Source of the DNA: Saprospiraceae bacterium
GTDB lineage: Bacteria > Bacteroidota > Bacteroidia > Chitinophagales > Saprospiraceae
Length of the DNA stretch: 64,000 nucleotides
Direction: 5' to 3'
Assembly (NCBI GenBank): GCA_013001595.1
Contig: JABDMH010000073.1
Span: forward strand, 124,001-188,000
Shown piece by piece: positions 1 through 64,000 of this stretch. The translations under genes and the position numbers were made by a program. The first letter of the stretch is position 1. Every line of letters begins with the position of its first letter. The notes under the pieces were generated by a model that searched no databases, was not told the origin of the DNA, and worked only from the letters and a program-made list of their open reading frames with translations.

Positions 1-540
1 TTCCTTACGCTGATTGGATCGCCAGAGGTTTTCGATCTTTTCAATAGCCCTTTTCGGCACCACCCTAGGCACTTTTATGAAATGGCAGCGGACAATAGTC
101 GACTCAAGCAAGTACTGAGATTTATTCTCTTCGTAATAGGCTTCTAACTCCTGGTTGTCAATGAGGGTATCCAGAAGTGATTCTACCACTGTCTTCTCAT
201 ACTGATGCATAACAAGTGAGGCGGCATAATCCTGTACCAACCGATCAATAGCTAAATCGGGTGGAATGTTCTTTTCTGCCTCATGCATCATCACACTCTC
301 TCTTGCCCAACGGTCTATGTATGCGTTTCGTATCAATATGCTGTCTTCTGGTTTACTGTCCGTTGGGATGATGGATAGAACCTCCGATTCATAGAGCTTC
401 TTATCAAAAACTTGAGCAACTAATTTGTCAGATCTACCCGTACGATCGTAGCAGGAGGCCAAAAGCAGGGCAATCATCAATAGCCAAATTTGACCGGAAA
501 TTCCCTGGCAGCTACTCCTTGATAATCGAGCTAAGTACAT
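1..540 (-). CDS. Partial lipoprotein, probably PPIase/foldase-like (3' end outside window)
   Basis: The reading frame is open from the ATG at 540 down to base 1, giving about 180 residues, and it continues out of the window. The N-terminus has a short basic stretch, a hydrophobic core and a lipobox ending LLASC, so the mature protein is probably an outer-membrane or periplasmic lipoprotein. A second ATG at about 477 would start just before the hydrophobic core. The visible part is helical and charged, with no parvulin core yet. It overlaps the 3' end of the upstream parvulin gene by 29 bp, so the two are probably co-transcribed and translationally coupled. In Bacteroidota such a lipoprotein often sits in a run of SurA-like foldases; the foldase assignment is inferred from this context. 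Confidence 0.7.
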   Translation of the reverse strand, partial: MYLARLSRSSCQGISGQIWLLMIALLLASCYDRTGRSDKLVAQVFDKKLYESEVLSIIPTDSKPEDSILIRNAYIDRWARESVMMHEAEKNIPPDLAIDRLVQDYAASLVMHQYEKTVVESLLDTLIDNQELEAYYEENKSQYLLESTIVRCHFIKVPRVVPKRAIEKIENLWRSNQRKE

Positions 541-2446
541 CTTGGTTGACATTGATCTCATAAGCTGCCATGAGTTCATTAACCCATTCCTTTTCTAGAT
601 AATCCTGGTAATCGGCTATAATATATCCCCGCGCCTCCTCCAATGTTTTGGGCTGTGGAGGAATGATCTCGGCCACTCTCTTGATCTGCATTTGACCGTT
701 CTGTTCTTCTGGTGCAGTCATGGCGTATTTTTCCCAGCCAAGGCCCGCAGGTAATTCCTCTTTTTCTAAAAACTTGCCCTGCACCAAAACAAACTCTTCA
801 TTCTTGTTGATCTTCTTAATGATCTTTTGCGAGGACTTTTTGGCAGAAAGTTTCTTCACTTTGGCTACAACTGCTGGATCCTCACTATTGATGGTGATGG
901 TCTCCACCAATGCCTTTGCTGGCCACATATAGTTATTTGCATTACTTTCAAAGTACTTTCTCAGTCCAACACTATCTTCTGATGCACGGTCCCAGACATA
1001 CTCCTTAGTAACTTCAAAGAGCAGGATACCCTCGGCATATTCTCGCATCAAGGCTTTGAATTCGGGGTGCTTATCCTCGAGTTGTGATTCTTCAAAGGTT
1101 TTAAGTTGCTCAGAAATAAAATCATCATAGAGAACAGCAATGGCCTTTTGTGGAGCCAGGGATCTATTGATACGTAATCTTGCCGCTGTATTCTTAGTCA
1201 TAAAATCAAGCAACTGATCAACCTTCCATGTCTGCTTACCTACAGAAAATAACTCTTGATTGTCGAAGTCATTAGGTCTCTTCCATTTATACGATAGAAA
1301 ATCGGCACCTAGGTCCTTGATCAACTGTGCTCGGTCCCAATCTTTATCTACAAATGCATTCTCATCTTTGATCTTTTCTAGCATAGCATCCTCAGCAATC
1401 TGATAGCGACCATCTTTCTGGATCTCACTCTCCAGTGTCCTTCTCAGAGCCTCATAGGAGGGTACTGGTTTGGCACTGATCCTCTTGATAATATGCCACC
1501 CAAGAGATGTCTTAATGGGCCTACTGTGCGCACCATCCTCACGAATGCGAAAGGCAGTATTTTCAAAAACGCTCTCGTATTTGTTTATGCCAAAGAATCC
1601 CAGATAACCTCCACTTGCAGCAGTCCGATTATCTTGAGAATGAGCCTTAGCGAGCTGTTCGAAGTCTGCACCTTTTTCCAATTCTTGATAGAGTTTATCA
1701 ATTTTGTCCTTTGCGCCTGGTCCACTCCTAGCCAAGATGTGGGCCACTTCTATCTCTCCTCGCGCAGGTCTTTTTCCATCAACGCGGACTATGTGATAGC
1801 CTAGTTTTGATCGAATAGGCCTAGAATAGGTATTGCCGGGTAAACTGTACAAGGCAGTTTCTAATTGGTAAAATCCATCTGGCAGCATCGCTGTGACATA
1901 GCCTACTTTACCCTCATTTTTTGTCACTGTTTCATCTTCGGATGTCTCCAGGGCCACTTTTGCAAAATCTGCTCCAGACCTTAACCGATCCAGTACTTTC
2001 ATTGCACGTTGGTAGATGTCCTTTTCTCTTTGTTCACCAGCACCAGGAGGCACTTTGAATAAGATGTGGCTAAAGCTCACATCTTCCTGCATGCGTTCAT
2101 GAGCCTCTTTCATCAGTGATACCAACACTTCTTTATCCGATAGGTAGGTATTGGCCAGTTGCTTTCGATATCCCGCTAACTCATTATTGAGTGCATCCAC
2201 TGTATCCAACTTTAGCTGCTTGGCTTTGTACACCTTCAGTTTAAATTTCTTGTACAGGTCTAGATATTCCTCGACAGAAGATCTCGAAAAATCAGCTGCA
2301 TCCCGATTTGTTTTTTCGTAGATGTATAAAAACTCCTCAAGGTGTACCGGTTCTTCTTCAACTTGGAAAAGCACAGGATTTTGGGCTTCCGTAAAGGAAC
2401 CAATCACTACTAGACAAGCAGCAATAAACCACTTTAATGTATTCAT
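512..2446 (-). CDS. Peptidyl-prolyl cis-trans isomerase, SurA/PpiC type with two parvulin domains
   Basis: This is a periplasmic foldase that should isomerise prolyl bonds and chaperone outer-membrane proteins. I start it at the ATG at 2446, giving 644 residues, because a signal peptide follows directly (MNTLKWFIAACLVVIGS, cleavage near TEAQ). An in-frame GTG at 2485 only adds a polar extension. Two PpiC repeats follow each other at about residues 123-222 (FSHILFKV ... LGYHIVRV) and 232-330 (AHILARSG ... LGWHIIKR). An alpha-helical C-terminal half of some 300 residues follows, as in other Bacteroidota members of the family. The neighbouring lipoprotein gene overlaps its stop. Confidence 0.9.
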   Translation of the reverse strand: MNTLKWFIAACLVVIGSFTEAQNPVLFQVEEEPVHLEEFLYIYEKTNRDAADFSRSSVEEYLDLYKKFKLKVYKAKQLKLDTVDALNNELAGYRKQLANTYLSDKEVLVSLMKEAHERMQEDVSFSHILFKVPPGAGEQREKDIYQRAMKVLDRLRSGADFAKVALETSEDETVTKNEGKVGYVTAMLPDGFYQLETALYSLPGNTYSRPIRSKLGYHIVRVDGKRPARGEIEVAHILARSGPGAKDKIDKLYQELEKGADFEQLAKAHSQDNRTAASGGYLGFFGINKYESVFENTAFRIREDGAHSRPIKTSLGWHIIKRISAKPVPSYEALRRTLESEIQKDGRYQIAEDAMLEKIKDENAFVDKDWDRAQLIKDLGADFLSYKWKRPNDFDNQELFSVGKQTWKVDQLLDFMTKNTAARLRINRSLAPQKAIAVLYDDFISEQLKTFEESQLEDKHPEFKALMREYAEGILLFEVTKEYVWDRASEDSVGLRKYFESNANNYMWPAKALVETITINSEDPAVVAKVKKLSAKKSSQKIIKKINKNEEFVLVQGKFLEKEELPAGLGWEKYAMTAPEEQNGQMQIKRVAEIIPPQPKTLEEARGYIIADYQDYLEKEWVNELMAAYEINVNQDVLSSIIKE

Positions 2447-2484
2447 ACAATAATGACTTTGAAATACTTGGTTTTTTCGGGCCA

Positions 2485-2492
2485 CAAAAATA
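2485..2492 (-). promoter_or_regulatory. Candidate -7 promoter element of the foldase gene
   Basis: On the minus strand the sequence reads TATTTTTG, a full match to the Bacteroidota TAnnTTTG -7 element, about 40 bases before the chosen ATG at 2446. I see no well-spaced TTG -33 element. Transcription starting here would exclude the upstream GTG at 2485, which supports the ATG start. Confidence 0.45.
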
Positions 2493-2613
2493 CAATTTAT
2501 GTACCATTACCATTCCTCAACAATATCAGGAGGTAAACCCATTTTGGGAATGACAACTAAATAATGCGCTAAAACATCTTGAATACCCTTGGTTGATTTT
2601 CGTATGCCAATTT

Positions 2614-5070
2614 CTAATCGTAGGTGTAGATGCGCTTAATTCGTTCTGACAAGTTTGTAAATACTTCATACGGTATGGTATCCGCTGCCTTCGCTAGTGC
2701 TTCTACTGTGGGCCACTTGCCAAAAATAGTCACAGACATACCGACTACTATATCTGGTAAATTGGTTACATCTACCATGATCATATCCATACAGATGTTG
2801 CCAACTATCTCTGAGCGCATCCCGTTCAAGACAACTGCATAACGCCGGTTGCCCGCTTTTCGTATGAGTCCATCAGCATAGCCAACACCTACGATGGCCA
2901 GCCTCATAGGTGATTTTACTCTTTCCATTCGACCATACCCAATAGTATCTCCAGGATAAACATCCTTGAGTTGAGAGACGGTTGATTTGAGGGTGTGCAC
3001 CCTTTCCAAACTGCCTAATTCTGGTATTCCAATGCCATACATTCCAATACCAAGCCTTACCATATCGTATTGGGCATATGGGTGCCGCACGATTCCATGC
3101 GAATTTAGAATATGGCGAAGGGGTCTATAGGGTATCAGGGCCTCAAGTAGATCCGCAAATCTATCGAACCGCTCAATTTGTCTTCGGCTAAAATCATCTT
3201 CTTCTGCCAATTCGCTAGCAGCGAGGTGACTGAACAGACTGACTACCTCTAGGTGATTAGAATTTCTCAACAAATCGCCGATTTCAGCAATGTCTTCTTC
3301 AATAAATCCAAGACGGTTCATGCCCGTCTCCAACTTCAAATGTACATTCAGGGGTAGATCTGCTTGCCAGCTAAAGTTGACCATTGACTTAAGTTGTGGT
3401 ACGGAATATACCTCCGGCTCCAGGTCATAGGTTTGTAACAGATCGACCTGAGAAGCATCAACATTCAATACCATAATGGGTAGCTGAATGCCAGATTTAC
3501 GTAATTCAATGCCTTCATCCGGATATGCAACTGCCAAATAATCGATATTCCTGGAAGCAAGAAATCTTGCAATTTCAGTGCTGCCACTACCATATGCAGC
3601 AGCTTTGACCATGGCCATAATCTTTGTACCACCATTCAATAGTGATTCAAACGTCTTTAGGTTTCTGGCAAGTGCAGCAAGATTGATTTCAAGCACCGTG
3701 CGATGACGTTTCCGACTGAGCAATTGGGCTATCTGTTCAAGTGCAAAAGATCGGGCTCCTTTGATCAGAATTAGTTCGTCTTGAAACATAGTCGAGTCTA
3801 CGGCGACTACAAGCTCATCTACAGATTTGTAGAAAATCCTTTCAACCTCATCAGGAAGAAATGATGCTATTTTTTGAATTTCGGACCCTATCCCTATGAC
3901 CCGATTGAAAGCATGTTCAATCAGCAATCTAGCCACCCGCGCATATAGCTGATCAAGGGGTTGAGATTGCTGTAGGAAATCTGTCAAAATAATGGTCTTT
4001 TGACGCTGATTAGTCTGATACTTGGCAAAGGAAAGTGCAGCCGAAAGGGATTCAATATCGGCACTATACGCATCGTTGACGACAATACATCCATTGACGC
4101 CCTCCCTGACATCTAGCCGCATTTCAATGGGCGATAAATGCTTAAATACTACCGAATAGGAATCGATCTTTTCTCCCAGAACGGACAGGACGGCCATGCA
4201 ATGACATGCATTTTCTATTGAGCCCGGATCTTTAAAAGGGATCGATAGGACTCCTTGTTCTATGGAGGTTCGATAATTGAACATTGTATTTTGTGACGCC
4301 GTATCTACTTTTAAATACAAATCAGCATTGCGATTCTTCCTACTCCAGGTATAAGTAGGTATGCCAGCTCTTCGAAGAGCATCAAAGACCTCTTCATGAT
4401 CTAGGCATACTACCACTAACTCACATCGCTTAAACAACTGGCACTTCTCCCTAATTTTTTGGGCCCTATCTATAAACCCCTCATCATGAGCTGATCCGAT
4501 ATTGGTAAATATGCCCAAGGTGGGCTTAATGATCTTTTCGAGGTTGACCATTTCTCCCGGTCTAGAAATACCCGCCTCAAATATGGCAAGTTCGCAATCA
4601 TCATTAAGTTGCCAAACTGAAAAAGGCACACCGATCTGCGAGTTGTAGCTCTTGGGGGTTTTGACAATATAGAACCAAGGTGCGAGCAACTGAACTAGCC
4701 ATTCTTTGACTATCGTCTTTCCATTACTTCCAGTAATGCCAATGACCGGCATGTCAAAGTGTGCTCTATGACTTTCTGCCAATAGCTGCAAGGCATGGAT
4801 CACATCATCCACTTCAATGAAAACGGCATCCGGTAGACCTTGAGAATCGATCTTTTTAGATACCATAAATGCGGTGACCCCAGCAGCGTATAGATCAGGG
4901 ATAAAATCATGACCATCTTGACGAACCCCCTCAATGGCGAAAAAAAGTGTACGCTGAGGAAATTTGAGCTGGCGACTATCAAACAACAAAAATTCGATCT
5001 GGCTCGAGGATGCAGGTCCGATGAGGTCTCCATCGACAATACGGGCAATTGCATCAATAGCCAGACTCAT
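2614..5070 (-). CDS. Bifunctional UDP-MurNAc-tripeptide:D-Ala-D-Ala ligase / alanine racemase (MurF-Alr fusion)
   Basis: One 818-residue protein joins two steps of peptidoglycan precursor synthesis. The racemase half makes D-alanine from L-alanine. The MurF half adds D-Ala-D-Ala to UDP-MurNAc-tripeptide with ATP. The MurF part (about residues 1-450) carries the Mur ligase P-loop GITGSNGKT at 111-119 and later NDAYSA. The alanine racemase part (about 460-818) shows the PLP lysine motif MVKAAAYGSG near residue 487, then MNRLGF and GVGYADG. The lysine-site variant, with A and S where stand-alone enzymes have N and H, is usual for the fused form as I recall it. The fusion is characteristic of Bacteroidota. 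It follows purD by 11 bp and is probably co-transcribed. Confidence 0.95.
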   Translation of the reverse strand: MSLAIDAIARIVDGDLIGPASSSQIEFLLFDSRQLKFPQRTLFFAIEGVRQDGHDFIPDLYAAGVTAFMVSKKIDSQGLPDAVFIEVDDVIHALQLLAESHRAHFDMPVIGITGSNGKTIVKEWLVQLLAPWFYIVKTPKSYNSQIGVPFSVWQLNDDCELAIFEAGISRPGEMVNLEKIIKPTLGIFTNIGSAHDEGFIDRAQKIREKCQLFKRCELVVVCLDHEEVFDALRRAGIPTYTWSRKNRNADLYLKVDTASQNTMFNYRTSIEQGVLSIPFKDPGSIENACHCMAVLSVLGEKIDSYSVVFKHLSPIEMRLDVREGVNGCIVVNDAYSADIESLSAALSFAKYQTNQRQKTIILTDFLQQSQPLDQLYARVARLLIEHAFNRVIGIGSEIQKIASFLPDEVERIFYKSVDELVVAVDSTMFQDELILIKGARSFALEQIAQLLSRKRHRTVLEINLAALARNLKTFESLLNGGTKIMAMVKAAAYGSGSTEIARFLASRNIDYLAVAYPDEGIELRKSGIQLPIMVLNVDASQVDLLQTYDLEPEVYSVPQLKSMVNFSWQADLPLNVHLKLETGMNRLGFIEEDIAEIGDLLRNSNHLEVVSLFSHLAASELAEEDDFSRRQIERFDRFADLLEALIPYRPLRHILNSHGIVRHPYAQYDMVRLGIGMYGIGIPELGSLERVHTLKSTVSQLKDVYPGDTIGYGRMERVKSPMRLAIVGVGYADGLIRKAGNRRYAVVLNGMRSEIVGNICMDMIMVDVTNLPDIVVGMSVTIFGKWPTVEALAKAADTIPYEVFTNLSERIKRIYTYD

Positions 5071-5081
5071 GCGGTTATTGT

Positions 5082-6344
5082 TTATAGGTCAAAGCCAATG
5101 TCCGCTCTAAACGTCTTACCCTCAAATGATATTTCTGCTGCTTTCTGACGAGAAGCAATCAATGCGCTTTCCAAGTCGCTCCCAAACGAAGTCACTGCCA
5201 AGACCCGACCACCCGACGTCTGTAGCTCACCATCGACCATTTTAGTGCCCGCGTGAAAGAGCATACCTTGAGAGTGATCCTCTGCCTTCGCAATGGCTTT
5301 TCCCTTTTCATAGGATCCTGGATAACCCCCCGATGCTAAGACAATGGTGGCAGCAACCCTCTCATCAATTTCAATGGACTGTGCGGGTAGAGTGCCCTGA
5401 CAAGTGGCCATGCACAAGGCCACCAGATCTGATCTTAATCGAGGTAATACAGATTGGGTCTCTGGATCACCCATGCGACAATTATACTCAATCACCATGG
5501 GGTCACCATCTACATTGATCAGTCCAAAGAAGATAAACCCGCGATACTTTAATCCGTCAGCTTGAATGCCTTGAATGGTGGGTTCAATGATGCGCTCCCT
5601 CACTTTGGCCAGTAGCGATTCATCAACAAATGGAACCGGGGATACGGATCCCATACCACCTGTGTTTAGACCTGTATCACCCTCCCCGATGCGCTTATAG
5701 TCTTTGGCTATGGGCAAAAGCTTGTAGGACCTGCCATCCGTGAGTACAAACACTGAAAATTCGATCCCAGACAGGAAGCTTTCAATAACAACTTGAGCAC
5801 TAGCTCGTCCGAATTTTCCATTAAGCATGGCCTCAAACTCTTCGATCGCTGTATCATGATCAGAACAAATCAAGACCCCCTTTCCCGCTGCCAAACCATC
5901 GGCCTTTAAAACAATAGGCAGTGATTGTGCACGAATGAATTCAATTCCAGGTTGTAATTGGTCTAACGAAAATGATTGATAGCTGGCTGTAGGGATGTTG
6001 TGCCTTTGCATAAATTCTTTGGAAAACGCTTTGGATCCCTCCAACTGTGCACCCGAGGCATGTGGTCCTATGATGCAAAGTTTTGGAAATCGGGTCTCCA
6101 GCTCATCGACAATCCCTCTTACTAGTGGTACTTCTGGTCCAATAATGACTAGCTCTATGGTTCGATCCTCGATACAATCACCTACTGCTCTTGCGTCAGT
6201 AATGTCAATAGCTATGTTAGTACCATGTTGCTTGGTTCCCGCATTGCCAGGTGCAATAAAAAGCTGATCGAGTACAGGGCTCTGTGCAACCTTCCAAGCA
6301 AGCGCATGTTCTCTTCCTCCACTACCCAGAATCAAAATATTCAT
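5082..6344 (-). CDS. purD: Phosphoribosylamine--glycine ligase (GAR synthetase)
   Basis: PurD catalyses the second step of de novo purine synthesis: ATP-dependent joining of glycine to 5-phosphoribosylamine. The 420-residue length is normal. The N-terminal signature GSGGREHALAWK, the ATP-grasp region (VLKADGLAAGKGV) and the conserved NTGGMGSVSPVP and YNCRMGDPETQ motifs are all present, so the enzyme should be active. It is the first gene of a minus-strand pair with the MurF-Alr fusion 11 bp downstream. A TAnnTTTG element lies just upstream of the ATG. Confidence 0.97.
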   Translation of the reverse strand: MNILILGSGGREHALAWKVAQSPVLDQLFIAPGNAGTKQHGTNIAIDITDARAVGDCIEDRTIELVIIGPEVPLVRGIVDELETRFPKLCIIGPHASGAQLEGSKAFSKEFMQRHNIPTASYQSFSLDQLQPGIEFIRAQSLPIVLKADGLAAGKGVLICSDHDTAIEEFEAMLNGKFGRASAQVVIESFLSGIEFSVFVLTDGRSYKLLPIAKDYKRIGEGDTGLNTGGMGSVSPVPFVDESLLAKVRERIIEPTIQGIQADGLKYRGFIFFGLINVDGDPMVIEYNCRMGDPETQSVLPRLRSDLVALCMATCQGTLPAQSIEIDERVAATIVLASGGYPGSYEKGKAIAKAEDHSQGMLFHAGTKMVDGELQTSGGRVLAVTSFGSDLESALIASRQKAAEISFEGKTFRADIGFDL

Positions 6345-6367
6345 TTGTCAGAATCTATTTTGGAAAC

Positions 6368-6375
6368 CAAAGATA
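6368..6375 (-). promoter_or_regulatory. Candidate -7 promoter element of purD
   Basis: The minus strand reads TATCTTTG, an exact TAnnTTTG match 24 bases before the purD ATG. I see no TTG at the expected upstream distance, so the call rests on the -7 element and its position. It would drive purD and the MurF-Alr gene together. Confidence 0.45.
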
Positions 6376-6576
6376 GCTATCCCCTACCAACATTCTACGT
6401 AATCAACAACCGTAGTCAATTTAGCTTATAAAGAGCTTGAATAAGTCCGGCAAAATATCATCACATTAAGACTTTAACACATATAAATCCTATTTAAAAT
6501 CAAGTTATTAAAAATTACATAATTCTTTAATTGGTATGAATTTTGCAATGCTATATGTGGATATAATTCATAGGAG

Positions 6577-7170
6577 ATGATTGGATATGTGAAAGGCGCT
6601 ATCACTTACAAGTCGCCGACTTTTATCTATGTGGAGTGCAGCGGGGTGGGTTACCATGTAAACATCAGCTTGTTTACCTACAGCAAGATCGAAAAACTCG
6701 AGCATGTAAAACTGCTGACGCACCTTCATGTCAAAGAAGATGGACACACTTTGTTTGGCTTTTATGAAGCGGAGGAACGAAGTTTGTTTGTGCACCTACT
6801 CTCTGTTTCCGGTATCGGGCCGAATACAGCGCGGATCGTCTTATCCTCCATGGCACCACCAGATGTACGAGATGCCATTTTAACTGAAGATGAACTGGCT
6901 TTTAAGCAGGTCAAAGGCATTGGTGCTAAAACGGCTAAACAGATTATTCTTGATCTAAAGAGCAAAGTGTCCAAGATGGCAGGCGGTACAGATGTAACTA
7001 AATCAATCAGGGACAATACATTGGATGAAGAGGCGTTAAGTGCTCTATCGGCACTGGGATTTAACCGAAATCAAATTATAAAATCAATATCTGCGGTGCA
7101 TAAATCCGATACAAAGGCAGACACCCTGGAGGCCCTAATTAAAGCCGCGCTCAAAAGGTTGTCATCTTAA
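6577..7170 (+). CDS. ruvA: Holliday junction branch migration protein RuvA
   Basis: RuvA binds four-way DNA junctions as a tetramer and loads the RuvB motor during recombinational repair. The 197-residue protein has the N-terminal OB-fold (MIGYVKGAITYKSPTFIYVE), two helix-hairpin-helix motifs (SVSGIGPNTARIVLSS and VKGIGAKTAKQIILDLKSK) and the small C-terminal domain III that contacts RuvB (DEEALSALSALGF). The start is the ATG at 6577, preceded by TAGGAG. It sits directly upstream of sprA, a gene order I know from other Bacteroidota. Confidence 0.97.
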   Translation: MIGYVKGAITYKSPTFIYVECSGVGYHVNISLFTYSKIEKLEHVKLLTHLHVKEDGHTLFGFYEAEERSLFVHLLSVSGIGPNTARIVLSSMAPPDVRDAILTEDELAFKQVKGIGAKTAKQIILDLKSKVSKMAGGTDVTKSIRDNTLDEEALSALSALGFNRNQIIKSISAVHKSDTKADTLEALIKAALKRLSS

Positions 7171-7281
7171 AAATTGATGGCATTCACAATTCATTCCAGT
7201 GGCGGAAAAGAAATCAGAGAATATTACGTTGATACTTAATATTTGCACAACATCGGTGCACGAACCACGTACTGTATTTAA

Positions 7282-10200
7282 ATGAGGAGAAGCGGAACTA
7301 TTTTTTTTGTAATCGGGTGCTTGCTATTGATGGCGGAGCTGAAGGCTGATGTGAGCTTCGGTCACGGCCTGCCTGATCCATTCTCGCCTGCGGCTGCCCC
7401 AGTTGATACAATTCCGCCCATTTCAGACCGGATAAAACCCTTCACTGACAAGGATCAGAACCCTTTTGATCTTCGCGACCCAGAGATTGTCGATCAGAGT
7501 ATCGAATACGACCCTGAATCCGGACAATATCTCATCAGCGAAAAGATTGGTGATGACTTTTTTCGACAGCCCAGCTATATGTCATTCGATGAATACCTGG
7601 ACTATAAATCAAAACAACAAGAAAAGCAGTACTTCCAGCGATTGGCCGGTATCAATTCTGCCGGTGGGCAAATTGGAGCGAACGTAGATCCTATTAAAAA
7701 ATTTGACATCAGTAGTAGCCTGGTGGATCGGCTTTTCGGTGGAACCACAGTTGACCTCAACCCAAAGGGTAATATCGACCTTACTTTCGGGTATGACTAT
7801 CAAAATGTGGCCAATCCCGTGCTTCTGGAAAGACAACAACGTAATGGGGGCTTCGATTTCGATATGAACATCCGCATGAATATGGATGGGCAAATAGGAG
7901 AAAAACTAAAATTAAATACGAACTATAATACTCAAGCCACTTTTGATTTCGATCGACAATTGAAGCTGCAATATGACAGTGAAGCTTTTAGTGAAGATGA
8001 AATTCTTAAAAATATTGAAGCGGGCAATGTGAGCCTACCACTTAAAGGCTCCTTGATCCAGGGAAGTCAAGCACTCTTTGGCCTAAAAACCGACCTGCAA
8101 TTCGGTAAGCTCTGGCTGACAACCATTATTTCTCAGCAAAATTCTGAGCCCAAAAACCTAAAGATTGAGAAAGGCGCCCAAATCCAAGAGTTCCTGGTTG
8201 ACATTTTGGAGTATGATGAAAATCGTCACTTCTTTTTATCGCATTTTAATCGAGATATATTTGAACCGGGACTATCTAATCTTCCGCAGATCCAAAGTTT
8301 ATTCAAACTTACCAGGGTGGAGGTGTGGATCACCAACAATCGTCGAGAAATCCAAAATACCCGAAATATCGTAGCGCTTGCGGATCTTGGTGAATCCGAA
8401 AGGATGACGACCAATAACCCGATTTTCCAACCAAACAATGTGATTAATAATCCGGACATCTCAGGGAGGAGAGAACTGCCTGACAATGCTTCCAATCCGA
8501 TCTACGATGTTTTGACCCAAGATCCCATGATTCGAGATGCCGTGACCTCGGTTTCTACCCTTCAGTCTTCACCGTATCGACTGGTCAATTCACAAGATTT
8601 TGAGTCCGTTCGAGCCCGTCAGCTCAGACCTTCAGAATACACTGTAAATTATGACCTTGGATTTATCTCGATAAATACTAGCCTTCAGCCTGATCAGGTC
8701 CTTGGCATAGCCTATGAATACACCTACAACGGAGAAAAATTTCAGGTGGGTGAGCTGTCAACAGATTTTCCCAATGAAACAGAAGATGAATCGGTTTTGC
8801 TGGTCAAAATGTTAAAAAGTACCACTCAACGGGTGGATATACCTGCGTGGGACCTGATGATGAAAAATGTCTACAGCATTGGTGCTTTTCAAGTAAGCCG
8901 GGAAGACTTCTATCTAGATATTTTTTATGAAGATCCAGGAAAGGGTCTCAAAAGATTTCTACCGACAGGGGAGCTTGCGAGTAGGCCACTGCTAGACCTC
9001 TTCAACCTCGATAATCTCAACCCCCTAGGTGATCCTCAGCCAGATGGCTCTTTTGACTTTGTACCTGGTGTAACCATCTTCCCAAGCACCGGTAAGTTTA
9101 TGTTTCCCGTTCTAGAACCTTTTGGTTCATCCCTGGCTAAACAATTTAGCTCACCAGCCGAAGCTGCACCATATACCTTTCAACAGCTTTACGACAGTAC
9201 CATCTTTATCGCACAGGAATATCCTGATTTAAATCGCTTTACCATCAAAACCAGGTTTAAGTCGAGTGCCACCAATGAGTATTCATTGGGGGCATTTAAT
9301 GTTCCCAAGGGTTCGGTACGCGTGCAGGCGGGTGGTCAGTTGCTCGTAGAAGGGGTAGACTATGATGTAGACTATAACCTGGGTAAGGTCCGTATAGTCA
9401 ATGAAGCCTACTTGAACAGCAGCGTCCCGATCAATGTGTCTTTTGAAGACAATGCATTATTCAGCTTTAACCGTAAAACGATGTTGGGTCTTCGTGCTGA
9501 CTATGAAGTAAGCAAACATCTAAATCTGGGCTTCACCTACATGCACCTGTTCGAAAGACCTTTTACTCAGAAAGTAAATATTGGTGAAGACCCCATCAAT
9601 AATCGTGTCATTGGTTTGGACTTAAACTACAGTAAGGAAGCTCCGTGGTTGACACGTATGGTAGACAAAATTCCATTAATTAGCACCAAGGAGCCCAGCA
9701 ACATCACTTTTGCCGCTGAAGGAGCCATCATAAAACCTGGACATTCTAGGGCAATTAATGAAGAGGGGGAAAAAGGAGGGTCCCTTTATATTGACGACTT
9801 TGAAGGCAGCTCGATTGGGATCGATCTGCGGACACCTACTACAGAGTGGGTCATCTCCAGTATTCCACATAATGATAACCTCAACAACAATCCCAGGTTT
9901 CCGGAGTCTGACTTGACCAATAATCGCCTCTCAGGTGTAAACAGAGCTTTGATGAATTGGTATCGGATCGAGACCAACATTCGTGGTGGCTCAGGCCAGC
10001 TAGGACCCTTCACAGCACCGGTCAGCCAACAAGATATTTTTCCCAATCGCTCGCCGACCTTTGGCATCAATAATAACATTCAAACCTTTGACATACACTA
10101 TGATCCTACCCTACGGGGGCCTTATAATTTTGACGTGCCCAATGGCACTGAATACAGTGCAGGGCTAGGTGTCGAGGGTGAACTAAATGTACCTGAAACT

Positions 10201-13200
10201 CGGTGGGGTGGAATCATGCGAGATTTAAGAAATACTGATTTTCAAGCCTCAAATATTGAGTACATCGAATTTTGGGTAATGAACCCATATGCCAATCCAG
10301 CGAATGGCGAGCCCCTATCTGACGACGGAAAGCTGTTTTTAAATCTAGGTAACATTTCCGAGGATATCTTAAAGGATGGGCGGATGTCATACGAAAACGG
10401 ATTGCCCACAGACATCAGTCCCGCACCGGTAGATACAACCGCCTGGGGGCTCATACCCGTCATACCAGACATCACGCAATCATTCAGTATTGACGAGCAG
10501 GAGCGTGTGGACCAGGATGTTGGCTATGATGGAATGAACGATGATGAGGAACGCGACTTCTTCGCTGACTACCTGCAAACACTGTCAGGACTTAATGCCA
10601 CTGCTAGGGATGCGATCAACAATGACCCCTCAAATGACAATTTTCAGCACTTCAGGGACTTTCCTGAGGGAACGGGTGTTTTTGACCGATATGAAGTATT
10701 TAATCACACACAGAGCAATTCCAAAGCTTCGAGTGGTGCCACCTTGGAATCGAGTACCAACTATCCAGATAAGGAGGACCTCAACAACGACAATACCATG
10801 AATGAGTCGGAGGCCTATTACCAATATGAAATTCCCATCGAAAGCGATGGCGAAGGCGGCCTCAAGCTCAATGAATTTATTACGGATACCATCAGACCTC
10901 GACAAGGTAGCAATCGTGAAGTTTGGTACCGCTTCTTGATACCGGTAGAGCAATTTACTACTACGGTAGGAAGCATTCAAGGGTTTCGTTCGATACGATT
11001 CATTCGAATGTATATGCACGAATTTGACCAACCGGTAACCCTTCGTTTTGCCAAATTTGACCTGGTTCGGAATCAGTGGCGAAAATACAACCGAGACTTA
11101 CGCGAAGCAGGACCTGGGGAGCCCACAGGGCCGTCCAATCTTGAGTTTGACATTAGTTCGGTCAATATTGAAGAGAACAGTCAGAAGATACCCTTTCCAT
11201 ACGTGGTGCCACCGGGCATTCAACGAGAGCGATCGGTGGGCACCTACAACAACATTTTACGTAATGAGCAATCTCTAGCCCTCAACATCTGTAATCTTGA
11301 GGATGGCAACGCCGCTGCCATGTATAAAATCCTCAATGAAGATTTTCGCAACTACGAAAAGCTCAAGATGTTTGTACACGCCGAGGAAACAGACATGCCG
11401 ATTGCCGACGAGGAGACCAGCATCTTCATTCGGATGGGTAGTGACTACACCCGCAACTACTACGAATATGAAATACCGCTGAAAATGGCAGATCCCGATA
11501 TATCTCGGGATTCGATTCTGCTCAATGCTGAAAACATCATCTGGAATGAAGCCAATGCCTTTGACTTTGAACTGAATCTCTTTACCAACCTCAAGGTAGA
11601 ACGTAACAATTCCTCAGAGTCGCTCACAGAACTCTACGAAAAAAATGATCCCAGTAGGCCCAATAACATGGTGCGTATCATTGGTAATCCCAACCTCGGC
11701 ATCATCAAAGGACTAATGGTGGGTGTGCGCAATAAGTCTGATGACGGATTGGAGAAATGTCTAGAGGTATGGGTCAATGAATTGCGTCTGAACGGATTGA
11801 ACGAAGCCGGTGGTGCTGCTGCATTAGCTCGCTTAGACCTACAGCTGGCAGACTTCGGACGCCTCTCGTTTAGTGGCAATTTCAGCAGCATCGGCTGGGG
11901 GGCCATCGACCAAAAGCTGCAGGAACGAAGCCTTGAAGAAGTGGTTCAGTATGATGTGGCAGCCAACCTAGAGCTGGGTAAATTCTTTGGAGAGCGCACC
12001 GGCCTACGCATCCCATTCTACGCTCAATATTCTGCCACCAGGCGCAACCCCAAGTTTGATCCCTATGATCTCGACATCAGACTAAAGGATAAACTGGCAG
12101 AAACGCAAGATCGCGATCTGCGCGACTCTTTAAGGGAACAAGCCTTAGATTTTACCTCCATCAAAAGTTACAACTTCACCAATGTGCGCAAAGAACGAAC
12201 TGGTCAGAAAAAAGCTAAACCTTGGGACATCTCCAACTTCAGCGCCACATTTGCTAAATCTGAAGTAAATCGTCATGACCCAATTATTGAAAAAGATGAA
12301 ACGACAGAGACCCGGGGTGCCATAGACTACGCCTATACATCAAAGCCTGTTTACATCCAGCCTTTAAAAAACCTTGCGAAAAATTCTAAACTCCTTAAAT
12401 GGATTACTGAATTCAATTTTAACCCCATACCCAATTCTCTGGCCCTAAATACAGCCCTGCATCGCATCAAAACTGTCAAAACCTATCGATTCTCTGATCC
12501 CGTATACAGCACCTGGTACACAAAGCGCTTTACTTGGGAACGCAACTATAACCTAAATTGGGACCTAAGTAAGTCTCTGAAACTGCGTTTTAATGCGCTC
12601 AACAACTCTACCATTGACGAATTGAATGAGCGGGACCCCGGATTTAGTGAACAAATTCAACGGGACACGATTTGGGCTGGCTTACGCCGTGGTGGTCGAA
12701 CCAAAGACTATAGCCACAATATTAACCTTAGTTATACTCTGCCATTGCAACACTTCCCGATCCTGAACTTTGCACAGATCAAAGGACAGTTTAGTGGTAC
12801 ATATGGTTGGACAGCTGCAGCTCTAAATGTGGATTCTTTGGGTAATGTCATTCAAAACCAACAATCTCGGCAAATCTCAGCCGACATCAATTTCGAAAAG
12901 CTGTACAACAACATACCTTACCTGAAAAAAATCAACCAAGGGAATCGCAGCGCAGCTAGCCGTACACGTGGCAACAGCAGCAGACAACTCCCCAGCCGCA
13001 CGCAGAAAAAAGACCAAGAAGGAGGGAAAAAAGAAAGTCGAGATCCCGGTGCTGTAGAGCGCCTGTTTATTAGACCTTTGATGGCCTTACGTAAGGCAAA
13101 ATTTCAATACACTGAAAACATCGGCTCAGTCATTCCTGGCTTTATGCCACAGACCAAGTTTTTTGGTATGAATGAAGACTGGAGTGCTCCTGGCTACGAA

Positions 13201-14496
13201 TACATTCTAGGCTTTCAGCCCGACGACCAATGGTTCAAAGATGCCATCAATCCAGAAAATCGATGGATCACGGAGAGCATCTACCTCAACCAAGAGGTTT
13301 TGTTGAATAAAACAAAGAAGTGGAATGCCAGCCTTAGTATCGAGCCTTTCCAAGATTTCCGATTGGAAGTAAATTGGGACTATAGTTTTACCGAAAATCA
13401 TTCCGAGTTCTTTAAAAAGCAAAGACCTGATGCTGAATTTGCTCGTTTAGCACAAAGAGATGTGGGATCATTCACCATCTCTTATTATACCCTTGGTACA
13501 CTCTTCGAAAATGACATCTCTGCAATCTTTGACAAAGTTGAGCAAACGAGGACGGTTATCTCACAGCGCGTAGGTGACCAAGGCACGACACACTCACAAG
13601 ATGGAGATCCCTATACGGAAGGTTTTGGTAAGTATCAGAGAGATGTACTTATTCCTTCGTTCATATCGACCTATGCCAAAATAGATCCCATGGAGGTCAA
13701 GCTAGATATTTTTAAGATTATACCAAAGCCCAACTGGCAATTGAACTACAATGGGCTGTCTAAGGTGCCATTCTTTAAAGACATATTCTCAAACGTTTCC
13801 TTGACTCATGGATATCGATCCACATTGACGGTGAATAGCTATCAGACAGATTTTGACTACGCGCCCAGTGATCCTGTGGCAAATCTGAACGAGCTGACGG
13901 GAAATTACTACAGCCGTTATGAGATACCGGCTGTAGTTATTTCAGAGCAATTCTCTCCACTTATCGGCCTCAACCTAAAGACAAGAAGTGATTTTACGTT
14001 GCGGTTGGATATGAACAAAACCCGCAACCTCAATCTTACTCTTACCGACTATCAACTCAATGAAACAAATCGAACGGATTATGTCGTGGGGATGGGATAT
14101 AGAATGAAGAATGTAAACATCCCTTTTCTACAAGGCAATAAGAATAAGAGAACCAGGAGTCGAAAAAGCCAGAAAGAGCAGGAGAACCAAGATCAGGATG
14201 GCAATGATCCCCAAGCCGCTGCTAAGAAGGAAAAAGGTAATGATCTAGAGATTCGTTTTGATCTTTCATTCAGTGATAATGTCACTTGGAATCATCGCTT
14301 CGACACAGAACAAATAGCACAAGCAGCATCCGGAACTAAGCAAATCAGGATTAGTCCTTCGGTAGCTTATGATGTAAGTGAAACGCTCACACTGCGCTTT
14401 TTCTTCGATTACAATAAGACGGAGCCTTATTCTTCCAGATCCTTTCCCATTACCAATATTAATACTGGGGTGACCGTTCAGTTTAGCTTGGAGTAA
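7282..14496 (+). CDS. sprA: Type IX secretion system translocon / gliding motility protein SprA (Sov)
   Basis: SprA forms the very large outer-membrane beta-barrel through which T9SS cargo leaves the cell. In Flavobacterium johnsoniae it is a 36-strand barrel seen in complex with PorV or with the Plug protein. This copy encodes 2404 residues, the usual length, without interruption. It starts with a basic signal peptide (MRRSGTIFFVIGCLLLMAELKA), followed by alternating aromatic/polar barrel strands throughout and large extracellular insertions rich in N, D and G. A basic, low-complexity stretch near residues 1895-1925 (about 12950-13050, rich in R, S, Q and K) and a second near 2290-2320 look like exposed loops. 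A DUF5103 plug homologue is encoded at 35.3 kb. Upstream of the ATG I see only a weak AT-rich promoter candidate. Confidence 0.96.
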   Translation: MRRSGTIFFVIGCLLLMAELKADVSFGHGLPDPFSPAAAPVDTIPPISDRIKPFTDKDQNPFDLRDPEIVDQSIEYDPESGQYLISEKIGDDFFRQPSYMSFDEYLDYKSKQQEKQYFQRLAGINSAGGQIGANVDPIKKFDISSSLVDRLFGGTTVDLNPKGNIDLTFGYDYQNVANPVLLERQQRNGGFDFDMNIRMNMDGQIGEKLKLNTNYNTQATFDFDRQLKLQYDSEAFSEDEILKNIEAGNVSLPLKGSLIQGSQALFGLKTDLQFGKLWLTTIISQQNSEPKNLKIEKGAQIQEFLVDILEYDENRHFFLSHFNRDIFEPGLSNLPQIQSLFKLTRVEVWITNNRREIQNTRNIVALADLGESERMTTNNPIFQPNNVINNPDISGRRELPDNASNPIYDVLTQDPMIRDAVTSVSTLQSSPYRLVNSQDFESVRARQLRPSEYTVNYDLGFISINTSLQPDQVLGIAYEYTYNGEKFQVGELSTDFPNETEDESVLLVKMLKSTTQRVDIPAWDLMMKNVYSIGAFQVSREDFYLDIFYEDPGKGLKRFLPTGELASRPLLDLFNLDNLNPLGDPQPDGSFDFVPGVTIFPSTGKFMFPVLEPFGSSLAKQFSSPAEAAPYTFQQLYDSTIFIAQEYPDLNRFTIKTRFKSSATNEYSLGAFNVPKGSVRVQAGGQLLVEGVDYDVDYNLGKVRIVNEAYLNSSVPINVSFEDNALFSFNRKTMLGLRADYEVSKHLNLGFTYMHLFERPFTQKVNIGEDPINNRVIGLDLNYSKEAPWLTRMVDKIPLISTKEPSNITFAAEGAIIKPGHSRAINEEGEKGGSLYIDDFEGSSIGIDLRTPTTEWVISSIPHNDNLNNNPRFPESDLTNNRLSGVNRALMNWYRIETNIRGGSGQLGPFTAPVSQQDIFPNRSPTFGINNNIQTFDIHYDPTLRGPYNFDVPNGTEYSAGLGVEGELNVPETRWGGIMRDLRNTDFQASNIEYIEFWVMNPYANPANGEPLSDDGKLFLNLGNISEDILKDGRMSYENGLPTDISPAPVDTTAWGLIPVIPDITQSFSIDEQERVDQDVGYDGMNDDEERDFFADYLQTLSGLNATARDAINNDPSNDNFQHFRDFPEGTGVFDRYEVFNHTQSNSKASSGATLESSTNYPDKEDLNNDNTMNESEAYYQYEIPIESDGEGGLKLNEFITDTIRPRQGSNREVWYRFLIPVEQFTTTVGSIQGFRSIRFIRMYMHEFDQPVTLRFAKFDLVRNQWRKYNRDLREAGPGEPTGPSNLEFDISSVNIEENSQKIPFPYVVPPGIQRERSVGTYNNILRNEQSLALNICNLEDGNAAAMYKILNEDFRNYEKLKMFVHAEETDMPIADEETSIFIRMGSDYTRNYYEYEIPLKMADPDISRDSILLNAENIIWNEANAFDFELNLFTNLKVERNNSSESLTELYEKNDPSRPNNMVRIIGNPNLGIIKGLMVGVRNKSDDGLEKCLEVWVNELRLNGLNEAGGAAALARLDLQLADFGRLSFSGNFSSIGWGAIDQKLQERSLEEVVQYDVAANLELGKFFGERTGLRIPFYAQYSATRRNPKFDPYDLDIRLKDKLAETQDRDLRDSLREQALDFTSIKSYNFTNVRKERTGQKKAKPWDISNFSATFAKSEVNRHDPIIEKDETTETRGAIDYAYTSKPVYIQPLKNLAKNSKLLKWITEFNFNPIPNSLALNTALHRIKTVKTYRFSDPVYSTWYTKRFTWERNYNLNWDLSKSLKLRFNALNNSTIDELNERDPGFSEQIQRDTIWAGLRRGGRTKDYSHNINLSYTLPLQHFPILNFAQIKGQFSGTYGWTAAALNVDSLGNVIQNQQSRQISADINFEKLYNNIPYLKKINQGNRSAASRTRGNSSRQLPSRTQKKDQEGGKKESRDPGAVERLFIRPLMALRKAKFQYTENIGSVIPGFMPQTKFFGMNEDWSAPGYEYILGFQPDDQWFKDAINPENRWITESIYLNQEVLLNKTKKWNASLSIEPFQDFRLEVNWDYSFTENHSEFFKKQRPDAEFARLAQRDVGSFTISYYTLGTLFENDISAIFDKVEQTRTVISQRVGDQGTTHSQDGDPYTEGFGKYQRDVLIPSFISTYAKIDPMEVKLDIFKIIPKPNWQLNYNGLSKVPFFKDIFSNVSLTHGYRSTLTVNSYQTDFDYAPSDPVANLNELTGNYYSRYEIPAVVISEQFSPLIGLNLKTRSDFTLRLDMNKTRNLNLTLTDYQLNETNRTDYVVGMGYRMKNVNIPFLQGNKNKRTRSRKSQKEQENQDQDGNDPQAAAKKEKGNDLEIRFDLSFSDNVTWNHRFDTEQIAQAASGTKQIRISPSVAYDVSETLTLRFFFDYNKTEPYSSRSFPITNINTGVTVQFSLE

Positions 14497-14552
14497 GGGC
14501 ATTTACCAATACCAGCAATTGCCTGACCATTCAATTAGCTCAGCCGAAATCC

Positions 14553-14570
14553 GCAGCATATAGATGCTGC
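14553..14570. terminator. Hairpin between convergent sprA and PDZ gene
   Basis: GCAGCAT and ATGCTGC form a perfect 7-bp stem around a 4-base loop (ATAG). It lies in the 170-bp gap between the 3' ends of sprA and the PDZ gene. No clear T-tract follows on either strand, so it is only a candidate for a bidirectional terminator or RNA 3'-end structure. Confidence 0.3.
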
Positions 14571-14666
14571 TCTAGGTAGTCATATTCATTTCCACTAATC
14601 GAGAGAGCGTGGGCTCTAATCCTGTGGATAACTTCCCATACCATTTGGCATGGATCTGATTCTTTC

Positions 14667-15323
14667 CTACAATTTTCTGGTGGGCAGCTCGTCTTCTTCC
14701 CTTGCTACTGATAGTACTGCGGTCAATACTAGTGCTCGTTCATCTCGCAAGATGTCAAGTTCAATTTGATCATTCGCCCCATTGTTTAAGTAATTGACCA
14801 GCTCTTGGGGATCATTGATTTCTTCACCATCTACGGATCGAATGATGTCTCCTTCTGCTACACCTGCACGTTGTGCTGGTGAGTCTGGCATTACTTCGGT
14901 CACCAAAACACCAGATTGCATTTCCAGTGCTTTGATTTTTACACCTAGTCTAGCTTTTGGGGCTCCGAAAGAACCAAATCCCTCCATAGAAGGCCAATCT
15001 CCAAATCCCTTAAGCTGCAAATCCCCAAAATCTAGGGAATCCATCAGAGATCTGATGTCTAACCAACCTTTGCCTTCTGGCATCTGAAAGTCAAATGGAC
15101 CAAGCTCTCCTTCTGCCAAACGCTCAATATCTATGGCATCTGCTTCGGCACCCTCTTTGACAATCTTTTGCACCGTTTTATTTCCCTCTTCATCATAGGA
15201 TTCTTTAATGATGGTAACCTTTGTTTTTTTCTGTTCTTCCTGTGCATAAGCTGGTAAATAGTCTATGGCGACAAGAATGACTAAGCAAAAGAATACCTTA
15301 CTGGAGAGTTGCTTGTAGTTCAT
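14667..15323 (-). CDS. Secreted or periplasmic PDZ-domain protein
   Basis: I start this 218-residue protein at the ATG at 15323 because a signal peptide follows (MNYKQLSSKVFFCLVILVA ... AYAQ). The longer frame to 15386 begins with TTG and is polar. After a charged linker with the phrase TKVTIIKESYDEEGNKTVQK and a region rich in D, G and F comes one PDZ domain at about residues 122-205 (RLGVKIKAL, GVLVTEVMPDSPAQRAGVAEGDIIRSVDG). There is no protease domain, so it is a stand-alone PDZ adaptor rather than a DegP-type protease. It is transcribed divergently from the histidine kinase gene, which suggests but does not prove a link to envelope stress sensing. Confidence 0.8.
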   Translation of the reverse strand: MNYKQLSSKVFFCLVILVAIDYLPAYAQEEQKKTKVTIIKESYDEEGNKTVQKIVKEGAEADAIDIERLAEGELGPFDFQMPEGKGWLDIRSLMDSLDFGDLQLKGFGDWPSMEGFGSFGAPKARLGVKIKALEMQSGVLVTEVMPDSPAQRAGVAEGDIIRSVDGEEINDPQELVNYLNNGANDQIELDILRDERALVLTAVLSVAREEDELPTRKL

Positions 15324-15482
15324 TTTTTCTGCTGTTTCAATAACATACAAATGTACAAGGCCATAATCACAGCAAAAAGTTCGCAAAAGTTAAAAGGCAG
15401 TTAAATTCAAAAATGGCGACCTTTGCCCATGGCAAAAACGTTAAATATTCAATTGGTTAGTTCGGCATTCTACACGTAGATT

Positions 15483-16988
15483 ATGATGAAAAAGAGTTTC
15501 ATCTGGGTATTGATTGCATTGATGGCTATTTCACTAGTGGGCATCATCATCATTCAAACCAGGTGGATCAAATGGAGCATTAGCCTGAATGAGGAAAAAT
15601 TCAATAAAGAGGTCGCCTCGGCGCTGAATCATGTGGAAGAAGAGTTGGCCAGCAACGAGAACACCCTTGATCTGGATCTTTTGAGGGGGGACTTTACAGC
15701 AGGACTCTCCTCTCCTCAGTCCAAACTAGAGTATTATTACCGCCAAGGCAGGATGGGTGATAGTACCGCGATCACCGGCGACCTAAGTGGGTTGATGCAC
15801 CAAAACCAACCTTCCTTCCGCCGGCAATTAAGTCTATTGGAAGGCATAGAAGTCAATGAGCTTTTGAGGTCAAAAGATTTGGCAGAGCGTATTGATATCA
15901 AGAAACTATCCTCCTCCTTACGTAAACATCTAGTTAGGAGAGACATCGATACAGACTACCACTACGGGGTCTATTCCAACAAGAGTGATGCATTTATCAT
16001 CCTTGATGACAACTATGTAGTGGTAGAAGAAGGCAGTCAATATACCGATACACCTATCAACAGAGGTTTGCTGGCCTCATCCTACAGCATCAATCTTTTT
16101 GAAACAGAAAACGAAGTACCTGGAGTGCTGTACATAGATTTTCCCAATCGCAACAGATTGGTTTTCAAGGATGCATGGCTTACCATTGTTGGATCCATTG
16201 TCTTTACAGGCATTATTCTCTTTTGTTTTTCCTACACCATCCATGTCATTTTCAAACAAAAGAAGATTTCTGAGATGCGAACGGACTTCATAAATAACAT
16301 GACGCATGAATTCAAAACACCCATTGCCACCATCAATTTAGCTGCTGACTCCATTACCAGTCCTATGGTGGCTGCAGAACCTAACAAGGTTTCTAGATTC
16401 GCCAACATCATTAAGCAAGAAAATGGTAGGATGCTAAAGCAAGTGGAGAAAGTGCTTCAGATGGCGCTACTGGAGAAAAAAGACTATAAGCTCCGGGTCA
16501 CATCAGTAGATCTTCATGAGACCATAAACAGGGCGGTTGAGAATGCCAATTTGCAAGTTGAGCAGAAAGGAGGACACGTGACCACTAAATTCCTTGCTAC
16601 AGAACCTGTGATTATGGCTGATCAAACCCATATTTCAAACATAATTAATAACTTGCTGGACAATGCGAACAAATACTCACCGGAAACACCTGATATAAGG
16701 GTCGTTACTGAAAACTTTGGTGGGGGTGTGCGGATCAGTGTGGAAGATAAGGGGATTGGAATGACCAAAGATCAGCGCAAACATATCTTTGATAAGTTTT
16801 ATCGGGTACATACGGGAAATTTACACGACGTTAAGGGTTTTGGACTTGGTCTGAGCTATGTTAAAGCGATGGTGTTGGCCCATGGTGGCACCATTGAGGT
16901 ACAGAGTGAATCCGGTCTGGGATCAAGTTTTATTTTGAGGCTGCCTTTTGGCAACGGACACCAAAACACGGATAATGGCGTTACTTAA
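15483..16988 (+). CDS. Two-component sensor histidine kinase, RprX-like
   Basis: A 501-residue inner-membrane kinase. Two transmembrane segments at about residues 5-25 and 233-253 bracket a periplasmic sensor domain of some 200 residues. The HisKA domain has the phospho-acceptor His275 in MTHEFKTP. The HATPase domain shows the N box NLLDNANKYSP, G1 box VEDKGIGM and G2 box GFGLGLSYVKAMV, so it should be catalytically competent. Domain layout and the TRWIKWSISLNEEKFN segment after TM1 resemble RprX of Bacteroides. Its partner regulator is encoded 144 bp downstream on the same strand. A PDZ protein is encoded divergently upstream. Confidence 0.93.
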   Translation: MMKKSFIWVLIALMAISLVGIIIIQTRWIKWSISLNEEKFNKEVASALNHVEEELASNENTLDLDLLRGDFTAGLSSPQSKLEYYYRQGRMGDSTAITGDLSGLMHQNQPSFRRQLSLLEGIEVNELLRSKDLAERIDIKKLSSSLRKHLVRRDIDTDYHYGVYSNKSDAFIILDDNYVVVEEGSQYTDTPINRGLLASSYSINLFETENEVPGVLYIDFPNRNRLVFKDAWLTIVGSIVFTGIILFCFSYTIHVIFKQKKISEMRTDFINNMTHEFKTPIATINLAADSITSPMVAAEPNKVSRFANIIKQENGRMLKQVEKVLQMALLEKKDYKLRVTSVDLHETINRAVENANLQVEQKGGHVTTKFLATEPVIMADQTHISNIINNLLDNANKYSPETPDIRVVTENFGGGVRISVEDKGIGMTKDQRKHIFDKFYRVHTGNLHDVKGFGLGLSYVKAMVLAHGGTIEVQSESGLGSSFILRLPFGNGHQNTDNGVT

Positions 16989-17136
16989 TATGACTGGGAA
17001 AAGCGGCGGTAGAGGCACTTGTCAGCGTTATAATTCCACCAAGAGGGGGAGTGAACACAAATCAGATGCAGTAGCGGTACCGTTTCTAACGGAAATCCTG
17101 GATCACTTATTTATCAGTGCAACAACAAAACCATGA
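16975..17136 (+). CDS. Possible small ORF bridging kinase and regulator genes
   Basis: An ATG at 16975, inside the last codons of the kinase, opens a 53-codon frame that runs through the whole gap and stops in an ATGA overlap with the regulator start at 17133. The product would be a basic, soluble peptide with a hydrophobic C-terminal stretch (PFLTEILDHLFISA). I recognise no family. The double overlap is what translational coupling would look like, but an open frame of this length occurs often by chance, so I treat it as weak. Confidence 0.2.
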   Translation: MALLNMTGKSGGRGTCQRYNSTKRGSEHKSDAVAVPFLTEILDHLFISATTKP

Positions 17137-17867
17137 CCACACAGAAGCAGAAAATCTTACTTGTTGAAGATGATCAAAATTTTGGAGATGTACTCCGCTC
17201 CTATTTGGAAATGCATGACTATGAGGTAGTGCTGGAGACCGATGGTGAGGCTGGCCTATCTGCCTATCAGGATAATGACTTTGATCTATGCATTTTCGAT
17301 GTAATGATGCCCAAGAAAGATGGCTTTACCCTTGCTGGAGAGATTCGTGCCAGGGACGCTGAAATGCCCATCATCTTCTTAACCGCCAAAGCAATGAAGG
17401 AGGACATCTTGGCGGGCTTTAAGATAGGTGCGGACGACTACATCACGAAACCATTTAACTCCGAAGAGCTACTGCTTAGAATCCAAGCGATCCTAAAAAG
17501 AAGTCAACAAAAACCGGATCCGAATGAGGAAGTCAAGGAGTTTGAAATCGGTAAATTTCACTTCAACTATCCCTTGCGAATCCTAACCTTCAAAGGTGAT
17601 GATGGCGAAGAAGTAAAAGAAAAGCTTTCACCCAAAGAAGCGCACCTCCTGCGAATGTTCTGCCTGAAGAAAAATGATGTCTTGACCAGGGCAGACGCAC
17701 TCACTAACATCTGGGGTGAAGACAATTATTTCACTGCCCGTAGTATGGATGTCTTTGTGACCAAATTGAGAAAATATCTGAAACTCGATCCTAATATTGA
17801 AATCGTCAATATTCATGGCAATGGATTTCAATTGCTGGTAGTAAATGAGGTAGAAGAGACGGAATAG
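17133..17867 (+). CDS. Response regulator, OmpR/PhoB family, RprY-like
   Basis: A 244-residue DNA-binding response regulator paired with the upstream kinase. The receiver domain (about 6-120) has the acidic pocket VEDD, the phosphorylated Asp56 in IFDVMMPKKDG, the switch Thr in FLTAK and Lys106 in YITKPF. The C-terminal winged helix (about 140-240) contains LSPKEAHLLRMFC, the recognition-helix region RSMDVFVTKLRKYL and the wing GNGFQLLV. All key residues are present. It should control transcription in response to the envelope signal read by the kinase; the targets cannot be read from this window. Confidence 0.94.
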   Translation: MTTQKQKILLVEDDQNFGDVLRSYLEMHDYEVVLETDGEAGLSAYQDNDFDLCIFDVMMPKKDGFTLAGEIRARDAEMPIIFLTAKAMKEDILAGFKIGADDYITKPFNSEELLLRIQAILKRSQQKPDPNEEVKEFEIGKFHFNYPLRILTFKGDDGEEVKEKLSPKEAHLLRMFCLKKNDVLTRADALTNIWGEDNYFTARSMDVFVTKLRKYLKLDPNIEIVNIHGNGFQLLVVNEVEETE

Positions 17868-17966
17868 AAATTGATGCTCACCCAGTGATCATCGTATTCT
17901 TAGGCAAACGGGCCGTTTACAACTCTTTCAGTGTGTCTTTGTTTAAAACCCAAAATTTGCATATTG

Positions 17967-18258
17967 ATGAAAAAAAGAGCCATTTGGAATGATCAAGTTG
18001 TTGCTGAAAAGTAGTGACCTTGTAAACATTGAGGGCAACTATTATTTCCCTCGTGACTCGGTGGAAGAATCCTTCTTAAAGGATAGCTCTACCACCACAC
18101 ATTGTCCTTGGAAAGGGGAGGCCAGCTACCATACTATTGTAGTTGATGGTAAAGAAAACCAAGATGCAGCTTGGTATTATCCACAGCCAAAGGATGCTGC
18201 ATCAGCAATCAAGGACAGAATCGCCTTCTGGAGAGGGGTAGAGATTTTAGATGCTTGA
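17967..18258 (+). pseudogene. DUF427 protein with an apparent one-base frameshift
   Basis: DUF427 proteins are small single-domain proteins of about 90-95 residues and poorly known function. From the ATG at 17967 the frame gives MKKRAIWNDQVVAEK, an excellent DUF427 N-terminus, but hits TAG at 18012. The rest of the domain (SSDLVNIEGNYYFPRDSV ... WYYPQP ... RIAFWRGVEI) is in the next frame. Removing one A from the AAAA run at 18007-18010 joins the halves into AESSDLVNIEGNYYFP, giving a normal 96-residue protein. The alternative is an 89-residue product from the ATG at 17989, which would lack the first strand. A real mutation, a sequencing error in the homopolymer or, less likely, +1 frameshifting could explain it. 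The domain is otherwise intact. Confidence 0.75.
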
Positions 18259-18327
18259 TCAATAGTGTCAACGAAGCCCTTTGCAGTGATCTGGTTAGAA
18301 ATTCTCGCAAAATTCCTATTTTGAAGG

Positions 18328-19521
18328 ATGAAGCTGATTACAAAACTCGTAATACTAAGCCCGCTCCTCTTACTGGTAGCATTGTCTTTCGCACAGGGTA
18401 ATCTTTGCCAAGGTGCCCATTGGACGGATGAAGAAGGATCTCAAATGATGCACCTTTTCTCGGAAAAGTGGGATGACAAAGCCTCCTGGGAGAACAGGTC
18501 GTCAATAATTAAGCAAGGAATTGTTACAGGATTGGGTTGGGATAAAGTTCCTGATCTAAATCAGGTCGATCGGGTGACTATTCGTGGAACTAAAGAAATG
18601 GATGGGTATGTCGTAGAGAATATTGCTATAGAAAGTTTTCCTGGTTTTTTCGTTACCGGAAATCTATATAGACCCATCGCATCTGAAGGCAAATCACCAG
18701 GGATATTGTGCCCGCACGGTCACTGGAGCCAGCCGGGTGATGTGGGTCGATTCAGAGCAGATATGCAGATTCGCTGCGCTATGTTGGCTCGGATGGGCTG
18801 TGTCGTGATCGCTTACGATATGGTGGGATATGGTGAGTCTACCCAGATAGATCATAAAATGCCCATAGCCCTTTTACTCCAAACCTGGAATAGTAAACGT
18901 GTAGTAGATTATCTGGTCAGCAGGCCTGATGTAGACACAGACCGAATTGCCATCACCGGGGCATCTGGTGGAGGAACACAGACCTTTATCAGCACCGCCC
19001 TAGATGACCGCATTGATGTGAGTATACCTGCCGTTATGGTCTCCGCACATTTTTTTGGTGGTTGCGTCTGTGAAAGTGGTATGCCCATCCATAAGAGTAA
19101 TAAACATCAGACAAACAATGTGGAAATTGCGGCACTTGCAGCACCAAGACCTATGCTGATACTGTCAGACGGGGGTGATTGGACTGCCAATAATCCAATA
19201 GTTGAGATACCCTATCTTAGGAGAGTCTATAAGGCCTATGGTGTTGAACCGAGACTACACCATGTACACTTCCCCTTAGAGCGACACGACTACGGGAGGC
19301 ATAAACGTGCAGCGCTGTATAATTTTCTTGGCAACGAATTTGATCTACCGATCAGTAGGGATCTGTATGACCATCAAGAGAATCGCTTCAATGAGCACTT
19401 GGTTACCATTCAGGAAGAGCAGTCATTGTATGTATTTGATGGAGAACATAGCAGACCATCAGAAGCATTGCTGGGGAACGAAGCCGTAACAAAATATTTC
19501 CTAGAAGACTATTGCCGGTGA
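18328..19521 (+). CDS. Exported alpha/beta hydrolase, acetyl xylan esterase-like
   Basis: A 397-residue secreted hydrolase. The signal peptide MKLITKLVILSPLLLLVALSFAQ is followed by a cap/N-terminal region and an alpha/beta-hydrolase fold: oxyanion-side CPHGHW, the segment CVVIAYDMVGYGES, and the nucleophile elbow ITGASGGGTQT with the catalytic Ser in GASGG. A later LILSDGGDW holds a candidate catalytic Asp, and a His lies near the end (LERHDYG). Family members in Bacteroidota and Planctomycetes are annotated as acetyl xylan esterases; the actual ester substrate is not visible from sequence. No T9SS C-terminal sorting domain is seen, so it is probably periplasmic. No polysaccharide-utilisation genes flank it. 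Confidence 0.8.
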   Translation: MKLITKLVILSPLLLLVALSFAQGNLCQGAHWTDEEGSQMMHLFSEKWDDKASWENRSSIIKQGIVTGLGWDKVPDLNQVDRVTIRGTKEMDGYVVENIAIESFPGFFVTGNLYRPIASEGKSPGILCPHGHWSQPGDVGRFRADMQIRCAMLARMGCVVIAYDMVGYGESTQIDHKMPIALLLQTWNSKRVVDYLVSRPDVDTDRIAITGASGGGTQTFISTALDDRIDVSIPAVMVSAHFFGGCVCESGMPIHKSNKHQTNNVEIAALAAPRPMLILSDGGDWTANNPIVEIPYLRRVYKAYGVEPRLHHVHFPLERHDYGRHKRAALYNFLGNEFDLPISRDLYDHQENRFNEHLVTIQEEQSLYVFDGEHSRPSEALLGNEAVTKYFLEDYCR

Positions 19522-19532
19522 AAACCGATTAT

Positions 19533-20297
19533 TTACAACCTTATCAGTCCAAACAATTTCAACAGGGCCAAAACCACAATGACAATCAACGCCCAATAAG
19601 CAATCACATTGGCCTTGGGGTGTGAACTGGCAAATTTGGCAGTGTACCATCCTCCAGCCGTCTGGCCGATCGCTAAGACCAGGCCGACATCCCAACTGAT
19701 CAAGCCTTTGAGATGAAAAATCAACAATACAATCACAGTATACAATGCTACTACAAAAGACTTTAATGCGTTGCCTTCGATGATGCCATACCTAGCTACC
19801 AACACCATGGTCGCCAAATAAAAAATGCCCATACCCATCTGAATGAATCCGCCGTAAAATCCCAAAGCGAGATATAAGGGAACCGCCAACCATATACTGA
19901 CGGCAGCATCTTCACTGGTCTCCTTTAACCACCGCTTTGGTTTGACCAATAGCACCAGAAACATAAACAACATCAAGTATTTAAAGACAAACAAGAACTC
20001 CTCGTTGCTCACTTGCACCGCTACTGCCACTCCCAGCAATGCTCCCAGCACCGTTAAGGTGATGTTCAACTTGCTACGGCTGAAATCAAGCTTTCCATGT
20101 TTGTAAAAAGCCCAGCTTCCAGCAGCAGATTGGGTCAAGACGCCAACCCGATTTGTACCATTAGCCAGATTACCTGGGAGGCCGATTACTTCAGTTAAAA
20201 TGGTAAGTGTGATGGCCGAGCCATTGCCAGCCAAGGTGTTTATACTGCCAGCGATAGCCCCTCCCAAGATGGCAATGACATATTGATAGAGCTCCAT
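19533..20297 (-). CDS. TauE/SafE-family membrane permease (sulfite exporter/anion transporter type)
   Basis: An integral inner-membrane protein of 254 residues with about eight hydrophobic segments arranged in two similar halves, as in TauE/SafE proteins. Motifs include GGAIAGSINTLAGNGSAITLT near the N-terminus and LYLALGFYGGFIQMGMG in the second half, the typical glycine-rich signatures. The start is the ATG at 20297, one base beyond the stop of the epimerase gene; the frame's TTG at 20327 would add ten residues overlapping that gene. The substrate in this family is usually a small sulfur- or carbon-containing anion, and no neighbour specifies it. Confidence 0.85.
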   Translation of the reverse strand: MELYQYVIAILGGAIAGSINTLAGNGSAITLTILTEVIGLPGNLANGTNRVGVLTQSAAGSWAFYKHGKLDFSRSKLNITLTVLGALLGVAVAVQVSNEEFLFVFKYLMLFMFLVLLVKPKRWLKETSEDAAVSIWLAVPLYLALGFYGGFIQMGMGIFYLATMVLVARYGIIEGNALKSFVVALYTVIVLLIFHLKGLISWDVGLVLAIGQTAGGWYTAKFASSHPKANVIAYWALIVIVVLALLKLFGLIRL

Positions 20298-20298
20298 C

Positions 20299-20724
20299 TT
20301 ATGTAGCAAGTGGCTGACAAACCTCAACCAAAGTGCCGCCCATTGATTTAGGATGAATGAAGAAGATCAACTTATTATAGGCGCCCTTTATCGGCTCATC
20401 CTGAAGGATCTGAAACCCTTTTCCTCGCAACCGTTGCATTTCTTCGTAAATATCACTCGTCTTAAAAGCTAGGTGGTGAATGCCAGGTCCCCTTTTCGCA
20501 ATAAATTTCGCAACTGGACTATCGTCATTGATGGCTTGCAACAATTCTATCTTCTGATCAGCAAAGGAAAGAAATCGAACCATCACTCCTTGAGAAGTGA
20601 CTACCTCATCATGGATAATCTTGGCCAAAAGGAGTTTCTCATACATGCGTGTTGCTACGTCGATATCCGTCACTGCCATGCCAATGTGATCAAGTACAAG
20701 AGGAAAATTTGAGGTATTTACCAT
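20299..20724 (-). CDS. mce: Methylmalonyl-CoA epimerase (VOC family)
   Basis: This 141-residue protein interconverts the (R) and (S) forms of methylmalonyl-CoA in propionate metabolism, using a metal bound by a vicinal-oxygen-chelate fold. Two beta-alpha-beta-beta-beta modules are visible: LDHIGMAVTDIDVATRMYEKLL and GIHHLAFKTSDIYEEMQRL, and the C-terminal GTLVEVCQP. The metal ligands His (LDHIG), His (IHHLA) and Glu (LVEV) are present. It is translationally linked to the following TauE-type gene, with one base between stop and start. The methylmalonyl-CoA mutase is not in the window. Confidence 0.9.
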   Translation of the reverse strand: MVNTSNFPLVLDHIGMAVTDIDVATRMYEKLLLAKIIHDEVVTSQGVMVRFLSFADQKIELLQAINDDSPVAKFIAKRGPGIHHLAFKTSDIYEEMQRLRGKGFQILQDEPIKGAYNKLIFFIHPKSMGGTLVEVCQPLAT

Positions 20725-20769
20725 TTTATCCCAAAGTTGTTTTCAATTATAGCAAGATCAGCGATGTCA

Positions 20770-22197
20770 TCAGAGGTATTCAAAAATCCCTAAAGCACGT
20801 TTCTCCTCCCATGCGCCTCGAGTAAAATCTGGACATTTCACGGGTATACTCCCCAAATCAGTACTTATTTTGCTTAATTCGACAATACTAGACCAAGCAG
20901 CAGCATCATACACATCCATATCGAGTGGCCACCCTCTATTTAAACAATCAATCAAACGATACATCTGCACAAAATCCATTCCACCATGACCACCGTTTTT
21001 TGCAATACCCTCTTTCAATTTTTCCCAAATGGGATGCTTGTATTTTTCCTGGTACTCCCTAGTCTCCATCTCATCTAACCATTCATGACCTTTACCAGCG
21101 ATCGATAGTCGACTTGGATATCCCTCATGAAAAGCCTTGGTACCAGCAATTGCATTGATGCGACTGTATGGCCTCGGGGACACCACATCATGTTGCACCA
21201 TTATGGTGCGACCTTGAGCAGTTTTGATCAGCGTCATATTCATGTCTCCGTGTGCAAATTCCTTACTTCCAGCAAACTCATTGGAGGGATCAAGCGTTCC
21301 GGCATATTCAGACAGGCTTGCCTCCCGTGAGCTCATGGAAACCAAGTGGTCAAATTTATCACCTCTGTTGATATCCATATATTGAGCGATGGGCCCGAGA
21401 CCATGCGTGGGATATAGGTTACCGTCCTGCTCGATATGGTGTCGGAGACGCCAGTCGTTGTAATAATGTTCATCGGCAAATAAGCTTTCTCGGAGGTTAT
21501 GTATGTAGGCAGCCTCTCCGTAGGTTAGGGTTCCGAATACTCCATTTTGCACCATGTTAAGTACCCACAATTCTTCCTCGCCGTAACATACATTCTCCAA
21601 GATCATGCAATTGAGTTGCTTCTCCTCCGCCTTGTTCACCAGGGCCCAACAGTGATCTAGCGTCAATACAGCTGGAACCTCCATGGCAACATGTTTGCCT
21701 TGATCCATAGCATATAGTGCCATGGGCCCATGATCTGCCCAAGGAGTACAGATGATCACCAAATCAATATCATCCCGTTGCAGCATTTCCTTCCAAGCTT
21801 CTTCATGGTCACCATAGACGGTCGGATTCTGGCCTGATTGTTTTAAGGTTTCTAATGTACGTGCTACACGCTTCGGCCGTATATCGCAGATGGCAGTAAT
21901 AAGTGCCTTGTCTGGAAACAAACTATTCACCAATTTGGCCTGGCCTGTACCACGGTTACCTAAACCCAGCATAGCCACCTTAACCTGGGATATTGGTGGC
22001 TTCTTTAAATTAACCACACTGCGATTTCCCTCCGGTCTTTTGGACATCTTTTTTTCCAATTCATACAACATTGATGAAGCATCTGTTTTAGATGCTCTAT
22101 TGGACCATGGCGAAAGTCCTACTACCGCTGCGGAGAGCGATGACCACTTGATGAAAGAACGTCTGGGAAGTTGCATATTACTGTGTTTGCTGTTCAA
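20770..22197 (-). CDS. Exported Gfo/Idh/MocA oxidoreductase, GH109-like (alpha-N-acetylgalactosaminidase type)
   Basis: A 475-residue protein with an N-terminal RRSFIKWSSLSAAVVGLSP sequence that resembles a twin-arginine signal, as is usual for enzymes exported with a bound dinucleotide. The Rossmann fold starts at VKVAMLGLGNRGTGQ. The second domain carries YPTHGLGPIAQYMDI, a segment I associate with glycoside hydrolase family 109, which cleaves alpha-GalNAc by an NAD-dependent redox mechanism. The EVPAVLTLDHCWALV segment also fits. A general Gfo/Idh/MocA sugar oxidoreductase is the alternative. It is expressed on its own promoter, 130 bp downstream of the aminopeptidase gene. Confidence 0.82.
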   Translation of the reverse strand: MNSKHSNMQLPRRSFIKWSSLSAAVVGLSPWSNRASKTDASSMLYELEKKMSKRPEGNRSVVNLKKPPISQVKVAMLGLGNRGTGQAKLVNSLFPDKALITAICDIRPKRVARTLETLKQSGQNPTVYGDHEEAWKEMLQRDDIDLVIICTPWADHGPMALYAMDQGKHVAMEVPAVLTLDHCWALVNKAEEKQLNCMILENVCYGEEELWVLNMVQNGVFGTLTYGEAAYIHNLRESLFADEHYYNDWRLRHHIEQDGNLYPTHGLGPIAQYMDINRGDKFDHLVSMSSREASLSEYAGTLDPSNEFAGSKEFAHGDMNMTLIKTAQGRTIMVQHDVVSPRPYSRINAIAGTKAFHEGYPSRLSIAGKGHEWLDEMETREYQEKYKHPIWEKLKEGIAKNGGHGGMDFVQMYRLIDCLNRGWPLDMDVYDAAAWSSIVELSKISTDLGSIPVKCPDFTRGAWEEKRALGIFEYL

Positions 22198-22315
22198 AAT
22201 ACAAAAGTTAGTTGTGGTCTATCATGGGCTCTTATGCCAACCGATAGCAGATCTAAGTTGGCACTATTGATCTAAATAGTGGAAGTTTAGTATCAGATAT
22301 ATACAGGCCTAAGGT

Positions 22316-23632
22316 CTATTCTGAATCAAAAGAATTGACCAGCTGCTCCTGCATCACTTCTTCGATTTCTTCCACCTCTATGGGGATGTCTTCCATTAAG
22401 TCGATGGGGCCATCATCTGTAATGAAAACATTGTTCTCTATCCTGACTCCGATACCTTCTTCAGCAATGTATAATGCTGGCTCGCAAGTCAACACCATAC
22501 CTGCCTGCAAAGGAGAAAATCGATCGCTAAGGTCATGGACATCAAGCCCTAGATGATGTGCTACTCCATGCATAAAGTATTTCTTATAGGGTGCCCTATC
22601 ACTAGCATGATCCGCTGCTTCTGATTTACTTAATAGTCCCAGATCAACGAGCTCATGACTGAGCATGGATCCCACTTCACGGCTCAATTCATCGAGGTGA
22701 ATACCAGGTAACATCATGGATTTTGCCCTTCGGAAGGTCCTTAATACCGCATTGTATACTGATCGCTGCCGTTCCGTAAATTTTCCGTTGCAGGGTATAG
22801 TTCGGGACAGGTCTGCACAATAATGAGCATACTTAGCCCCAAAATCTAGCAAGATTAGCTCACCTTCGGCACAAGTACTATCATTTCGGGTATAGTGCAG
22901 CACACATGCCGCTGAACCACTGGCTACAATGGGTTCGTAGGCATGGCCCTGCGCTCCCCCCTCCATGAAGGTGCCAATGATTTTACCCTCGATTTCATAC
23001 TCTTTTATGCCCGGTCTTACACATCGTAGGACCCGATGAAAGGCCTGACTGGTGATCGTACAACTGCGTCGCAGCAGTTCAACCTCTATAGGAGACTTAA
23101 TCATCCGCAGCTGTCTCAAGATTGGTTGTGCCCGATGGTATTTATGAAACGGATACTTGCCCATGAGTTCCTTGGCAATTCGAGCGTCCTTTGTCTCTAC
23201 TTGAGCAGTCACGTGCAGGTTTTCATTGTCATTGACATATAGTCGCTTAGCCTGATGCAAGAGATCTTGCAATACAGCTGGCATTTGGTCTAACCAGTAT
23301 ACCTTCTCCACACCGGAGATTTCTTTGACCTCGTCCATTGACAGCATGGGTCCTTCCCACAATGAAGTCTTGGCTTTACCCCGCTTAACGAATAGGACTT
23401 CACGTAGATCCACATTTCGCCCGTGAGGGTACATGACCAGTACGGTCTCTGGCTGATCAATCCCAGATAGGTAAAAGAGGTCTGAATGCTGTTCGAAAGG
23501 GAAAAACTGATCTCCATTTCGTGGCATCACATCATTCGACTGGAAGATCGCAATGGAGTCTGCCTTCATTTGCCGTACAAACCTCTGCCGGTTTTGTCTA
23601 AAGAGTGATGCATCAATCGATTGATATCTCAT
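22316..23632 (-). CDS. pepP: Xaa-Pro aminopeptidase (M24B, aminopeptidase P family)
   Basis: A 438-residue cytosolic metallopeptidase that removes N-terminal residues before proline. The N-terminal creatinase-like domain (about 1-165) is followed by the pita-bread domain. Metal ligands appear in the standard order: Asp in ILLDFGAKY, Asp in CADLSRTIP, His in VAHHLGLDVHD, Glu in LTCEPALYI and Glu in GVRIENNVFI. Length is typical of the bacterial enzyme. It lies 8 bp downstream of the coiled-coil protein gene, and both are probably on one transcript. Confidence 0.93.
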   Translation of the reverse strand: MRYQSIDASLFRQNRQRFVRQMKADSIAIFQSNDVMPRNGDQFFPFEQHSDLFYLSGIDQPETVLVMYPHGRNVDLREVLFVKRGKAKTSLWEGPMLSMDEVKEISGVEKVYWLDQMPAVLQDLLHQAKRLYVNDNENLHVTAQVETKDARIAKELMGKYPFHKYHRAQPILRQLRMIKSPIEVELLRRSCTITSQAFHRVLRCVRPGIKEYEIEGKIIGTFMEGGAQGHAYEPIVASGSAACVLHYTRNDSTCAEGELILLDFGAKYAHYCADLSRTIPCNGKFTERQRSVYNAVLRTFRRAKSMMLPGIHLDELSREVGSMLSHELVDLGLLSKSEAADHASDRAPYKKYFMHGVAHHLGLDVHDLSDRFSPLQAGMVLTCEPALYIAEEGIGVRIENNVFITDDGPIDLMEDIPIEVEEIEEVMQEQLVNSFDSE

Positions 23633-23640
23633 TCGCCTAT

Positions 23641-24969
23641 CTATTCTTCCTCCCCCCTAAGATCTTCAATGACTTGGTCTACTTTTTCTTCCAACACAAA
23701 AGCAATCGCTTTTATCGTATCGACCACATCTTCCAAACCCTCCTCGATAGATTCGACAATCTGGCCCGCCTTCTTCTTTCCATCATCCAGTAAGGCCTCC
23801 GCCGCTTTCTGTATATCTGGATCATGAGATCGTTCTTCCTCAGCCTTTTTAATGTCTTGAGCGATCTTGTCCTTAATGTCTGCTTTTGCCTTCTTAATTT
23901 CTTCGCGCGCAGCACGTTCTTTTTCCCTAGCCTCAAGGAGTTCCATCTTGTCTTCAAGCTGCTTGCGGGTCCGAAGCATGTCCTCAAGTTTCTCCCCTTT
24001 TGACTCTACTCGCTCCTCGATCATCTTTGTCTTAGCTGCTCGCAATTGTGCCTCCAAAGATCCGTCCGTATTTTCAATGCGTTCCTTCTGAAAAGCCAGA
24101 TCTTTACGATCTCTTCCGATCGATCGTTCCATCTTAGCAATGGCATTTATCAACCCATCGTATCGCCGCTTGATTCGTTCTAGTGGGCTCATTCGGCCAG
24201 TAGATTCATCACCGTACTTCTCTTTCTTTACCTTCTTAAATAGTCCGTCCAGCTTTTTCCACACCTGGGCGCGGTGATCACGGGTAAATTTAGTGTCCCT
24301 AAATTTCTTTTGCAGATCCTTCAACTCCTGAAAAATTGGTTGAAGGCTAAGGCCATCTTGTACCTTTTTATCGATCGCTTCAAGTTGCTCCTTAAAATGT
24401 GCAAAGTGCTTCTCAGATAATTCATGAAATTCAGCATCCAGCTGCTTTCTCAATTTCTTCATTTCTGTGAAAAGCTCATCAGTCCCTTTCCTTATTTTAT
24501 TGGCATGATCTCTAAACAAGTTCTTTTCACGTACTTGAGTTTGTACTTTAGACCAAAACCCCTTCAATTCTTCCCAAAAACCGGGATCGAATTGCTCTAA
24601 TTTCTGCAACTTCTCTTTCAAATCGTCGAGTTCATTTTGGTAGGCCCTATATAATTTGGAGGAGAGGACCACAAAATGCCATTCCGTCTGGGCCCTTTTC
24701 AAAATATCCTCTCGCTGTACAGAGTAGCCATCGGGAAGCATGGACTGGGTTATGCCCAGTGTACGTTGCTCTGTGATGTGGTTTTCAGGGAAGAGTATAT
24801 CCTTACCGGAACGCCACTGATCTTGCATCTGACTGGCAAAATCCTCTGTGATCTCCGATTCAGGAAAAATGTACACATCAATTGTGCTTTCATTTTCATT
24901 CAGATTGAGGCCTATAAGCACTTTCTCATCCGCCTCGTTTTTTCCCCAAAAAACTAGTCTAGTTCTCAT
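23641..24969 (-). CDS. Long coiled-coil protein of unknown function with two DUF349-like repeats
   Basis: A 442-residue, strongly charged protein without signal peptide or membrane segment. I start it at the ATG at 24969; the frame also allows a TTG at 24978. The first 100 residues form a globular domain that opens with MRTRLVFWGKNEADEKVL. The rest is mainly helical. Two stretches repeat the pattern F-x-RDH-x(5)-K-x-x-D-x-LF (about residues 150-170 and 228-246), which resembles the DUF349 repeat. A very charged K/E/R coiled coil follows, and the C-terminal 60 residues are acidic and amphipathic (AGQIVESIEEGLEDVVDTI). Function is unknown; an RNA- or ribosome-associated scaffold is one guess. 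It forms an operon with pepP. Confidence 0.75.
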   Translation of the reverse strand: MRTRLVFWGKNEADEKVLIGLNLNENESTIDVYIFPESEITEDFASQMQDQWRSGKDILFPENHITEQRTLGITQSMLPDGYSVQREDILKRAQTEWHFVVLSSKLYRAYQNELDDLKEKLQKLEQFDPGFWEELKGFWSKVQTQVREKNLFRDHANKIRKGTDELFTEMKKLRKQLDAEFHELSEKHFAHFKEQLEAIDKKVQDGLSLQPIFQELKDLQKKFRDTKFTRDHRAQVWKKLDGLFKKVKKEKYGDESTGRMSPLERIKRRYDGLINAIAKMERSIGRDRKDLAFQKERIENTDGSLEAQLRAAKTKMIEERVESKGEKLEDMLRTRKQLEDKMELLEAREKERAAREEIKKAKADIKDKIAQDIKKAEEERSHDPDIQKAAEALLDDGKKKAGQIVESIEEGLEDVVDTIKAIAFVLEEKVDQVIEDLRGEEE

Positions 24970-25055
24970 TGCAAACAATTTTCATGGAAGTGTAATTCGA
25001 TACACATCCACATGGTGTTTTCGATAAGTTAGTTTAAACCATGAAAACAAACAAA

Positions 25056-26048
25056 TCAGACCCACTGCTTCTGCACCAAATACTCAGCGATCTGTACAGC
25101 ATTGGTAGCGGCTCCCTTACGTAAATTATCAGCGACAATCCACAAGTTTAGACCCCGAGCTATGGAATCATCCCTGCGAATTCTACCTACAAATACATCA
25201 TCCTTGTTCTTCGCTGCCAGCGGGGTTGGATACGCGTTATTCTTAAGATCGTCACGGACAATGATGCCTGGAGTTTCTGAAAGCAATGTCCGAACCTCTT
25301 CAACGGAAAAATCTTTTTTCAATTCAACATTCACCGATTCAGAATGCCCCCCATCTACCGGCACCCGGACTGCTGTAGCTGTCACCCTAATTTTGTCATC
25401 TGAAAGGATTTTTCGGGTTTCATGAACCAGCTTCATTTCCTCCTTGGTATAGTCATTTTCCAGAAAAACATCGCAGTGAGGCAGGCAATTCTGGAATATG
25501 GGATGCGGATAGGCAGGTTCTACTACAGGCTGATTGTGCATCTCATTGTTGTACTGATTTACAGCCACTACACCGGTGCCCGTAAAGCTTTGGTAGGTTG
25601 AGATGACTAACCGTTCAATACCATATTTACGATGCAAGGGTGCAAGTGCCAATACCATTTGAATGGTGCTGCAATTTGGATTAGCAATGATTTTGTCCGC
25701 TGGCACCAACTCATCTCCATTGATTTCCGGCACAACCAACTTCTTAGCAGGATCCATCCGCCAGGCAGAAGAATTGTCAATCACGGTAGTACCCACCTCA
25801 GCAAACTTGGGTGCCCACTCCAGTGACACTGAACCACCAGCAGAAAATATCGCTACATCGGGTTTAGCCTCAACAGCCTCCGAAAGGCCAATGATGATAT
25901 GCTCTTTACCACCAAAAGGCACTTTTTTTCCTACAGATCTCTGCGATGCCACCGGCAAAAACTCATCAATGACAAAATCCCGCTCTGTGAGTACATCTCG
26001 CATGACCTTCCCTACTAGACCCGTTACTCCGACAACTGCTAATTTCAT
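25056..26048 (-). CDS. asd: Aspartate-semialdehyde dehydrogenase
   Basis: Asd reduces aspartyl phosphate to aspartate semialdehyde with NADPH, the branch point to lysine/diaminopimelate, threonine and methionine. The 330-residue protein has the dinucleotide loop GVTGLVG at 7-13, the catalytic Cys126 in ANPNCSTIQ, the acid/base His in GGHSESVNVEL and the substrate-binding VPVDGG segment. All are intact. It is monocistronic. Its upstream region is one copy of a roughly 100-bp direct repeat whose other copy forms the leader of the lamin-tail gene. Confidence 0.96.
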   Translation of the reverse strand: MKLAVVGVTGLVGKVMRDVLTERDFVIDEFLPVASQRSVGKKVPFGGKEHIIIGLSEAVEAKPDVAIFSAGGSVSLEWAPKFAEVGTTVIDNSSAWRMDPAKKLVVPEINGDELVPADKIIANPNCSTIQMVLALAPLHRKYGIERLVISTYQSFTGTGVVAVNQYNNEMHNQPVVEPAYPHPIFQNCLPHCDVFLENDYTKEEMKLVHETRKILSDDKIRVTATAVRVPVDGGHSESVNVELKKDFSVEEVRTLLSETPGIIVRDDLKNNAYPTPLAAKNKDDVFVGRIRRDDSIARGLNLWIVADNLRKGAATNAVQIAEYLVQKQWV

Positions 26049-26141
26049 GATGCAATTACTTTCTTTAAAAATGGGATCGCAAAGATAAATCCAAATATCA
26101 ATACGTGTATTTTTAGTTCTGCACCGATGGATTTTGTTTGT
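26042..26141. repeat. Direct repeat copy A, containing the asd start and promoter
   Basis: About 100 bp here match 26347-26447 in the same orientation with roughly 80 percent identity by eye, after a 2-base gap in an A-run. The longest shared blocks include CCAAATATCAATA, GTGTATTTTTAGTT and GGATTTTGTTTGT. This copy covers the asd start codon and its promoter. It begins within the first asd codons (ATTTCAT) and ends in the intergenic region. Confidence 0.8.
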
Positions 26142-26359
26142 CGGTAGCCGATTCTTGGCTTATTTCCATGGGGCTTTCTTTTCCTGAAGGTCAGAGGAAA
26201 ACACCTTTAGAAGCATATGATGCTGGTCAAATTGACAACTTCCTAACGACCTTTCATTGCAACTGGTAAAACCATTGCTAGTAAAATTCTACATCAGTAC
26301 CGCACATCTGATTCCTCAACAAGATCTATTCATTTACCAACTGCTCATTTCATCATGCA
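26049..26359. other. 311-bp divergent intergenic region between asd and the lamin-tail gene
   Basis: Apart from repeat copy A and the first bases of copy B, the middle part (about 26145-26345) holds no open frame of note, no hairpin I trust and no RNA gene. It is bounded by two start codons on opposite strands, so it must carry both promoters. Confidence 0.6.
26080..26087 (-). promoter_or_regulatory. Candidate -7 promoter element of asd
   Basis: The minus strand reads TATCTTTG, an exact TAnnTTTG, 32 bases before the asd ATG. In the duplicated copy the matching bases (26387-26394) read TGTCTTTG, one base off consensus, so only this copy looks functional as a leftward promoter. Confidence 0.45.
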
Positions 26360-26447
26360 ATGAGTTTGTTTAAAAAAAAAGGACCTCAAAGACAAGTCCA
26401 AATATCAATAAGTGTATTTTTAGTTATGCTCCAATGGATTTTGTTTG
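26347..26447. repeat. Direct repeat copy B, overlapping the start of the lamin-tail gene
   Basis: This is the second copy of the roughly 100-bp imperfect repeat found at 26042-26141, offset by about 306 bp. It covers the ATG at 26360, the alternative ATG at 26426 and much of the signal-peptide coding sequence of the 876-residue protein. The signal-peptide segment LQWILFV is therefore encoded by DNA that in copy A lies in asd's non-coding leader. Confidence 0.8.
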
Positions 26448-28990
26448 TTATTCCTATTCTATGTCTAAATATTGGCTTCAGTCAGGTACACTTTGACTTC
26501 TCATCTGAGATGAATGGTTTGGAGGGTTGGAGCGGCGACACCGCAGATTTCACGATCAACGTTTCGGAAGTATTACAACTGTCTGCCGATGGTGCTGGAG
26601 AGAGTGCCCTATTTCTTCCACTAGATGCCTTTCCGGCTACTTGGAAGCTGGATGTTCGTCTGGATTTTGATCCCTCTGCCAGTAATCGCCTTCGCCTCTA
26701 TTTAGTTATAGACGATGCAAATCTTACCAAAGCGAGCGGGTATTTCTTAGCCTTGGGAGCACAAGGAAATGCAGATGTTTGGTCCTTTTATCGAGTTCAA
26801 GATGGACAGCCTGAACGTCTGGGCTCCGGCAATCGAAATTTGGCTCAAAAGCCATCCATTTCTCTAGAGGTTCAATTGAAAAATGATGTATGGACCTTCT
26901 GGATTGATGATGTGCATGATTTTGAGATCACTGAGCCTCCACAAACACTAAACACAGCTAAATTTTGCATCGCCTGCAAGTACAGCGAAACTCGGAAGGA
27001 CAAATTTTTCTTCGACAACCTAACAATCTCACCTACTGAAATAGTGGATACTTTGCCACCTGAATTAGTAGCTATTGACGTCCTTGATGAGCGTTCACTA
27101 ACACTGCATTTTTCTGAAAGACTGGACTCCCTCGCAGCCACCATTCCTGCTCATTACGGGGTAGCTCCAGCACTAGGAAGCCTCATTGCAGTCCCCCTAT
27201 CACCCGATCATACCAGTGTCATGCTGACATTCGCCACCGGCTTTATCAATGGCCAGTCCTATCGACTAACTGTTCATGATTTGGAAGACGAGCATGGAAA
27301 CGAGATAGACACTCAAACTGTGTCTTTTGAATACCTATTGCCCCAAGAAATAGCCCCACACCAAGTCTTAATCAACGAGATTTACGACGATCCAACACCC
27401 TCACAAGGTATTCCTGAGTCTGAGTATATTGAAATATACATAGCTGGTTCTGTCACTGCCATTGATGCAAGTGAACTGATCATCCGCAAAGATGGAAGGG
27501 CATATCCGTTACCAAAGGCGGCACTGGTTGGTGAAAGCTACTATTTGCTCTGTAATGAAGACCATGTTGACGATCTATCTATCTACGGTGATGTATTGGG
27601 CGTGAAAGGATTTCCAACCTTGAGAAATAGTGGAAATGCGCTGACAATTGAAACAGTACAAGGTATATTGATACATACTGTGCAATACGATGACAGCTGG
27701 TTTGGTGAAGCAGCCAAAGAAGGTGGTGGATGGTCCCTGGAGCTGATAAACCCTAGAGATCCCTGTGCACTGAATGGAAATTGGGCAGGATCCATCAGCA
27801 TCATTGGCGGTACTCCTGGTGAACAAAACAGCATTTGGGATACGACCATATCGTCCACCCTTGCTTCGTTGCAATATCATGAGATTCCTTCTGCAACTCA
27901 ACTTAATCTGATATTTGATAAAAAACTTGGCGATATTCAACATACAGATTTCCACCTTACAGGAGGAGAAGCTGCAGTTGTCAATGCACAGATTTCCAGC
28001 ATCAATGCACACATCATTTCTCTGGAAGTAGCCCCAACCTTTTTAGCAGGAATTGACTACAGCATCAACATCAGTCAACTTAATGACTGTGAAAATCAAC
28101 CGATTTCCTATCCATCACTGCAGTTCAGATTGCCGGACAATGCAATGCCTGGTGATTTACTCATCAATGAAATCTTATTTAACCCTGTAGTGGGAGGCAG
28201 TGATTTCGTGGAAATCTACAACGGCTCTGACAAAACCATCAGGGCGGGAGATCTCTACATTGCAAATGTGCAGGGAACAGGTCAGTCTGTAGCACAATTG
28301 ATTTCAGATCAAGCCATTTTGCCGGGAGCTTATTTTGTAATCTCTGAGAATCCTGAAGACATCGTGAATAAATACACAGTGGAAGAGCCCCAAAACCTAA
28401 TGAAAAATGACCTGCCCGCGTTAGATGATGATGCAGGAAATGTGACATTATATACGGTCATACATGGAGAGGCTGTGGTTATTGATGTAATGGACTACGA
28501 CAAGTCATTTCACACCAGTCTACTGAAGAAACAAGATGGTGTCAGTTTAGAACGGATCAGCACTGAAGCTGCAGGCAACAACCAACATAATTGGCACAGT
28601 GCTGCTGCTTCCGTAGGCCATGCTACGCCCACTGCTTCCAATAGCCAACAGGTAATTGCAAGTCTTGGTGAGCAACACTTTGAGCTTATTGAGAAGGTGT
28701 TTTCTCCGGATGGAGATGGGTTTCAGGATGTACTTGCCATCTCCTACCAGTTTCTTCAAGCAGGCACTTTTGCCACCACCAAAATCTTTGATTCAAGTGG
28801 AAGACTGACCAAAGTACTCACCAATAACCTCTCACTGGCCACCAATGGATTGATTACATGGGATGGCACAGATGAAGATGGTAGGAAGTCAAACATAGGC
28901 ATCTACACGATCTTGCTCGAGGCTTTCAATCTGCAAGGCACAAAGATCCGTTGGAAGGAGACCTGTGTAATGGCAGGCAGATTGAACTAG
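26360..28990 (+). CDS. Secreted lamin-tail-domain protein with Ig-like and FlgD-like C-terminal domain
   Basis: An 876-residue exported protein. A signal peptide precedes a concanavalin/laminin-G-like N-terminal sandwich (about 45-225, FDFSSEMNGLEGWSGD). Next come a Big_5-type Ig-like domain (about 233-325), a first lamin-tail domain (from about 333, VLINEIYDDPTPSQG), a second Ig-like segment and a second lamin-tail domain (from about 596, LLINEILFNPVVGGSDFVEIYN). The C-terminal 95 residues (FSPDGDGFQDVL ... YTILLEAFNLQG) are FlgD-Ig/gliding-CTD-like, as in T9SS-exported proteins. A role on the cell surface is inferred. The start could be 26360 (basic N-region) or 26426; both leave a hydrophobic leader encoded in repeat copy B. 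Confidence 0.85.
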   Translation: MSLFKKKGPQRQVQISISVFLVMLQWILFVIPILCLNIGFSQVHFDFSSEMNGLEGWSGDTADFTINVSEVLQLSADGAGESALFLPLDAFPATWKLDVRLDFDPSASNRLRLYLVIDDANLTKASGYFLALGAQGNADVWSFYRVQDGQPERLGSGNRNLAQKPSISLEVQLKNDVWTFWIDDVHDFEITEPPQTLNTAKFCIACKYSETRKDKFFFDNLTISPTEIVDTLPPELVAIDVLDERSLTLHFSERLDSLAATIPAHYGVAPALGSLIAVPLSPDHTSVMLTFATGFINGQSYRLTVHDLEDEHGNEIDTQTVSFEYLLPQEIAPHQVLINEIYDDPTPSQGIPESEYIEIYIAGSVTAIDASELIIRKDGRAYPLPKAALVGESYYLLCNEDHVDDLSIYGDVLGVKGFPTLRNSGNALTIETVQGILIHTVQYDDSWFGEAAKEGGGWSLELINPRDPCALNGNWAGSISIIGGTPGEQNSIWDTTISSTLASLQYHEIPSATQLNLIFDKKLGDIQHTDFHLTGGEAAVVNAQISSINAHIISLEVAPTFLAGIDYSINISQLNDCENQPISYPSLQFRLPDNAMPGDLLINEILFNPVVGGSDFVEIYNGSDKTIRAGDLYIANVQGTGQSVAQLISDQAILPGAYFVISENPEDIVNKYTVEEPQNLMKNDLPALDDDAGNVTLYTVIHGEAVVIDVMDYDKSFHTSLLKKQDGVSLERISTEAAGNNQHNWHSAAASVGHATPTASNSQQVIASLGEQHFELIEKVFSPDGDGFQDVLAISYQFLQAGTFATTKIFDSSGRLTKVLTNNLSLATNGLITWDGTDEDGRKSNIGIYTILLEAFNLQGTKIRWKETCVMAGRLN

Positions 28991-29046
28991 CACTCAAACA
29001 GGATTCCGCAGAATTATACAACTTTAACGAAGTATCTTTACTAGCT

Positions 29047-30000
29047 ATGCTGCAGCGGCTTTTTCGTCATCCCCTGGTAAACGGAATGCTGGTCATAGGA
29101 ATGATCGGCCTGGCCCTACTTTGTATTGTCAAGATTCCGGATGTAGTCTTGCTAAAACGTATAGCCAGCCATGCCATACAGATCATGCTACTATTTGTTG
29201 CTGCTGGCCTCTTTTTTCTATTCGCTAATCAGCAGAGACTACTCTTTATAGCCTTTGGCTGCGCAGGGGCTCTATGTCTGCATTTTAAATATGTAGGCAA
29301 TATTAGCCTCGCACTTCCGGTCAAGACATCTGAAAAAAGCATCACGATTTTACACACCAATACCGATGATTTTTCTGATGATTGGCATTCAGTGATCAAC
29401 ACCATCATCGGGACCGATGCGGATGTAGTTAGTTTCATCGAAGTTACGCCTAATTGGGCCCAATTACTATTGAAAGTGCTTGATGAATATTATCCTCACC
29501 ATGCACTCATTACCAGAATTGATCCCTTTGGTACCGCCATTTTTTCACGGTATCCAGTCGTACATAGAGATACGGTTGTATATGAGAACTTACCTAATCT
29601 CAGTGCCGCTATCAAGATTGACAACAAGAAATTCATTAAGGTTTTTAGCTCAAATTCTAATCCACCACTCTTTCGCAGTTCTTTCGAAAAGTTGAGAAAC
29701 CAACTGGATGTGATGGCAAAGGCCATCTCCTCGTCAAGCCATCCAGTGATCACCGCCGGCAACTACAATTTGGATCAATTCTCCGATGAACTCCAAGACT
29801 TTCGAGCAGAGGCCAAACTCGAAGATAGTCGGAAGACCATGTCACCATCTATAAATCCCCCAACGAATCATCTATTCCATACCAGAGATTTGGAATGTCT
29901 GCGGTTTTTCAACGTGTATGACGAAAAATCGAATCGGCTGGGCATCATGGGAGAGTATCAATTCAAAAGCGATGACCAAGCTACCGCACAAGGAGGTTAA
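29047..30000 (+). CDS. Membrane-anchored endonuclease/exonuclease/phosphatase-fold protein, probably catalytically dead
   Basis: I start at the ATG at 29047 (317 residues); the longer TTG-initiated frame overlaps the preceding gene. Three hydrophobic segments (about 12-30, 41-60 and 64-82) are followed by an EEP domain (about 97-307). The fold is recognisable from ITILHTNT, VVSFIEVTP, GTAIFSRYPV and GNYNLDQFSD. Asn105 and Glu132 of the metal site are present. However, the usual HxHPP-type motif reads NSNPP, GDxN reads GNYN (Asn239), the next DH reads NH (Asn274) and the final DH reads NR. It therefore looks like a pseudoenzyme. The dgkA gene overlaps its 3' end, which suggests a role in envelope lipid biology. 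Confidence 0.75.
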   Translation: MLQRLFRHPLVNGMLVIGMIGLALLCIVKIPDVVLLKRIASHAIQIMLLFVAAGLFFLFANQQRLLFIAFGCAGALCLHFKYVGNISLALPVKTSEKSITILHTNTDDFSDDWHSVINTIIGTDADVVSFIEVTPNWAQLLLKVLDEYYPHHALITRIDPFGTAIFSRYPVVHRDTVVYENLPNLSAAIKIDNKKFIKVFSSNSNPPLFRSSFEKLRNQLDVMAKAISSSSHPVITAGNYNLDQFSDELQDFRAEAKLEDSRKTMSPSINPPTNHLFHTRDLECLRFFNVYDEKSNRLGIMGEYQFKSDDQATAQGG

Positions 30001-30352
30001 TCGATTTGTGGCCGCTGCCAATGGCTTGAAGGAATTCTTCGCACGTGACAGTCATGCGAGACTGCATGCCATCGCCGCTCTTGCAGCCATGGCAATGGGC
30101 TTTATCCTCCGCATCGAAGCATGGGAATGGGCCGCCATCATATTTTGCATTGTATTGATCATTTGCTTTGAAATGCTCAATACAGCCATTGAAGTAATGT
30201 GTGATTTTCTGGAACCGGGCTATAGTAAACCCATAAAAATTATAAAGGATCTGGCTGCTGGAGCCGTATTGGCATCGGCTCTGGGAAGCATAATTGTCGC
30301 TGGCCTCATTTTTTTACCCAAAATAACTGAGGCCTTGTTTCATTTAGAATAG
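29972..30352 (+). CDS. dgkA: Diacylglycerol/undecaprenol kinase family protein
   Basis: A 126-residue trimeric-type integral membrane kinase. The start is the ATG at 29972, which overlaps the preceding gene by 29 bp. It has the conserved RFVAAANGLKEFFARDSHARLHA amphipathic surface helix (only part of which is membrane-embedded) followed by three transmembrane helices, and the active-site motif FEMLNTAIEVMCDF with the essential Glu and Asn. In Gram-negative bacteria the family phosphorylates diacylglycerol or undecaprenol, recycling lipid intermediates. The overlap suggests coupled translation with the EEP-fold gene. Confidence 0.92.
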   Translation: MTKLPHKEVNRFVAAANGLKEFFARDSHARLHAIAALAAMAMGFILRIEAWEWAAIIFCIVLIICFEMLNTAIEVMCDFLEPGYSKPIKIIKDLAAGAVLASALGSIIVAGLIFLPKITEALFHLE

Positions 30353-30556
30353 TTCCATTACTTCCTGTGCAGTGGCGTGAAAGATAGGCCTTTGCAGTCA
30401 AGATCTTTCTAGCAAGCTTTTTGCTCTACTCAAGAAAGCATGTTTAAGACATTCTTAAGCCTTCGGTTAAAGTCTGTTTAAACACCTTGCCTTGCAGTCG
30501 TAGATGGCGTAATTTCATACATAGATGTAACGATTGAATCCAGCGTAAAACCAATA

Positions 30557-31099
30557 ATGATGAATCGATTCCTTCAATTCCTGACAATTTTATCTGTCAC
30601 TGCCCTTGTGTCTTGCAGTCCAAATTATAAGCCATTCACAGTAGATCTACAAGACTCCTACAATTGGTCAGAAGACGAACTCAAAAAAATCCAATTCTAT
30701 CTATCGCAAGAGATAGTCTTGCAGAGAAACTTATCTAAGGGAGAATCGGTCATTGAGGGTGGCAAGATCCAAGTACGTGAAGGTCGTCGAATTGAAGAAA
30801 TCAGAATTCCAGAGGGGACTCCCGGTGTACTTATGTTTATGCCAAAACCAAATCGATTGGCCATCAGTTTTGAGCGTGGCAAGGACAGATTTCTAATCTT
30901 TGGTCCACACCCAAAGCGTGACGGAACCTATGTTTTGCTGGGATCAGACTGGGATAGAAGATCAGGTGAGGTGACCTACCGAGGCAAGAAATATCGGACC
31001 TCTTCGCAAAGTGCCTATGCAGCACTGCTGGTAGATTTGGAACGGGTTAGTAAGGTTTCTTTAGCCCGCCATACGGCCAAAGGTAGAACTGTACGTTGA
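30557..31099 (+). CDS. Predicted lipoprotein of unknown function
   Basis: A 180-residue protein with a clear type II signal (MMNRFLQFLTILSVTALVSC, lipid on Cys20). The mature part is beta-rich and basic, with KIQVREGRRIEEIRIPEGTPGVL, a phrase FERGKDRFLIFGPHP and the strand GTYVLLGSDWDRRSGEVTYRGKKYR. I recognise no named family; such lipoproteins are usually listed as conserved hypothetical in Bacteroidota. It stands alone between the dgkA gene and the convergent pcm gene, and a dispersed repeat follows it. Confidence 0.75.
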   Translation: MMNRFLQFLTILSVTALVSCSPNYKPFTVDLQDSYNWSEDELKKIQFYLSQEIVLQRNLSKGESVIEGGKIQVREGRRIEEIRIPEGTPGVLMFMPKPNRLAISFERGKDRFLIFGPHPKRDGTYVLLGSDWDRRSGEVTYRGKKYRTSSQSAYAALLVDLERVSKVSLARHTAKGRTVR

Positions 31100-31111
31100 G
31101 CGCCAGAAGAC

Positions 31112-31238
31112 TTCTAGTGGACTGAAACATTCAGATGAGTAGTATCAATTGGAATTATTTTGTGGTAGATCAAAGAAGCAATAACGCGCATAGCCTTAGC
31201 TAAGTAAGGATATTGATGATGAAGAGCTGGTGCAAAAG
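31112..31238. repeat. Dispersed intergenic repeat, copy 1
   Basis: This stretch aligns with 54770-54926. Shared blocks in the same order are TTCTAGTGGACTGA, ATTATTTT, GATCAAAGAAG, CATAGCCTTAGCTA and GATGATGAAGAGCTGGTG, each with one or two changes in the other copy. A small hairpin (CCTTA ... TAAGG at 31194-31209) sits where copy 2 carries a 12-bp stem-loop. It lies between convergent genes (lipoprotein and pcm). Confidence 0.6.
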
Positions 31239-31276
31239 AAACCAATTGATCTGCTTAATTTGGGTGTTACATTCCA

Positions 31277-32053
31277 CTATGCATCATCGTCATGAACGCC
31301 CTTTAATAGGGGCACAAACTTAAATAGGTCCAGCTTCTGTGTATCAAAGGTCTTTTCTCCAGTTCTTTGAATGCGATACATCACTTGTACTTTATCGCCT
31401 ACAGGTATGACCAAAATACCACCGACTGCAAGTTGTTCCTTTAGATGGGAGGGAACACGATCGGCAGCGGCCGTGACCAAAATCTTGTCGAAGGGTGCAA
31501 ATCGCGGCAAACCTTCTGAACCATCCTTCAAAAATAAACGGATCGTCTCATAGCCCATTTCTTTCAGCAGCTTCTTAGTTCTTTTATAGAGCGTAGGTTG
31601 CCGTTCTACAGAATATACTTTGGCACCCATTTCTGCAAGTACAGCTGCTTGATATCCCGAGCCAGTGCCTACCTCCAGCACTTTGTCCTTGGCCTTTAGC
31701 TCTAATAGTGCAGTTTGATATGCCACTGTATATGGTTGGGAGATGGTCTGATCACTTCCGATCGGAAAAGCAGCATCCTTATATGCCCAATCTGCAAATG
31801 CAGGGTCGAGAAAGAAATGCCTCGGAATGGTACCGATTGCATCCAATATCCGCTGATCTTCAATGCCTTTTTCCTTGAGGATCGCCACCAATTTCTTGCG
31901 TAATCCTTTATGTCGATAACTGTCGGTCAATGTAGCAGCTGAACTGGTGAAAATTAAAGATAGAATAAACCATGGGACACCCACAGCATAAACATAGAAC
32001 TCGATTGTATCTAGTCGACTTCGATTTCTAAGGAAACATCCTTCCAATGCCAT
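31277..32053 (-). CDS. pcm: Protein-L-isoaspartate O-methyltransferase, with a possible export signal
   Basis: PCMT methylates isoaspartyl residues in aged proteins using S-adenosylmethionine. The SAM motif EVGTGSGYQAAVLAEMG and the DRVPSHLKEQLAVGG and IPRHFFLDPAF segments are typical. From the ATG at 32053 the protein has 258 residues. Its first 42 residues contain a hydrophobic segment (VPWFILSLIFTSSAATL) with a plausible cleavage site, so the enzyme may be periplasmic. A TTG immediately before DSYRHKGLRKKL would give a cytosolic enzyme of about 216 residues; no internal ATG exists. I favour the ATG but cannot exclude the short form. Confidence 0.88.
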   Translation of the reverse strand: MALEGCFLRNRSRLDTIEFYVYAVGVPWFILSLIFTSSAATLTDSYRHKGLRKKLVAILKEKGIEDQRILDAIGTIPRHFFLDPAFADWAYKDAAFPIGSDQTISQPYTVAYQTALLELKAKDKVLEVGTGSGYQAAVLAEMGAKVYSVERQPTLYKRTKKLLKEMGYETIRLFLKDGSEGLPRFAPFDKILVTAAADRVPSHLKEQLAVGGILVIPVGDKVQVMYRIQRTGEKTFDTQKLDLFKFVPLLKGVHDDDA

Positions 32054-32469
32054 GATTTTATTGCTGTTTTCGGGCTAAAGTTCTTATAGTATTTTGGATA
32101 TACCAGATAATCAACCTCCGATTGATTTTCTCCAATGATTGGCGTAAATTAATAGTTACGTAGTATCTTGTGTGGTACGAAATGTCTAAGGATTGCACTC
32201 TGCTACATATCTATTGTACTATTAATGACGGCAATTGGATGCTCATGGGAGGATGGGGAAATAATTAGGGAAATACATAAGATAAATTGCAGTGATTTAC
32301 TAGCCATATCCAAACTGCTATCTTTCTTGACTAGACTAGGCGCCCATGGAGCCCCTCGATCGGGACAGTTTTATCCGGAGGTCGGAGCTGCCTTGCAAAT
32401 TGACTTTTAGTCCGGATAAGTTAGATTGGTTTTAGCAAAAAGTACTTATGAAACCATCCATCGCACACA
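32054..32469. other. 416-bp gap between pcm and tadA with no supported gene
   Basis: An 80-codon frame (32168-32410, TTG start) encodes a short hydrophobic leader ending TAIGCS, which resembles a lipobox, but its remainder has no recognisable features and the start is poor, so I do not call it. A 9-bp perfect inverted repeat (TTATCCGGA at 32371-32379 and TCCGGATAA at 32411-32419) spans its stop. Nothing else is seen. Confidence 0.5.
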
Positions 32470-32916
32470 CTACATGCGTTTAGCAGCAAAGAAACCGCTT
32501 AGCAGGTCTGCGCAGGCATCGTGACACACGCCATACTCCAACTTTGTAGATGGATGCAGGAGCACCTTACCATGATTCATAAATCCTTTTTTGTCATCAC
32601 TGGCACCGTAGACCAGCCTGCCCATCCGCGACCAGTACAAGGCACCCGCACACATAATGCAGGGCTCTAAGGTGACAAACATGGTACACTCCCACAAAAA
32701 TTTTGATCCTAGATGTGCGGCAGCTGCTGTAATGGCCAGCAACTCGGCATGGGCTGTTGCATCCTGCAATTTTTCGGTTTGATTGTAGGCCCTGGCTATG
32801 ATTTTCTGATCACAAACCACAATGGCCCCTACCGGCACCTCATCCTCTTGAAGCGCCTTGTGCGCTTCTTTGATGGCTTGATCCATGAAATAGGTGTCAG
32901 ACAATACAGAAAGCAT
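32470..32916 (-). CDS. tadA: tRNA adenosine(34) deaminase TadA
   Basis: TadA converts the wobble adenosine of tRNA-Arg(ACG) to inosine. The 148-residue protein has the zinc deaminase signature: His56-Ala-Glu58 in TAHAELLAI and Cys86 and Cys89 in TLEPCIMCAGAL, with the proton-shuttling Glu58 in place. The helix DTYFMDQAIKEAHKALQEDEVPVGAI at the N-terminus is typical of the family. It is a stand-alone gene divergent from guaB. Confidence 0.94.
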   Translation of the reverse strand: MLSVLSDTYFMDQAIKEAHKALQEDEVPVGAIVVCDQKIIARAYNQTEKLQDATAHAELLAITAAAAHLGSKFLWECTMFVTLEPCIMCAGALYWSRMGRLVYGASDDKKGFMNHGKVLLHPSTKLEYGVCHDACADLLSGFFAAKRM

Positions 32917-33136
32917 GCTGTGATGTTATGGCCGTGAAATTATATTTTTTTGCTGGATGCTGAATGTCATCCGAGCCCTTTGTTGACTTTTGCTTGTTCT
33001 CGATCTCTAAAAGTAGAGCCATTACTAGTCCCTGTTGCTTCTTTTGCGACTTGGGAAGTAGGAAAAAATACGGGCTTCCTGCATGCATCCGCCACACATT
33101 GCACAGCATTTAATTCATAAATAATTACTTTTGCGC

Positions 33137-34624
33137 ATGGAATTACAATACTCATCTTCAGAAAAATTTCTCGATACGGCTTTAACCTTTGATGACGTGC
33201 TTCTGGTTCCTGCCGAATCAGAAGTATTGCCTCGGTCCGTATCCGTTAAAACGAAACTCACACGCGACCTTACCCTCAATGTACCCATAGTTTCTGCCGC
33301 CATGGATACAGTAACGGAGAAGGCTCTGGCCATTGCTATGGCTCGCCAGGGAGGCCTAGGAATAGTGCATAAAAACATGACTATTGAAGCCCAGGCAGCC
33401 CAGGTGCGCAGCGTCAAACGCTCTGAGAGCGGTATGATCATAGATCCCGTCACCCTGGAGGTAGAAGCCACGGTAGGAGATGCCATGAACCTCATGAGTA
33501 CCCATAAAATTGGTGGCATACCAATCATAACCAAGGACAATGTCTTGGTAGGTATCTTGACAAATAGAGATTTAAGATTTGAAACGGAGCCCAATAAATC
33601 TGTGGTGGATCTTATGACCAAAGAAAACCTGATTACGGTTCCGGCAGGTACTACCCTTGACAAGGCAACACAAATTTTACAGGCACACAAGATTGAGAAA
33701 TTGCCCGTAGTAGATAGCAATCGTCGGGTGATCGGCTTGATTACCTACAAGGACATCATGAAACTGAAGGATTATCCTGATGCCTGTAAAGATGAATTTG
33801 GTCGATTGGTGGTAGGTGCAGCGGTGGGTGTCACCGGAGATACCATGGACCGACTGGATGCACTGAGTGCAGTGGCAGTTGATGTCGTATGCGTAGATAC
33901 CGCCCATGGGCATCACATAGATGTGCTCAATATGATCAAAAAGATTCGTGCTGCATTTCCTGACCTCCAACTGATCGGTGGAAATGTAGCGACGGGAGCG
34001 GGTGCTAAAGCGCTGGCAGATGCCGGTGTAGATGGGGTAAAGGTGGGTGTTGGCCCGGGGAGCATCTGTACTACACGCGTGGTGGCCGGTGTAGGTGTTC
34101 CACAGCTTTCCGCCATTCATGCCGCAGCAAGCAGTCTGGCCGGAACCGGAATTCCCATCATCGGTGATGGTGGTATACGCTTTACGGGTGATATTGTCAA
34201 AGCAATCGCAGCAGGAGCAAGCACCATAATGGCAGGATCACTCTTTGCCGGTGTAGAGGAAGCCCCTGGGGAAACGATCATCTATGAGGGTAGAAAGTTT
34301 AAGATTTATCGTGGTATGGGATCGATCAGTGCCATGCAGAAAGGATCAAAAGATCGATACTTTCAAGATGTGGAAGACGACATCAAAAAGCTCGTGCCCG
34401 AGGGAATCGAAGGTAGGGTGCCATTTAAAGGGACCGTAGCTGAGGTCATGGTCCAATATCTAGGTGGATTGCGGGCAGGTATGGGCTACTGCGGTGCCCC
34501 TGACATCAACGCCCTTCAACAAGCTAAATTCGTACGAATTTCCAGTGCGGGTATCGTCGAGAGTCATCCACACAATATTAGAATCACCAAGGAGGCCCCT
34601 AATTATTCTCCTAGAAGGTTTTAA
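33137..34624 (+). CDS. guaB: IMP dehydrogenase
   Basis: GuaB oxidises IMP to XMP with NAD+, the committed step of GMP synthesis. I start at the ATG at 33137 (495 residues), two codons after the TTG that opens the frame. The TIM barrel is interrupted by a Bateman module of two CBS domains (about 98-215). The catalytic Cys lies in [15 protein letters not shown] near residue 310 and the flap in [20 protein letters not shown]. Length and motifs are normal. The bases TACTTTTG at 33126-33133 match a -7 element but would leave almost no leader. A DNA glycosylase gene follows after 16 bp. Confidence 0.97.
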
Positions 34625-34640
34625 GCCGACCCTCAACCGT

Positions 34641-35264
34641 ATGAAGGACAATGGTATGGGCAGGGTTTTGTCAGCGGATTTCTTCATGCAAGATGATGTC
34701 TTGGCCATCAGTCAAGCGCTGCTGGGAAAACACCTCTATTCAAAGGTCGGAGGTGTGACTACTTCCGGTATAATCGTGGAAACAGAAGCTTACCGAGCTC
34801 CAGAAGATAAAGCCTCGCATGCTTACGGAAATCGACGTACTAAACGCACCGCTACAATGTTCCTACCTGGCGGTATCTGCTACGTATATCTCTGCTATGG
34901 CATCCATCACTTGTTTAATGTAGTCACGGGGGCAGCTGAAAAAGCACATGCCATATTGATTCGAGCCCTAGAACCATGTGTCGGGATCGAGGTGATGCAG
35001 TCAAGAAGACAGCAGCACAGGAAACCTGACGAGCTGACCTCTGGGCCTGGCAAACTAAGTCAGGCGTTGGACATAACTATGCAACAAAATGGTCAACTTC
35101 TCGATGGATCGCAGCATATTTGGATCGAAGACCACGGACAGGTAATTGATCCGGAACACATAATAAGGAGTCCCCGTGTGGGCGTTGATTATGCAGAAGA
35201 ATGCGCAGCTTGGAATTGGCGGTTTAGAATAAAGGATAACTCCTGGACCAGTAAACCAGATTAG
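34641..35264 (+). CDS. DNA-3-methyladenine glycosylase (AAG/MPG family)
   Basis: A 207-residue base-excision repair enzyme that removes alkylated purines. The start is the ATG at 34641; an earlier in-frame ATG at 34464 lies deep inside guaB. The AAG fold is visible from VETEAYRAPEDKASHAYGNRR, which holds the catalytic Glu, through TATMFLPGGICYVYLCYGIHH, LIRALEP and the LTSGPGKLSQALDI nucleotide-flipping region. All active-site motifs are present. It lies between guaB and the T9SS plug gene with gaps of 16 and 17 bp, so the three are probably co-transcribed without an obvious functional link. Confidence 0.94.
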   Translation: MKDNGMGRVLSADFFMQDDVLAISQALLGKHLYSKVGGVTTSGIIVETEAYRAPEDKASHAYGNRRTKRTATMFLPGGICYVYLCYGIHHLFNVVTGAAEKAHAILIRALEPCVGIEVMQSRRQQHRKPDELTSGPGKLSQALDITMQQNGQLLDGSQHIWIEDHGQVIDPEHIIRSPRVGVDYAEECAAWNWRFRIKDNSWTSKPD

Positions 35265-35281
35265 ATCTGTAAATTGAACAA

Positions 35282-36583
35282 ATGCAACAGAGAAGAATTA
35301 GGCATTGCTTTGAAGTGTCTTTCTTAATTTTTAATGCGTGCGCATCGATCTGTAGCTTTGCTCAGGACTTTGTTAACTATGATAAGGTATACATCGAATC
35401 TGTCAAATCTGTTTGGCTCGGTGTACCTACCTTTCCCACTGCATTTCCGATCGTTGAGCTCGGGCAAGGCTTACAATTATCTTTTGATGAAATCGGTAGC
35501 GAAGTAAGGTATCTGCGTTACAAAATCGCACATTGCGATCGAGATTGGGAGCCTTCAGATCTCACTGAAATGGAGTTCTTAACCGGTTTCAATGACGAGG
35601 AACTGAGGCAGTCCCAACTATCAGTAAGTACGCGCATACCCTATGTACATTACAAGCTTTCTCTGCCTAACAGAGAGGTACAGTGGACCAAATCTGGCAA
35701 CTATCTGCTCCATGTGTATGATGAAGATACGGAGACACCTCTGCTGACCAGGCGTTTCATGGTCTTTGAACCCATTATGGATATCGGTGCTGCACTGAGA
35801 AAACCCACTGATGTGGGTAAGAATGATTCACATCATGAAATCGACTTCATTGCCAAACACGAAGAGATCGTCATCAAAAATCCGCGGGTGGAAATCAACG
35901 CGGTCGTTATGCAAAATGGCAGATGGGACAATGCCATAAGGGAGATTGAACCCTTTCAAGTGCTTCCCAACAAACTATCATTTGACTACCAAGATCGCAT
36001 CACTTTTCCTGCAGGTAAACAATTTCGCACCATTGATCTCAGGACATTCCAACATCCTACTATAGAGGTTAATGAGATCAAAGAGTTTGACGATGCCTTC
36101 GAGATCGTGCTAAAACAAGATGACAAAAGAACTTTCGAGAATTATGATAACCATCAAGACCTAAATGGCCAGTTCATCATAGAATCTCAAGACTTCAACG
36201 ATGGCCATGTGCAAGGGGAATATGGATATGTAATGTTCAGCCTCAAATCCGCTCTCCCTCTTTACGATGATCATGTCTACCTCATGGGTGGTTTCACAAA
36301 CTGGCAGATTGATCCGCAGTTCGTCATGAACTATGAGGAGCGCTACGGGATGTACATTGGTGAAGCGTTACTAAAACAAGGCATCTATGACTACGTGTAC
36401 GCCACTGTGCCGAAGAAAGGAGGACCAGCCAATATGGAGATATTGGAGGGAAATTGGCACCAAACTGAAAACCACTATACCATACTGATCTACTATAAAC
36501 CCTTTGGAGCACGGTTTGATCGGATAATCGGGGCCCAAACTGTGAGCGCTTCCGACCTTTCATCCATTATTCGCCTCAATTGA
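35282..36583 (+). CDS. Type IX secretion system plug-type protein (DUF5103)
   Basis: A 433-residue exported protein with signal peptide (SFLIFNACASICSFAQ). It matches the DUF5103 layout: an N-terminal beta domain (DKVYIESVKSVWLGVP ... YLRYKIAHCDRDWEPSDL) and a C-terminal domain with an AMPK-glycogen-binding-like sandwich (VYLMGGFTNWQ). In F. johnsoniae the Plug protein of this family binds the periplasmic opening of the SprA barrel and blocks it when no cargo is engaged. SprA is encoded 20 kb upstream. I infer that this protein is the cognate plug. Confidence 0.88.
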   Translation: MQQRRIRHCFEVSFLIFNACASICSFAQDFVNYDKVYIESVKSVWLGVPTFPTAFPIVELGQGLQLSFDEIGSEVRYLRYKIAHCDRDWEPSDLTEMEFLTGFNDEELRQSQLSVSTRIPYVHYKLSLPNREVQWTKSGNYLLHVYDEDTETPLLTRRFMVFEPIMDIGAALRKPTDVGKNDSHHEIDFIAKHEEIVIKNPRVEINAVVMQNGRWDNAIREIEPFQVLPNKLSFDYQDRITFPAGKQFRTIDLRTFQHPTIEVNEIKEFDDAFEIVLKQDDKRTFENYDNHQDLNGQFIIESQDFNDGHVQGEYGYVMFSLKSALPLYDDHVYLMGGFTNWQIDPQFVMNYEERYGMYIGEALLKQGIYDYVYATVPKKGGPANMEILEGNWHQTENHYTILIYYKPFGARFDRIIGAQTVSASDLSSIIRLN

Positions 36584-36663
36584 TAGAATAAGTCTCCCTC
36601 GATCGCTACCTGTTTTATAACATTGTGTCCGAGGCTGTCGACATCGTTTAATATCCAGTCCGT

Positions 36664-38091
36664 ATGAACTTAAAAAGCTACTCACTCATCTTCTGTTTCT
36701 TTTGGCTTAGCTTATCGAGCCACAGTCAAGAAAGCTGGTCTCTGGAAAGGTGCATCTCTTATGCCTTTGAACATAGTCTCACCATCAGACAAAGTAGGCT
36801 AGATGCCAAACAAAGTTCCATTAATCAGATAGCTGCGAAACAGCTGCGGGCACCTAACTTAAATGGCAGTTCTAATTACAACATAAGTTACGGTAGACAG
36901 ATTGACCCTACTACCAACGATTTCATTAATCAGCGATTCAACAGTCAGAATCTCTCAGTCAATGGAGGAATCACTCTTTTTGCTGGGGGTCGCATTAATA
37001 GTCAAATTAGGCAGTCCAATCTGGCCGTAGATGCAGCTGATCTTGACATAGAGCAATTGGAGAATGATCTGGCATTAAACATAGCTCAGACCTATTTACA
37101 AATCCTTTTTGCAGAAGAAAATCTGGCGAATGCAAAGAAGAGCCTTGAACTGATTCAAGCTCAGTTAGATCAAATGGAGAAAATGATCAGGGCCGGTTCT
37201 CGCCCTCGAAATGCGGGCCTTGATCTCGTGGCTCAAGTTGCCCAAAGTGAACAAATGGTTATCAACAGCGAAAATGAGATTACAATTGGGTACCTCAACC
37301 TCAGACAATTGCTCCAAATGGAGGACACATTAATCCGTATTGAGATACCTGAAATTTCTCTCCCCTCCGAATATGACATTGCCGCACTGAACACGAAAAA
37401 GGTGTATGAAAGTGCGCTATCCTGGCAACCCAATATTCGATCAGGATTGCTGCGAAGGAAACAAGCTGAACTGGGTGTACTACTATCCAAGACAGACATG
37501 ATGCCTAGTTTGAGTTTAGGCTTTTCTGTGGGTTCTCGATTTTCCTCCTTTACACGCAGGCAAGGCCCGCAAATAGATACAGAAACTACATCGCAAGATA
37601 TTTTTCTGAATGGAGAAATGCTGGTCCTCTCTTTTGACCAACCGATTTTCGACTTTCAAAAAGTAAGTTACTTAGACCAGATCAATGAAAATCTAGCATA
37701 CGGTCTGGGGTTGAACTTGGCGGTCCCCATTTACAATCAGGGTCGCAGTAAAGCCAATCTTCAATTGGCGCAATTAGATGTTGTTCGCACTGAAATCAGT
37801 AACCAGCAATTGAAGAATGACCTTCGCGCCAATGTGGAAAGAGCTATTACCGATGTGAAAGCTGGTAAAAAACAATATGAGGCGGCAGTCAGTACCGTAG
37901 AAGCAACACGTGCAGCCTATCAGGATACTGAAAAAAGATTTGGATTGGGTGTGGCAAATAGCCTGGAATTTGTGACCGCACAAAACAATAGAGACCAAGC
38001 AGAAACCAACCTACTCATTGCCAAATATGATTATCTCTTCAGGCTGAAAGTACTCGATTTTTATCAAGGCAAGAAACTGACCCTTAACTAG
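36664..38091 (+). CDS. TolC-family outer-membrane efflux protein
   Basis: A 475-residue outer-membrane channel protein with signal peptide (MNLKSYSLIFCFFWLSLSSHSQ). It has the two long coiled-coil repeats of the family (WSLERCISYAFEHSLTIRQSRLDAKQSS early, and QLKNDLRANVERAITDVKAGKKQYEAAV late) with a beta-strand pair between. It forms an operon with the HlyD-type adaptor gene 6 bp downstream. No inner-membrane pump gene follows, so the partner must be encoded elsewhere. Confidence 0.93.
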   Translation: MNLKSYSLIFCFFWLSLSSHSQESWSLERCISYAFEHSLTIRQSRLDAKQSSINQIAAKQLRAPNLNGSSNYNISYGRQIDPTTNDFINQRFNSQNLSVNGGITLFAGGRINSQIRQSNLAVDAADLDIEQLENDLALNIAQTYLQILFAEENLANAKKSLELIQAQLDQMEKMIRAGSRPRNAGLDLVAQVAQSEQMVINSENEITIGYLNLRQLLQMEDTLIRIEIPEISLPSEYDIAALNTKKVYESALSWQPNIRSGLLRRKQAELGVLLSKTDMMPSLSLGFSVGSRFSSFTRRQGPQIDTETTSQDIFLNGEMLVLSFDQPIFDFQKVSYLDQINENLAYGLGLNLAVPIYNQGRSKANLQLAQLDVVRTEISNQQLKNDLRANVERAITDVKAGKKQYEAAVSTVEATRAAYQDTEKRFGLGVANSLEFVTAQNNRDQAETNLLIAKYDYLFRLKVLDFYQGKKLTLN

Positions 38092-38097
38092 ACAGCT

Positions 38098-39456
38098 ATG
38101 GCTACTCGGAAAAATAAACGAATCTATTTCATCTTGATCACCATCATCCTTCTTCTGGTCGCAGCTGCCATTTATAAAAATAAAACCAGCGATAAGGGAG
38201 AAGAAGTAGAGGTGGCCAAGGTCGAAAAGCGTACCATCAAAGAAATCGTGTCTGCGAGTGGTAAAATTTTTCCCGAAAAAGAAGTCGTCATCAGTTCTGA
38301 TGTATCGGGAGAAGTGGTATCGCTACCAGTGGAAGAAGGAGATTCTATTAAGGTTGGAGACTTGCTGGCAAAAATAGATCCTGAAGCCTACGAATCGGCA
38401 GTGGAGCGCGGTACCGCCTCGGTTAATAGCTCGAAGTCACAATTGGCCATTGCCAAAGCAAATTTGGAAAATAGCAAGGCTCAAAAAGCACAGTTAGAAG
38501 CACAGTTTCAAAACACCAAGCGCATATATGAACGCAACCAGCAACTGCTGAATGAGGGTGTGCTATCTCAGGCTGAATTTGAAACTTCCCAGGCCAATTT
38601 TGAAGCAGCCCAGGCCAATTTACTGGCTTCAGAAGCGAGCATTCGTTCGGCACAAGAAAACATCCACGCCAGTGAATTTGCTGTTAAAAGTGCTGAAGCA
38701 GCCCTGAAAGAGTTACGGACAAGTTTGAAACGCACCAACATTTATGCTCCAGTGAACGGCATTATTTCAAAATTGGATATTGAGGAAGGAGAACGGGTGG
38801 TGGGCACGATTCAAATGACCGGAACCGAAATGATGCGCCTGGCAAATTTATCCATAATGGAGGTCCAGGTGGATGTCAGTGAAAATGACATTTTGAAAGT
38901 AAGTTTTGGGGATACCGCTGAAATCGAGGTAGATGCTTACCTCGATCGGACATTTCTTGGTACCGTAACTGAAATCGCTAATTCTGCCTCATCCATAGGT
39001 ACCGCTGCAAGCCTAACTACAGATCAAGTGACTAACTTTGTTGTCAAGATTCGCATGGATCAATCATCTTATGATGATCTGATATCTCAGCAAAATCCAT
39101 TTCCTTTTAGGCCAGGCATGTCCGCCTCAGTAGAAATCAACACAATGACCAAGCGAGATATTTTGACCGTGCCTATTCTGGCCGTCACCACTAGAGAAAT
39201 AAAAGACGCTAATAAAGACAATGGTAAGGATGTGGAGGAAGAAATTCAGGAAGTGGTATTTCTTTGTCATCCTGATACACTAGAGCAAGTGCCTGTGCAG
39301 ACCGGTATACAAGATGATACTTACATTGAAATTCTGGACGGTCTGTCTTCTGGTATGGAGGTCGTTAGTGGTCCCTATTCAGTGGTGACAAGAAAGCTGG
39401 AAGAGGGAGATGAATACACTAGAAAAGAGGAAAAGAAGAAAAAGCAAGATTCCTAA
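38098..39456 (+). CDS. Periplasmic adaptor (HlyD/MacA-type membrane fusion protein)
   Basis: A 452-residue inner-membrane-anchored adaptor that connects a pump to TolC. One N-terminal transmembrane segment (about 8-25) is followed by a split biotinyl-lipoyl domain (VVISSDVSGEVVSLPVEEGDSIKVGDLLAKID and IYAPVNGIISKLDIEEGERV), a long alpha-hairpin rich in A, Q and E between them, a beta-barrel domain and a C-terminal domain. The acidic and basic tail (KEEKKKKQ) is probably disordered. It resembles MacA, which pairs with an ABC pump; no ABC gene is adjacent. Confidence 0.92.
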   Translation: MATRKNKRIYFILITIILLLVAAAIYKNKTSDKGEEVEVAKVEKRTIKEIVSASGKIFPEKEVVISSDVSGEVVSLPVEEGDSIKVGDLLAKIDPEAYESAVERGTASVNSSKSQLAIAKANLENSKAQKAQLEAQFQNTKRIYERNQQLLNEGVLSQAEFETSQANFEAAQANLLASEASIRSAQENIHASEFAVKSAEAALKELRTSLKRTNIYAPVNGIISKLDIEEGERVVGTIQMTGTEMMRLANLSIMEVQVDVSENDILKVSFGDTAEIEVDAYLDRTFLGTVTEIANSASSIGTAASLTTDQVTNFVVKIRMDQSSYDDLISQQNPFPFRPGMSASVEINTMTKRDILTVPILAVTTREIKDANKDNGKDVEEEIQEVVFLCHPDTLEQVPVQTGIQDDTYIEILDGLSSGMEVVSGPYSVVTRKLEEGDEYTRKEEKKKKQDS

Positions 39457-39490
39457 ATCTTAGATTTCCAAAGAGTTACATTTTATCTAA

Positions 39491-40102
39491 ATGGCAGAGA
39501 GCATGGCTAGGAGTCGAGCTATCATCGTTTTTCTACGTGTTCCAGAGAGTGGAAAGGTTAAGACTCGACTGGCATCGACCATGGGCAAAGACAAAGCTTT
39601 GTCCATCTATAAGCAGTTGACCACGATGACTCTGGATGTTGTCAGACAGACCGATGCAGGCATCCTATTGTTCTATTTCCCTGATGTTCCTGCAGCAGTA
39701 CCAGCTTTTGGTCAGGCTTTTCGTCAGCAGGGCACAAACCTTGGAGAAAAAATCTCAAACGCATTTGACCAAGCGCTCACATCACACCAGCAGGTGCTGA
39801 TCATCGGAACTGATTGTCCATATCTAACAGTGGATCAAATTGATAGAGCTTTCAATGCCCTTGATACAGCTGATGTGGTGGTTGGTCCTGCTAGTGATGG
39901 GGGATACTATCTACTTGGCCTGAACGCTCCTGCCCCAGCTATGTTTAGAGACATAGACTGGAGTACTGACAAAGTATTGACCCAGACCTTAGCCAAATCT
40001 CAGTTGCTCGGATTCAATCATCATCTACTTGAGGAGCTCTCAGATATCGATTATGAAGAAGATTGGATCCGATTTCTGGAGACCAGAGGAGATGACCAAT
40101 AA
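39491..40102 (+). CDS. TIGR04282/DUF2064-family glycosyltransferase
   Basis: A 203-residue protein of the family I know as TIGR04282, related to CofC-like nucleotidyltransferases and GT-A glycosyltransferases. The opening IIVFLRVPESGKVKTRLA, the IIGTDCPYLT block, and the GPASDGGYYLLGL block with GT-A metal-site acidic residues are all conserved. Some members act in arsenosugar synthesis, but no arsenic genes lie nearby, so the acceptor is open. It follows the adaptor gene by 34 bp and converges with the TPR gene. Confidence 0.85.
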   Translation: MAESMARSRAIIVFLRVPESGKVKTRLASTMGKDKALSIYKQLTTMTLDVVRQTDAGILLFYFPDVPAAVPAFGQAFRQQGTNLGEKISNAFDQALTSHQQVLIIGTDCPYLTVDQIDRAFNALDTADVVVGPASDGGYYLLGLNAPAPAMFRDIDWSTDKVLTQTLAKSQLLGFNHHLLEELSDIDYEEDWIRFLETRGDDQ

Positions 40103-40286
40103 CCTATATCGTTTTCATAACTCGTCTGAAGAACCCCTTATTATTCTTTCCTATTTAATACCCACCATTAATGCAGCAGTAAGGATCTTTACCATATTGA
40201 CAAGTTCAAACAGTCATTAAGGAGACCAGTACGATCCGGTCTAGCTTCGTCAATAAATGTAATTATTATGTGCAGATGCATGGATT

Positions 40287-41015
40287 TTAGAGCTCCGCCA
40301 AAAGTTGCTCAGCAGATTGAGCAAAACGACTTCCCTCAGGTATCTGCTGTAAATATTGCTTAGCCTCCGCCAGTTTTCCCGCCTTCAAATAGGCCAGTCC
40401 TAGATACCAGGGAGCCATCTGGTCGACTCCTTGATACTCCAGAGAGAGACAGGACTCCAACATGGGGATGGCAGCTTCAACATCACCTTCTGCCAACTTG
40501 CTAATGGCCGCATAGAATGCAAGATCGAGTTTATCAGTGTGTGATTTTTGCAGTGAATTAATGGCCTCAAAAGCAGTGGCAAAATCACCTTTTTCGTAAG
40601 GGATAAAGGCTGAAGTCAATTCATCCGTTTCGGCATTGCTACGGGTGGCTTGGTAATAATGGCTAGATGGTGGTTCGAAGAAACGGTCATACAGCGAGGC
40701 ACTGTTCTTGGATTGAAAAAGGAAATAGGATGCCATTATCAAAACGATTCCAATCGCGGCCACCCTACGTACCCAAATGAATCTACGTACTTTGGCACCC
40801 TTTTCTACTGTCTTGGTTTTCTCTGAACCTTGCAAAGATTCTGCAAATCTTTGATCTAGTCTACTCATGGTAGCATCAAAAGACTCCTCCAAATACCGAT
40901 AACCCTCTGCTGCTTTTTGATCCAAGGGATCAGCATCTTCTGAAGGGCCATCACCTTTGGATTGACTTTCTTGAAGAAGCCTCTTTAATTCCGTACGTGA
41001 TAACTTTGCCACCAT
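40287..41015 (-). CDS. Single-pass membrane protein with C-terminal TPR repeats, partner of a sigma factor
   Basis: A 242-residue protein lying 6 bp downstream of the sigma factor gene. The N-terminal 80 residues are cytoplasmic and charged, one transmembrane segment spans about 84-102 (VAAIGIVLIMASYFLFQ), and the periplasmic part carries two or three TPR-like helix pairs (FIPYEKGDFATAFEAINSL, AAISKLAEGDVEAAIPMLES, LGLAYLKAGKLAEAKQYLQQI). The position and topology match an anti-sigma factor, with the TPRs as a sensor, but no classical zinc-finger anti-sigma motif is seen. The regulatory role is inferred from context. Confidence 0.78.
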   Translation of the reverse strand: MVAKLSRTELKRLLQESQSKGDGPSEDADPLDQKAAEGYRYLEESFDATMSRLDQRFAESLQGSEKTKTVEKGAKVRRFIWVRRVAAIGIVLIMASYFLFQSKNSASLYDRFFEPPSSHYYQATRSNAETDELTSAFIPYEKGDFATAFEAINSLQKSHTDKLDLAFYAAISKLAEGDVEAAIPMLESCLSLEYQGVDQMAPWYLGLAYLKAGKLAEAKQYLQQIPEGSRFAQSAEQLLAEL

Positions 41016-41021
41016 CTTTAG

Positions 41022-41585
41022 CTAATCTTCCAATTGTATATGTTGTAAACTAGTTCGCAAATTCCGCTTGCCATTTTGAATATGACTCTTTACCTTCTTC
41101 TCATCTATACCCGTTGACATTGCAATCTCTTTGTAAGACTTCTTCTTAAAATAGAACAACACAATGCAGGTTCTTTGGGTATCTTTCAGTCGTTCAATCG
41201 CCTCATGCAGCTCATTTTCTTTCTTCTCAATATGAAGATGGGCTTCTGATGTTTTTTCCACAAAATCTTCTTGATTTAGTTGAGAAAGATCATCCATCAT
41301 CACCTCCGTCTTTCCCTTTAATTTGGCGAAGCAATGGTTGCGGGTGACCAGAAAAAGCCAATTCTTAAAATCGTTGATCTTGTATTTGTGGATATTTTGC
41401 ATGAGTTGCTCCATAATCTCCATAACCGCATCTTCACTGGCATGTTGATCTTTGAGGTATCGCAGTGACCAACCCAACATTAAATGAGCATAACGCTGAT
41501 AAAGTTCTGAAAAGCCAGCAGCATCTTGGTGTTGCTGTACATGACCAATCAGTTCTTGATCATTCATTTGGCTCAATGCCTGCAT
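41022..41585 (-). CDS. Sigma-70 family RNA polymerase sigma factor (ECF type)
   Basis: A 187-residue alternative sigma factor. Region 2 (DAAGFSELYQRYAHLMLGWSLRYLKDQHASEDAVMEIMEQL) and region 4 (ERLKDTQRTCIVLFYFKKKSYKEIAMSTGIDEKKVKSHIQNGKRNLR) are both complete. The start may also be the ATG at 41567. The downstream gene encodes a TPR membrane protein and both are probably on one transcript, so the factor is likely held inactive at the membrane until a signal arrives. Its target promoters cannot be identified here. Confidence 0.9.
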   Translation of the reverse strand: MQALSQMNDQELIGHVQQHQDAAGFSELYQRYAHLMLGWSLRYLKDQHASEDAVMEIMEQLMQNIHKYKINDFKNWLFLVTRNHCFAKLKGKTEVMMDDLSQLNQEDFVEKTSEAHLHIEKKENELHEAIERLKDTQRTCIVLFYFKKKSYKEIAMSTGIDEKKVKSHIQNGKRNLRTSLQHIQLED

Positions 41586-41659
41586 GTGCTTGACTCATTC
41601 AGTGTGTTGTAAAAATACTTAATTGGATTTATAAGCCATTGCAGCACGAAATGTCACGT

Positions 41660-42505
41660 CTACAGTTGCAAATGCTCCGCTTCTTGCATATAGGCTTCAA
41701 ACTGATGATGCAATCGCAATGTGCGAGGTCCGGTAACACCATCACCAATAACCAGATCATTGATGCGAGTGACGGGTAACACACCTTTAGTAGTGCTCGT
41801 AATGAATGCTTCGCTGGCTCGCAAAAGTGCATGCAAAGGCAGCGGCCCTTCCTTGACCGTAAGCCCATGACGATGCGCAGTTTTGATTACATGCATTCTA
41901 GTAATACCGGATAAAGCCGAAGAACCACTCGTGTATAAATTCCCGTGTTCGTCAAAAATGAAGAAATTTGCCCTAGATGTTTCATGCACATTTCGACCAT
42001 CATGATAGAGTAAATCCAGTGCACGATGATTATTCAGCATCTCTCGATGTCGAATAACGTTGGCATAGTTTAGAGTTTTGATTTCTGGGCGGTCTCGCGC
42101 ATACCTATGCAATAAAAGACGAATACCGTCTTGGTAATCGACAGGATCGTAGGCTACATCCTCGTGTTGAATAATCATAATACTACTCTCAGAAGGTGTA
42201 TAGCCATCGGCAGCGGGACCACCAGTAAGCACTAATTTCGTGTAGGCTCGCTCAACTTTGTTGTGAGCAGCAAGATCTACTACATCTTGGATAAGATCTG
42301 ATCTGTCTTTCGGCACCTGAATATGCATTTTTGCGGCAGACGTGTAGAAGCGATTGAAATAATCATCAGCAAACAGGGGATAGCCGTTTCTGATGGGGAA
42401 AAAATCGAAAATTCCATATCCTCGAAGCAGCCCCAGATCATTGATGGCTACTTTGGCCTCCTTTGCAGAAAGTAGTTTTCCATTGACTGAATGATATCGG
42501 ATCAT
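41660..42505 (-). CDS. Class IV aminotransferase (D-amino-acid/branched-chain/ADC lyase type)
   Basis: A 281-residue PLP enzyme of fold type IV. Signatures are LLRGYGIFDFFPIRNGYPLFADDYFNRF, the PLP lysine in EIKTLNYANVI, and the PLP-phosphate-binding NVHETSRANFFIFD. Members transaminate branched-chain or D-amino acids or release pyruvate from aminodeoxychorismate, and motifs alone do not settle which. It is encoded 21 bp downstream of the gamma-glutamyltransferase gene, which suggests amino-acid recycling. Confidence 0.88.
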   Translation of the reverse strand: MIRYHSVNGKLLSAKEAKVAINDLGLLRGYGIFDFFPIRNGYPLFADDYFNRFYTSAAKMHIQVPKDRSDLIQDVVDLAAHNKVERAYTKLVLTGGPAADGYTPSESSIMIIQHEDVAYDPVDYQDGIRLLLHRYARDRPEIKTLNYANVIRHREMLNNHRALDLLYHDGRNVHETSRANFFIFDEHGNLYTSGSSALSGITRMHVIKTAHRHGLTVKEGPLPLHALLRASEAFITSTTKGVLPVTRINDLVIGDGVTGPRTLRLHHQFEAYMQEAEHLQL

Positions 42506-42526
42506 TGAATAAAGATAGTGGAGATC

Positions 42527-44281
42527 TTAGTAACCCAAAGCCTGATTGTCACCTCGGCGATCTGCCGCTCCAACCAGCCTTCCATCCTGTCTGACTAAGA
42601 TGGCATTTACACTTCCTATGGATCCACGAAACTCGAGGAGGTATCCTTTCTTCTTCAGTTGCCTTTGCACTTTGGGAGTAAAAGCTTCTTGTTCACCTAA
42701 GATTCGATCAGGTAACCATTGGTGGTGGTGTCGTGGAGCATTTACAGCCGTTTGTACATTCATTTGGTGATCGACTACATTCACGATCGTCTGAAAGACA
42801 GAAGTAATGATGGTGGAACCACCAGGACTACCCAATACAAGGTATGGTTTGCCATTCTTGGTTAAAATGGTTGGAGTCATTGAACTCAACATACGTTTTC
42901 CAGGTGCAATGGCATTAGCCTCAGAACCCACCAGTCCAAACTGATTGGGTATCCCTGGCTTGGCACTGAAGTCATCCATCTCATTATTCAAAAAAAAGCC
43001 GGCACCTTTGACCAGTACCTTGCAACCAAAATAACTATTCAACGTGGTCGTGAGACTAACGGCATTACCATGTGCATCTACAATGGAAAAATGGGTAGTC
43101 TGGATACTCTCAATGGCATCTACTTTCCCTTCTTTAATAACCTGAGAAGGCGTTACTTTCTTCAAATTGATGTCGTGAAACCTGGCTCTGAGGTAGCTCG
43201 AGCTGATCAGATTGCCAACAGGAACATCATAAAAGTCTGCATCACCCAGATATGTTGCCCGATCGGCATATACCCTCTTTTCTACTTCGGTGATCAAGTG
43301 GATTGACTTGTATGTATTGAAACCTGTGGTTCTCAAATCGAAGGGTTGAACTCCTTCCAATAACTGGATCAGGGCCACTCCTCCACTTGATGGAGGAGCC
43401 ATAGATATTACTTTGTAGCCGCGGTAGTCTGTGGAGATCGGATCTCGCCACTGTGCTTGATAGCTTTCCAGATCATTGGTGGTAATCAAGCCACCTCCGC
43501 GTTCCATTTCATCAATCAATAATCTTGCAGTCTCACCGCCATAGAATCCGTATCTGCCTTGGTCTCGAATACGTTCTAAAGTCTGCGCTAAATCATATTG
43601 GACCATTTGATCGCCCACCTGCCATCCCATCCTCTTGATAAAAATGTGCTGGGCATCTGATACTTTTAGAAAGGATGACTGAGCTTGATTGAAATTGTTA
43701 ACGTCATGTTGACTTAACTTGTAACCTTCCCTGGCCAATATAATACTAGGTTGGAGCAATGCGGACCAAGGCAGGCTACCATACCGCTCATGTAACCTAA
43801 CCATTCCATCTACAGTTCCCGGTACGCCTGCTGCGAGGTGACCAGCTAGGCTTTTTCCTGGAACCACCTTGCCAAGGCTGTCCAAATACATGTTCTCGGA
43901 TGCCAGCTGAGGAGCCTTCTCGCGAAACTCTAATGACCCCAGCACACCTTCATGACTGCGAAAAACCACGAAACCACCCCCGCCAATATTTCCTGCAACC
44001 GGATAAACCACTGCTAAGGCAAATTGAACAGCGATAGCCGCATCCCAAGCATTTCCACCTTTTCTTAGTATTTCTCTCCCTACCTCACTGGCTAGTGGAT
44101 GTGCCGTCACCACCATTGCATTATTGGCCACTATACCTTCTTCCTCAACAAGAGCAGGTTGAATTGAAGTGCAACTAAGTAGCATACCAATACTTAGCAG
44201 AACTAAAAGCGTGGGCCTCCAACAAGAACTCTTTGAGCCAGGTTTATTCTTTCCAACACGTCTCATAAAATGGAACATCAA
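42527..44281 (-). CDS. ggt: Gamma-glutamyltransferase, lipoprotein-anchored
   Basis: GGT hydrolyses or transfers the gamma-glutamyl group of glutathione and related peptides in the periplasm. The 584-residue precursor has a lipobox signal (GMLLSC, Cys37), so it is membrane-anchored. The self-processing site is the Thr-Thr pair at 395-396 in SIQTTHFSIVDAHGNAVS; the first Thr by alignment becomes the N-terminal nucleophile of the small subunit. LRKGGNAWDAAIA, the GNIGGGGF loop, and YRGYKVISMAPPSSGG are also conserved. The aminotransferase gene follows after 21 bp. Confidence 0.95.
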   Translation of the reverse strand: MMFHFMRRVGKNKPGSKSSCWRPTLLVLLSIGMLLSCTSIQPALVEEEGIVANNAMVVTAHPLASEVGREILRKGGNAWDAAIAVQFALAVVYPVAGNIGGGGFVVFRSHEGVLGSLEFREKAPQLASENMYLDSLGKVVPGKSLAGHLAAGVPGTVDGMVRLHERYGSLPWSALLQPSIILAREGYKLSQHDVNNFNQAQSSFLKVSDAQHIFIKRMGWQVGDQMVQYDLAQTLERIRDQGRYGFYGGETARLLIDEMERGGGLITTNDLESYQAQWRDPISTDYRGYKVISMAPPSSGGVALIQLLEGVQPFDLRTTGFNTYKSIHLITEVEKRVYADRATYLGDADFYDVPVGNLISSSYLRARFHDINLKKVTPSQVIKEGKVDAIESIQTTHFSIVDAHGNAVSLTTTLNSYFGCKVLVKGAGFFLNNEMDDFSAKPGIPNQFGLVGSEANAIAPGKRMLSSMTPTILTKNGKPYLVLGSPGGSTIITSVFQTIVNVVDHQMNVQTAVNAPRHHHQWLPDRILGEQEAFTPKVQRQLKKKGYLLEFRGSIGSVNAILVRQDGRLVGAADRRGDNQALGY

Positions 44282-44337
44282 TAGGCTCTATACGGATACA
44301 CCAATGATGGCATTCCTAACAAAGACCTACCAGCGCC

Positions 44338-44757
44338 TTAACAGTAGGTGTCAAAAGCGTGCTTAAGATTATTGGCTATCATCTCCGCACTTCGGCCCTC
44401 GATATGATGCCTCTCCAACATATGCACTACTTCGCCATCTTTAAATAAGGCTATAGCAGGTGAAGATGGAGGATAAGGAAGCAAATACTCACGTGCTTTT
44501 TGAGTTGCATCTGTATGTACGCCGGCAAAAACCGTGGTGAGCTGATCAGGCTTCTTCTCATTAGTCAATGCCAACTTCGTGCCTGGTCGAGCCATAGCGG
44601 CTGCACATCCACAGACTGAATTGACAACTAGCAATGTAGTGCCTTTTTGATTGCCGAGCACTTCATCTACCTCTTGTGAGGAAGACAGCCCTTCAAAGCC
44701 ATATTCAGTAAGATCTTTCTCCATTGGAGCCACTAATTCAAGGGGATACATACTCAT
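44338..44757 (-). CDS. Bacilliredoxin (BrxA/BrxB, DUF1094 family)
   Basis: A 139-residue thioredoxin-fold protein with the CGC motif (Cys49-Gly-Cys51 in VNSVCGCAAAMARPG) that in Bacillus removes bacillithiol from proteins under oxidative stress. The MYPLELVAPM opening and FAGVHTDATQKAREYL and PPSSPAIALFKDGE segments are typical. Bacteroidota members probably act on protein-thiol mixed disulfides with bacillithiol or a similar thiol. It lies 56 bp upstream of the ggt gene on the same strand, so a shared thiol-metabolism role is possible. Confidence 0.92.
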   Translation of the reverse strand: MSMYPLELVAPMEKDLTEYGFEGLSSSQEVDEVLGNQKGTTLLVVNSVCGCAAAMARPGTKLALTNEKKPDQLTTVFAGVHTDATQKAREYLLPYPPSSPAIALFKDGEVVHMLERHHIEGRSAEMIANNLKHAFDTYC

Positions 44758-44835
44758 TTTTCATTCTTTTTTAGCTTACAAATCGTCTTTTGAACATAAA
44801 GTTGTCACCAAAGGTTTTCAATGACCATTGCAATA

Positions 44836-47010
44836 TTATAAGAATGGAGCAATAACCAAAGCAACCACCGACATCAATTTTAGCAATATGTTGAGGGAGG
44901 GTCCCGAAGTATCTTTGAATGGATCACCAACAGTATCCCCTACCACAGTTGCTTTGTGGGCATCTGATCCCTTGTAGAACATCTCGCCATTGATTTCAAC
45001 GCCCTCTTCAAACATCTTTTTGGCATTATCCCATGCACCGCCTGCATTAGATTGAAAAATGGCCATTAGTACACCACACACAGTCACACCTGCCAATAGT
45101 CCACCCAGCATCTCTGACCCTCCAGCAAATCCCACCAGTACGGGCGTAGTTACTGCAATAAGTCCGGGCAATACCATCTCACGAATTGAAGCTTTGGTAG
45201 AAATCTCTACGCACTTGTCATATTGCGCTTTACCATCAGCAGCATCAAAAGTATCTTGATCAGCTTTGCTCCAATCGGCATACTCAGTACCATCATTTTT
45301 GCGCATCACAGATAAAGCCGCAGTTAATTCAGGAATAGATTTGAACTGTCTGCGTACTTCCTGAATCATATCCATCGCTGCCCTACCCACTGCCTTCATA
45401 GACAGAGCTGAAAAAGCAAATGGCAACATACCACCCAACAAGAGACCTGCCATCACTGTGGGGTTTGCAATATTAATCGAGTCAATACCTGCTGTGGCCA
45501 TAAAGGCTGCAAAAAGTGCCAAGGCAGTCAAGGCTGCTGAGCCAATTGCAAAACCCTTACCAATGGCAGCGGTAGTGTTGCCCACAGCATCCAGTTTATC
45601 GGTGCGTTGACGAACTTCCTTCGGAAGATCAGCCATTTCAGCAATACCTCCCGCATTGTCTGATATGGGCCCATATGCATCAACTGCAAGTTGAATGCCA
45701 GTGTTGGACAGCATGCCTACTGCCGCGATGGCAATGCCATAAAGACCTGCAAAATAATGGGCACCAATGATAGCGATCGATAATATGATGATCGGCACTG
45801 CTGTGGACATCATGCCCACAGACAAGCCAGCTATGATATTGGTTGCCGCACCTGTCACCGATTGCTCAACAATGGACCGCACTGGCTTCGTACCAGTACC
45901 TGTATAGAACTCTGTAATGATTCCAATACCAAGACCAGCTACCAGGCCAAAGATTACAGCCCAGAAGACACCTAGAGAGGTAAATTCTTTACCTGCAATG
46001 GTCCAAGTTCCGGGGAGAATCCAGGATACGATCAGGTAAGTTGCAATGAGCATTAATATGGCAGAAAGAAATTCTCCACGATTCAACGCTTTTTGAGGAT
46101 CACCACCCTCTTTGACCCGAACGAAAAAAGTCCCAATTATAGAAGTCAAGATGCCAACTCCCGCCAGTACCAGCGGTAGAATTACAGCATTCATTCCGCC
46201 AAAATTATTAGACTCTTCATATCCTACCATACCAATAAAAGTAGCCCCCAACACCATGGTTCCAATAATTGAACCCACGTATGACTCAAAGAGATCAGCA
46301 CCCATACCGGCAACATCTCCCACATTATCCCCCACATTATCTGCAATGGTAGCTGGATTAAGCGGATGATCTTCAGGAATACCTGCCTCAACCTTACCCA
46401 CGAGATCGGCACCCACATCCGCGGCCTTGGTATATATCCCACCACCTACCCTCGCAAAAAGGGCAATGGATGAGGCGCCAAACGAGAAACCAGTTAAAAT
46501 GGTGACTACTCTCGTGACGGCAGATTGAGATTCAACTCCAAACATATTACTGTATAGGAGGAAAAGTCCACCAAGTCCCAACACACCCAGACCTACCACA
46601 CCAAGCCCCATTACGGAACCTCCGGCAAAAGCCACACCCAGTGCCTCCCCAAGACTATTCCGGGCAGCATTTGTAGTACGAACATTGGCCTTGGTAGCTA
46701 CCTTCATGCCAATGAATCCCGCAAGTCCAGAGCAAATAGCGCCCAGCACAAAGGATAATGCAACCAATGGCGAAGATCCTTCGCTGGTGCCACTCCAAGC
46801 CATCAAGACCGCCACTACCAACACAAAAATTGCGAGCACCCGATATTCAGCACGTAAAAAAGCCATTGCTCCCTTGGTTATGTTCTCAGCAATGTTGGCC
46901 ATTTTCTCAGAGCCCACATCTTGACGGGATACCCAGGATGATTTCCAAAAAGTAAAGAGTAATGCGACAACTCCCAAAATAGGAATGACATAGGTAATCG
47001 ATTGGTCCAT
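44836..47010 (-). CDS. hppA: Membrane-bound K+-dependent ion-pumping pyrophosphatase
   Basis: A 724-residue polytopic inner-membrane protein with about 16 hydrophobic helices. It hydrolyses cytosolic pyrophosphate to pump H+ or Na+. The substrate-binding motif DX7KXE is at Asp198-Lys206-Glu208, followed by [21 protein letters not shown]. The sequence [10 protein letters not shown] at 477-486 has Ala where K+-independent enzymes have Lys, which marks it as K+-dependent. The pumped ion cannot be fixed by eye; K+-dependent Bacteroidota enzymes are often Na+ or Na+/H+ pumps. Confidence 0.95.
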
Positions 47011-47080
47011 AGTTTCTAGATTGATTTTGTACTTGGATGAATCACTTGATCAAAACAATTTATTCACCCCAAATGGTGGG

Positions 47081-47088
47081 CAAAATTA
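47081..47088 (-). promoter_or_regulatory. Candidate -7 promoter element of hppA
   Basis: The minus strand reads TAATTTTG, an exact TAnnTTTG 70 bases before the hppA ATG, and TTG lies about 20 bases further upstream (CAA at 47109-47111 on the plus strand), a fitting -33 distance. This is the best-spaced Bacteroidota promoter I found in the window. Confidence 0.55.
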
Positions 47089-47203
47089 AGCTTATTTTAA
47101 GACCTGACCAACTTATCAGAGGTGGCATAATCCACTCCTAGAATCCGTCTCATCATTCAGAAAAATTTGCCTATACTTTGTGTAGAAGATTCCATTAGCA
47201 AAA

Positions 47204-47800
47204 CTATTTTTCTAGCCAGTTGACTTTATCTTGCCATGCCGACCTTTTTGCTTCCATGCGAGGCATTTTGTGATTGCCCAAGTAAAAAAAGCCCAGGCAC
47301 TTTTCAGCTTCGTGAAGGCCTAAAACTTCAGTCATAGCATCCTTAGAAGAGGGGGTGCTCCAGTATCCCCCAATGCCCAATCGGGTGGCTACCAACCACA
47401 TATTCTGCACTGCACATGCCACGGCAGCGACCTCCTCCCATTCAGGCACGGACTCGGCAGGATCACGAAACATACAAATGGCGATTACGGCGGAGGACTG
47501 AAGTGGTTTTTGCCTGGTCTTCAATAACTTCTTTTCTGAGATGCTTTCCTCATCCGTGTTCTCCAGGTAGTATTGTGCCATGGATTCAGATAACCTATGC
47601 AATGCTTTACCTTGTAGCACCTTGAATCGCCAAGGTTGGGTAAGACGATGAGTTGGTGCGTAATTAGCACTGGCCAGCATTAGCTCAATGTCATTCCGCC
47701 TTACGGGAACTTCCGTAAATGATTGAGGAAAAATAGAACGACGGTTCCTGATGGTTTCCAATAAACTGTGCAGATCTTGATCATCGTTGCTCGTATTCAT
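47204..47800 (-). CDS. Nitroreductase-family FMN oxidoreductase
   Basis: A 198-residue flavoprotein of the nitroreductase family. The FMN-binding opening IRNRRSIFPQSFTE with the RxRRS motif, the ANYAPTHRLTQPWRFKVL segment and the C-terminal GLGIGGYWSTPSS-type block (here ATRLGIGGYWSTPSSKD) are characteristic. Substrates range from quinones to nitroaromatics and cannot be predicted. It is divergent from the DtxR-type regulator, with about 50 bp between the starts, but shows no metal-homeostasis motifs. Confidence 0.92.
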   Translation of the reverse strand: MNTSNDDQDLHSLLETIRNRRSIFPQSFTEVPVRRNDIELMLASANYAPTHRLTQPWRFKVLQGKALHRLSESMAQYYLENTDEESISEKKLLKTRQKPLQSSAVIAICMFRDPAESVPEWEEVAAVACAVQNMWLVATRLGIGGYWSTPSSKDAMTEVLGLHEAEKCLGFFYLGNHKMPRMEAKRSAWQDKVNWLEK

Positions 47801-47874
47801 TCTTTACAATTTGTTTAAATAATTTATTAGGCTCGTCTAACTTTTGTACCTTAATGTGGTATAATCGTCGCTTT

Positions 47875-48531
47875 ATGACCCCTGCGGAAGAAAACTACCT
47901 TGCAGCCATATTCAAAATATCGCAGCACCACGGCACACCTGTTGGTACGACTACGCTTTCCGAACAACTTGGAACCACACCAGCCTCGGTTAGTGATATG
48001 CTCAAGAAGCTTTCGGACAAATCTTTGATCCACTACGAGAAGTATTATGGTGCAAGATTGACCGATTCTGGGAACACTGCAGCGACCAAGCTAGTGCGTA
48101 AACATAGATTATGGGAAACTTTTTTAGTGAAAAAATTAAATTTTTCTTGGGCTGAAGTGCACGAAATAGCTGACCAATTGGAACACATCAAGTCAGACCT
48201 ACTGGTGGAGCGTCTAGATACCTACCTTGACTTTCCTCGATTTGATCCACATGGAGATCCCATTCCCGATGCAGCTGGTAAATTTACCCTGAGAAAGCAA
48301 GAAAGACTTAGAGACTTGAACATTGGGGAAGGTGGAGTCGTTGTCGGTGTGCAAGATCATGGTGAAGACTTTCTAACACGACTGGACCGTGTAAGCATCC
48401 AAATGGGAACAATCATCCATGTCCTTGATCAATATGCGTACGATAAGTCGGTAAAAGTCTCCACCAATGATTCAGCGTACGCCACATTGTCTGATGAAAT
48501 CACAAGAAAAATCTATGTCCGCAAAATCTAG
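47875..48531 (+). CDS. Metal-dependent transcriptional regulator, DtxR/MntR family
   Basis: A 218-residue iron/manganese-responsive repressor. I use the ATG at 47875 because MTPAEENYLAAIFKI is the usual N-terminus; an ATG at 47854 adds seven residues. The winged helix (about 1-65, TTLSEQLGTTPASVSDMLKKL) is followed by the dimerisation/metal domain with HRLWETFLVKKLNFSWAEVHEIADQLEHI, which holds His and Glu ligands, and an FeoA/SH3-like C-terminal domain. It leads an operon with the binding protein gene overlapping its end by 17 bp, so it probably represses the operon when metal is plentiful. Confidence 0.93.
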   Translation: MTPAEENYLAAIFKISQHHGTPVGTTTLSEQLGTTPASVSDMLKKLSDKSLIHYEKYYGARLTDSGNTAATKLVRKHRLWETFLVKKLNFSWAEVHEIADQLEHIKSDLLVERLDTYLDFPRFDPHGDPIPDAAGKFTLRKQERLRDLNIGEGGVVVGVQDHGEDFLTRLDRVSIQMGTIIHVLDQYAYDKSVKVSTNDSAYATLSDEITRKIYVRKI

Positions 48532-49534
48532 CTTCACCATAACCATCTTAATTTTTATCTCCACCTCAATGTGCGGAACTAATTCGTTCACCACTGCAAG
48601 TAAACCAAAGGTAGTAGCAACTGCATCCATGATTGCAGATATGATCAAAAACATAGCTGGAGATCATGTCGAAATTAAGACCATCGTCCCCATTGGTGGT
48701 GATCCACACATCTACGAAGCTACGCCAAGAGATGCACAGATGGTCGCTGATGCGGATCTGATTTTTCGCAATGGATTGACGTTTGAAGGATGGTTGAATG
48801 AATTGATTGCAAATGCTGGATCTAAGGCAGATGTAATCACAGTGACTGACGGCCTCGCTCCCATTTCGAGTCTGATCTACCAAAATGCCACCGATCCGCA
48901 CGCCTGGATGGATGCACGAAACGGGCTACAATACATTGAAAACATAAAAAACACCCTGGTAGCTTTCGACAGCAGTAACCGGGCATCCTACGAGACGAAC
49001 TATATACACTATCGCAGCAAATTATTGGAAGCTGATGGATATATCGAAGAAAGAATCAGCACAATCCCCGAAAATAAGCGGATCCTGATCACCTCTCATG
49101 ACGCCTTCCAGTACTTCGGAAGAAGATACGGGCTAAGGCTTGAATCCATACTCGGCACATCCACTGATGCCGACATTCAGACCTCTGACATCGTTAGGAT
49201 TAATAGGGTGATACGTGAAAGCCAGGTCCCTGCCCTATTCGTTGAGAGCACCATTAATCCAAAAGTGTTGGAACAGTTGGCACGGGATAATGATGTGGTG
49301 ATTGGTGGTAAGTTGTATGCCGATAGCATTGGGGATGAAGATAGTCCTGCTCCCAGTTATATCGAGATGCTTACACACAATACGGATGTCATAGTTGCGG
49401 GCCTAATGCGTGATTCAAGTATCCAAAACGACCTCACAGAAGGGACATCCGGAAATAAAACTTTGATTTATGTTAGCTTGACAGGTGTCTTGTTCCTCCT
49501 TTTCGGCATATTGATTTATAAATTCAATCGATGA
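48515..49534 (+). CDS. Metal ABC transporter substrate-binding protein with a C-terminal membrane anchor
   Basis: A 339-residue ZnuA/MntC/TroA-type cluster A-I protein. I use the ATG at 48515, which precedes a hydrophobic leader (TITILIFISTSMCGT) and overlaps the regulator by 17 bp. Metal ligands are His in GGDPHIYEATP, His in DPHAWMD and Glu in FVESTINPK; the last ligand is probably Asp in KLYADS. The cysteine in the leader is not in a good lipobox. Instead the C-terminus has a transmembrane helix (LIYVSLTGVLFLLFGILIY) followed by KFNR, which I do not recall from typical members. It precedes the ATPase gene with an ATGA overlap. Confidence 0.9.
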   Translation: MSAKSSFTITILIFISTSMCGTNSFTTASKPKVVATASMIADMIKNIAGDHVEIKTIVPIGGDPHIYEATPRDAQMVADADLIFRNGLTFEGWLNELIANAGSKADVITVTDGLAPISSLIYQNATDPHAWMDARNGLQYIENIKNTLVAFDSSNRASYETNYIHYRSKLLEADGYIEERISTIPENKRILITSHDAFQYFGRRYGLRLESILGTSTDADIQTSDIVRINRVIRESQVPALFVESTINPKVLEQLARDNDVVIGGKLYADSIGDEDSPAPSYIEMLTHNTDVIVAGLMRDSSIQNDLTEGTSGNKTLIYVSLTGVLFLLFGILIYKFNR

Positions 49535-50277
49535 AAAATATAGCCATTTCCATCAAGGATCTCTCTGTATCCTACGAACGAAAGCGGGTACTGACCAATA
49601 TTTTTTTGAATGTACAGAGTGGTCACATTCATGGCATAATCGGGCCGAATGGTGCTGGTAAATCTACCCTTTTCAAAGCGATTCTTGGACTCATAGACAT
49701 CAATACGGGACTCATCCTTGTCAATGGGAAGCCCATCGAGGAAATGCGAAAACAGGTCGTATATGTTCCTCAAAAAGATGAGGTAGACTGGCAATTTCCA
49801 GCCACAGTCCAAGATATTGTCTTGCAAGGCCGATATCCACATAAAAAGATCTATCAGCGTTTATCGAAATACGACTATGATGTCGCAGATGAAGCCATGT
49901 CGGATTTGGGAATTGGTCATTTAAAAGAAAGGCAAATTGGCGCATTATCAGGTGGGCAACAACAAAGAGTATTTCTTGCTAGGGCTCTTTGTCAGCAGGC
50001 AGAAATATTCCTTCTGGACGAACCCCTGGTGGGTGTTGATGCCACGACCGAAGAAAAGATCATCCAGATCTTGCAGGATTTGGCCAACGACGGAAAAACA
50101 CTAATGGTCATTCATCACGATCTTTCGACCGTCGAAGCATACTTTGATCATGTGATCATGTTAAATCAGCGGCTTATTGCACACGGCCAGACCAATCTTA
50201 CCTTCACTAGAGCCAATATCGAGCATACGTACAAGGCCCAACTTCCGATACTGCACAAGACCGGTCTAATGGAGTAA
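49531..50277 (+). CDS. Metal ABC transporter ATP-binding protein
   Basis: A 248-residue cytoplasmic ATPase of the Mn/Zn/Fe-chelate class. Walker A GPNGAGKST, Q-loop YVPQKDEVDWQFPATV, signature LSGGQQQR, Walker B FLLDEPLVGVD and switch His in VIHHDLS are all intact. The start overlaps the binding-protein stop (ATGA). No permease gene follows; the next gene, on the opposite strand, encodes an outer-membrane protein and overlaps this 3' end by 12 bp. A permease encoded elsewhere must be assumed for transport. Confidence 0.95.
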   Translation: MKNIAISIKDLSVSYERKRVLTNIFLNVQSGHIHGIIGPNGAGKSTLFKAILGLIDINTGLILVNGKPIEEMRKQVVYVPQKDEVDWQFPATVQDIVLQGRYPHKKIYQRLSKYDYDVADEAMSDLGIGHLKERQIGALSGGQQQRVFLARALCQQAEIFLLDEPLVGVDATTEEKIIQILQDLANDGKTLMVIHHDLSTVEAYFDHVIMLNQRLIAHGQTNLTFTRANIEHTYKAQLPILHKTGLME

Positions 50278-51594
50278 TGAAGTGCCTATAAAGTGGACAT
50301 TAATTCCAGCACGTACTCCAAAGCGCTGCGACACCACCGGGTTAATGCCTTGCAATAGGTTATCCAGGGCAAGAAATCCAATCAATTTCGGCAACACCAA
50401 GGCACCCTGTAAGCCTAGATTAATAGATCCATACTTATGACCAGCAATCATGCCGAGATGTAACCTCTTGGCTACATGTACCGTGGCTGTAAGACCAATG
50501 GCGAAAGGATCAACGTAACGGCTATTGTATTGGATCTGCATCGCCAGGCTCAATGTTGAAGAGGGTTGGTAATTGAAGAAGAAGAAATATCTCGGTACCA
50601 AACTAAATCTAGACGGGCCGTCAACCAGCTCAAAATCAAGCAATGACCGAAGGGTGTCAACGGCACCGACAAAATCAACCTCTTGGGCTGTCACCAGATT
50701 AGTGATCTCAATACCATCATAAGGATGATCACCTAGGCTTTGGTAAGTCTGCAGATCTTCATTCCACAAGATCGACCCTAAGTCTGTAAACGATGCACCA
50801 AGATTGACCCGGTCATTAACTTGCCACTCTAACCCTCCATCTACCGCCGAGCCAATATGTCCATCGCCCAGTCTCCATCGGTCCAAACGGCCGATCTGAA
50901 AATCTAATGGATTACCTCCAGCCAAATCTACCACTCCCACATCATGATACAGGAAGTCTGAGTTGAAATTAAGTTGGTAATAGGAATCGTCTGTATGTAA
51001 ATGTGCTTTGGATCGTTCTGAATATCCGAAGTACTGGCCAATCAGGAGTCGAGGACGAAGCGCCAAGTTGAGCCTACCCAAACGGCGACCAACTAACAAT
51101 CCAAGGGAGTGATAACTCTCAATGCGCAAATCGGGACCAATGGCTACGGTTTCCCCGATCCAAGGTTGATTACCATCAATATATAATTGGACTAAGGCAT
51201 CTGGATATTGAAGACTATTTTCGGATATAAGCTCATGCTCAACGCCAAAGGTCCAATCTCCCTTCCCGTATTTGATCTTAAATGTTTGTAAGCGAAAATT
51301 TGCCACCAATTCATTCACCCCTTTTAAGTCATCATACACGTTTCGAATCTTCAGCAATAGGGTTGCTTCTGTTGACTCTACCAGATCGCGGTATCCTGGA
51401 CCTGTATGATGCAGATTATACATCGCACTTGGAAGGCCAATATGTAGACCTTCCACATGAAAAGATGCCGGGTTGTATAAGTCACTTTGCAAAAGGTGTC
51501 TGTTGCCTAGCAAGCCAAACTCAGCCTGGGCGTAAATTTGTTGTGCGAAGACCAGACAGCTCCACAAAAGCTTAACTCGATTCCATCTCATCAT
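50266..51594 (-). CDS. Outer-membrane beta-barrel protein, probably DUF5723
   Basis: A 442-residue exported protein with signal peptide (WSCLVFAQQIYAQ). The sequence alternates aromatic and polar residues in strands throughout and ends in a hydrophobic strand (GINVHFIGTSLL), as in outer-membrane barrels. The opening GLLGNRHLLQSDLYNPASFHVEGLHIGLP is like DUF5723 proteins, which recall PorP/SprF-type barrels. The start overlaps the lipoprotein stop (ATGA), so both are translated from one message. The function is unknown; a pair with the lipoprotein is inferred. Confidence 0.78.
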   Translation of the reverse strand: MMRWNRVKLLWSCLVFAQQIYAQAEFGLLGNRHLLQSDLYNPASFHVEGLHIGLPSAMYNLHHTGPGYRDLVESTEATLLLKIRNVYDDLKGVNELVANFRLQTFKIKYGKGDWTFGVEHELISENSLQYPDALVQLYIDGNQPWIGETVAIGPDLRIESYHSLGLLVGRRLGRLNLALRPRLLIGQYFGYSERSKAHLHTDDSYYQLNFNSDFLYHDVGVVDLAGGNPLDFQIGRLDRWRLGDGHIGSAVDGGLEWQVNDRVNLGASFTDLGSILWNEDLQTYQSLGDHPYDGIEITNLVTAQEVDFVGAVDTLRSLLDFELVDGPSRFSLVPRYFFFFNYQPSSTLSLAMQIQYNSRYVDPFAIGLTATVHVAKRLHLGMIAGHKYGSINLGLQGALVLPKLIGFLALDNLLQGINPVVSQRFGVRAGINVHFIGTSLLH

Positions 51595-53117
51595 TTAAGT
51601 CGTGCTTCAGCTCCAATAAATACTTCCAGTACCTGATCGGGCTTGACGATCGCAGGCTTTTGTCCCGATTCTGGAGACTGCATGGTCAATGCCAGCACCA
51701 TCTCTGTTTGGTCACGGAGTCGCAGCAATAAATCTTCAGGTATGTTGTAATAGATCACTGATTCCTGCACATCTACCACATTTCCAGATTCATCGGTGCT
51801 GGCTGGCAATATGAGGCCAGCAGATTCAGCTGTCAGCACGATGGTATCTGCCTGCAGATCATTCAGTAGAAAAATTTCAGGATCAAACAGAAGTGGCATG
51901 CCATTACGTAATACAAATTTTAACCGCAATGAAGAGATGGAATCCAATTTCTCCAACATTACTTGAAGACCCTGCTTCAAACTAATTTCTTGTACAGTCG
52001 CTTCAAAACTCAAGTCCACTTTTGCATCCACACGCACTGCACTGCTATCTGTGACAAAGAAATCTCTGTCCGGTAGAGAGAAGGGATTTACGATGATGTC
52101 TATATCATAGTTTATCTCTGCAATATCATTTTGTGCAATATCTACGATATTTGAATTATCACGATCAAAAGTGATTCGATCAACCCGATTTCCCCCTACA
52201 TCATCTATACCGGGGTGCGAAATGATGGTTATATCTTCAAATAGCGTGCTGGTGATGTCATGAATCTCGCCAGATGATGTAACCAGTACAACTTCCTTGG
52301 CAGCTATACCGATGGGCATGCCAAAGCTATTGGAGATGTCAAAGTGAATGCGCGGATTGGTAAATTGATAGGTGCCATCTATCAATGTATCCTGAACATC
52401 AACCGGTATACTTTGGAGACCTGTATTGAAGACGGTGGTTCCTATTTGTCCCTGCAGATAGGAAAAATCAAAAGCATCGATTTGTGCGAATGAAAGTGGC
52501 AAAATAATCCTATTTCCGTCAGCATTGCGGGCATCATACCTTAAATTTAGAAATCCACTTGCTAGACTTAGTTCGTAACCACTCAAGGGTATCTTAGGTG
52601 TAATAAGGGTATTTGTGCCACCACCAGAAAAGGGAATAAGATATTGTAGTAACAAAGGCATACCACCACGTCCTATCTCTGGAATAACCAAGTCGACAGT
52701 CACATCCCCAGACTCAAAAGAGTTCAAGATGAAGTTTAGCGAATCTCCTTTAAACACCGCAGAATCAATGTCCGCTTCTGCTATGGATGGCACTGGTACT
52801 TGTACAACAGAATCTAGTATGGGCACGGGCAGTCCAAAAGCAGTTTTGGGGAAAACATCGGCCTTGCTTCGTATCACTGGATCCGCATCAAAAACGATGT
52901 GGAAGACGCCCTCTTCGTTAATAGAAATAGCAGTCTTACCCTCTACCTCGGCTACCAGATCATCGGTGGTCAGCTGTGCCTGCAATAGTGGGAAGGCAAG
53001 ATGCGGTGTAGAGGGCTCCAAGTCAAGGGATGGCAAATCATCAGGTTTGACACAACCAATTAGTGTGATCATCACTCCCACCAATAAGAGGTGGGTACGA
53101 AAATGAAGGCAAATCAT
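51591..53117 (-). CDS. Large predicted lipoprotein of unknown function
   Basis: A 508-residue protein with a lipobox (GVMITLIGC). The mature part is almost entirely beta-strand, acidic (many D-V-D and D-I-D patterns) and lacks known motifs; it looks like a chain of beta-sandwich domains. It is coupled at both ends: its start overlaps the stop of the beta-CASP nuclease gene (TAATG) and its stop overlaps the outer-membrane protein start (ATGA). The tight pair with a barrel protein suggests a complex at the outer membrane. Confidence 0.75.
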   Translation of the reverse strand: MICLHFRTHLLLVGVMITLIGCVKPDDLPSLDLEPSTPHLAFPLLQAQLTTDDLVAEVEGKTAISINEEGVFHIVFDADPVIRSKADVFPKTAFGLPVPILDSVVQVPVPSIAEADIDSAVFKGDSLNFILNSFESGDVTVDLVIPEIGRGGMPLLLQYLIPFSGGGTNTLITPKIPLSGYELSLASGFLNLRYDARNADGNRIILPLSFAQIDAFDFSYLQGQIGTTVFNTGLQSIPVDVQDTLIDGTYQFTNPRIHFDISNSFGMPIGIAAKEVVLVTSSGEIHDITSTLFEDITIISHPGIDDVGGNRVDRITFDRDNSNIVDIAQNDIAEINYDIDIIVNPFSLPDRDFFVTDSSAVRVDAKVDLSFEATVQEISLKQGLQVMLEKLDSISSLRLKFVLRNGMPLLFDPEIFLLNDLQADTIVLTAESAGLILPASTDESGNVVDVQESVIYYNIPEDLLLRLRDQTEMVLALTMQSPESGQKPAIVKPDQVLEVFIGAEARLK

Positions 53118-54529
53118 TATCTATCTAACGCAAATTCCTGACCTAAACGTGGAATTTCGACCTGATCATATCCATTTTCCAGGATTGCCCCTCTAAATGC
53201 TTTCTGCGTATCTAACTCACCATGTACTAAGAAAATGTTCTTGAGTCGCTTCTGATTTGAGATAAAATCAATCATTTCATTCCGGTCAGCATGCGCTGAA
53301 AAAGAAGTCATGCGCTCGATGTTGGCTTTCACCGGTCTTCGTACACCGTACAGTTTAATTTCTTCTATGCCATTAAGCAACATACCGCCTGGTGTGTCAG
53401 GAGCACAGTAACCTACGATAAGAAAAGTGTGCCTAGGGTCACTAATGTTGTTTGCCAGATGATGACGAACGCGACCGGCATTCATCATTCCTGACGAGCT
53501 AATGATGATGCATGGCTCTTCTGATGTATTGAGCTGCTTGGACAGCTCTACATTGCGGATGTACGTCAGGTTATTAAATCCAAAGGGATTGTCATCGATT
53601 AACAGATATTCATTGAGTTGGTTGTCATAGCATTCTGGATGTGCACCAAAAACTTGTGTGGCATTCACAGCAAGCGGACTATCTACATAGACGGGCAACT
53701 TTGGTAAAATTCCAGCCGATTCGAACTGATCAAGCATATAGACGATCTCCTGAGTTCTTCCCACACTAAATGCTGGAATAATCAATTTGCCTTTATTCTC
53801 TAGACAGGTGCGCATAATCACATCCAACATTTTATCTGATTCCTGCGGCTTGGATTCGTGGACCCTATCTCCATAGGTAGATTCGGTAATAAGATAATCA
53901 AGGGCAGGCATCTGCTGCGGATCCCGTAAGATGGGACGGTCAGGGCGACCGATGTCACCACTAAATCCAAGAAGGGTGTCCCTACCACCCTCAGAGACCT
54001 TCATTGTGACGTTCGCACTTCCCAAAATATGACCAGCATCTCGATATTGGACTTCGACTTCGCGGTTGATCCTAAACCAACGATCGTATGGCATGCCACA
54101 AAAAAGTTTCATTGTCTCAGCAACATCTGCGGTATCATATAAAGGCTTTCTTAGGGGCTTCCTCTTACTTTTCTTCTTTTTAAGCTGCTTCTTATTGTGA
54201 TATGCTGCATCCCGTTCTTGAATTCGCGCACTATCTAAGAGCATGATCGCACACAGACTTCTGGTAGCATGTGTAGCATATATGGTACCGCGAAACCCAT
54301 CCCGCACCAATTTAGGTAGCCTACCACAGTGATCAATATGGGCATGAGAAAGGACTACACAATTAATATGCTTAGGGTTAAAAAACCATTGATCATTGAA
54401 GTTTGCCATCTTCTTGTCTCCTCCCTGATAGAGTCCACAATCTAAAAGAATCGTAAATCCGCTATCTAAAGTGATCAGATGTGCACTTCCAGTGACAGCG
54501 CGTGCAGCACCGCAAAATTTGATCTTCAT
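53117..54529 (-). CDS. MBL-fold beta-CASP ribonuclease-like protein
   Basis: A 470-residue metallo-beta-lactamase-fold protein of the YSH1/CPSF-like (COG1236) group. The zinc motif His62-x-His64-x-Asp66-His67 in SHAHIDHCG, a later GHILGSAN His and SGDIG Asp, and the beta-CASP insert (IPAFSVGRTQEIVYML) are present, with the C-terminal FSAHADRNEMIDFI. The family cleaves RNA. Two envelope-protein genes follow in the same operon with one-base and four-base overlaps, an odd pairing that I can only report. Confidence 0.9.
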   Translation of the reverse strand: MKIKFCGAARAVTGSAHLITLDSGFTILLDCGLYQGGDKKMANFNDQWFFNPKHINCVVLSHAHIDHCGRLPKLVRDGFRGTIYATHATRSLCAIMLLDSARIQERDAAYHNKKQLKKKKSKRKPLRKPLYDTADVAETMKLFCGMPYDRWFRINREVEVQYRDAGHILGSANVTMKVSEGGRDTLLGFSGDIGRPDRPILRDPQQMPALDYLITESTYGDRVHESKPQESDKMLDVIMRTCLENKGKLIIPAFSVGRTQEIVYMLDQFESAGILPKLPVYVDSPLAVNATQVFGAHPECYDNQLNEYLLIDDNPFGFNNLTYIRNVELSKQLNTSEEPCIIISSSGMMNAGRVRHHLANNISDPRHTFLIVGYCAPDTPGGMLLNGIEEIKLYGVRRPVKANIERMTSFSAHADRNEMIDFISNQKRLKNIFLVHGELDTQKAFRGAILENGYDQVEIPRLGQEFALDR

Positions 54530-54623
54530 ATTGAATGTTAGGTTAGGGGCAGAAGATACGTAATACCATGCTAATTCAAATTCGCCGGCACCCGGTTAGC
54601 TTAGGAAGCCCCACCCCGCTAGT

Positions 54624-54788
54624 GGTACTCTGTCCACCTGGAAGATATTCGTTTATTTATGGCCCCTTTTTGCGAAAGCCTTTGTTGCAAATACTCCACA
54701 GGGCTATGACCATGATTCCGTTTTGACGCCTTGGCTTTCACAAAAATGATCTCAAAATTATTCAACACATTCCAGTGGACAGAGTACC
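54624..54788. repeat. Long imperfect inverted repeat of about 165 bp (MITE-like)
   Basis: GGTACTCTGTCCACCTGGAA at 54624-54643 is the reverse complement of TTCCAGTGGACAGAGTACC at 54770-54788, bar one inserted base. The complementarity continues inward with mismatches, including CTTTTTGCGAAAGCC against ATTTTTGTGAAAGCC, so each arm is about 60 bp with a spacer of roughly 45 bp. Non-autonomous transposable elements have such arms. I see no target-site duplication. Confidence 0.55.
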
Positions 54789-54926
54789 AATTCAGCATTT
54801 CTTAAGTAAATGATCCTAGTGGGCAAGCTTATTTTTCTGCTGATCGAAGAAGTGAAACCGAACATAGCCGTAGCTATCTACCCCGATTGCCATCGGGGTA
54901 GATGATGATGAAGAGCAGGTGGAAAA
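54770..54926. repeat. Dispersed intergenic repeat, copy 2
   Basis: This copy aligns with 31112-31238 over five ordered blocks, for example GATCGAAGAAG, CATAGCCGTAGCTA and GATGATGAAGAGCAGGTG. Between the fourth and fifth blocks it carries a 12-bp stem-loop that copy 1 replaces with a small hairpin. Its left end coincides with the right arm of the long inverted repeat. Confidence 0.6.
54876..54903. repeat. Perfect 12-bp stem-loop
   Basis: ATCTACCCCGAT and ATCGGGGTAGAT pair perfectly around the loop TGCC. No T-tract follows. It lies inside dispersed repeat copy 2, downstream of the DUF4097-like gene on the minus strand, so it may stabilise or end that transcript. Confidence 0.7.
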
Positions 54927-54943
54927 TGCCTGTCCCGAGCTTG

Positions 54944-54961
54944 TCGAGGGGAAGCCCTCGA
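54944..54961. terminator. GC-rich hairpin after the DUF4097-like gene
   Basis: TCGAGGG and CCCTCGA form a 7-bp stem with loop GAAG, about 28 bases beyond the stop of the DUF4097-like gene on the minus strand. There is no T-run, so termination is only a possibility. Confidence 0.35.
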
Positions 54962-54989
54962 TAGTATTAGAAATTTTGGAAATGCTGCG

Positions 54990-56180
54990 CTAGCGCAACT
55001 TGAGATGTCCGTAATGGGCACCAAAATTTAAGGAAGCCTCAGCACCTACATCACCTCGGTAACCACTTAAATCTATCTCACTGTTCTCTCGCCTTTCCCT
55101 GGTCAATGTTAAGCCCGCTGGTAGTGATACATTGACATACCTTCCAGAGACAGCTAGTATGAAATCTTGCAAAGCATCTGTATTGATGCTCACCTTGGTA
55201 TACCTGCTTTCCACATTCATCCCCGTGAAACCTGGATGGATTTGATCTATCTGTAGCCCACCATACGACAACTGGGCATCCAAACCTATGGTGAGCTCGT
55301 CAAGATCAATTCGAGTATACTTAGTCTTTATCTTTAGTTCTTCTATTTTCTCCACATGAATTTCATCATATTTCCCTTCATTAACCAGTGTACCTACCTC
55401 ATCCAAATGATACTTGTCGTATGCAGAATATGCCCTGACTATATTGATACTCTCCACTGCCAATCGTGAATACTTCGAATCTATATCTAATTCATTTGCA
55501 TCCTCAATCCTTAGTTTGTAGTAGCTTATCTCTGCTCTAGTTCTATTGGCTTGAGAAATGACCCCATTCCCATATCCCAGCGACAAGTCAAGGCTTCCAG
55601 AAGTATGAGCGATCTGTAGATCGCCATATTTTTGATCAATTTGCACATCTCCGTCGATGTCTTCTAGCTCAATATCTCCATACTTATTGCTGATTTCCAG
55701 GTGCGCGGTTTTAGGCATCATGACGTGGTAATTAATTCGAATGTCATCGTCTCCCCACCAATCCTGCATAAACCACCAGAACGATTTTTTCGCATCTATT
55801 TCCGTTTTTGCCTTAACAAAGTGATCGCCATGGCTGAAATCGATGTCAATGCGCTCAAAAGTATGATTTGCCTTACTTTCACTTGAAGCATCCACTTCCA
55901 CTGTCACCACTATCTGCACTTCTGCTTTGTCCCAAGTGTCTACATCCACTGCTCCATGGATATTCTCTATATCAACTTTACCTCCTTCTCCCAGTGAAAA
56001 CTGCTTTTCAAAGATCTTGCTAAAGGTTTCGTCTATCCCCGAGCTAGTCGATAATGTGCAGTTATCTTCGGTAAAGTCTGTGAGCGATGATCCCATCGCA
56101 ACCGATACGTTTGTATGGGTACTTAGTAGACAAACTGGAAAGAGGTATGCTAAAAATCTATTTTGTTGCATGTTATTCAT
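54990..56180 (-). CDS. DUF4097-like exported protein with a tyrosine ladder
   Basis: A 396-residue exported protein with a leader (FLAYLFPVCLLSTHTNVSVA). After a putative-adhesin-type opening (VDIENIHGAVDVDTWDKAEVQI) and a Trp-rich stretch at 135-142, residues 160-350 contain short beta repeats, each with a Tyr, often in K-Y-(G/S/T/D). Tyr residues fall at 167, 185, 203, 220, 237, 257, 271, 288, 306, 327 and 348, a spacing near 14-21. This suits a right-handed beta-helix or solenoid. Its start overlaps the anti-sigma-type gene (ATGA), placing it in a sigma-controlled operon. Its function is unknown. Confidence 0.8.
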   Translation of the reverse strand: MNNMQQNRFLAYLFPVCLLSTHTNVSVAMGSSLTDFTEDNCTLSTSSGIDETFSKIFEKQFSLGEGGKVDIENIHGAVDVDTWDKAEVQIVVTVEVDASSESKANHTFERIDIDFSHGDHFVKAKTEIDAKKSFWWFMQDWWGDDDIRINYHVMMPKTAHLEISNKYGDIELEDIDGDVQIDQKYGDLQIAHTSGSLDLSLGYGNGVISQANRTRAEISYYKLRIEDANELDIDSKYSRLAVESINIVRAYSAYDKYHLDEVGTLVNEGKYDEIHVEKIEELKIKTKYTRIDLDELTIGLDAQLSYGGLQIDQIHPGFTGMNVESRYTKVSINTDALQDFILAVSGRYVNVSLPAGLTLTRERRENSEIDLSGYRGDVGAEASLNFGAHYGHLKLR

Positions 56181-56686
56181 ATTGTACTTTCCACACTAAT
56201 CTTCTCTTTAATTACCTTCTCCAGCATGGCAATCTTGGTCTCGTAGGTCGTGATAATGGCCTCAATGAGCTTATTTCGCGCTGACCTTGGGGCATCAGCG
56301 AGTTGACGTTTTAAATCTTTGATCGCTTCATCTATCAGCATCAAATCCCTTTCATCTTCGGTAGCCTGCACGAAACCTTCCAGTTGCTTCGTATGAACCG
56401 CCACTTGTTGAACAAAATATTGCTCTATTTCTTCCAAGTCTTTTCCATGGGAGTGGGCTCCAACAGGACTCTGATCAAAGATATTGTGGTAGAGAAGCAT
56501 GCCCAATGCCACACCAATCAACAGCAGACCCACTGCAGCTGCATGGCGTATCCATGAGATCCTTCCAGACGAATCACTTTTGCTCACTTGTTTAGAGATC
56601 GCCGACCAAACTTCGAGAGACGGGTTGTCATCATCAAACTCATCTCTGTGCTGTCTTATAAACTCCTCCAATCTATTCTCTTTCAT
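56177..56686 (-). CDS. Putative anti-sigma factor, single-pass membrane protein
   Basis: A 169-residue protein encoded 3 bp after the sigma factor gene. The cytoplasmic N-terminus (about 1-45) contains FDDDNPSLEVWSAISKQV, a pattern frequent in Bacteroidota anti-sigma-type proteins. One transmembrane helix (about 48-66, AVGLLLIGVALGMLLYH) follows, and the outer part is a long charged coiled coil. There is no ZAS zinc motif. Position and topology support the anti-sigma call. The ATGA overlap ties it to the DUF4097-like gene. Confidence 0.75.
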   Translation of the reverse strand: MKENRLEEFIRQHRDEFDDDNPSLEVWSAISKQVSKSDSSGRISWIRHAAAVGLLLIGVALGMLLYHNIFDQSPVGAHSHGKDLEEIEQYFVQQVAVHTKQLEGFVQATEDERDLMLIDEAIKDLKRQLADAPRSARNKLIEAIITTYETKIAMLEKVIKEKISVESTI

Positions 56687-56689
56687 TGG

Positions 56690-57235
56690 TTAATCCATTT
56701 TATCTTGCAGTATGTGGCAGAGCCTTTGCCTGGCTCGACTATATTGCGACTTCGATGTACCCACACTAATGTCCAATATTTGACTTATTTCTTGATGATC
56801 GTATCCTTCCATTGCGTAGAGGCTAAATATGGTGCGATAGCCATCCGGCAACTGGCTCACGGCGGTCCTTATTTTTGCTATTTCCTGACTCTTATCTGCT
56901 TCAGGCTTATATTCATCCGATTCAACTTCTGGTTGATTATTCTGAAGTTCAAAAAATATCACTCTTTTCTTTTTGAGGGCATTGATGCACTGGTTAACTA
57001 CTATTCTCTTAATCCAAGCGCCAACTGAAGATTCAAAACGAAAACTCGATAATTTAGCAAACACATCTATAAATGCATTTTGCAATTCGTCTTCTGCCTC
57101 AACTCTGTTACCCAATATGCGTAGGCAAACATTAAACATCGCCTTAGAGTATAGTTTATACAATTCAAACTGAGCATGGCGGTCCCCATCGATGCATCTT
57201 CTCGCCAACTGATCATGCTGCGTGTGGGAGTTCAA
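56690..57235 (-). CDS. ECF-type sigma-70 factor
   Basis: A 181-residue sigma factor. Region 2 (FELYKLYSKAMFNVCLRILGNRVEAEDELQNAFIDVFAKLSSF) and region 4 (LPDGYRTIFSLYAMEGYDHQEISQILDISVGTSKSQYSRARQRL) are complete. It heads an operon with the anti-sigma-type and DUF4097-like genes and may autoregulate it. It differs clearly from the sigma factor at 41 kb, so the two modules are not recent copies. Confidence 0.93.
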   Translation of the reverse strand: MNSHTQHDQLARRCIDGDRHAQFELYKLYSKAMFNVCLRILGNRVEAEDELQNAFIDVFAKLSSFRFESSVGAWIKRIVVNQCINALKKKRVIFFELQNNQPEVESDEYKPEADKSQEIAKIRTAVSQLPDGYRTIFSLYAMEGYDHQEISQILDISVGTSKSQYSRARQRLCHILQDKMD

Positions 57236-57388
57236 AAATCTGACGGTTTTTGCCTGGTTTGTGTCTGAATGACAACAATTATCTGGGGAGGTTGCATTTC
57301 AACGTGAATCTACGGGAAATAGAGACCAGAAATACCTGGGAGACTGTACTGCGAAAATAAGAAGGTGGAACTATAAATACTTACTCGC

Positions 57389-57574
57389 CTATTCTTCTTC
57401 TAGACTGACTCTATTATCCAATTTTTTGTCAACTACATTCTGATCAAGGAAGTCGTTCAACTTGTCTACGGAGTATGTGGATACGATTTCACCTAGTTCA
57501 TTGATCCTGATGTCAAATCCCTTTAAGTCTTCATGGGCTTCGGGTGAACCTTTCTTTGGTATTTTCTTTGGCAT
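57389..57574 (-). CDS. Small conserved protein, function unknown
   Basis: A 61-residue, charged, soluble protein. The phrase KGSPEAHEDLKGFDIRINELGEIVSTY is one I associate with a short hypothetical protein conserved in Bacteroidota, so it is a real gene despite its size. It lies 39 bp downstream of gltX on the same strand and is probably co-transcribed. No domain or function is known to me. Confidence 0.75.
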   Translation of the reverse strand: MPKKIPKKGSPEAHEDLKGFDIRINELGEIVSTYSVDKLNDFLDQNVVDKKLDNRVSLEEE

Positions 57575-57613
57575 ATAATATGTAAACGCATGTTTGCTCT
57601 TAAGAGTGCCATC

Positions 57614-59152
57614 TTAATCTGATATTCCGTCGAAGACCACCGGAGATTTCTGAAACCGGGAACTTACAGTTTTCTTTCCCAGTACCTCCATGATATCAAA
57701 AAGATCTGGCCCTTTGGTGTCACCACATAGAGCGATACGCAGCAGGGGAAGCACGTTGCCAAACGATAGTTCATATTCCTCAATATAGGTATGAACCACA
57801 CTCTTCAATTTTTCTGCTTGAAAATCAGCTTCCGTTACTTCCGTGAGCTTACTTATCAAGGTCAGAAAATGGGTTCTATTTGGCTCCTTCCATTTCTTTC
57901 GCAGCATCTTTCCATTGTATGATTCCACATCATTGAAGAAATAGTGTCCTTCAATTGGAAACTCGCGATATGTTTGGATTCTCGGCTTCAACAATTTTAC
58001 TACCTCAGAGATGTATAGAGACAGGTCTTCGTCTCGCTTACCCTTTAGAAAAGGCAGCACATGATTGGCCAGACTCTCATCTGACTCTGCCTGAATATAC
58101 TGACCATTGTACCAGCGAGCCTTGTCATAGTCAAACCGGGCACCAGCCTTACTAATTTGCTGAATATCGAAAGCTTGGACAAGCTCATCCATGGAAAAGA
58201 TTTCTTGCTCAGTGCCAGGATTCCACCCTAGAAATGCCAAGAAGTTTACTACAGCATCTGGATTAAATCCAAATGAATCGAAGCCCTCAAATGGATCACC
58301 TGTATCATGCCATGCCAACGGAAATACAGGAAATCCAAACTTCTGACCATCTCGCTTACTGAGCTTACCCTTGCCACTGGGTTTTAATATCAATGGTAGA
58401 TGTGCAAAAGTTGGCATGATATCAGCCCAACCAAAAGCTTCATATAACAATACGTGATGAGCTGTGCTAGGCAACCACTCCTCTCCCCGAATGACGTGTG
58501 ATATTTTCATCAAGTGATCATCCACTACATTCGCAAGATGATAGGTAGGTAAGCCATCTGTCTTAAGAATGACTTTATCATCTAGTTCCTTTGAGTGTAT
58601 GCGCACCGACCCTCGTATCTCATCCATGAAGGTAATTTCCCTGGATGCTGGCACCAGCATTCTTACCGTATAGGGCTTACCGTCGGCCACCAGTTGCTCT
58701 GCGGTCTCAGGGCCCAAGGTTAAGCTATTGCGCATAGTCTTTCTGGTGGATTGGTCGTATTTTGGGCCCTTGTTACCCTCTGCGATTTCTCGTTGCCGCA
58801 TGGCCTCGATCTCTTCGGGTGTATCAAAAGCATAGTAGGCGTGACCACTTAGAATCAGTTGATGAACGTAGTGTTCGTAGAGACTGCTGCGTTCTGATTG
58901 GCGGTAGGGTCCGTAGGAGCCTCCTTGGTTAGGTCCTTCATCCGGTATCAATCCACACCAATGCAAAGCCTCCTTGATATATTGCTCCGATCCTGGGACC
59001 AGTCTGGACTGATCTGTATCCTCAATCCTTAGAATAAAGGTGCCTGCGTTCTTTTTGGCAAATAGATAGTTGTATAGTGCAGTTCGTAAACCACCTATAT
59101 GCAGTGGGCCTGTAGGGCTGGGAGCAAAGCGAACTCTTATTGGACCAGTCAT
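57614..59152 (-). CDS. gltX: Glutamyl-tRNA synthetase
   Basis: GluRS charges tRNA-Glu with glutamate. The 512-residue class I enzyme has the HIGH-type motif in SPTGPLHIGGLRTALYN and the KMSKS-type motif in GKGKLSKRDGQKFG. The Zn-binding pocket is not evident, as in many Bacteroidota members. The anticodon-binding C-terminal half is present. A small conserved protein gene follows closely. Confidence 0.96.
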   Translation of the reverse strand: MTGPIRVRFAPSPTGPLHIGGLRTALYNYLFAKKNAGTFILRIEDTDQSRLVPGSEQYIKEALHWCGLIPDEGPNQGGSYGPYRQSERSSLYEHYVHQLILSGHAYYAFDTPEEIEAMRQREIAEGNKGPKYDQSTRKTMRNSLTLGPETAEQLVADGKPYTVRMLVPASREITFMDEIRGSVRIHSKELDDKVILKTDGLPTYHLANVVDDHLMKISHVIRGEEWLPSTAHHVLLYEAFGWADIMPTFAHLPLILKPSGKGKLSKRDGQKFGFPVFPLAWHDTGDPFEGFDSFGFNPDAVVNFLAFLGWNPGTEQEIFSMDELVQAFDIQQISKAGARFDYDKARWYNGQYIQAESDESLANHVLPFLKGKRDEDLSLYISEVVKLLKPRIQTYREFPIEGHYFFNDVESYNGKMLRKKWKEPNRTHFLTLISKLTEVTEADFQAEKLKSVVHTYIEEYELSFGNVLPLLRIALCGDTKGPDLFDIMEVLGKKTVSSRFQKSPVVFDGISD

Positions 59153-59319
59153 AAGAAGTGAATGTCAATATGCGAATCAAATGGTTTACACATATACATA
59201 TTATTTAATTTGATAAAAGTAAGCAGCTCCAAACCAAATTAATACGTTATACGTTTTAACGTCGTTGAGCAAAGAAACAAATTTAATTTTCGTACGCAGT
59301 TTTCCATAACCACTCACTT

Positions 59320-59973
59320 ATGTATTTAGTTAAGACACCAAGTCTCATTCAGAATTTGTTTCCCAACTTCATTTGGAAGTTTGCTGCGAAAGAAAAGAAG
59401 ATCTACCTGACTTTTGACGATGGCCCAATTCCTGAAGTCACCCCATGGGTACTTGAACAACTGGCCCAATATGGTGCTAAGGCAACTTTCTTTTGTGTTG
59501 GCGAAAATGTCAGCAACTATGCCAATGTCTACAACCGGATTATCGAGGAAGGTCATGCGGTAGGCAGTCATACTAACAACCATCTGTCGGGCTGGGGTAC
59601 AGACAATATTCCGTACTTCCATAATGTCCGTAGGGGAGCAACCCTCGTTAAATCTGATCTGTTTCGTCCACCTTATGGAAGGATCAAACCTTCGCAGGTG
59701 CCTTTTTTAATGCGCCACTACAAAATCATCATGTGGGATGTGCTCAGTGGAGATTTTGATCCCAACCTTACCAATGAACAGTGCCTTTCGAATGTGATGG
59801 CCAATACTGATCAAGGATCCATTGTAGTTTTTCATGACAGCTTAAAAGCGGAGGAGAAGCTGAAATATGTATTGCCCAAAGTATTGGCGGCATTCAAGGA
59901 TAGGGGGTTTGAATTTGCCAGCATTTCGCAGGACGACTTGCAGCCTTCCCGATTGATGAAGAAAATCGCTTAA
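59320..59973 (+). CDS. Polysaccharide deacetylase (NodB-fold) family protein
   Basis: A 217-residue protein with the carbohydrate esterase 4 motifs: TFDDGP with the catalytic base/metal Asp33-Asp34, the metal His pair in GSHTNNH, and RPPYGR; a catalytic His lies in VVFHDSLKAEEK. There is no typical cleavable signal peptide, only a hydrophobic patch near residues 9-21, so the location is uncertain. Substrates could be peptidoglycan or another N-acetylated glycan. It is divergent from gltX and precedes a YkvA-type gene. Confidence 0.9.
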   Translation: MYLVKTPSLIQNLFPNFIWKFAAKEKKIYLTFDDGPIPEVTPWVLEQLAQYGAKATFFCVGENVSNYANVYNRIIEEGHAVGSHTNNHLSGWGTDNIPYFHNVRRGATLVKSDLFRPPYGRIKPSQVPFLMRHYKIIMWDVLSGDFDPNLTNEQCLSNVMANTDQGSIVVFHDSLKAEEKLKYVLPKVLAAFKDRGFEFASISQDDLQPSRLMKKIA

Positions 59974-60041
59974 ATCTTTTTTGGTTACTTTAAGGAAACC
60001 AGGCAGTGTCCAGAAGTGTTTACTTTCTGAGACCTAAATAA

Positions 60042-60443
60042 ATGCAGACACCGAAAGAATTTTTAGCACGATTTAAGCAGGGGCTTGAAGAAATCAAGTT
60101 CCTAAATCTTCTAAAGGCTATTGTAAGGAAAGCAAGCATTAAGACCATCTATGTGGGTCTACTCCTCTTCCATGCATACCAGAGAACTGAAACACCCCTT
60201 TGGGCCAAACGTATGGTGCTGGGTACCCTGGCCTACCTGCTCGCACCTATTGATGCCATACCAGACCTATCGCCATTTATTGGATTTACAGACGATTTTG
60301 GTTTGCTCATGTTTGGACTTGTAAGTATAGCCGGATATGTGAATCAAGATGTACGACTGAGTGCCCGGACACAGCTGGAAAAGTGGTTTGGCACCGTTGG
60401 CGACCATGATCTGCTCGAAGTAGAGGAGACACTGAGGCTATAA
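60042..60443 (+). CDS. DUF1232 (YkvA family) membrane-associated protein
   Basis: A 133-residue protein with the YkvA core LAYLLAPIDAIPDLSPFIGFTDDFGLLMFGLVSI, which is the hallmark of DUF1232. One or two hydrophobic segments suggest a membrane anchor. The biochemical role is not known. It lies 68 bp downstream of the deacetylase gene on the same strand. Confidence 0.85.
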   Translation: MQTPKEFLARFKQGLEEIKFLNLLKAIVRKASIKTIYVGLLLFHAYQRTETPLWAKRMVLGTLAYLLAPIDAIPDLSPFIGFTDDFGLLMFGLVSIAGYVNQDVRLSARTQLEKWFGTVGDHDLLEVEETLRL

Positions 60444-60474
60444 AACCTTACATGATGACTGGGGAGGGTTGAAC

Positions 60475-61041
60475 TCAGATGGTCATGATATCAGTCTCTT
60501 TGGATTCAATCAAAGCATCGATCTCGTCTCCAAATGAATGCGTCATTTTTTCAACCTCATCTTCCCTTTTCTTGCCTGCATCTTCCGGATATCCTTCTTT
60601 GACCGCCTTTTTGATGGCATCCATCACCTTGTGTCGGGTGTTCCTGAGACTTATTTTTCCTTCCTCACCCAAGTGTTTTGCCTGTTTCACCAATTGAATT
60701 CTGCGCTCTTCGGTTAGTGGTGGAATGTTAATGCGGACAAATTCACCATCATTCATGGGTGTTAACCCGAGGTTAGCCGAAAAAATCGCCTGTTCAATAT
60801 TGGCAAGCATCGATTTCTCCCATGGTTGAATCGTAATGGTCTTAGAATCGCTGGCAGCGAGATTTGCCACCTGCTTCAACGGCGTTGGATTTCCATAGTA
60901 CTCTACCATTACTCCATCTAACATGGCAGGGGAAGCTTTTCCCGTGCGGATTTTAATCAATTCTTTTTGGAGATGATCAATGGCATCTTGCATTCCAGCT
61001 TTGCCCTCTTGTATAGATTGATTTACTTCTTCAGCTGTCAT
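60475..61041 (-). CDS. frr: Ribosome recycling factor
   Basis: RRF releases the ribosome from mRNA after termination, acting with EF-G. I start at the ATG at 61041 (188 residues), since MTAEEVNQSIQEGKAGMQDAIDHL is the normal N-terminus; the frame extends to a GTG at 61083 that would overlap the upstream gene. The conserved RTGKASPAMLDGVMVEYYG and MNDGEFVRINIPPLTEERR motifs are intact. It follows the zinc peptidase gene closely. Confidence 0.95.
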   Translation of the reverse strand: MTAEEVNQSIQEGKAGMQDAIDHLQKELIKIRTGKASPAMLDGVMVEYYGNPTPLKQVANLAASDSKTITIQPWEKSMLANIEQAIFSANLGLTPMNDGEFVRINIPPLTEERRIQLVKQAKHLGEEGKISLRNTRHKVMDAIKKAVKEGYPEDAGKKREDEVEKMTHSFGDEIDALIESKETDIMTI

Positions 61042-61075
61042 TATCAGTACTTTTTGATTAAGATAGTAATTCTTA

Positions 61076-61774
61076 TCAATCACGCATTCTCATAATCAAA
61101 TAAAGCAACATAACCAATGCTGATAAGGCAGCAGCCACGTAAGTCATCGCAGCCCATTGCAGGGCGTCCTTGGCGCCATCATATTCAGTGCCTGTTACTA
61201 CACCACTCTGATCTACCCAGACCATAGCGCGTTTGCTGGCATCAAACTCAACTGGCAAGGTTATGAAGCTAAAGAGTGCAGTGACGGCAAATGCTACAAT
61301 GGTAATCATAAGAATGGTCTGGCTACCACTGGCTCCAGCGCCAAAGCCTCCCAGTGCAAGAAAAAGCAACCACTGCTGTGCCCTAGATGAAACCTTGACG
61401 AGGGGCACTAGACCCGATCGTAACTTTAGCATGGGATAGGCGGTGGCGTGCTGAACCGCATGACCACATTCATGCGCTGCCACAGCTGTAGCAGCCACAG
61501 ATCGTCCGTGATACACGTCTGGGGACAAGGCCACGGTTTTATTCATGGGATTGTAGTGATCAGAAAGGAAGCCCTGTGACTCCACCACTTTCACATCTTG
61601 AATTCCATAAGATGATAACATAGACTCGGCAACTTCCCTTCCAGATAACCCTCTTCGGGTAGGTACTTGACTGTAGTGTGCAAATTTTGACTTGAGTCTG
61701 CCACTAACAAACATGCCGATCAGGCTCATCAAACCTGCAACGAGCATGTAACCCATATATCCTCCTGACATCAT
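61076..61774 (-). CDS. Zinc metallopeptidase (YugP-type membrane protein)
   Basis: A 232-residue membrane protein with an N-terminal hydrophobic segment, the HExxH zinc motif (His101-Glu-Cys-Gly-His105 in AAHECGHAVQHA) and two or three C-terminal transmembrane helices. The upstream LSPDVYHGRSVAATAVAA region is conserved in the family. Substrates are unknown. It lies between serS and frr, all on the minus strand, as a run of translation and housekeeping genes. Confidence 0.9.
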   Translation of the reverse strand: MMSGGYMGYMLVAGLMSLIGMFVSGRLKSKFAHYSQVPTRRGLSGREVAESMLSSYGIQDVKVVESQGFLSDHYNPMNKTVALSPDVYHGRSVAATAVAAHECGHAVQHATAYPMLKLRSGLVPLVKVSSRAQQWLLFLALGGFGAGASGSQTILMITIVAFAVTALFSFITLPVEFDASKRAMVWVDQSGVVTGTEYDGAKDALQWAAMTYVAAALSALVMLLYLIMRMRD

Positions 61775-61817
61775 ATTCTAGCGTTTCTCTATTTATTTAA
61801 TTCACTATCTGCAAACA

Positions 61818-63101
61818 CTAGCTGATTTCCGTAAAACCAGTGTATTTGTGCAGTACCTCTGGTATATTAATGCCTTTGGCAGTTTGATTGTTCTCCAAGA
61901 TGGCAGCTACAATACGTGCCAATGCTAGAGCACTGCCGTTGAGTGTGTGTACCAACTGAGGTTTTTCCTTGCCTTTACGGTACCGGACCTTTAGACGGTT
62001 ACTTTGAAAACTTTCAAAATTTGACACAGAGCTCACCTCCAGCCATTTTTCCTGGGCGGCAGAATACACCTCAAAATCAAAAGTTAGCGCTGAAGTAAAA
62101 CCCAGATCGCCACCGCATAAGCGCAATATCCTGAAAGGAAGTTCCAACTTGAGTAGTAAAGATTTCACGTGTTCCACCATTTCTTGGAGGATCTCGTATG
62201 AAGTACTCGGAAGGGCGAATTGTACAATCTCAACCTTGTCGAACTGATGTACCCGATTGAGACCTTTTACATCAGCGCCATAAGAACCAGCTTCTCGCCT
62301 AAAACAAGGCGTATAGGCAGTGAGTTTTATGGGCAACTCATCGAAATCTACGATCTCGTCGCGAAAAATATTTGTCACTGGTACTTCAGCAGTTGGTATT
62401 AGGTAAAGATTATCGAGCTCGGTATGATACATCTGACCTTCCTTGTCCGGCAGTTGGCCTGTCGCTGTTGCTGAATCTTCATTGACAAGTAATGGAGGAG
62501 CTACCTCCTCATAGCCAGCCAATCGCGCTTCATCAAGAAAGAAGTTGATCAGTGCCCGCTCCAGCTGAGCACCTTTACCTCGAAACAAGGGAAACCCTGA
62601 ACCGGTGATCTTCACACCCAACTTAAAATCGATCAAATTATACCTTGAGGCTAACTCCCAATGGGGCTCTGCCGCGAATCCTTCAAAAGTGGGCCATGCT
62701 CCATCCCAATCCTGGACAACTTCATTATCATCGTCTCCATCACCTTTCGCAACAGAATGATGAGGGATGTTGGGTAGAAGGAATAGAGCTTCTTTTAGCT
62801 CAACCTCCACTTCTTTCGCTCGGCCTTCCAGCATTTTGATATGATCTTTTTCACTTGCCACCAGCTCACGCATCACGTTGGCTTTATCTTTCTGCCCATT
62901 TTTAAAAAGCGCGCCAATTTCTTTGGAATACTTATTCACCTTTGATAAGTGCTCGTCTAAACCGGTTTGAGTCGCTTTTCGCACATCATCCAATTGGATA
63001 ACTCGATCAACAAGTGCCAACTGATCTTCTGAGAAGTTTCTTTTGCGCAAGCCTTCCTCAACCCTAGCTCGATCATCTCGCATTATATTTACATGAAGCA
63101 T
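61818..63101 (-). CDS. serS: Seryl-tRNA synthetase
   Basis: SerRS charges tRNA-Ser with serine. The 427-residue class II enzyme has the N-terminal coiled coil that binds the tRNA long arm (about 30-100) and motif 2 (FRREAGSYGADVKGLNRVHQFDKVEI) and motif 3 (LNGSALALARIVAAILENNQ). All key residues are intact. It is divergent from rho, with a 250-bp region between the starts. Confidence 0.96.
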   Translation of the reverse strand: MLHVNIMRDDRARVEEGLRKRNFSEDQLALVDRVIQLDDVRKATQTGLDEHLSKVNKYSKEIGALFKNGQKDKANVMRELVASEKDHIKMLEGRAKEVEVELKEALFLLPNIPHHSVAKGDGDDDNEVVQDWDGAWPTFEGFAAEPHWELASRYNLIDFKLGVKITGSGFPLFRGKGAQLERALINFFLDEARLAGYEEVAPPLLVNEDSATATGQLPDKEGQMYHTELDNLYLIPTAEVPVTNIFRDEIVDFDELPIKLTAYTPCFRREAGSYGADVKGLNRVHQFDKVEIVQFALPSTSYEILQEMVEHVKSLLLKLELPFRILRLCGGDLGFTSALTFDFEVYSAAQEKWLEVSSVSNFESFQSNRLKVRYRKGKEKPQLVHTLNGSALALARIVAAILENNQTAKGINIPEVLHKYTGFTEIS

Positions 63102-63160
63102 ATCGTTTACCTTTAAGCCAACTCAGACCATACTACAGGTCAAACAAGACAATTTTTTGG

Positions 63161-63168
63161 CAAATATA
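63161..63168 (-). promoter_or_regulatory. Candidate -7 promoter element of serS
   Basis: On the minus strand the bases read TATATTTG, a TAnnTTTG match 60 bases before the serS ATG. No well-spaced -33 TTG is visible. A plus-strand -7 element lies about 25 bases away at 63192-63199. Confidence 0.4.
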
Positions 63169-63191
63169 CTGGAACCATCAAAAAATAACTG

Positions 63192-63199
63192 TATTTTTG
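63192..63199 (+). promoter_or_regulatory. Candidate -7 promoter element of rho
   Basis: The bases read TATTTTTG, a TAnnTTTG match. It would give rho an unusually long leader of about 150 bases, which could host autoregulation by Rho. It lies very near the leftward serS element, so the two promoters may overlap. Confidence 0.4.
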
Positions 63200-63351
63200 C
63201 TGCGCCAAAGGAAAGGAATACGTCTTTAAGCTCGCATCTTTTCTTGCAGTAGCCTTGAGCTTTTTCCTTTTGAATTTCTACCGAATTAAGTTTGACGACA
63301 CCGATTATTTTATAAATCATACGCAGATACAACTGCCAAAAATGATGAGAT

Positions 63352-64000
63352 ATGTATGATATTCTCCAGTTGAACGATATGCTCGTTCCTGAACTCAGAG
63401 ATGTAGCAGAGAAGCTAAATGTGAAGGGCTTTAAAAAACTGAACAAACAGGACCTAATCTATAAGATCCTGGATGAGCAGGCTTTAAAGCCAGAAGAGAC
63501 GAACGGGGCAACTGGTCAGTCTAAGCTTGAGCTCGATACCACGGTCAAAGAGCAAAAGGCAGATGAGAATCTTCCGAGTACGGGTGGCGAACGTGGAAGA
63601 AATACCAGATCTAAATCTCGAGCTCCCCGCAAGAGCAATATCAAAGAGCGCGAAAATCAAAAGCCGACAGAGCCGCAAGATAAGGATGGGCCGCGAAGAG
63701 GCGAGAAGGAGCGGCAAGCAGATGATTCCAATGATCAGGAAAAACGAGATCAGAAACCGAGTGGTGAAAGCGGCTCTCAGCAGAGGGACAAGAGACATCA
63801 GCGAAACGATCAGCATCCCAATCAGAAAAGCAATAATGGTAAGGATGATGAGCGCGATCATCGCCGGAAGAAAGAAGAAAAAAAACCTGCCTTTAGTGTG
63901 GAGTTGGATGGGGTGATTGAAGGAGAAGGCATCTTAGAAATGATGCCTGATGGGTATGGATTCCTACGTTCTTCAGATTACAACTACCTCACCTCACCCG
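63352..64000 (+). CDS. rho: Transcription termination factor Rho (5' part, runs off window)
   Basis: The ATG at 63352 opens a frame that continues past base 64000, giving 216 codons so far. The N-terminal Rho_N helix bundle ([22 protein letters not shown] and [15 protein letters not shown]) is followed by a highly charged, probably disordered insertion of about 120 residues rich in R, K, E, D, Q and N. The start of the cold-shock-like RNA-binding domain ([22 protein letters not shown]) comes last. Long insertions of this type are typical of Bacteroidota Rho and promote phase separation in some species. The RecA-like ATPase domain lies outside. Confidence 0.95.

Follow-up and report, generated by a model that had tools for sequence, protein, structure and literature searches.

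An EEP-fold membrane protein of Saprospiraceae with most of its canonical catalytic residues replaced

Among the described proteins related by fold to the one considered here, neutral sphingomyelinase SMPD2 and TDP2 are active enzymes with a complete metal site. Most of the well-known pseudoenzymes are kinases, proteases and nucleases of eukaryotes. The pseudonucleases of the Dis3/RNase II group (PMC8097288) and the iRhoms (PMC3149277) are reported to have lost their catalytic residues and retained a non-catalytic role. Regarding a bacterial pseudoenzyme of the endonuclease/exonuclease/phosphatase (EEP) type, no paper was found in the open-licence literature, which is weak evidence, and the related matches were eukaryotic or viral as judged by title. 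The EEP fold, dgkA and pseudoenzymes are all already known; what seems to be new in the family described below is the scale and the graded series of its residue loss, including stubs that lack the domain.

The window analysed here is a stretch of 64,000 nucleotides from a Saprospiraceae bacterium, and the gene of interest runs from the ATG at 29047 to the TAA at 30000. Its product of 317 amino acids has three membrane helices followed by an EEP domain, and the features discussed in the following paragraphs are located as listed.

29047..30000, + strand: gene of the predicted EEP-fold membrane pseudoenzyme, 317 aa (ORF; Pfam PF03372 49 bits; AlphaFold2 pLDDT 92, pTM 0.87)
29047..29316, + strand: three-helix membrane module, residues 1-90 (model helices 9-27, 43-59 and 63-83)
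29326..29970, + strand: predicted EEP-fold domain, residues 94-308 (VIA-align Z 24.1 to 4ruw, 23.5 to 8j2f, 23.4 to 5inm)
29359..29361, + strand: N105, canonical Asn kept (Ser in the 6 other clade members)
29440..29442, + strand: E132, canonical metal-binding Glu kept (alignment with intact homologues)
29653..29655, + strand: N203 in place of the catalytic His, within SNSNPP (Asn in 7/7 of the clade; His kept in 32/104 of the family)
29761..29769, + strand: N239-Y-N241, GNYN for GDxN, where N239 replaces Asp and N241 is kept (Asn239 in 7/7 of the clade; Asp kept in 46/104)
29866..29868, + strand: N274 in place of Asp, NH for DH (Asn in 5/7 of the clade; Asp kept in 80/104)
29932..29937, + strand: N296-R297 in place of the terminal D-H (297 is Arg in 6/7 and Lys in 1/7 of the clade; His in 51/104)

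The superfamily profile Exo_endo_phos matches residues 116-266, with a score above its curated cut-off (49 bits against 24.5). The AlphaFold2 model, calculated from an alignment (A3) of the window protein with 45 relatives from named records, confidently predicts the alpha/beta-sandwich of the superfamily, with the alternating strands and helices of the EEP domain downstream of the helix 63-83. The ORF, the profile match and the model all agree, bearing out the EEP-fold membrane protein that an earlier note, made from the letters alone, had placed at 29047-30000. That note had proposed structure prediction and superposition on EEP proteins as a check, and residues ~90-310 of the model superpose on solved EEP proteins with Z values of 20.6-24.1 among the 50 matches shown, the best being 4ruw (Z 24.1 over 215 residues), consistent with a confidently predicted EEP fold. 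By sequence, phmmer found no EEP relative of the window protein among the PDB sequences, and the A3 profile returned weak matches to TDP2, nocturnin and EEP proteins, the best having an E value of 0.0086. An assignment to the YafD-type equivalog (NCBIfam NF003842/PRK05421) was rejected on score, with 12.3 bits against a cut-off of 144.

Regarding the membrane topology, K+R minus D+E was averaged over 110 orthologues: the N-terminus has a mean of +1.9, loop 1 a mean near 0, loop 2, which is short, +1.4, and the segment following helix 3 +0.4. Considering the positive-inside rule and three helices, the charges of the N-terminus and of loop 2 point to an N-terminus located inside, so that the EEP domain of the window protein would probably be on the periplasmic side, as judged by these mean charges.

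Compared with intact homologues, five of the eight canonical active-site residues, which are found at or beside strand ends in the model, are replaced in the window protein (H203N, D239N, D274N, D296N and H297R), and N105, E132 and N241 are kept, leaving 3/8 of the complete N, E, H, GDxN, D, D-H set of catalytic EEP members. The motifs named in the earlier note, SSNSNPP, GNYN, TNH and SNR, are all present in the protein. Its statement that Asn and Glu of the metal site remain holds for the window protein (N105 and E132) but not clade-wide, as the six other members carry Ser105 and one of these six has Asp for Glu at position 132. It had also asked whether the Asn residues are conserved among orthologues: in the seven members of the window clade, Asn203 and Asn239 are invariant, position 274 is Asn in 5/7 and N296 is variable.

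Two other sources of these replacements were considered. An artefact or sequencing error was rejected, since independent genomes show such replacements in ORFs that are intact. Chance or a poor alignment was likewise rejected, as these positions do not vary in 8/8 rows of a paralogue outgroup and in the canonical EEP family from genomes of Saprospiraceae, where all eight residues are kept in 30/30 loci (those given out of 40 listed matches); they are also intact in 7/12 relatives from outside Saprospiraceae.

The degeneration of the window protein thus stands as first described, but its scope is not that of one odd protein, being family-wide and reaching the absence of the whole domain at 12 loci read in one genus (g41). 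At E <= 1e-10, the window protein was matched in 193 of the 298 genomes sampled from Saprospiraceae, a few weak matches among the 193 being canonical paralogues. The sample used for the alignment, 120 fetched loci plus the window, gave 110 orthologues, 8 outgroup rows (L053-L060, eight loci assigned to the paralogue outgroup by score) and 3 stubs (L049-L051), which were excluded from the alignment. None of the 104 aligned Saprospiraceae orthologues keeps all eight residues, compared with 7/12 relatives from outside the family, including 6/6 of those read from other families at class level; judged by their residues, these 7/12 outsiders together with the 30/30 canonical-family loci would be relatives of active type outside the clade.

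The losses are unequal among the positions. In the 104 family orthologues, Glu132 is kept in 97, Asn105 in 85, Asn241 in 84, Asp274 in 80, His297 in 51, Asp239 in 46 and His203 in 32, and the final Asp (296) is found in only two (L137 and L149), both with Glu for the following His. It may be with this final Asp that the residue loss began. As seen in a quick tree of 118 rows, from which the catalytic columns were left out and in which 32/115 inner branches are open, the minimum numbers of changes are 22 for D239, 18 for H297, 15 for H203, 13 for N241, 11 for N105, 10 for D274, 6 for E132 and 4 for D296, a range indicating that the loss was repeated. When the final Asp is counted apart, the seven other residues are all kept in 8/110 orthologues, one of which (L063, from outside the family) keeps all eight, suggesting that some members of the orthologue group may still be enzymes. 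In addition, one locus from Saprospiraceae (L056, genome G042) has all eight residues intact and, despite its outgroup score, falls among the orthologues in the tree, where its branch is long; if it is an orthologue, the family would not be wholly degenerate.

For the consequences on catalysis, we take position 239 of the window protein to be equivalent to Asp262 of TDP2 and to Asp210 of APE1, and position 296 to Asp350 of TDP2. The window protein has Asn at both 239 and 296, together with three more changes, and both catalytic histidines are gone. The single changes D262N and D350N each abolish the activities of human TDP2 (PMC10407441), and APE1 D210N, which is written there as 'Asp210Arg (D210N)', leaves DNA bound but uncleaved (PMC3174134). 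Taken together with sequence and phylogeny, these single mutants suggest that canonical catalysis has very probably been lost in the window protein, and the pseudoenzyme reading of the earlier note is well supported by the residue loss, by the phylogeny and by the fixation of Asn203 and Asn239 in the clade.

The protein could instead still be an enzyme with a rebuilt active site, where E132, N105, N239, N241, H275 and R157/D159 would bind metal and hydrolyse a phosphoester by an altered mechanism. Consistent with this, E132, N241 and N105 remain in the window protein, and the family fixed further polar residues while losing the former ones, as R157 is found in 86/104 and D159 in 91/104 of its members, neither predominating among the 12 outsiders, and H275 in 85/104 of the family vs 1/12 of the outsiders. 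However, a single D-to-N change at presumably equivalent positions abolishes the activity of TDP2 (PMC10407441), the replacements at 239, 296 and 297 vary widely among relatives, unlike a new conserved catalytic set, and the EEP domain is wholly absent at the 12 stub loci of g41, making this explanation quite improbable.

The gene is placed between two neighbours that recur with it in other genomes:

26360..28990, + strand: lamin-tail-domain (LTD) protein, whose C-terminal domain may be of the type IX secretion kind (PF00932 46 bits; CHU_C 24.4 bits, below the cut-off of 27)
29972..30352, + strand: dgkA, prokaryotic diacylglycerol kinase family (PF01219 99.5 bits; 29-bp overlap with the EEP gene from this start)

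The overlap of 29 bp with dgkA reported earlier is exact if dgkA starts at the ATG 29972, and the longest ORF, starting at 29918, gives 83 bp. The LTD gene ends 56 bp before the start of the EEP gene and lies upstream on the same strand in 76/121 loci, window included. As in the window, dgkA is directly downstream in at least 53/110 orthologous loci, at nominal distances of -209 to +109 bp; gaps and overlaps use the longest ORF start and are hence nominal, adjacency was judged by comparison of coordinates, and some fetched stretches stop at contig ends, so that the adjacency counts are lower bounds. In genomes without an EEP gene beside dgkA, the LTD gene is directly upstream of dgkA in 11/40 dgkA loci read (gaps of -101 to +205). 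Two further stretches of the window, 23641-24978 and 30557-31099, encode proteins for which Pfam gives no match at E <= 0.01; they are met again in the vicinity of the EEP gene in 38 and 13 of the 121 loci, respectively, window included.

Considering 120 genomes, 55 possess both the EEP gene and dgkA (40 adjacent, 9 elsewhere and 6 with the place of the EEP gene not listed), 25 the EEP gene without a detected dgkA, 32 dgkA without a detected EEP gene and 4 neither, and 4 ambiguous genomes (G037, G042, G062 and G103) were set aside. In these counts, an EEP gene is not detected when it gives no single-sequence match at E <= 1e-10, so that a strongly diverged relative, for example L251 of G028, is scored as missing, and a few genomes without a detected dgkA are incomplete assemblies. 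The EEP gene is therefore not confined to dgkA-bearing genomes, as the 25/120 indicate, and with adjacency in many loci the link to dgkA is strong in synteny but not obligate. It was also observed that dgkA is undetected in 30/120 genomes, 25 of them with the EEP gene, an excess with a Fisher p of 0.02 that is uncorrected for kinship. A connection between dgkA adjacency and the retention of His203 (29/53 adjacent vs 5/57 non-adjacent loci) was tried and rejected, not being significant given the phylogeny, which offers 5 usable independent pairs.

In genus g41, 21/42 genomes match a stub query consisting of the membrane module alone, and the loci read, the best 12 of 22 matches, are in 12/12 cases ORFs of 113-168 aa without an EEP domain, with dgkA at -179 to +37 bp. 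Regarding the unread matches, that of G550 and one of the two of G553 contain stop codons, and that of G555 is an open frame of 292 aa. Proteins of three helices only (L049-L051 and L283-L294) stand directly before dgkA in one Saprospiraceae genus, with similar helices and different C-terminal tails. A relative of 322 aa in genome G028 (L251:1820-2788) is so diverged that the family profile matches it with an E value of 0.0055; its ORF overlaps dgkA nominally by 98 bp, and it may represent an EEP fold that is barely recognisable by sequence.

Such stubs, together with the very degenerate L251 overlapping dgkA, the stepwise loss of residues and the 11/40 loci in which the LTD gene directly adjoins dgkA and no EEP gene intervenes, could also be understood as an EEP domain under relaxed selection and in the process of being lost, a passenger of a membrane module that alone matters, and the EEP-to-membrane rate ratio is 1.5 and 1.8 in two close pairs of the window clade. 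This is unlikely in view of the signs of selection on the domain itself. For this domain, the pair L156/L157 (residues NETNNLKT/NETNNFKT) has a dN/dS of 0.08 and the pair L095/L104 (NEYEHDNH) one of 0.03, in both cases with dS < 1, these being the only two degenerate pairs with an EEP-domain dS below 1 and belonging to genera other than that of the window. In the window clade dS is saturated, so that selection there is read only from intact ORFs and a dN of ~0.2-0.3; in 5/6 relatives the ORFs are intact, with 50-62% identity to the window protein, and the sixth has 38% identity. Moreover, when the EEP-to-membrane rate ratio was compared with the number of residues lost in 30 sister pairs, there was no significant rise (rho -0.29, p 0.12), and the EEP domain had not significantly accelerated in comparison with the membrane module.

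In the 49 most degenerate members, P135, D159, G162, L258, S261, R262, C284, G299 and Q305 are conserved at 90-98%, and the old catalytic positions D239, D274 and H297 rank 104, 65 and 139 of 212 in conservation; E132, however, is still found at 86%, ranking 15/212, a point against the pseudoenzyme reading. The residues P135, R157, D159, D175, T176, P206, E248 and Q305 are typical of the family and not of the 12 outsiders, suggesting that new constraints arose alongside the losses. Residues fixed specifically in the clade were not significantly concentrated around the former active site (p 0.06-0.14). Strict conservation of family-specific non-catalytic residues speaks against a passenger domain, and as degenerate members retain both these residues and the length of the protein, the window protein is likely kept for a non-catalytic role, as far as the sequences indicate.

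Regarding its partner, the three-helix module could be a dedicated accessory subunit of DgkA, with the EEP domain as an optional extension, since dgkA follows directly in at least 53/110 orthologous loci and in 12/12 stub loci read, with ORFs often overlapping. This remains doubtful: the EEP gene occurs without a detected dgkA in 25/120 genomes (a few of the assemblies being incomplete) and dgkA without a detected EEP gene in 32/120, and the LTD gene is upstream in 76/121 loci, so that the synteny is not specific to dgkA. In addition, the EEP domain and the active site of DgkA would probably be on opposite faces of the membrane. A coupling of the window protein to DgkA, as suggested by synteny, is accordingly held as tentative.

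Weighing these explanations, we favour, as reasonably probable, a membrane-anchored EEP pseudoenzyme, probably periplasmic, acting as a non-catalytic binding or scaffold protein. Its ancestor would have been an ordinary metal-dependent EEP phosphodiesterase or phosphatase, whose active site was presumably dismantled residue by residue within Saprospiraceae, the protein being retained by selection. The three N-terminal helices would anchor the EEP domain at the membrane, probably at its periplasmic side, and the domain would bind and not hydrolyse: the face that once carried the active site would hold either a phosphate-bearing ligand, such as a nucleotide or the head group of a lipid, or another protein. 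By analogy with APE1 D210N, which still binds DNA, the pocket that once held the phosphoester could still hold a phospho-ligand. The helix module may then connect the EEP domain with a partner in the membrane, DgkA being the leading candidate. Of this picture, the computations bear directly on the predicted fold, the residue loss, the active-type relatives outside the family and the purifying selection in those pairs that allow a measurement; the absence of activity, the periplasmic side, the ligand and the DgkA partnership are inferred. The earlier suggestion of 'perhaps a binding or regulatory protein' is compatible with the evidence.

A bolder interpretation, which we consider possible but speculative, is that of a family present in every stage from enzyme to non-enzyme, with complete sites outside, piecemeal loss inside, neofunctionalised pseudoenzymes and a stub overlapping dgkA, where the conserved function would be that of a previously unrecognised DgkA-associated membrane module with a non-catalytic EEP sensor of phospho-ligands. 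More than 100 natural sequences from one bacterial family share one fold and, in many cases, the same gene neighbours, and their active sites extend from almost complete to missing; they make it possible to study which residues remain important after catalysis is gone. They also bring a caution, as genes of Saprospiraceae that match 'endonuclease/exonuclease/phosphatase' need not be enzymes, and they point to a possible membrane companion of DgkA.

Compared with known systems, the closest is the canonical EEP family of Bacteroidia, represented by a paralogue from the same genome (L001) and L214-L242 and overlapping with L053-L060, which has the EEP domain and common positions such as W245 and R262; it differs from the window protein in keeping all eight catalytic residues in 30/30 loci and in having no dgkA in the fetched stretches of L053-L060. 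The orthologues with intact sites that come from other families of the class (L295-L300), together with L063, have DSR, C284, F287 and xxHxGI-type features in common with the window protein, to which L063, L295, L297 and L298 align over the full length, and these seven differ from it by their full N/E/H/GDxN/D/SDH set. The human neutral sphingomyelinase SMPD2 (8j2f) and mouse TDP2 (5inm) have the fold in common (Z 23.5 and 23.4), with 14-17% identity, a similarity by fold alone. Finally, the Dis3/RNase II pseudonucleases and the iRhoms differ from the window protein in fold and organism.
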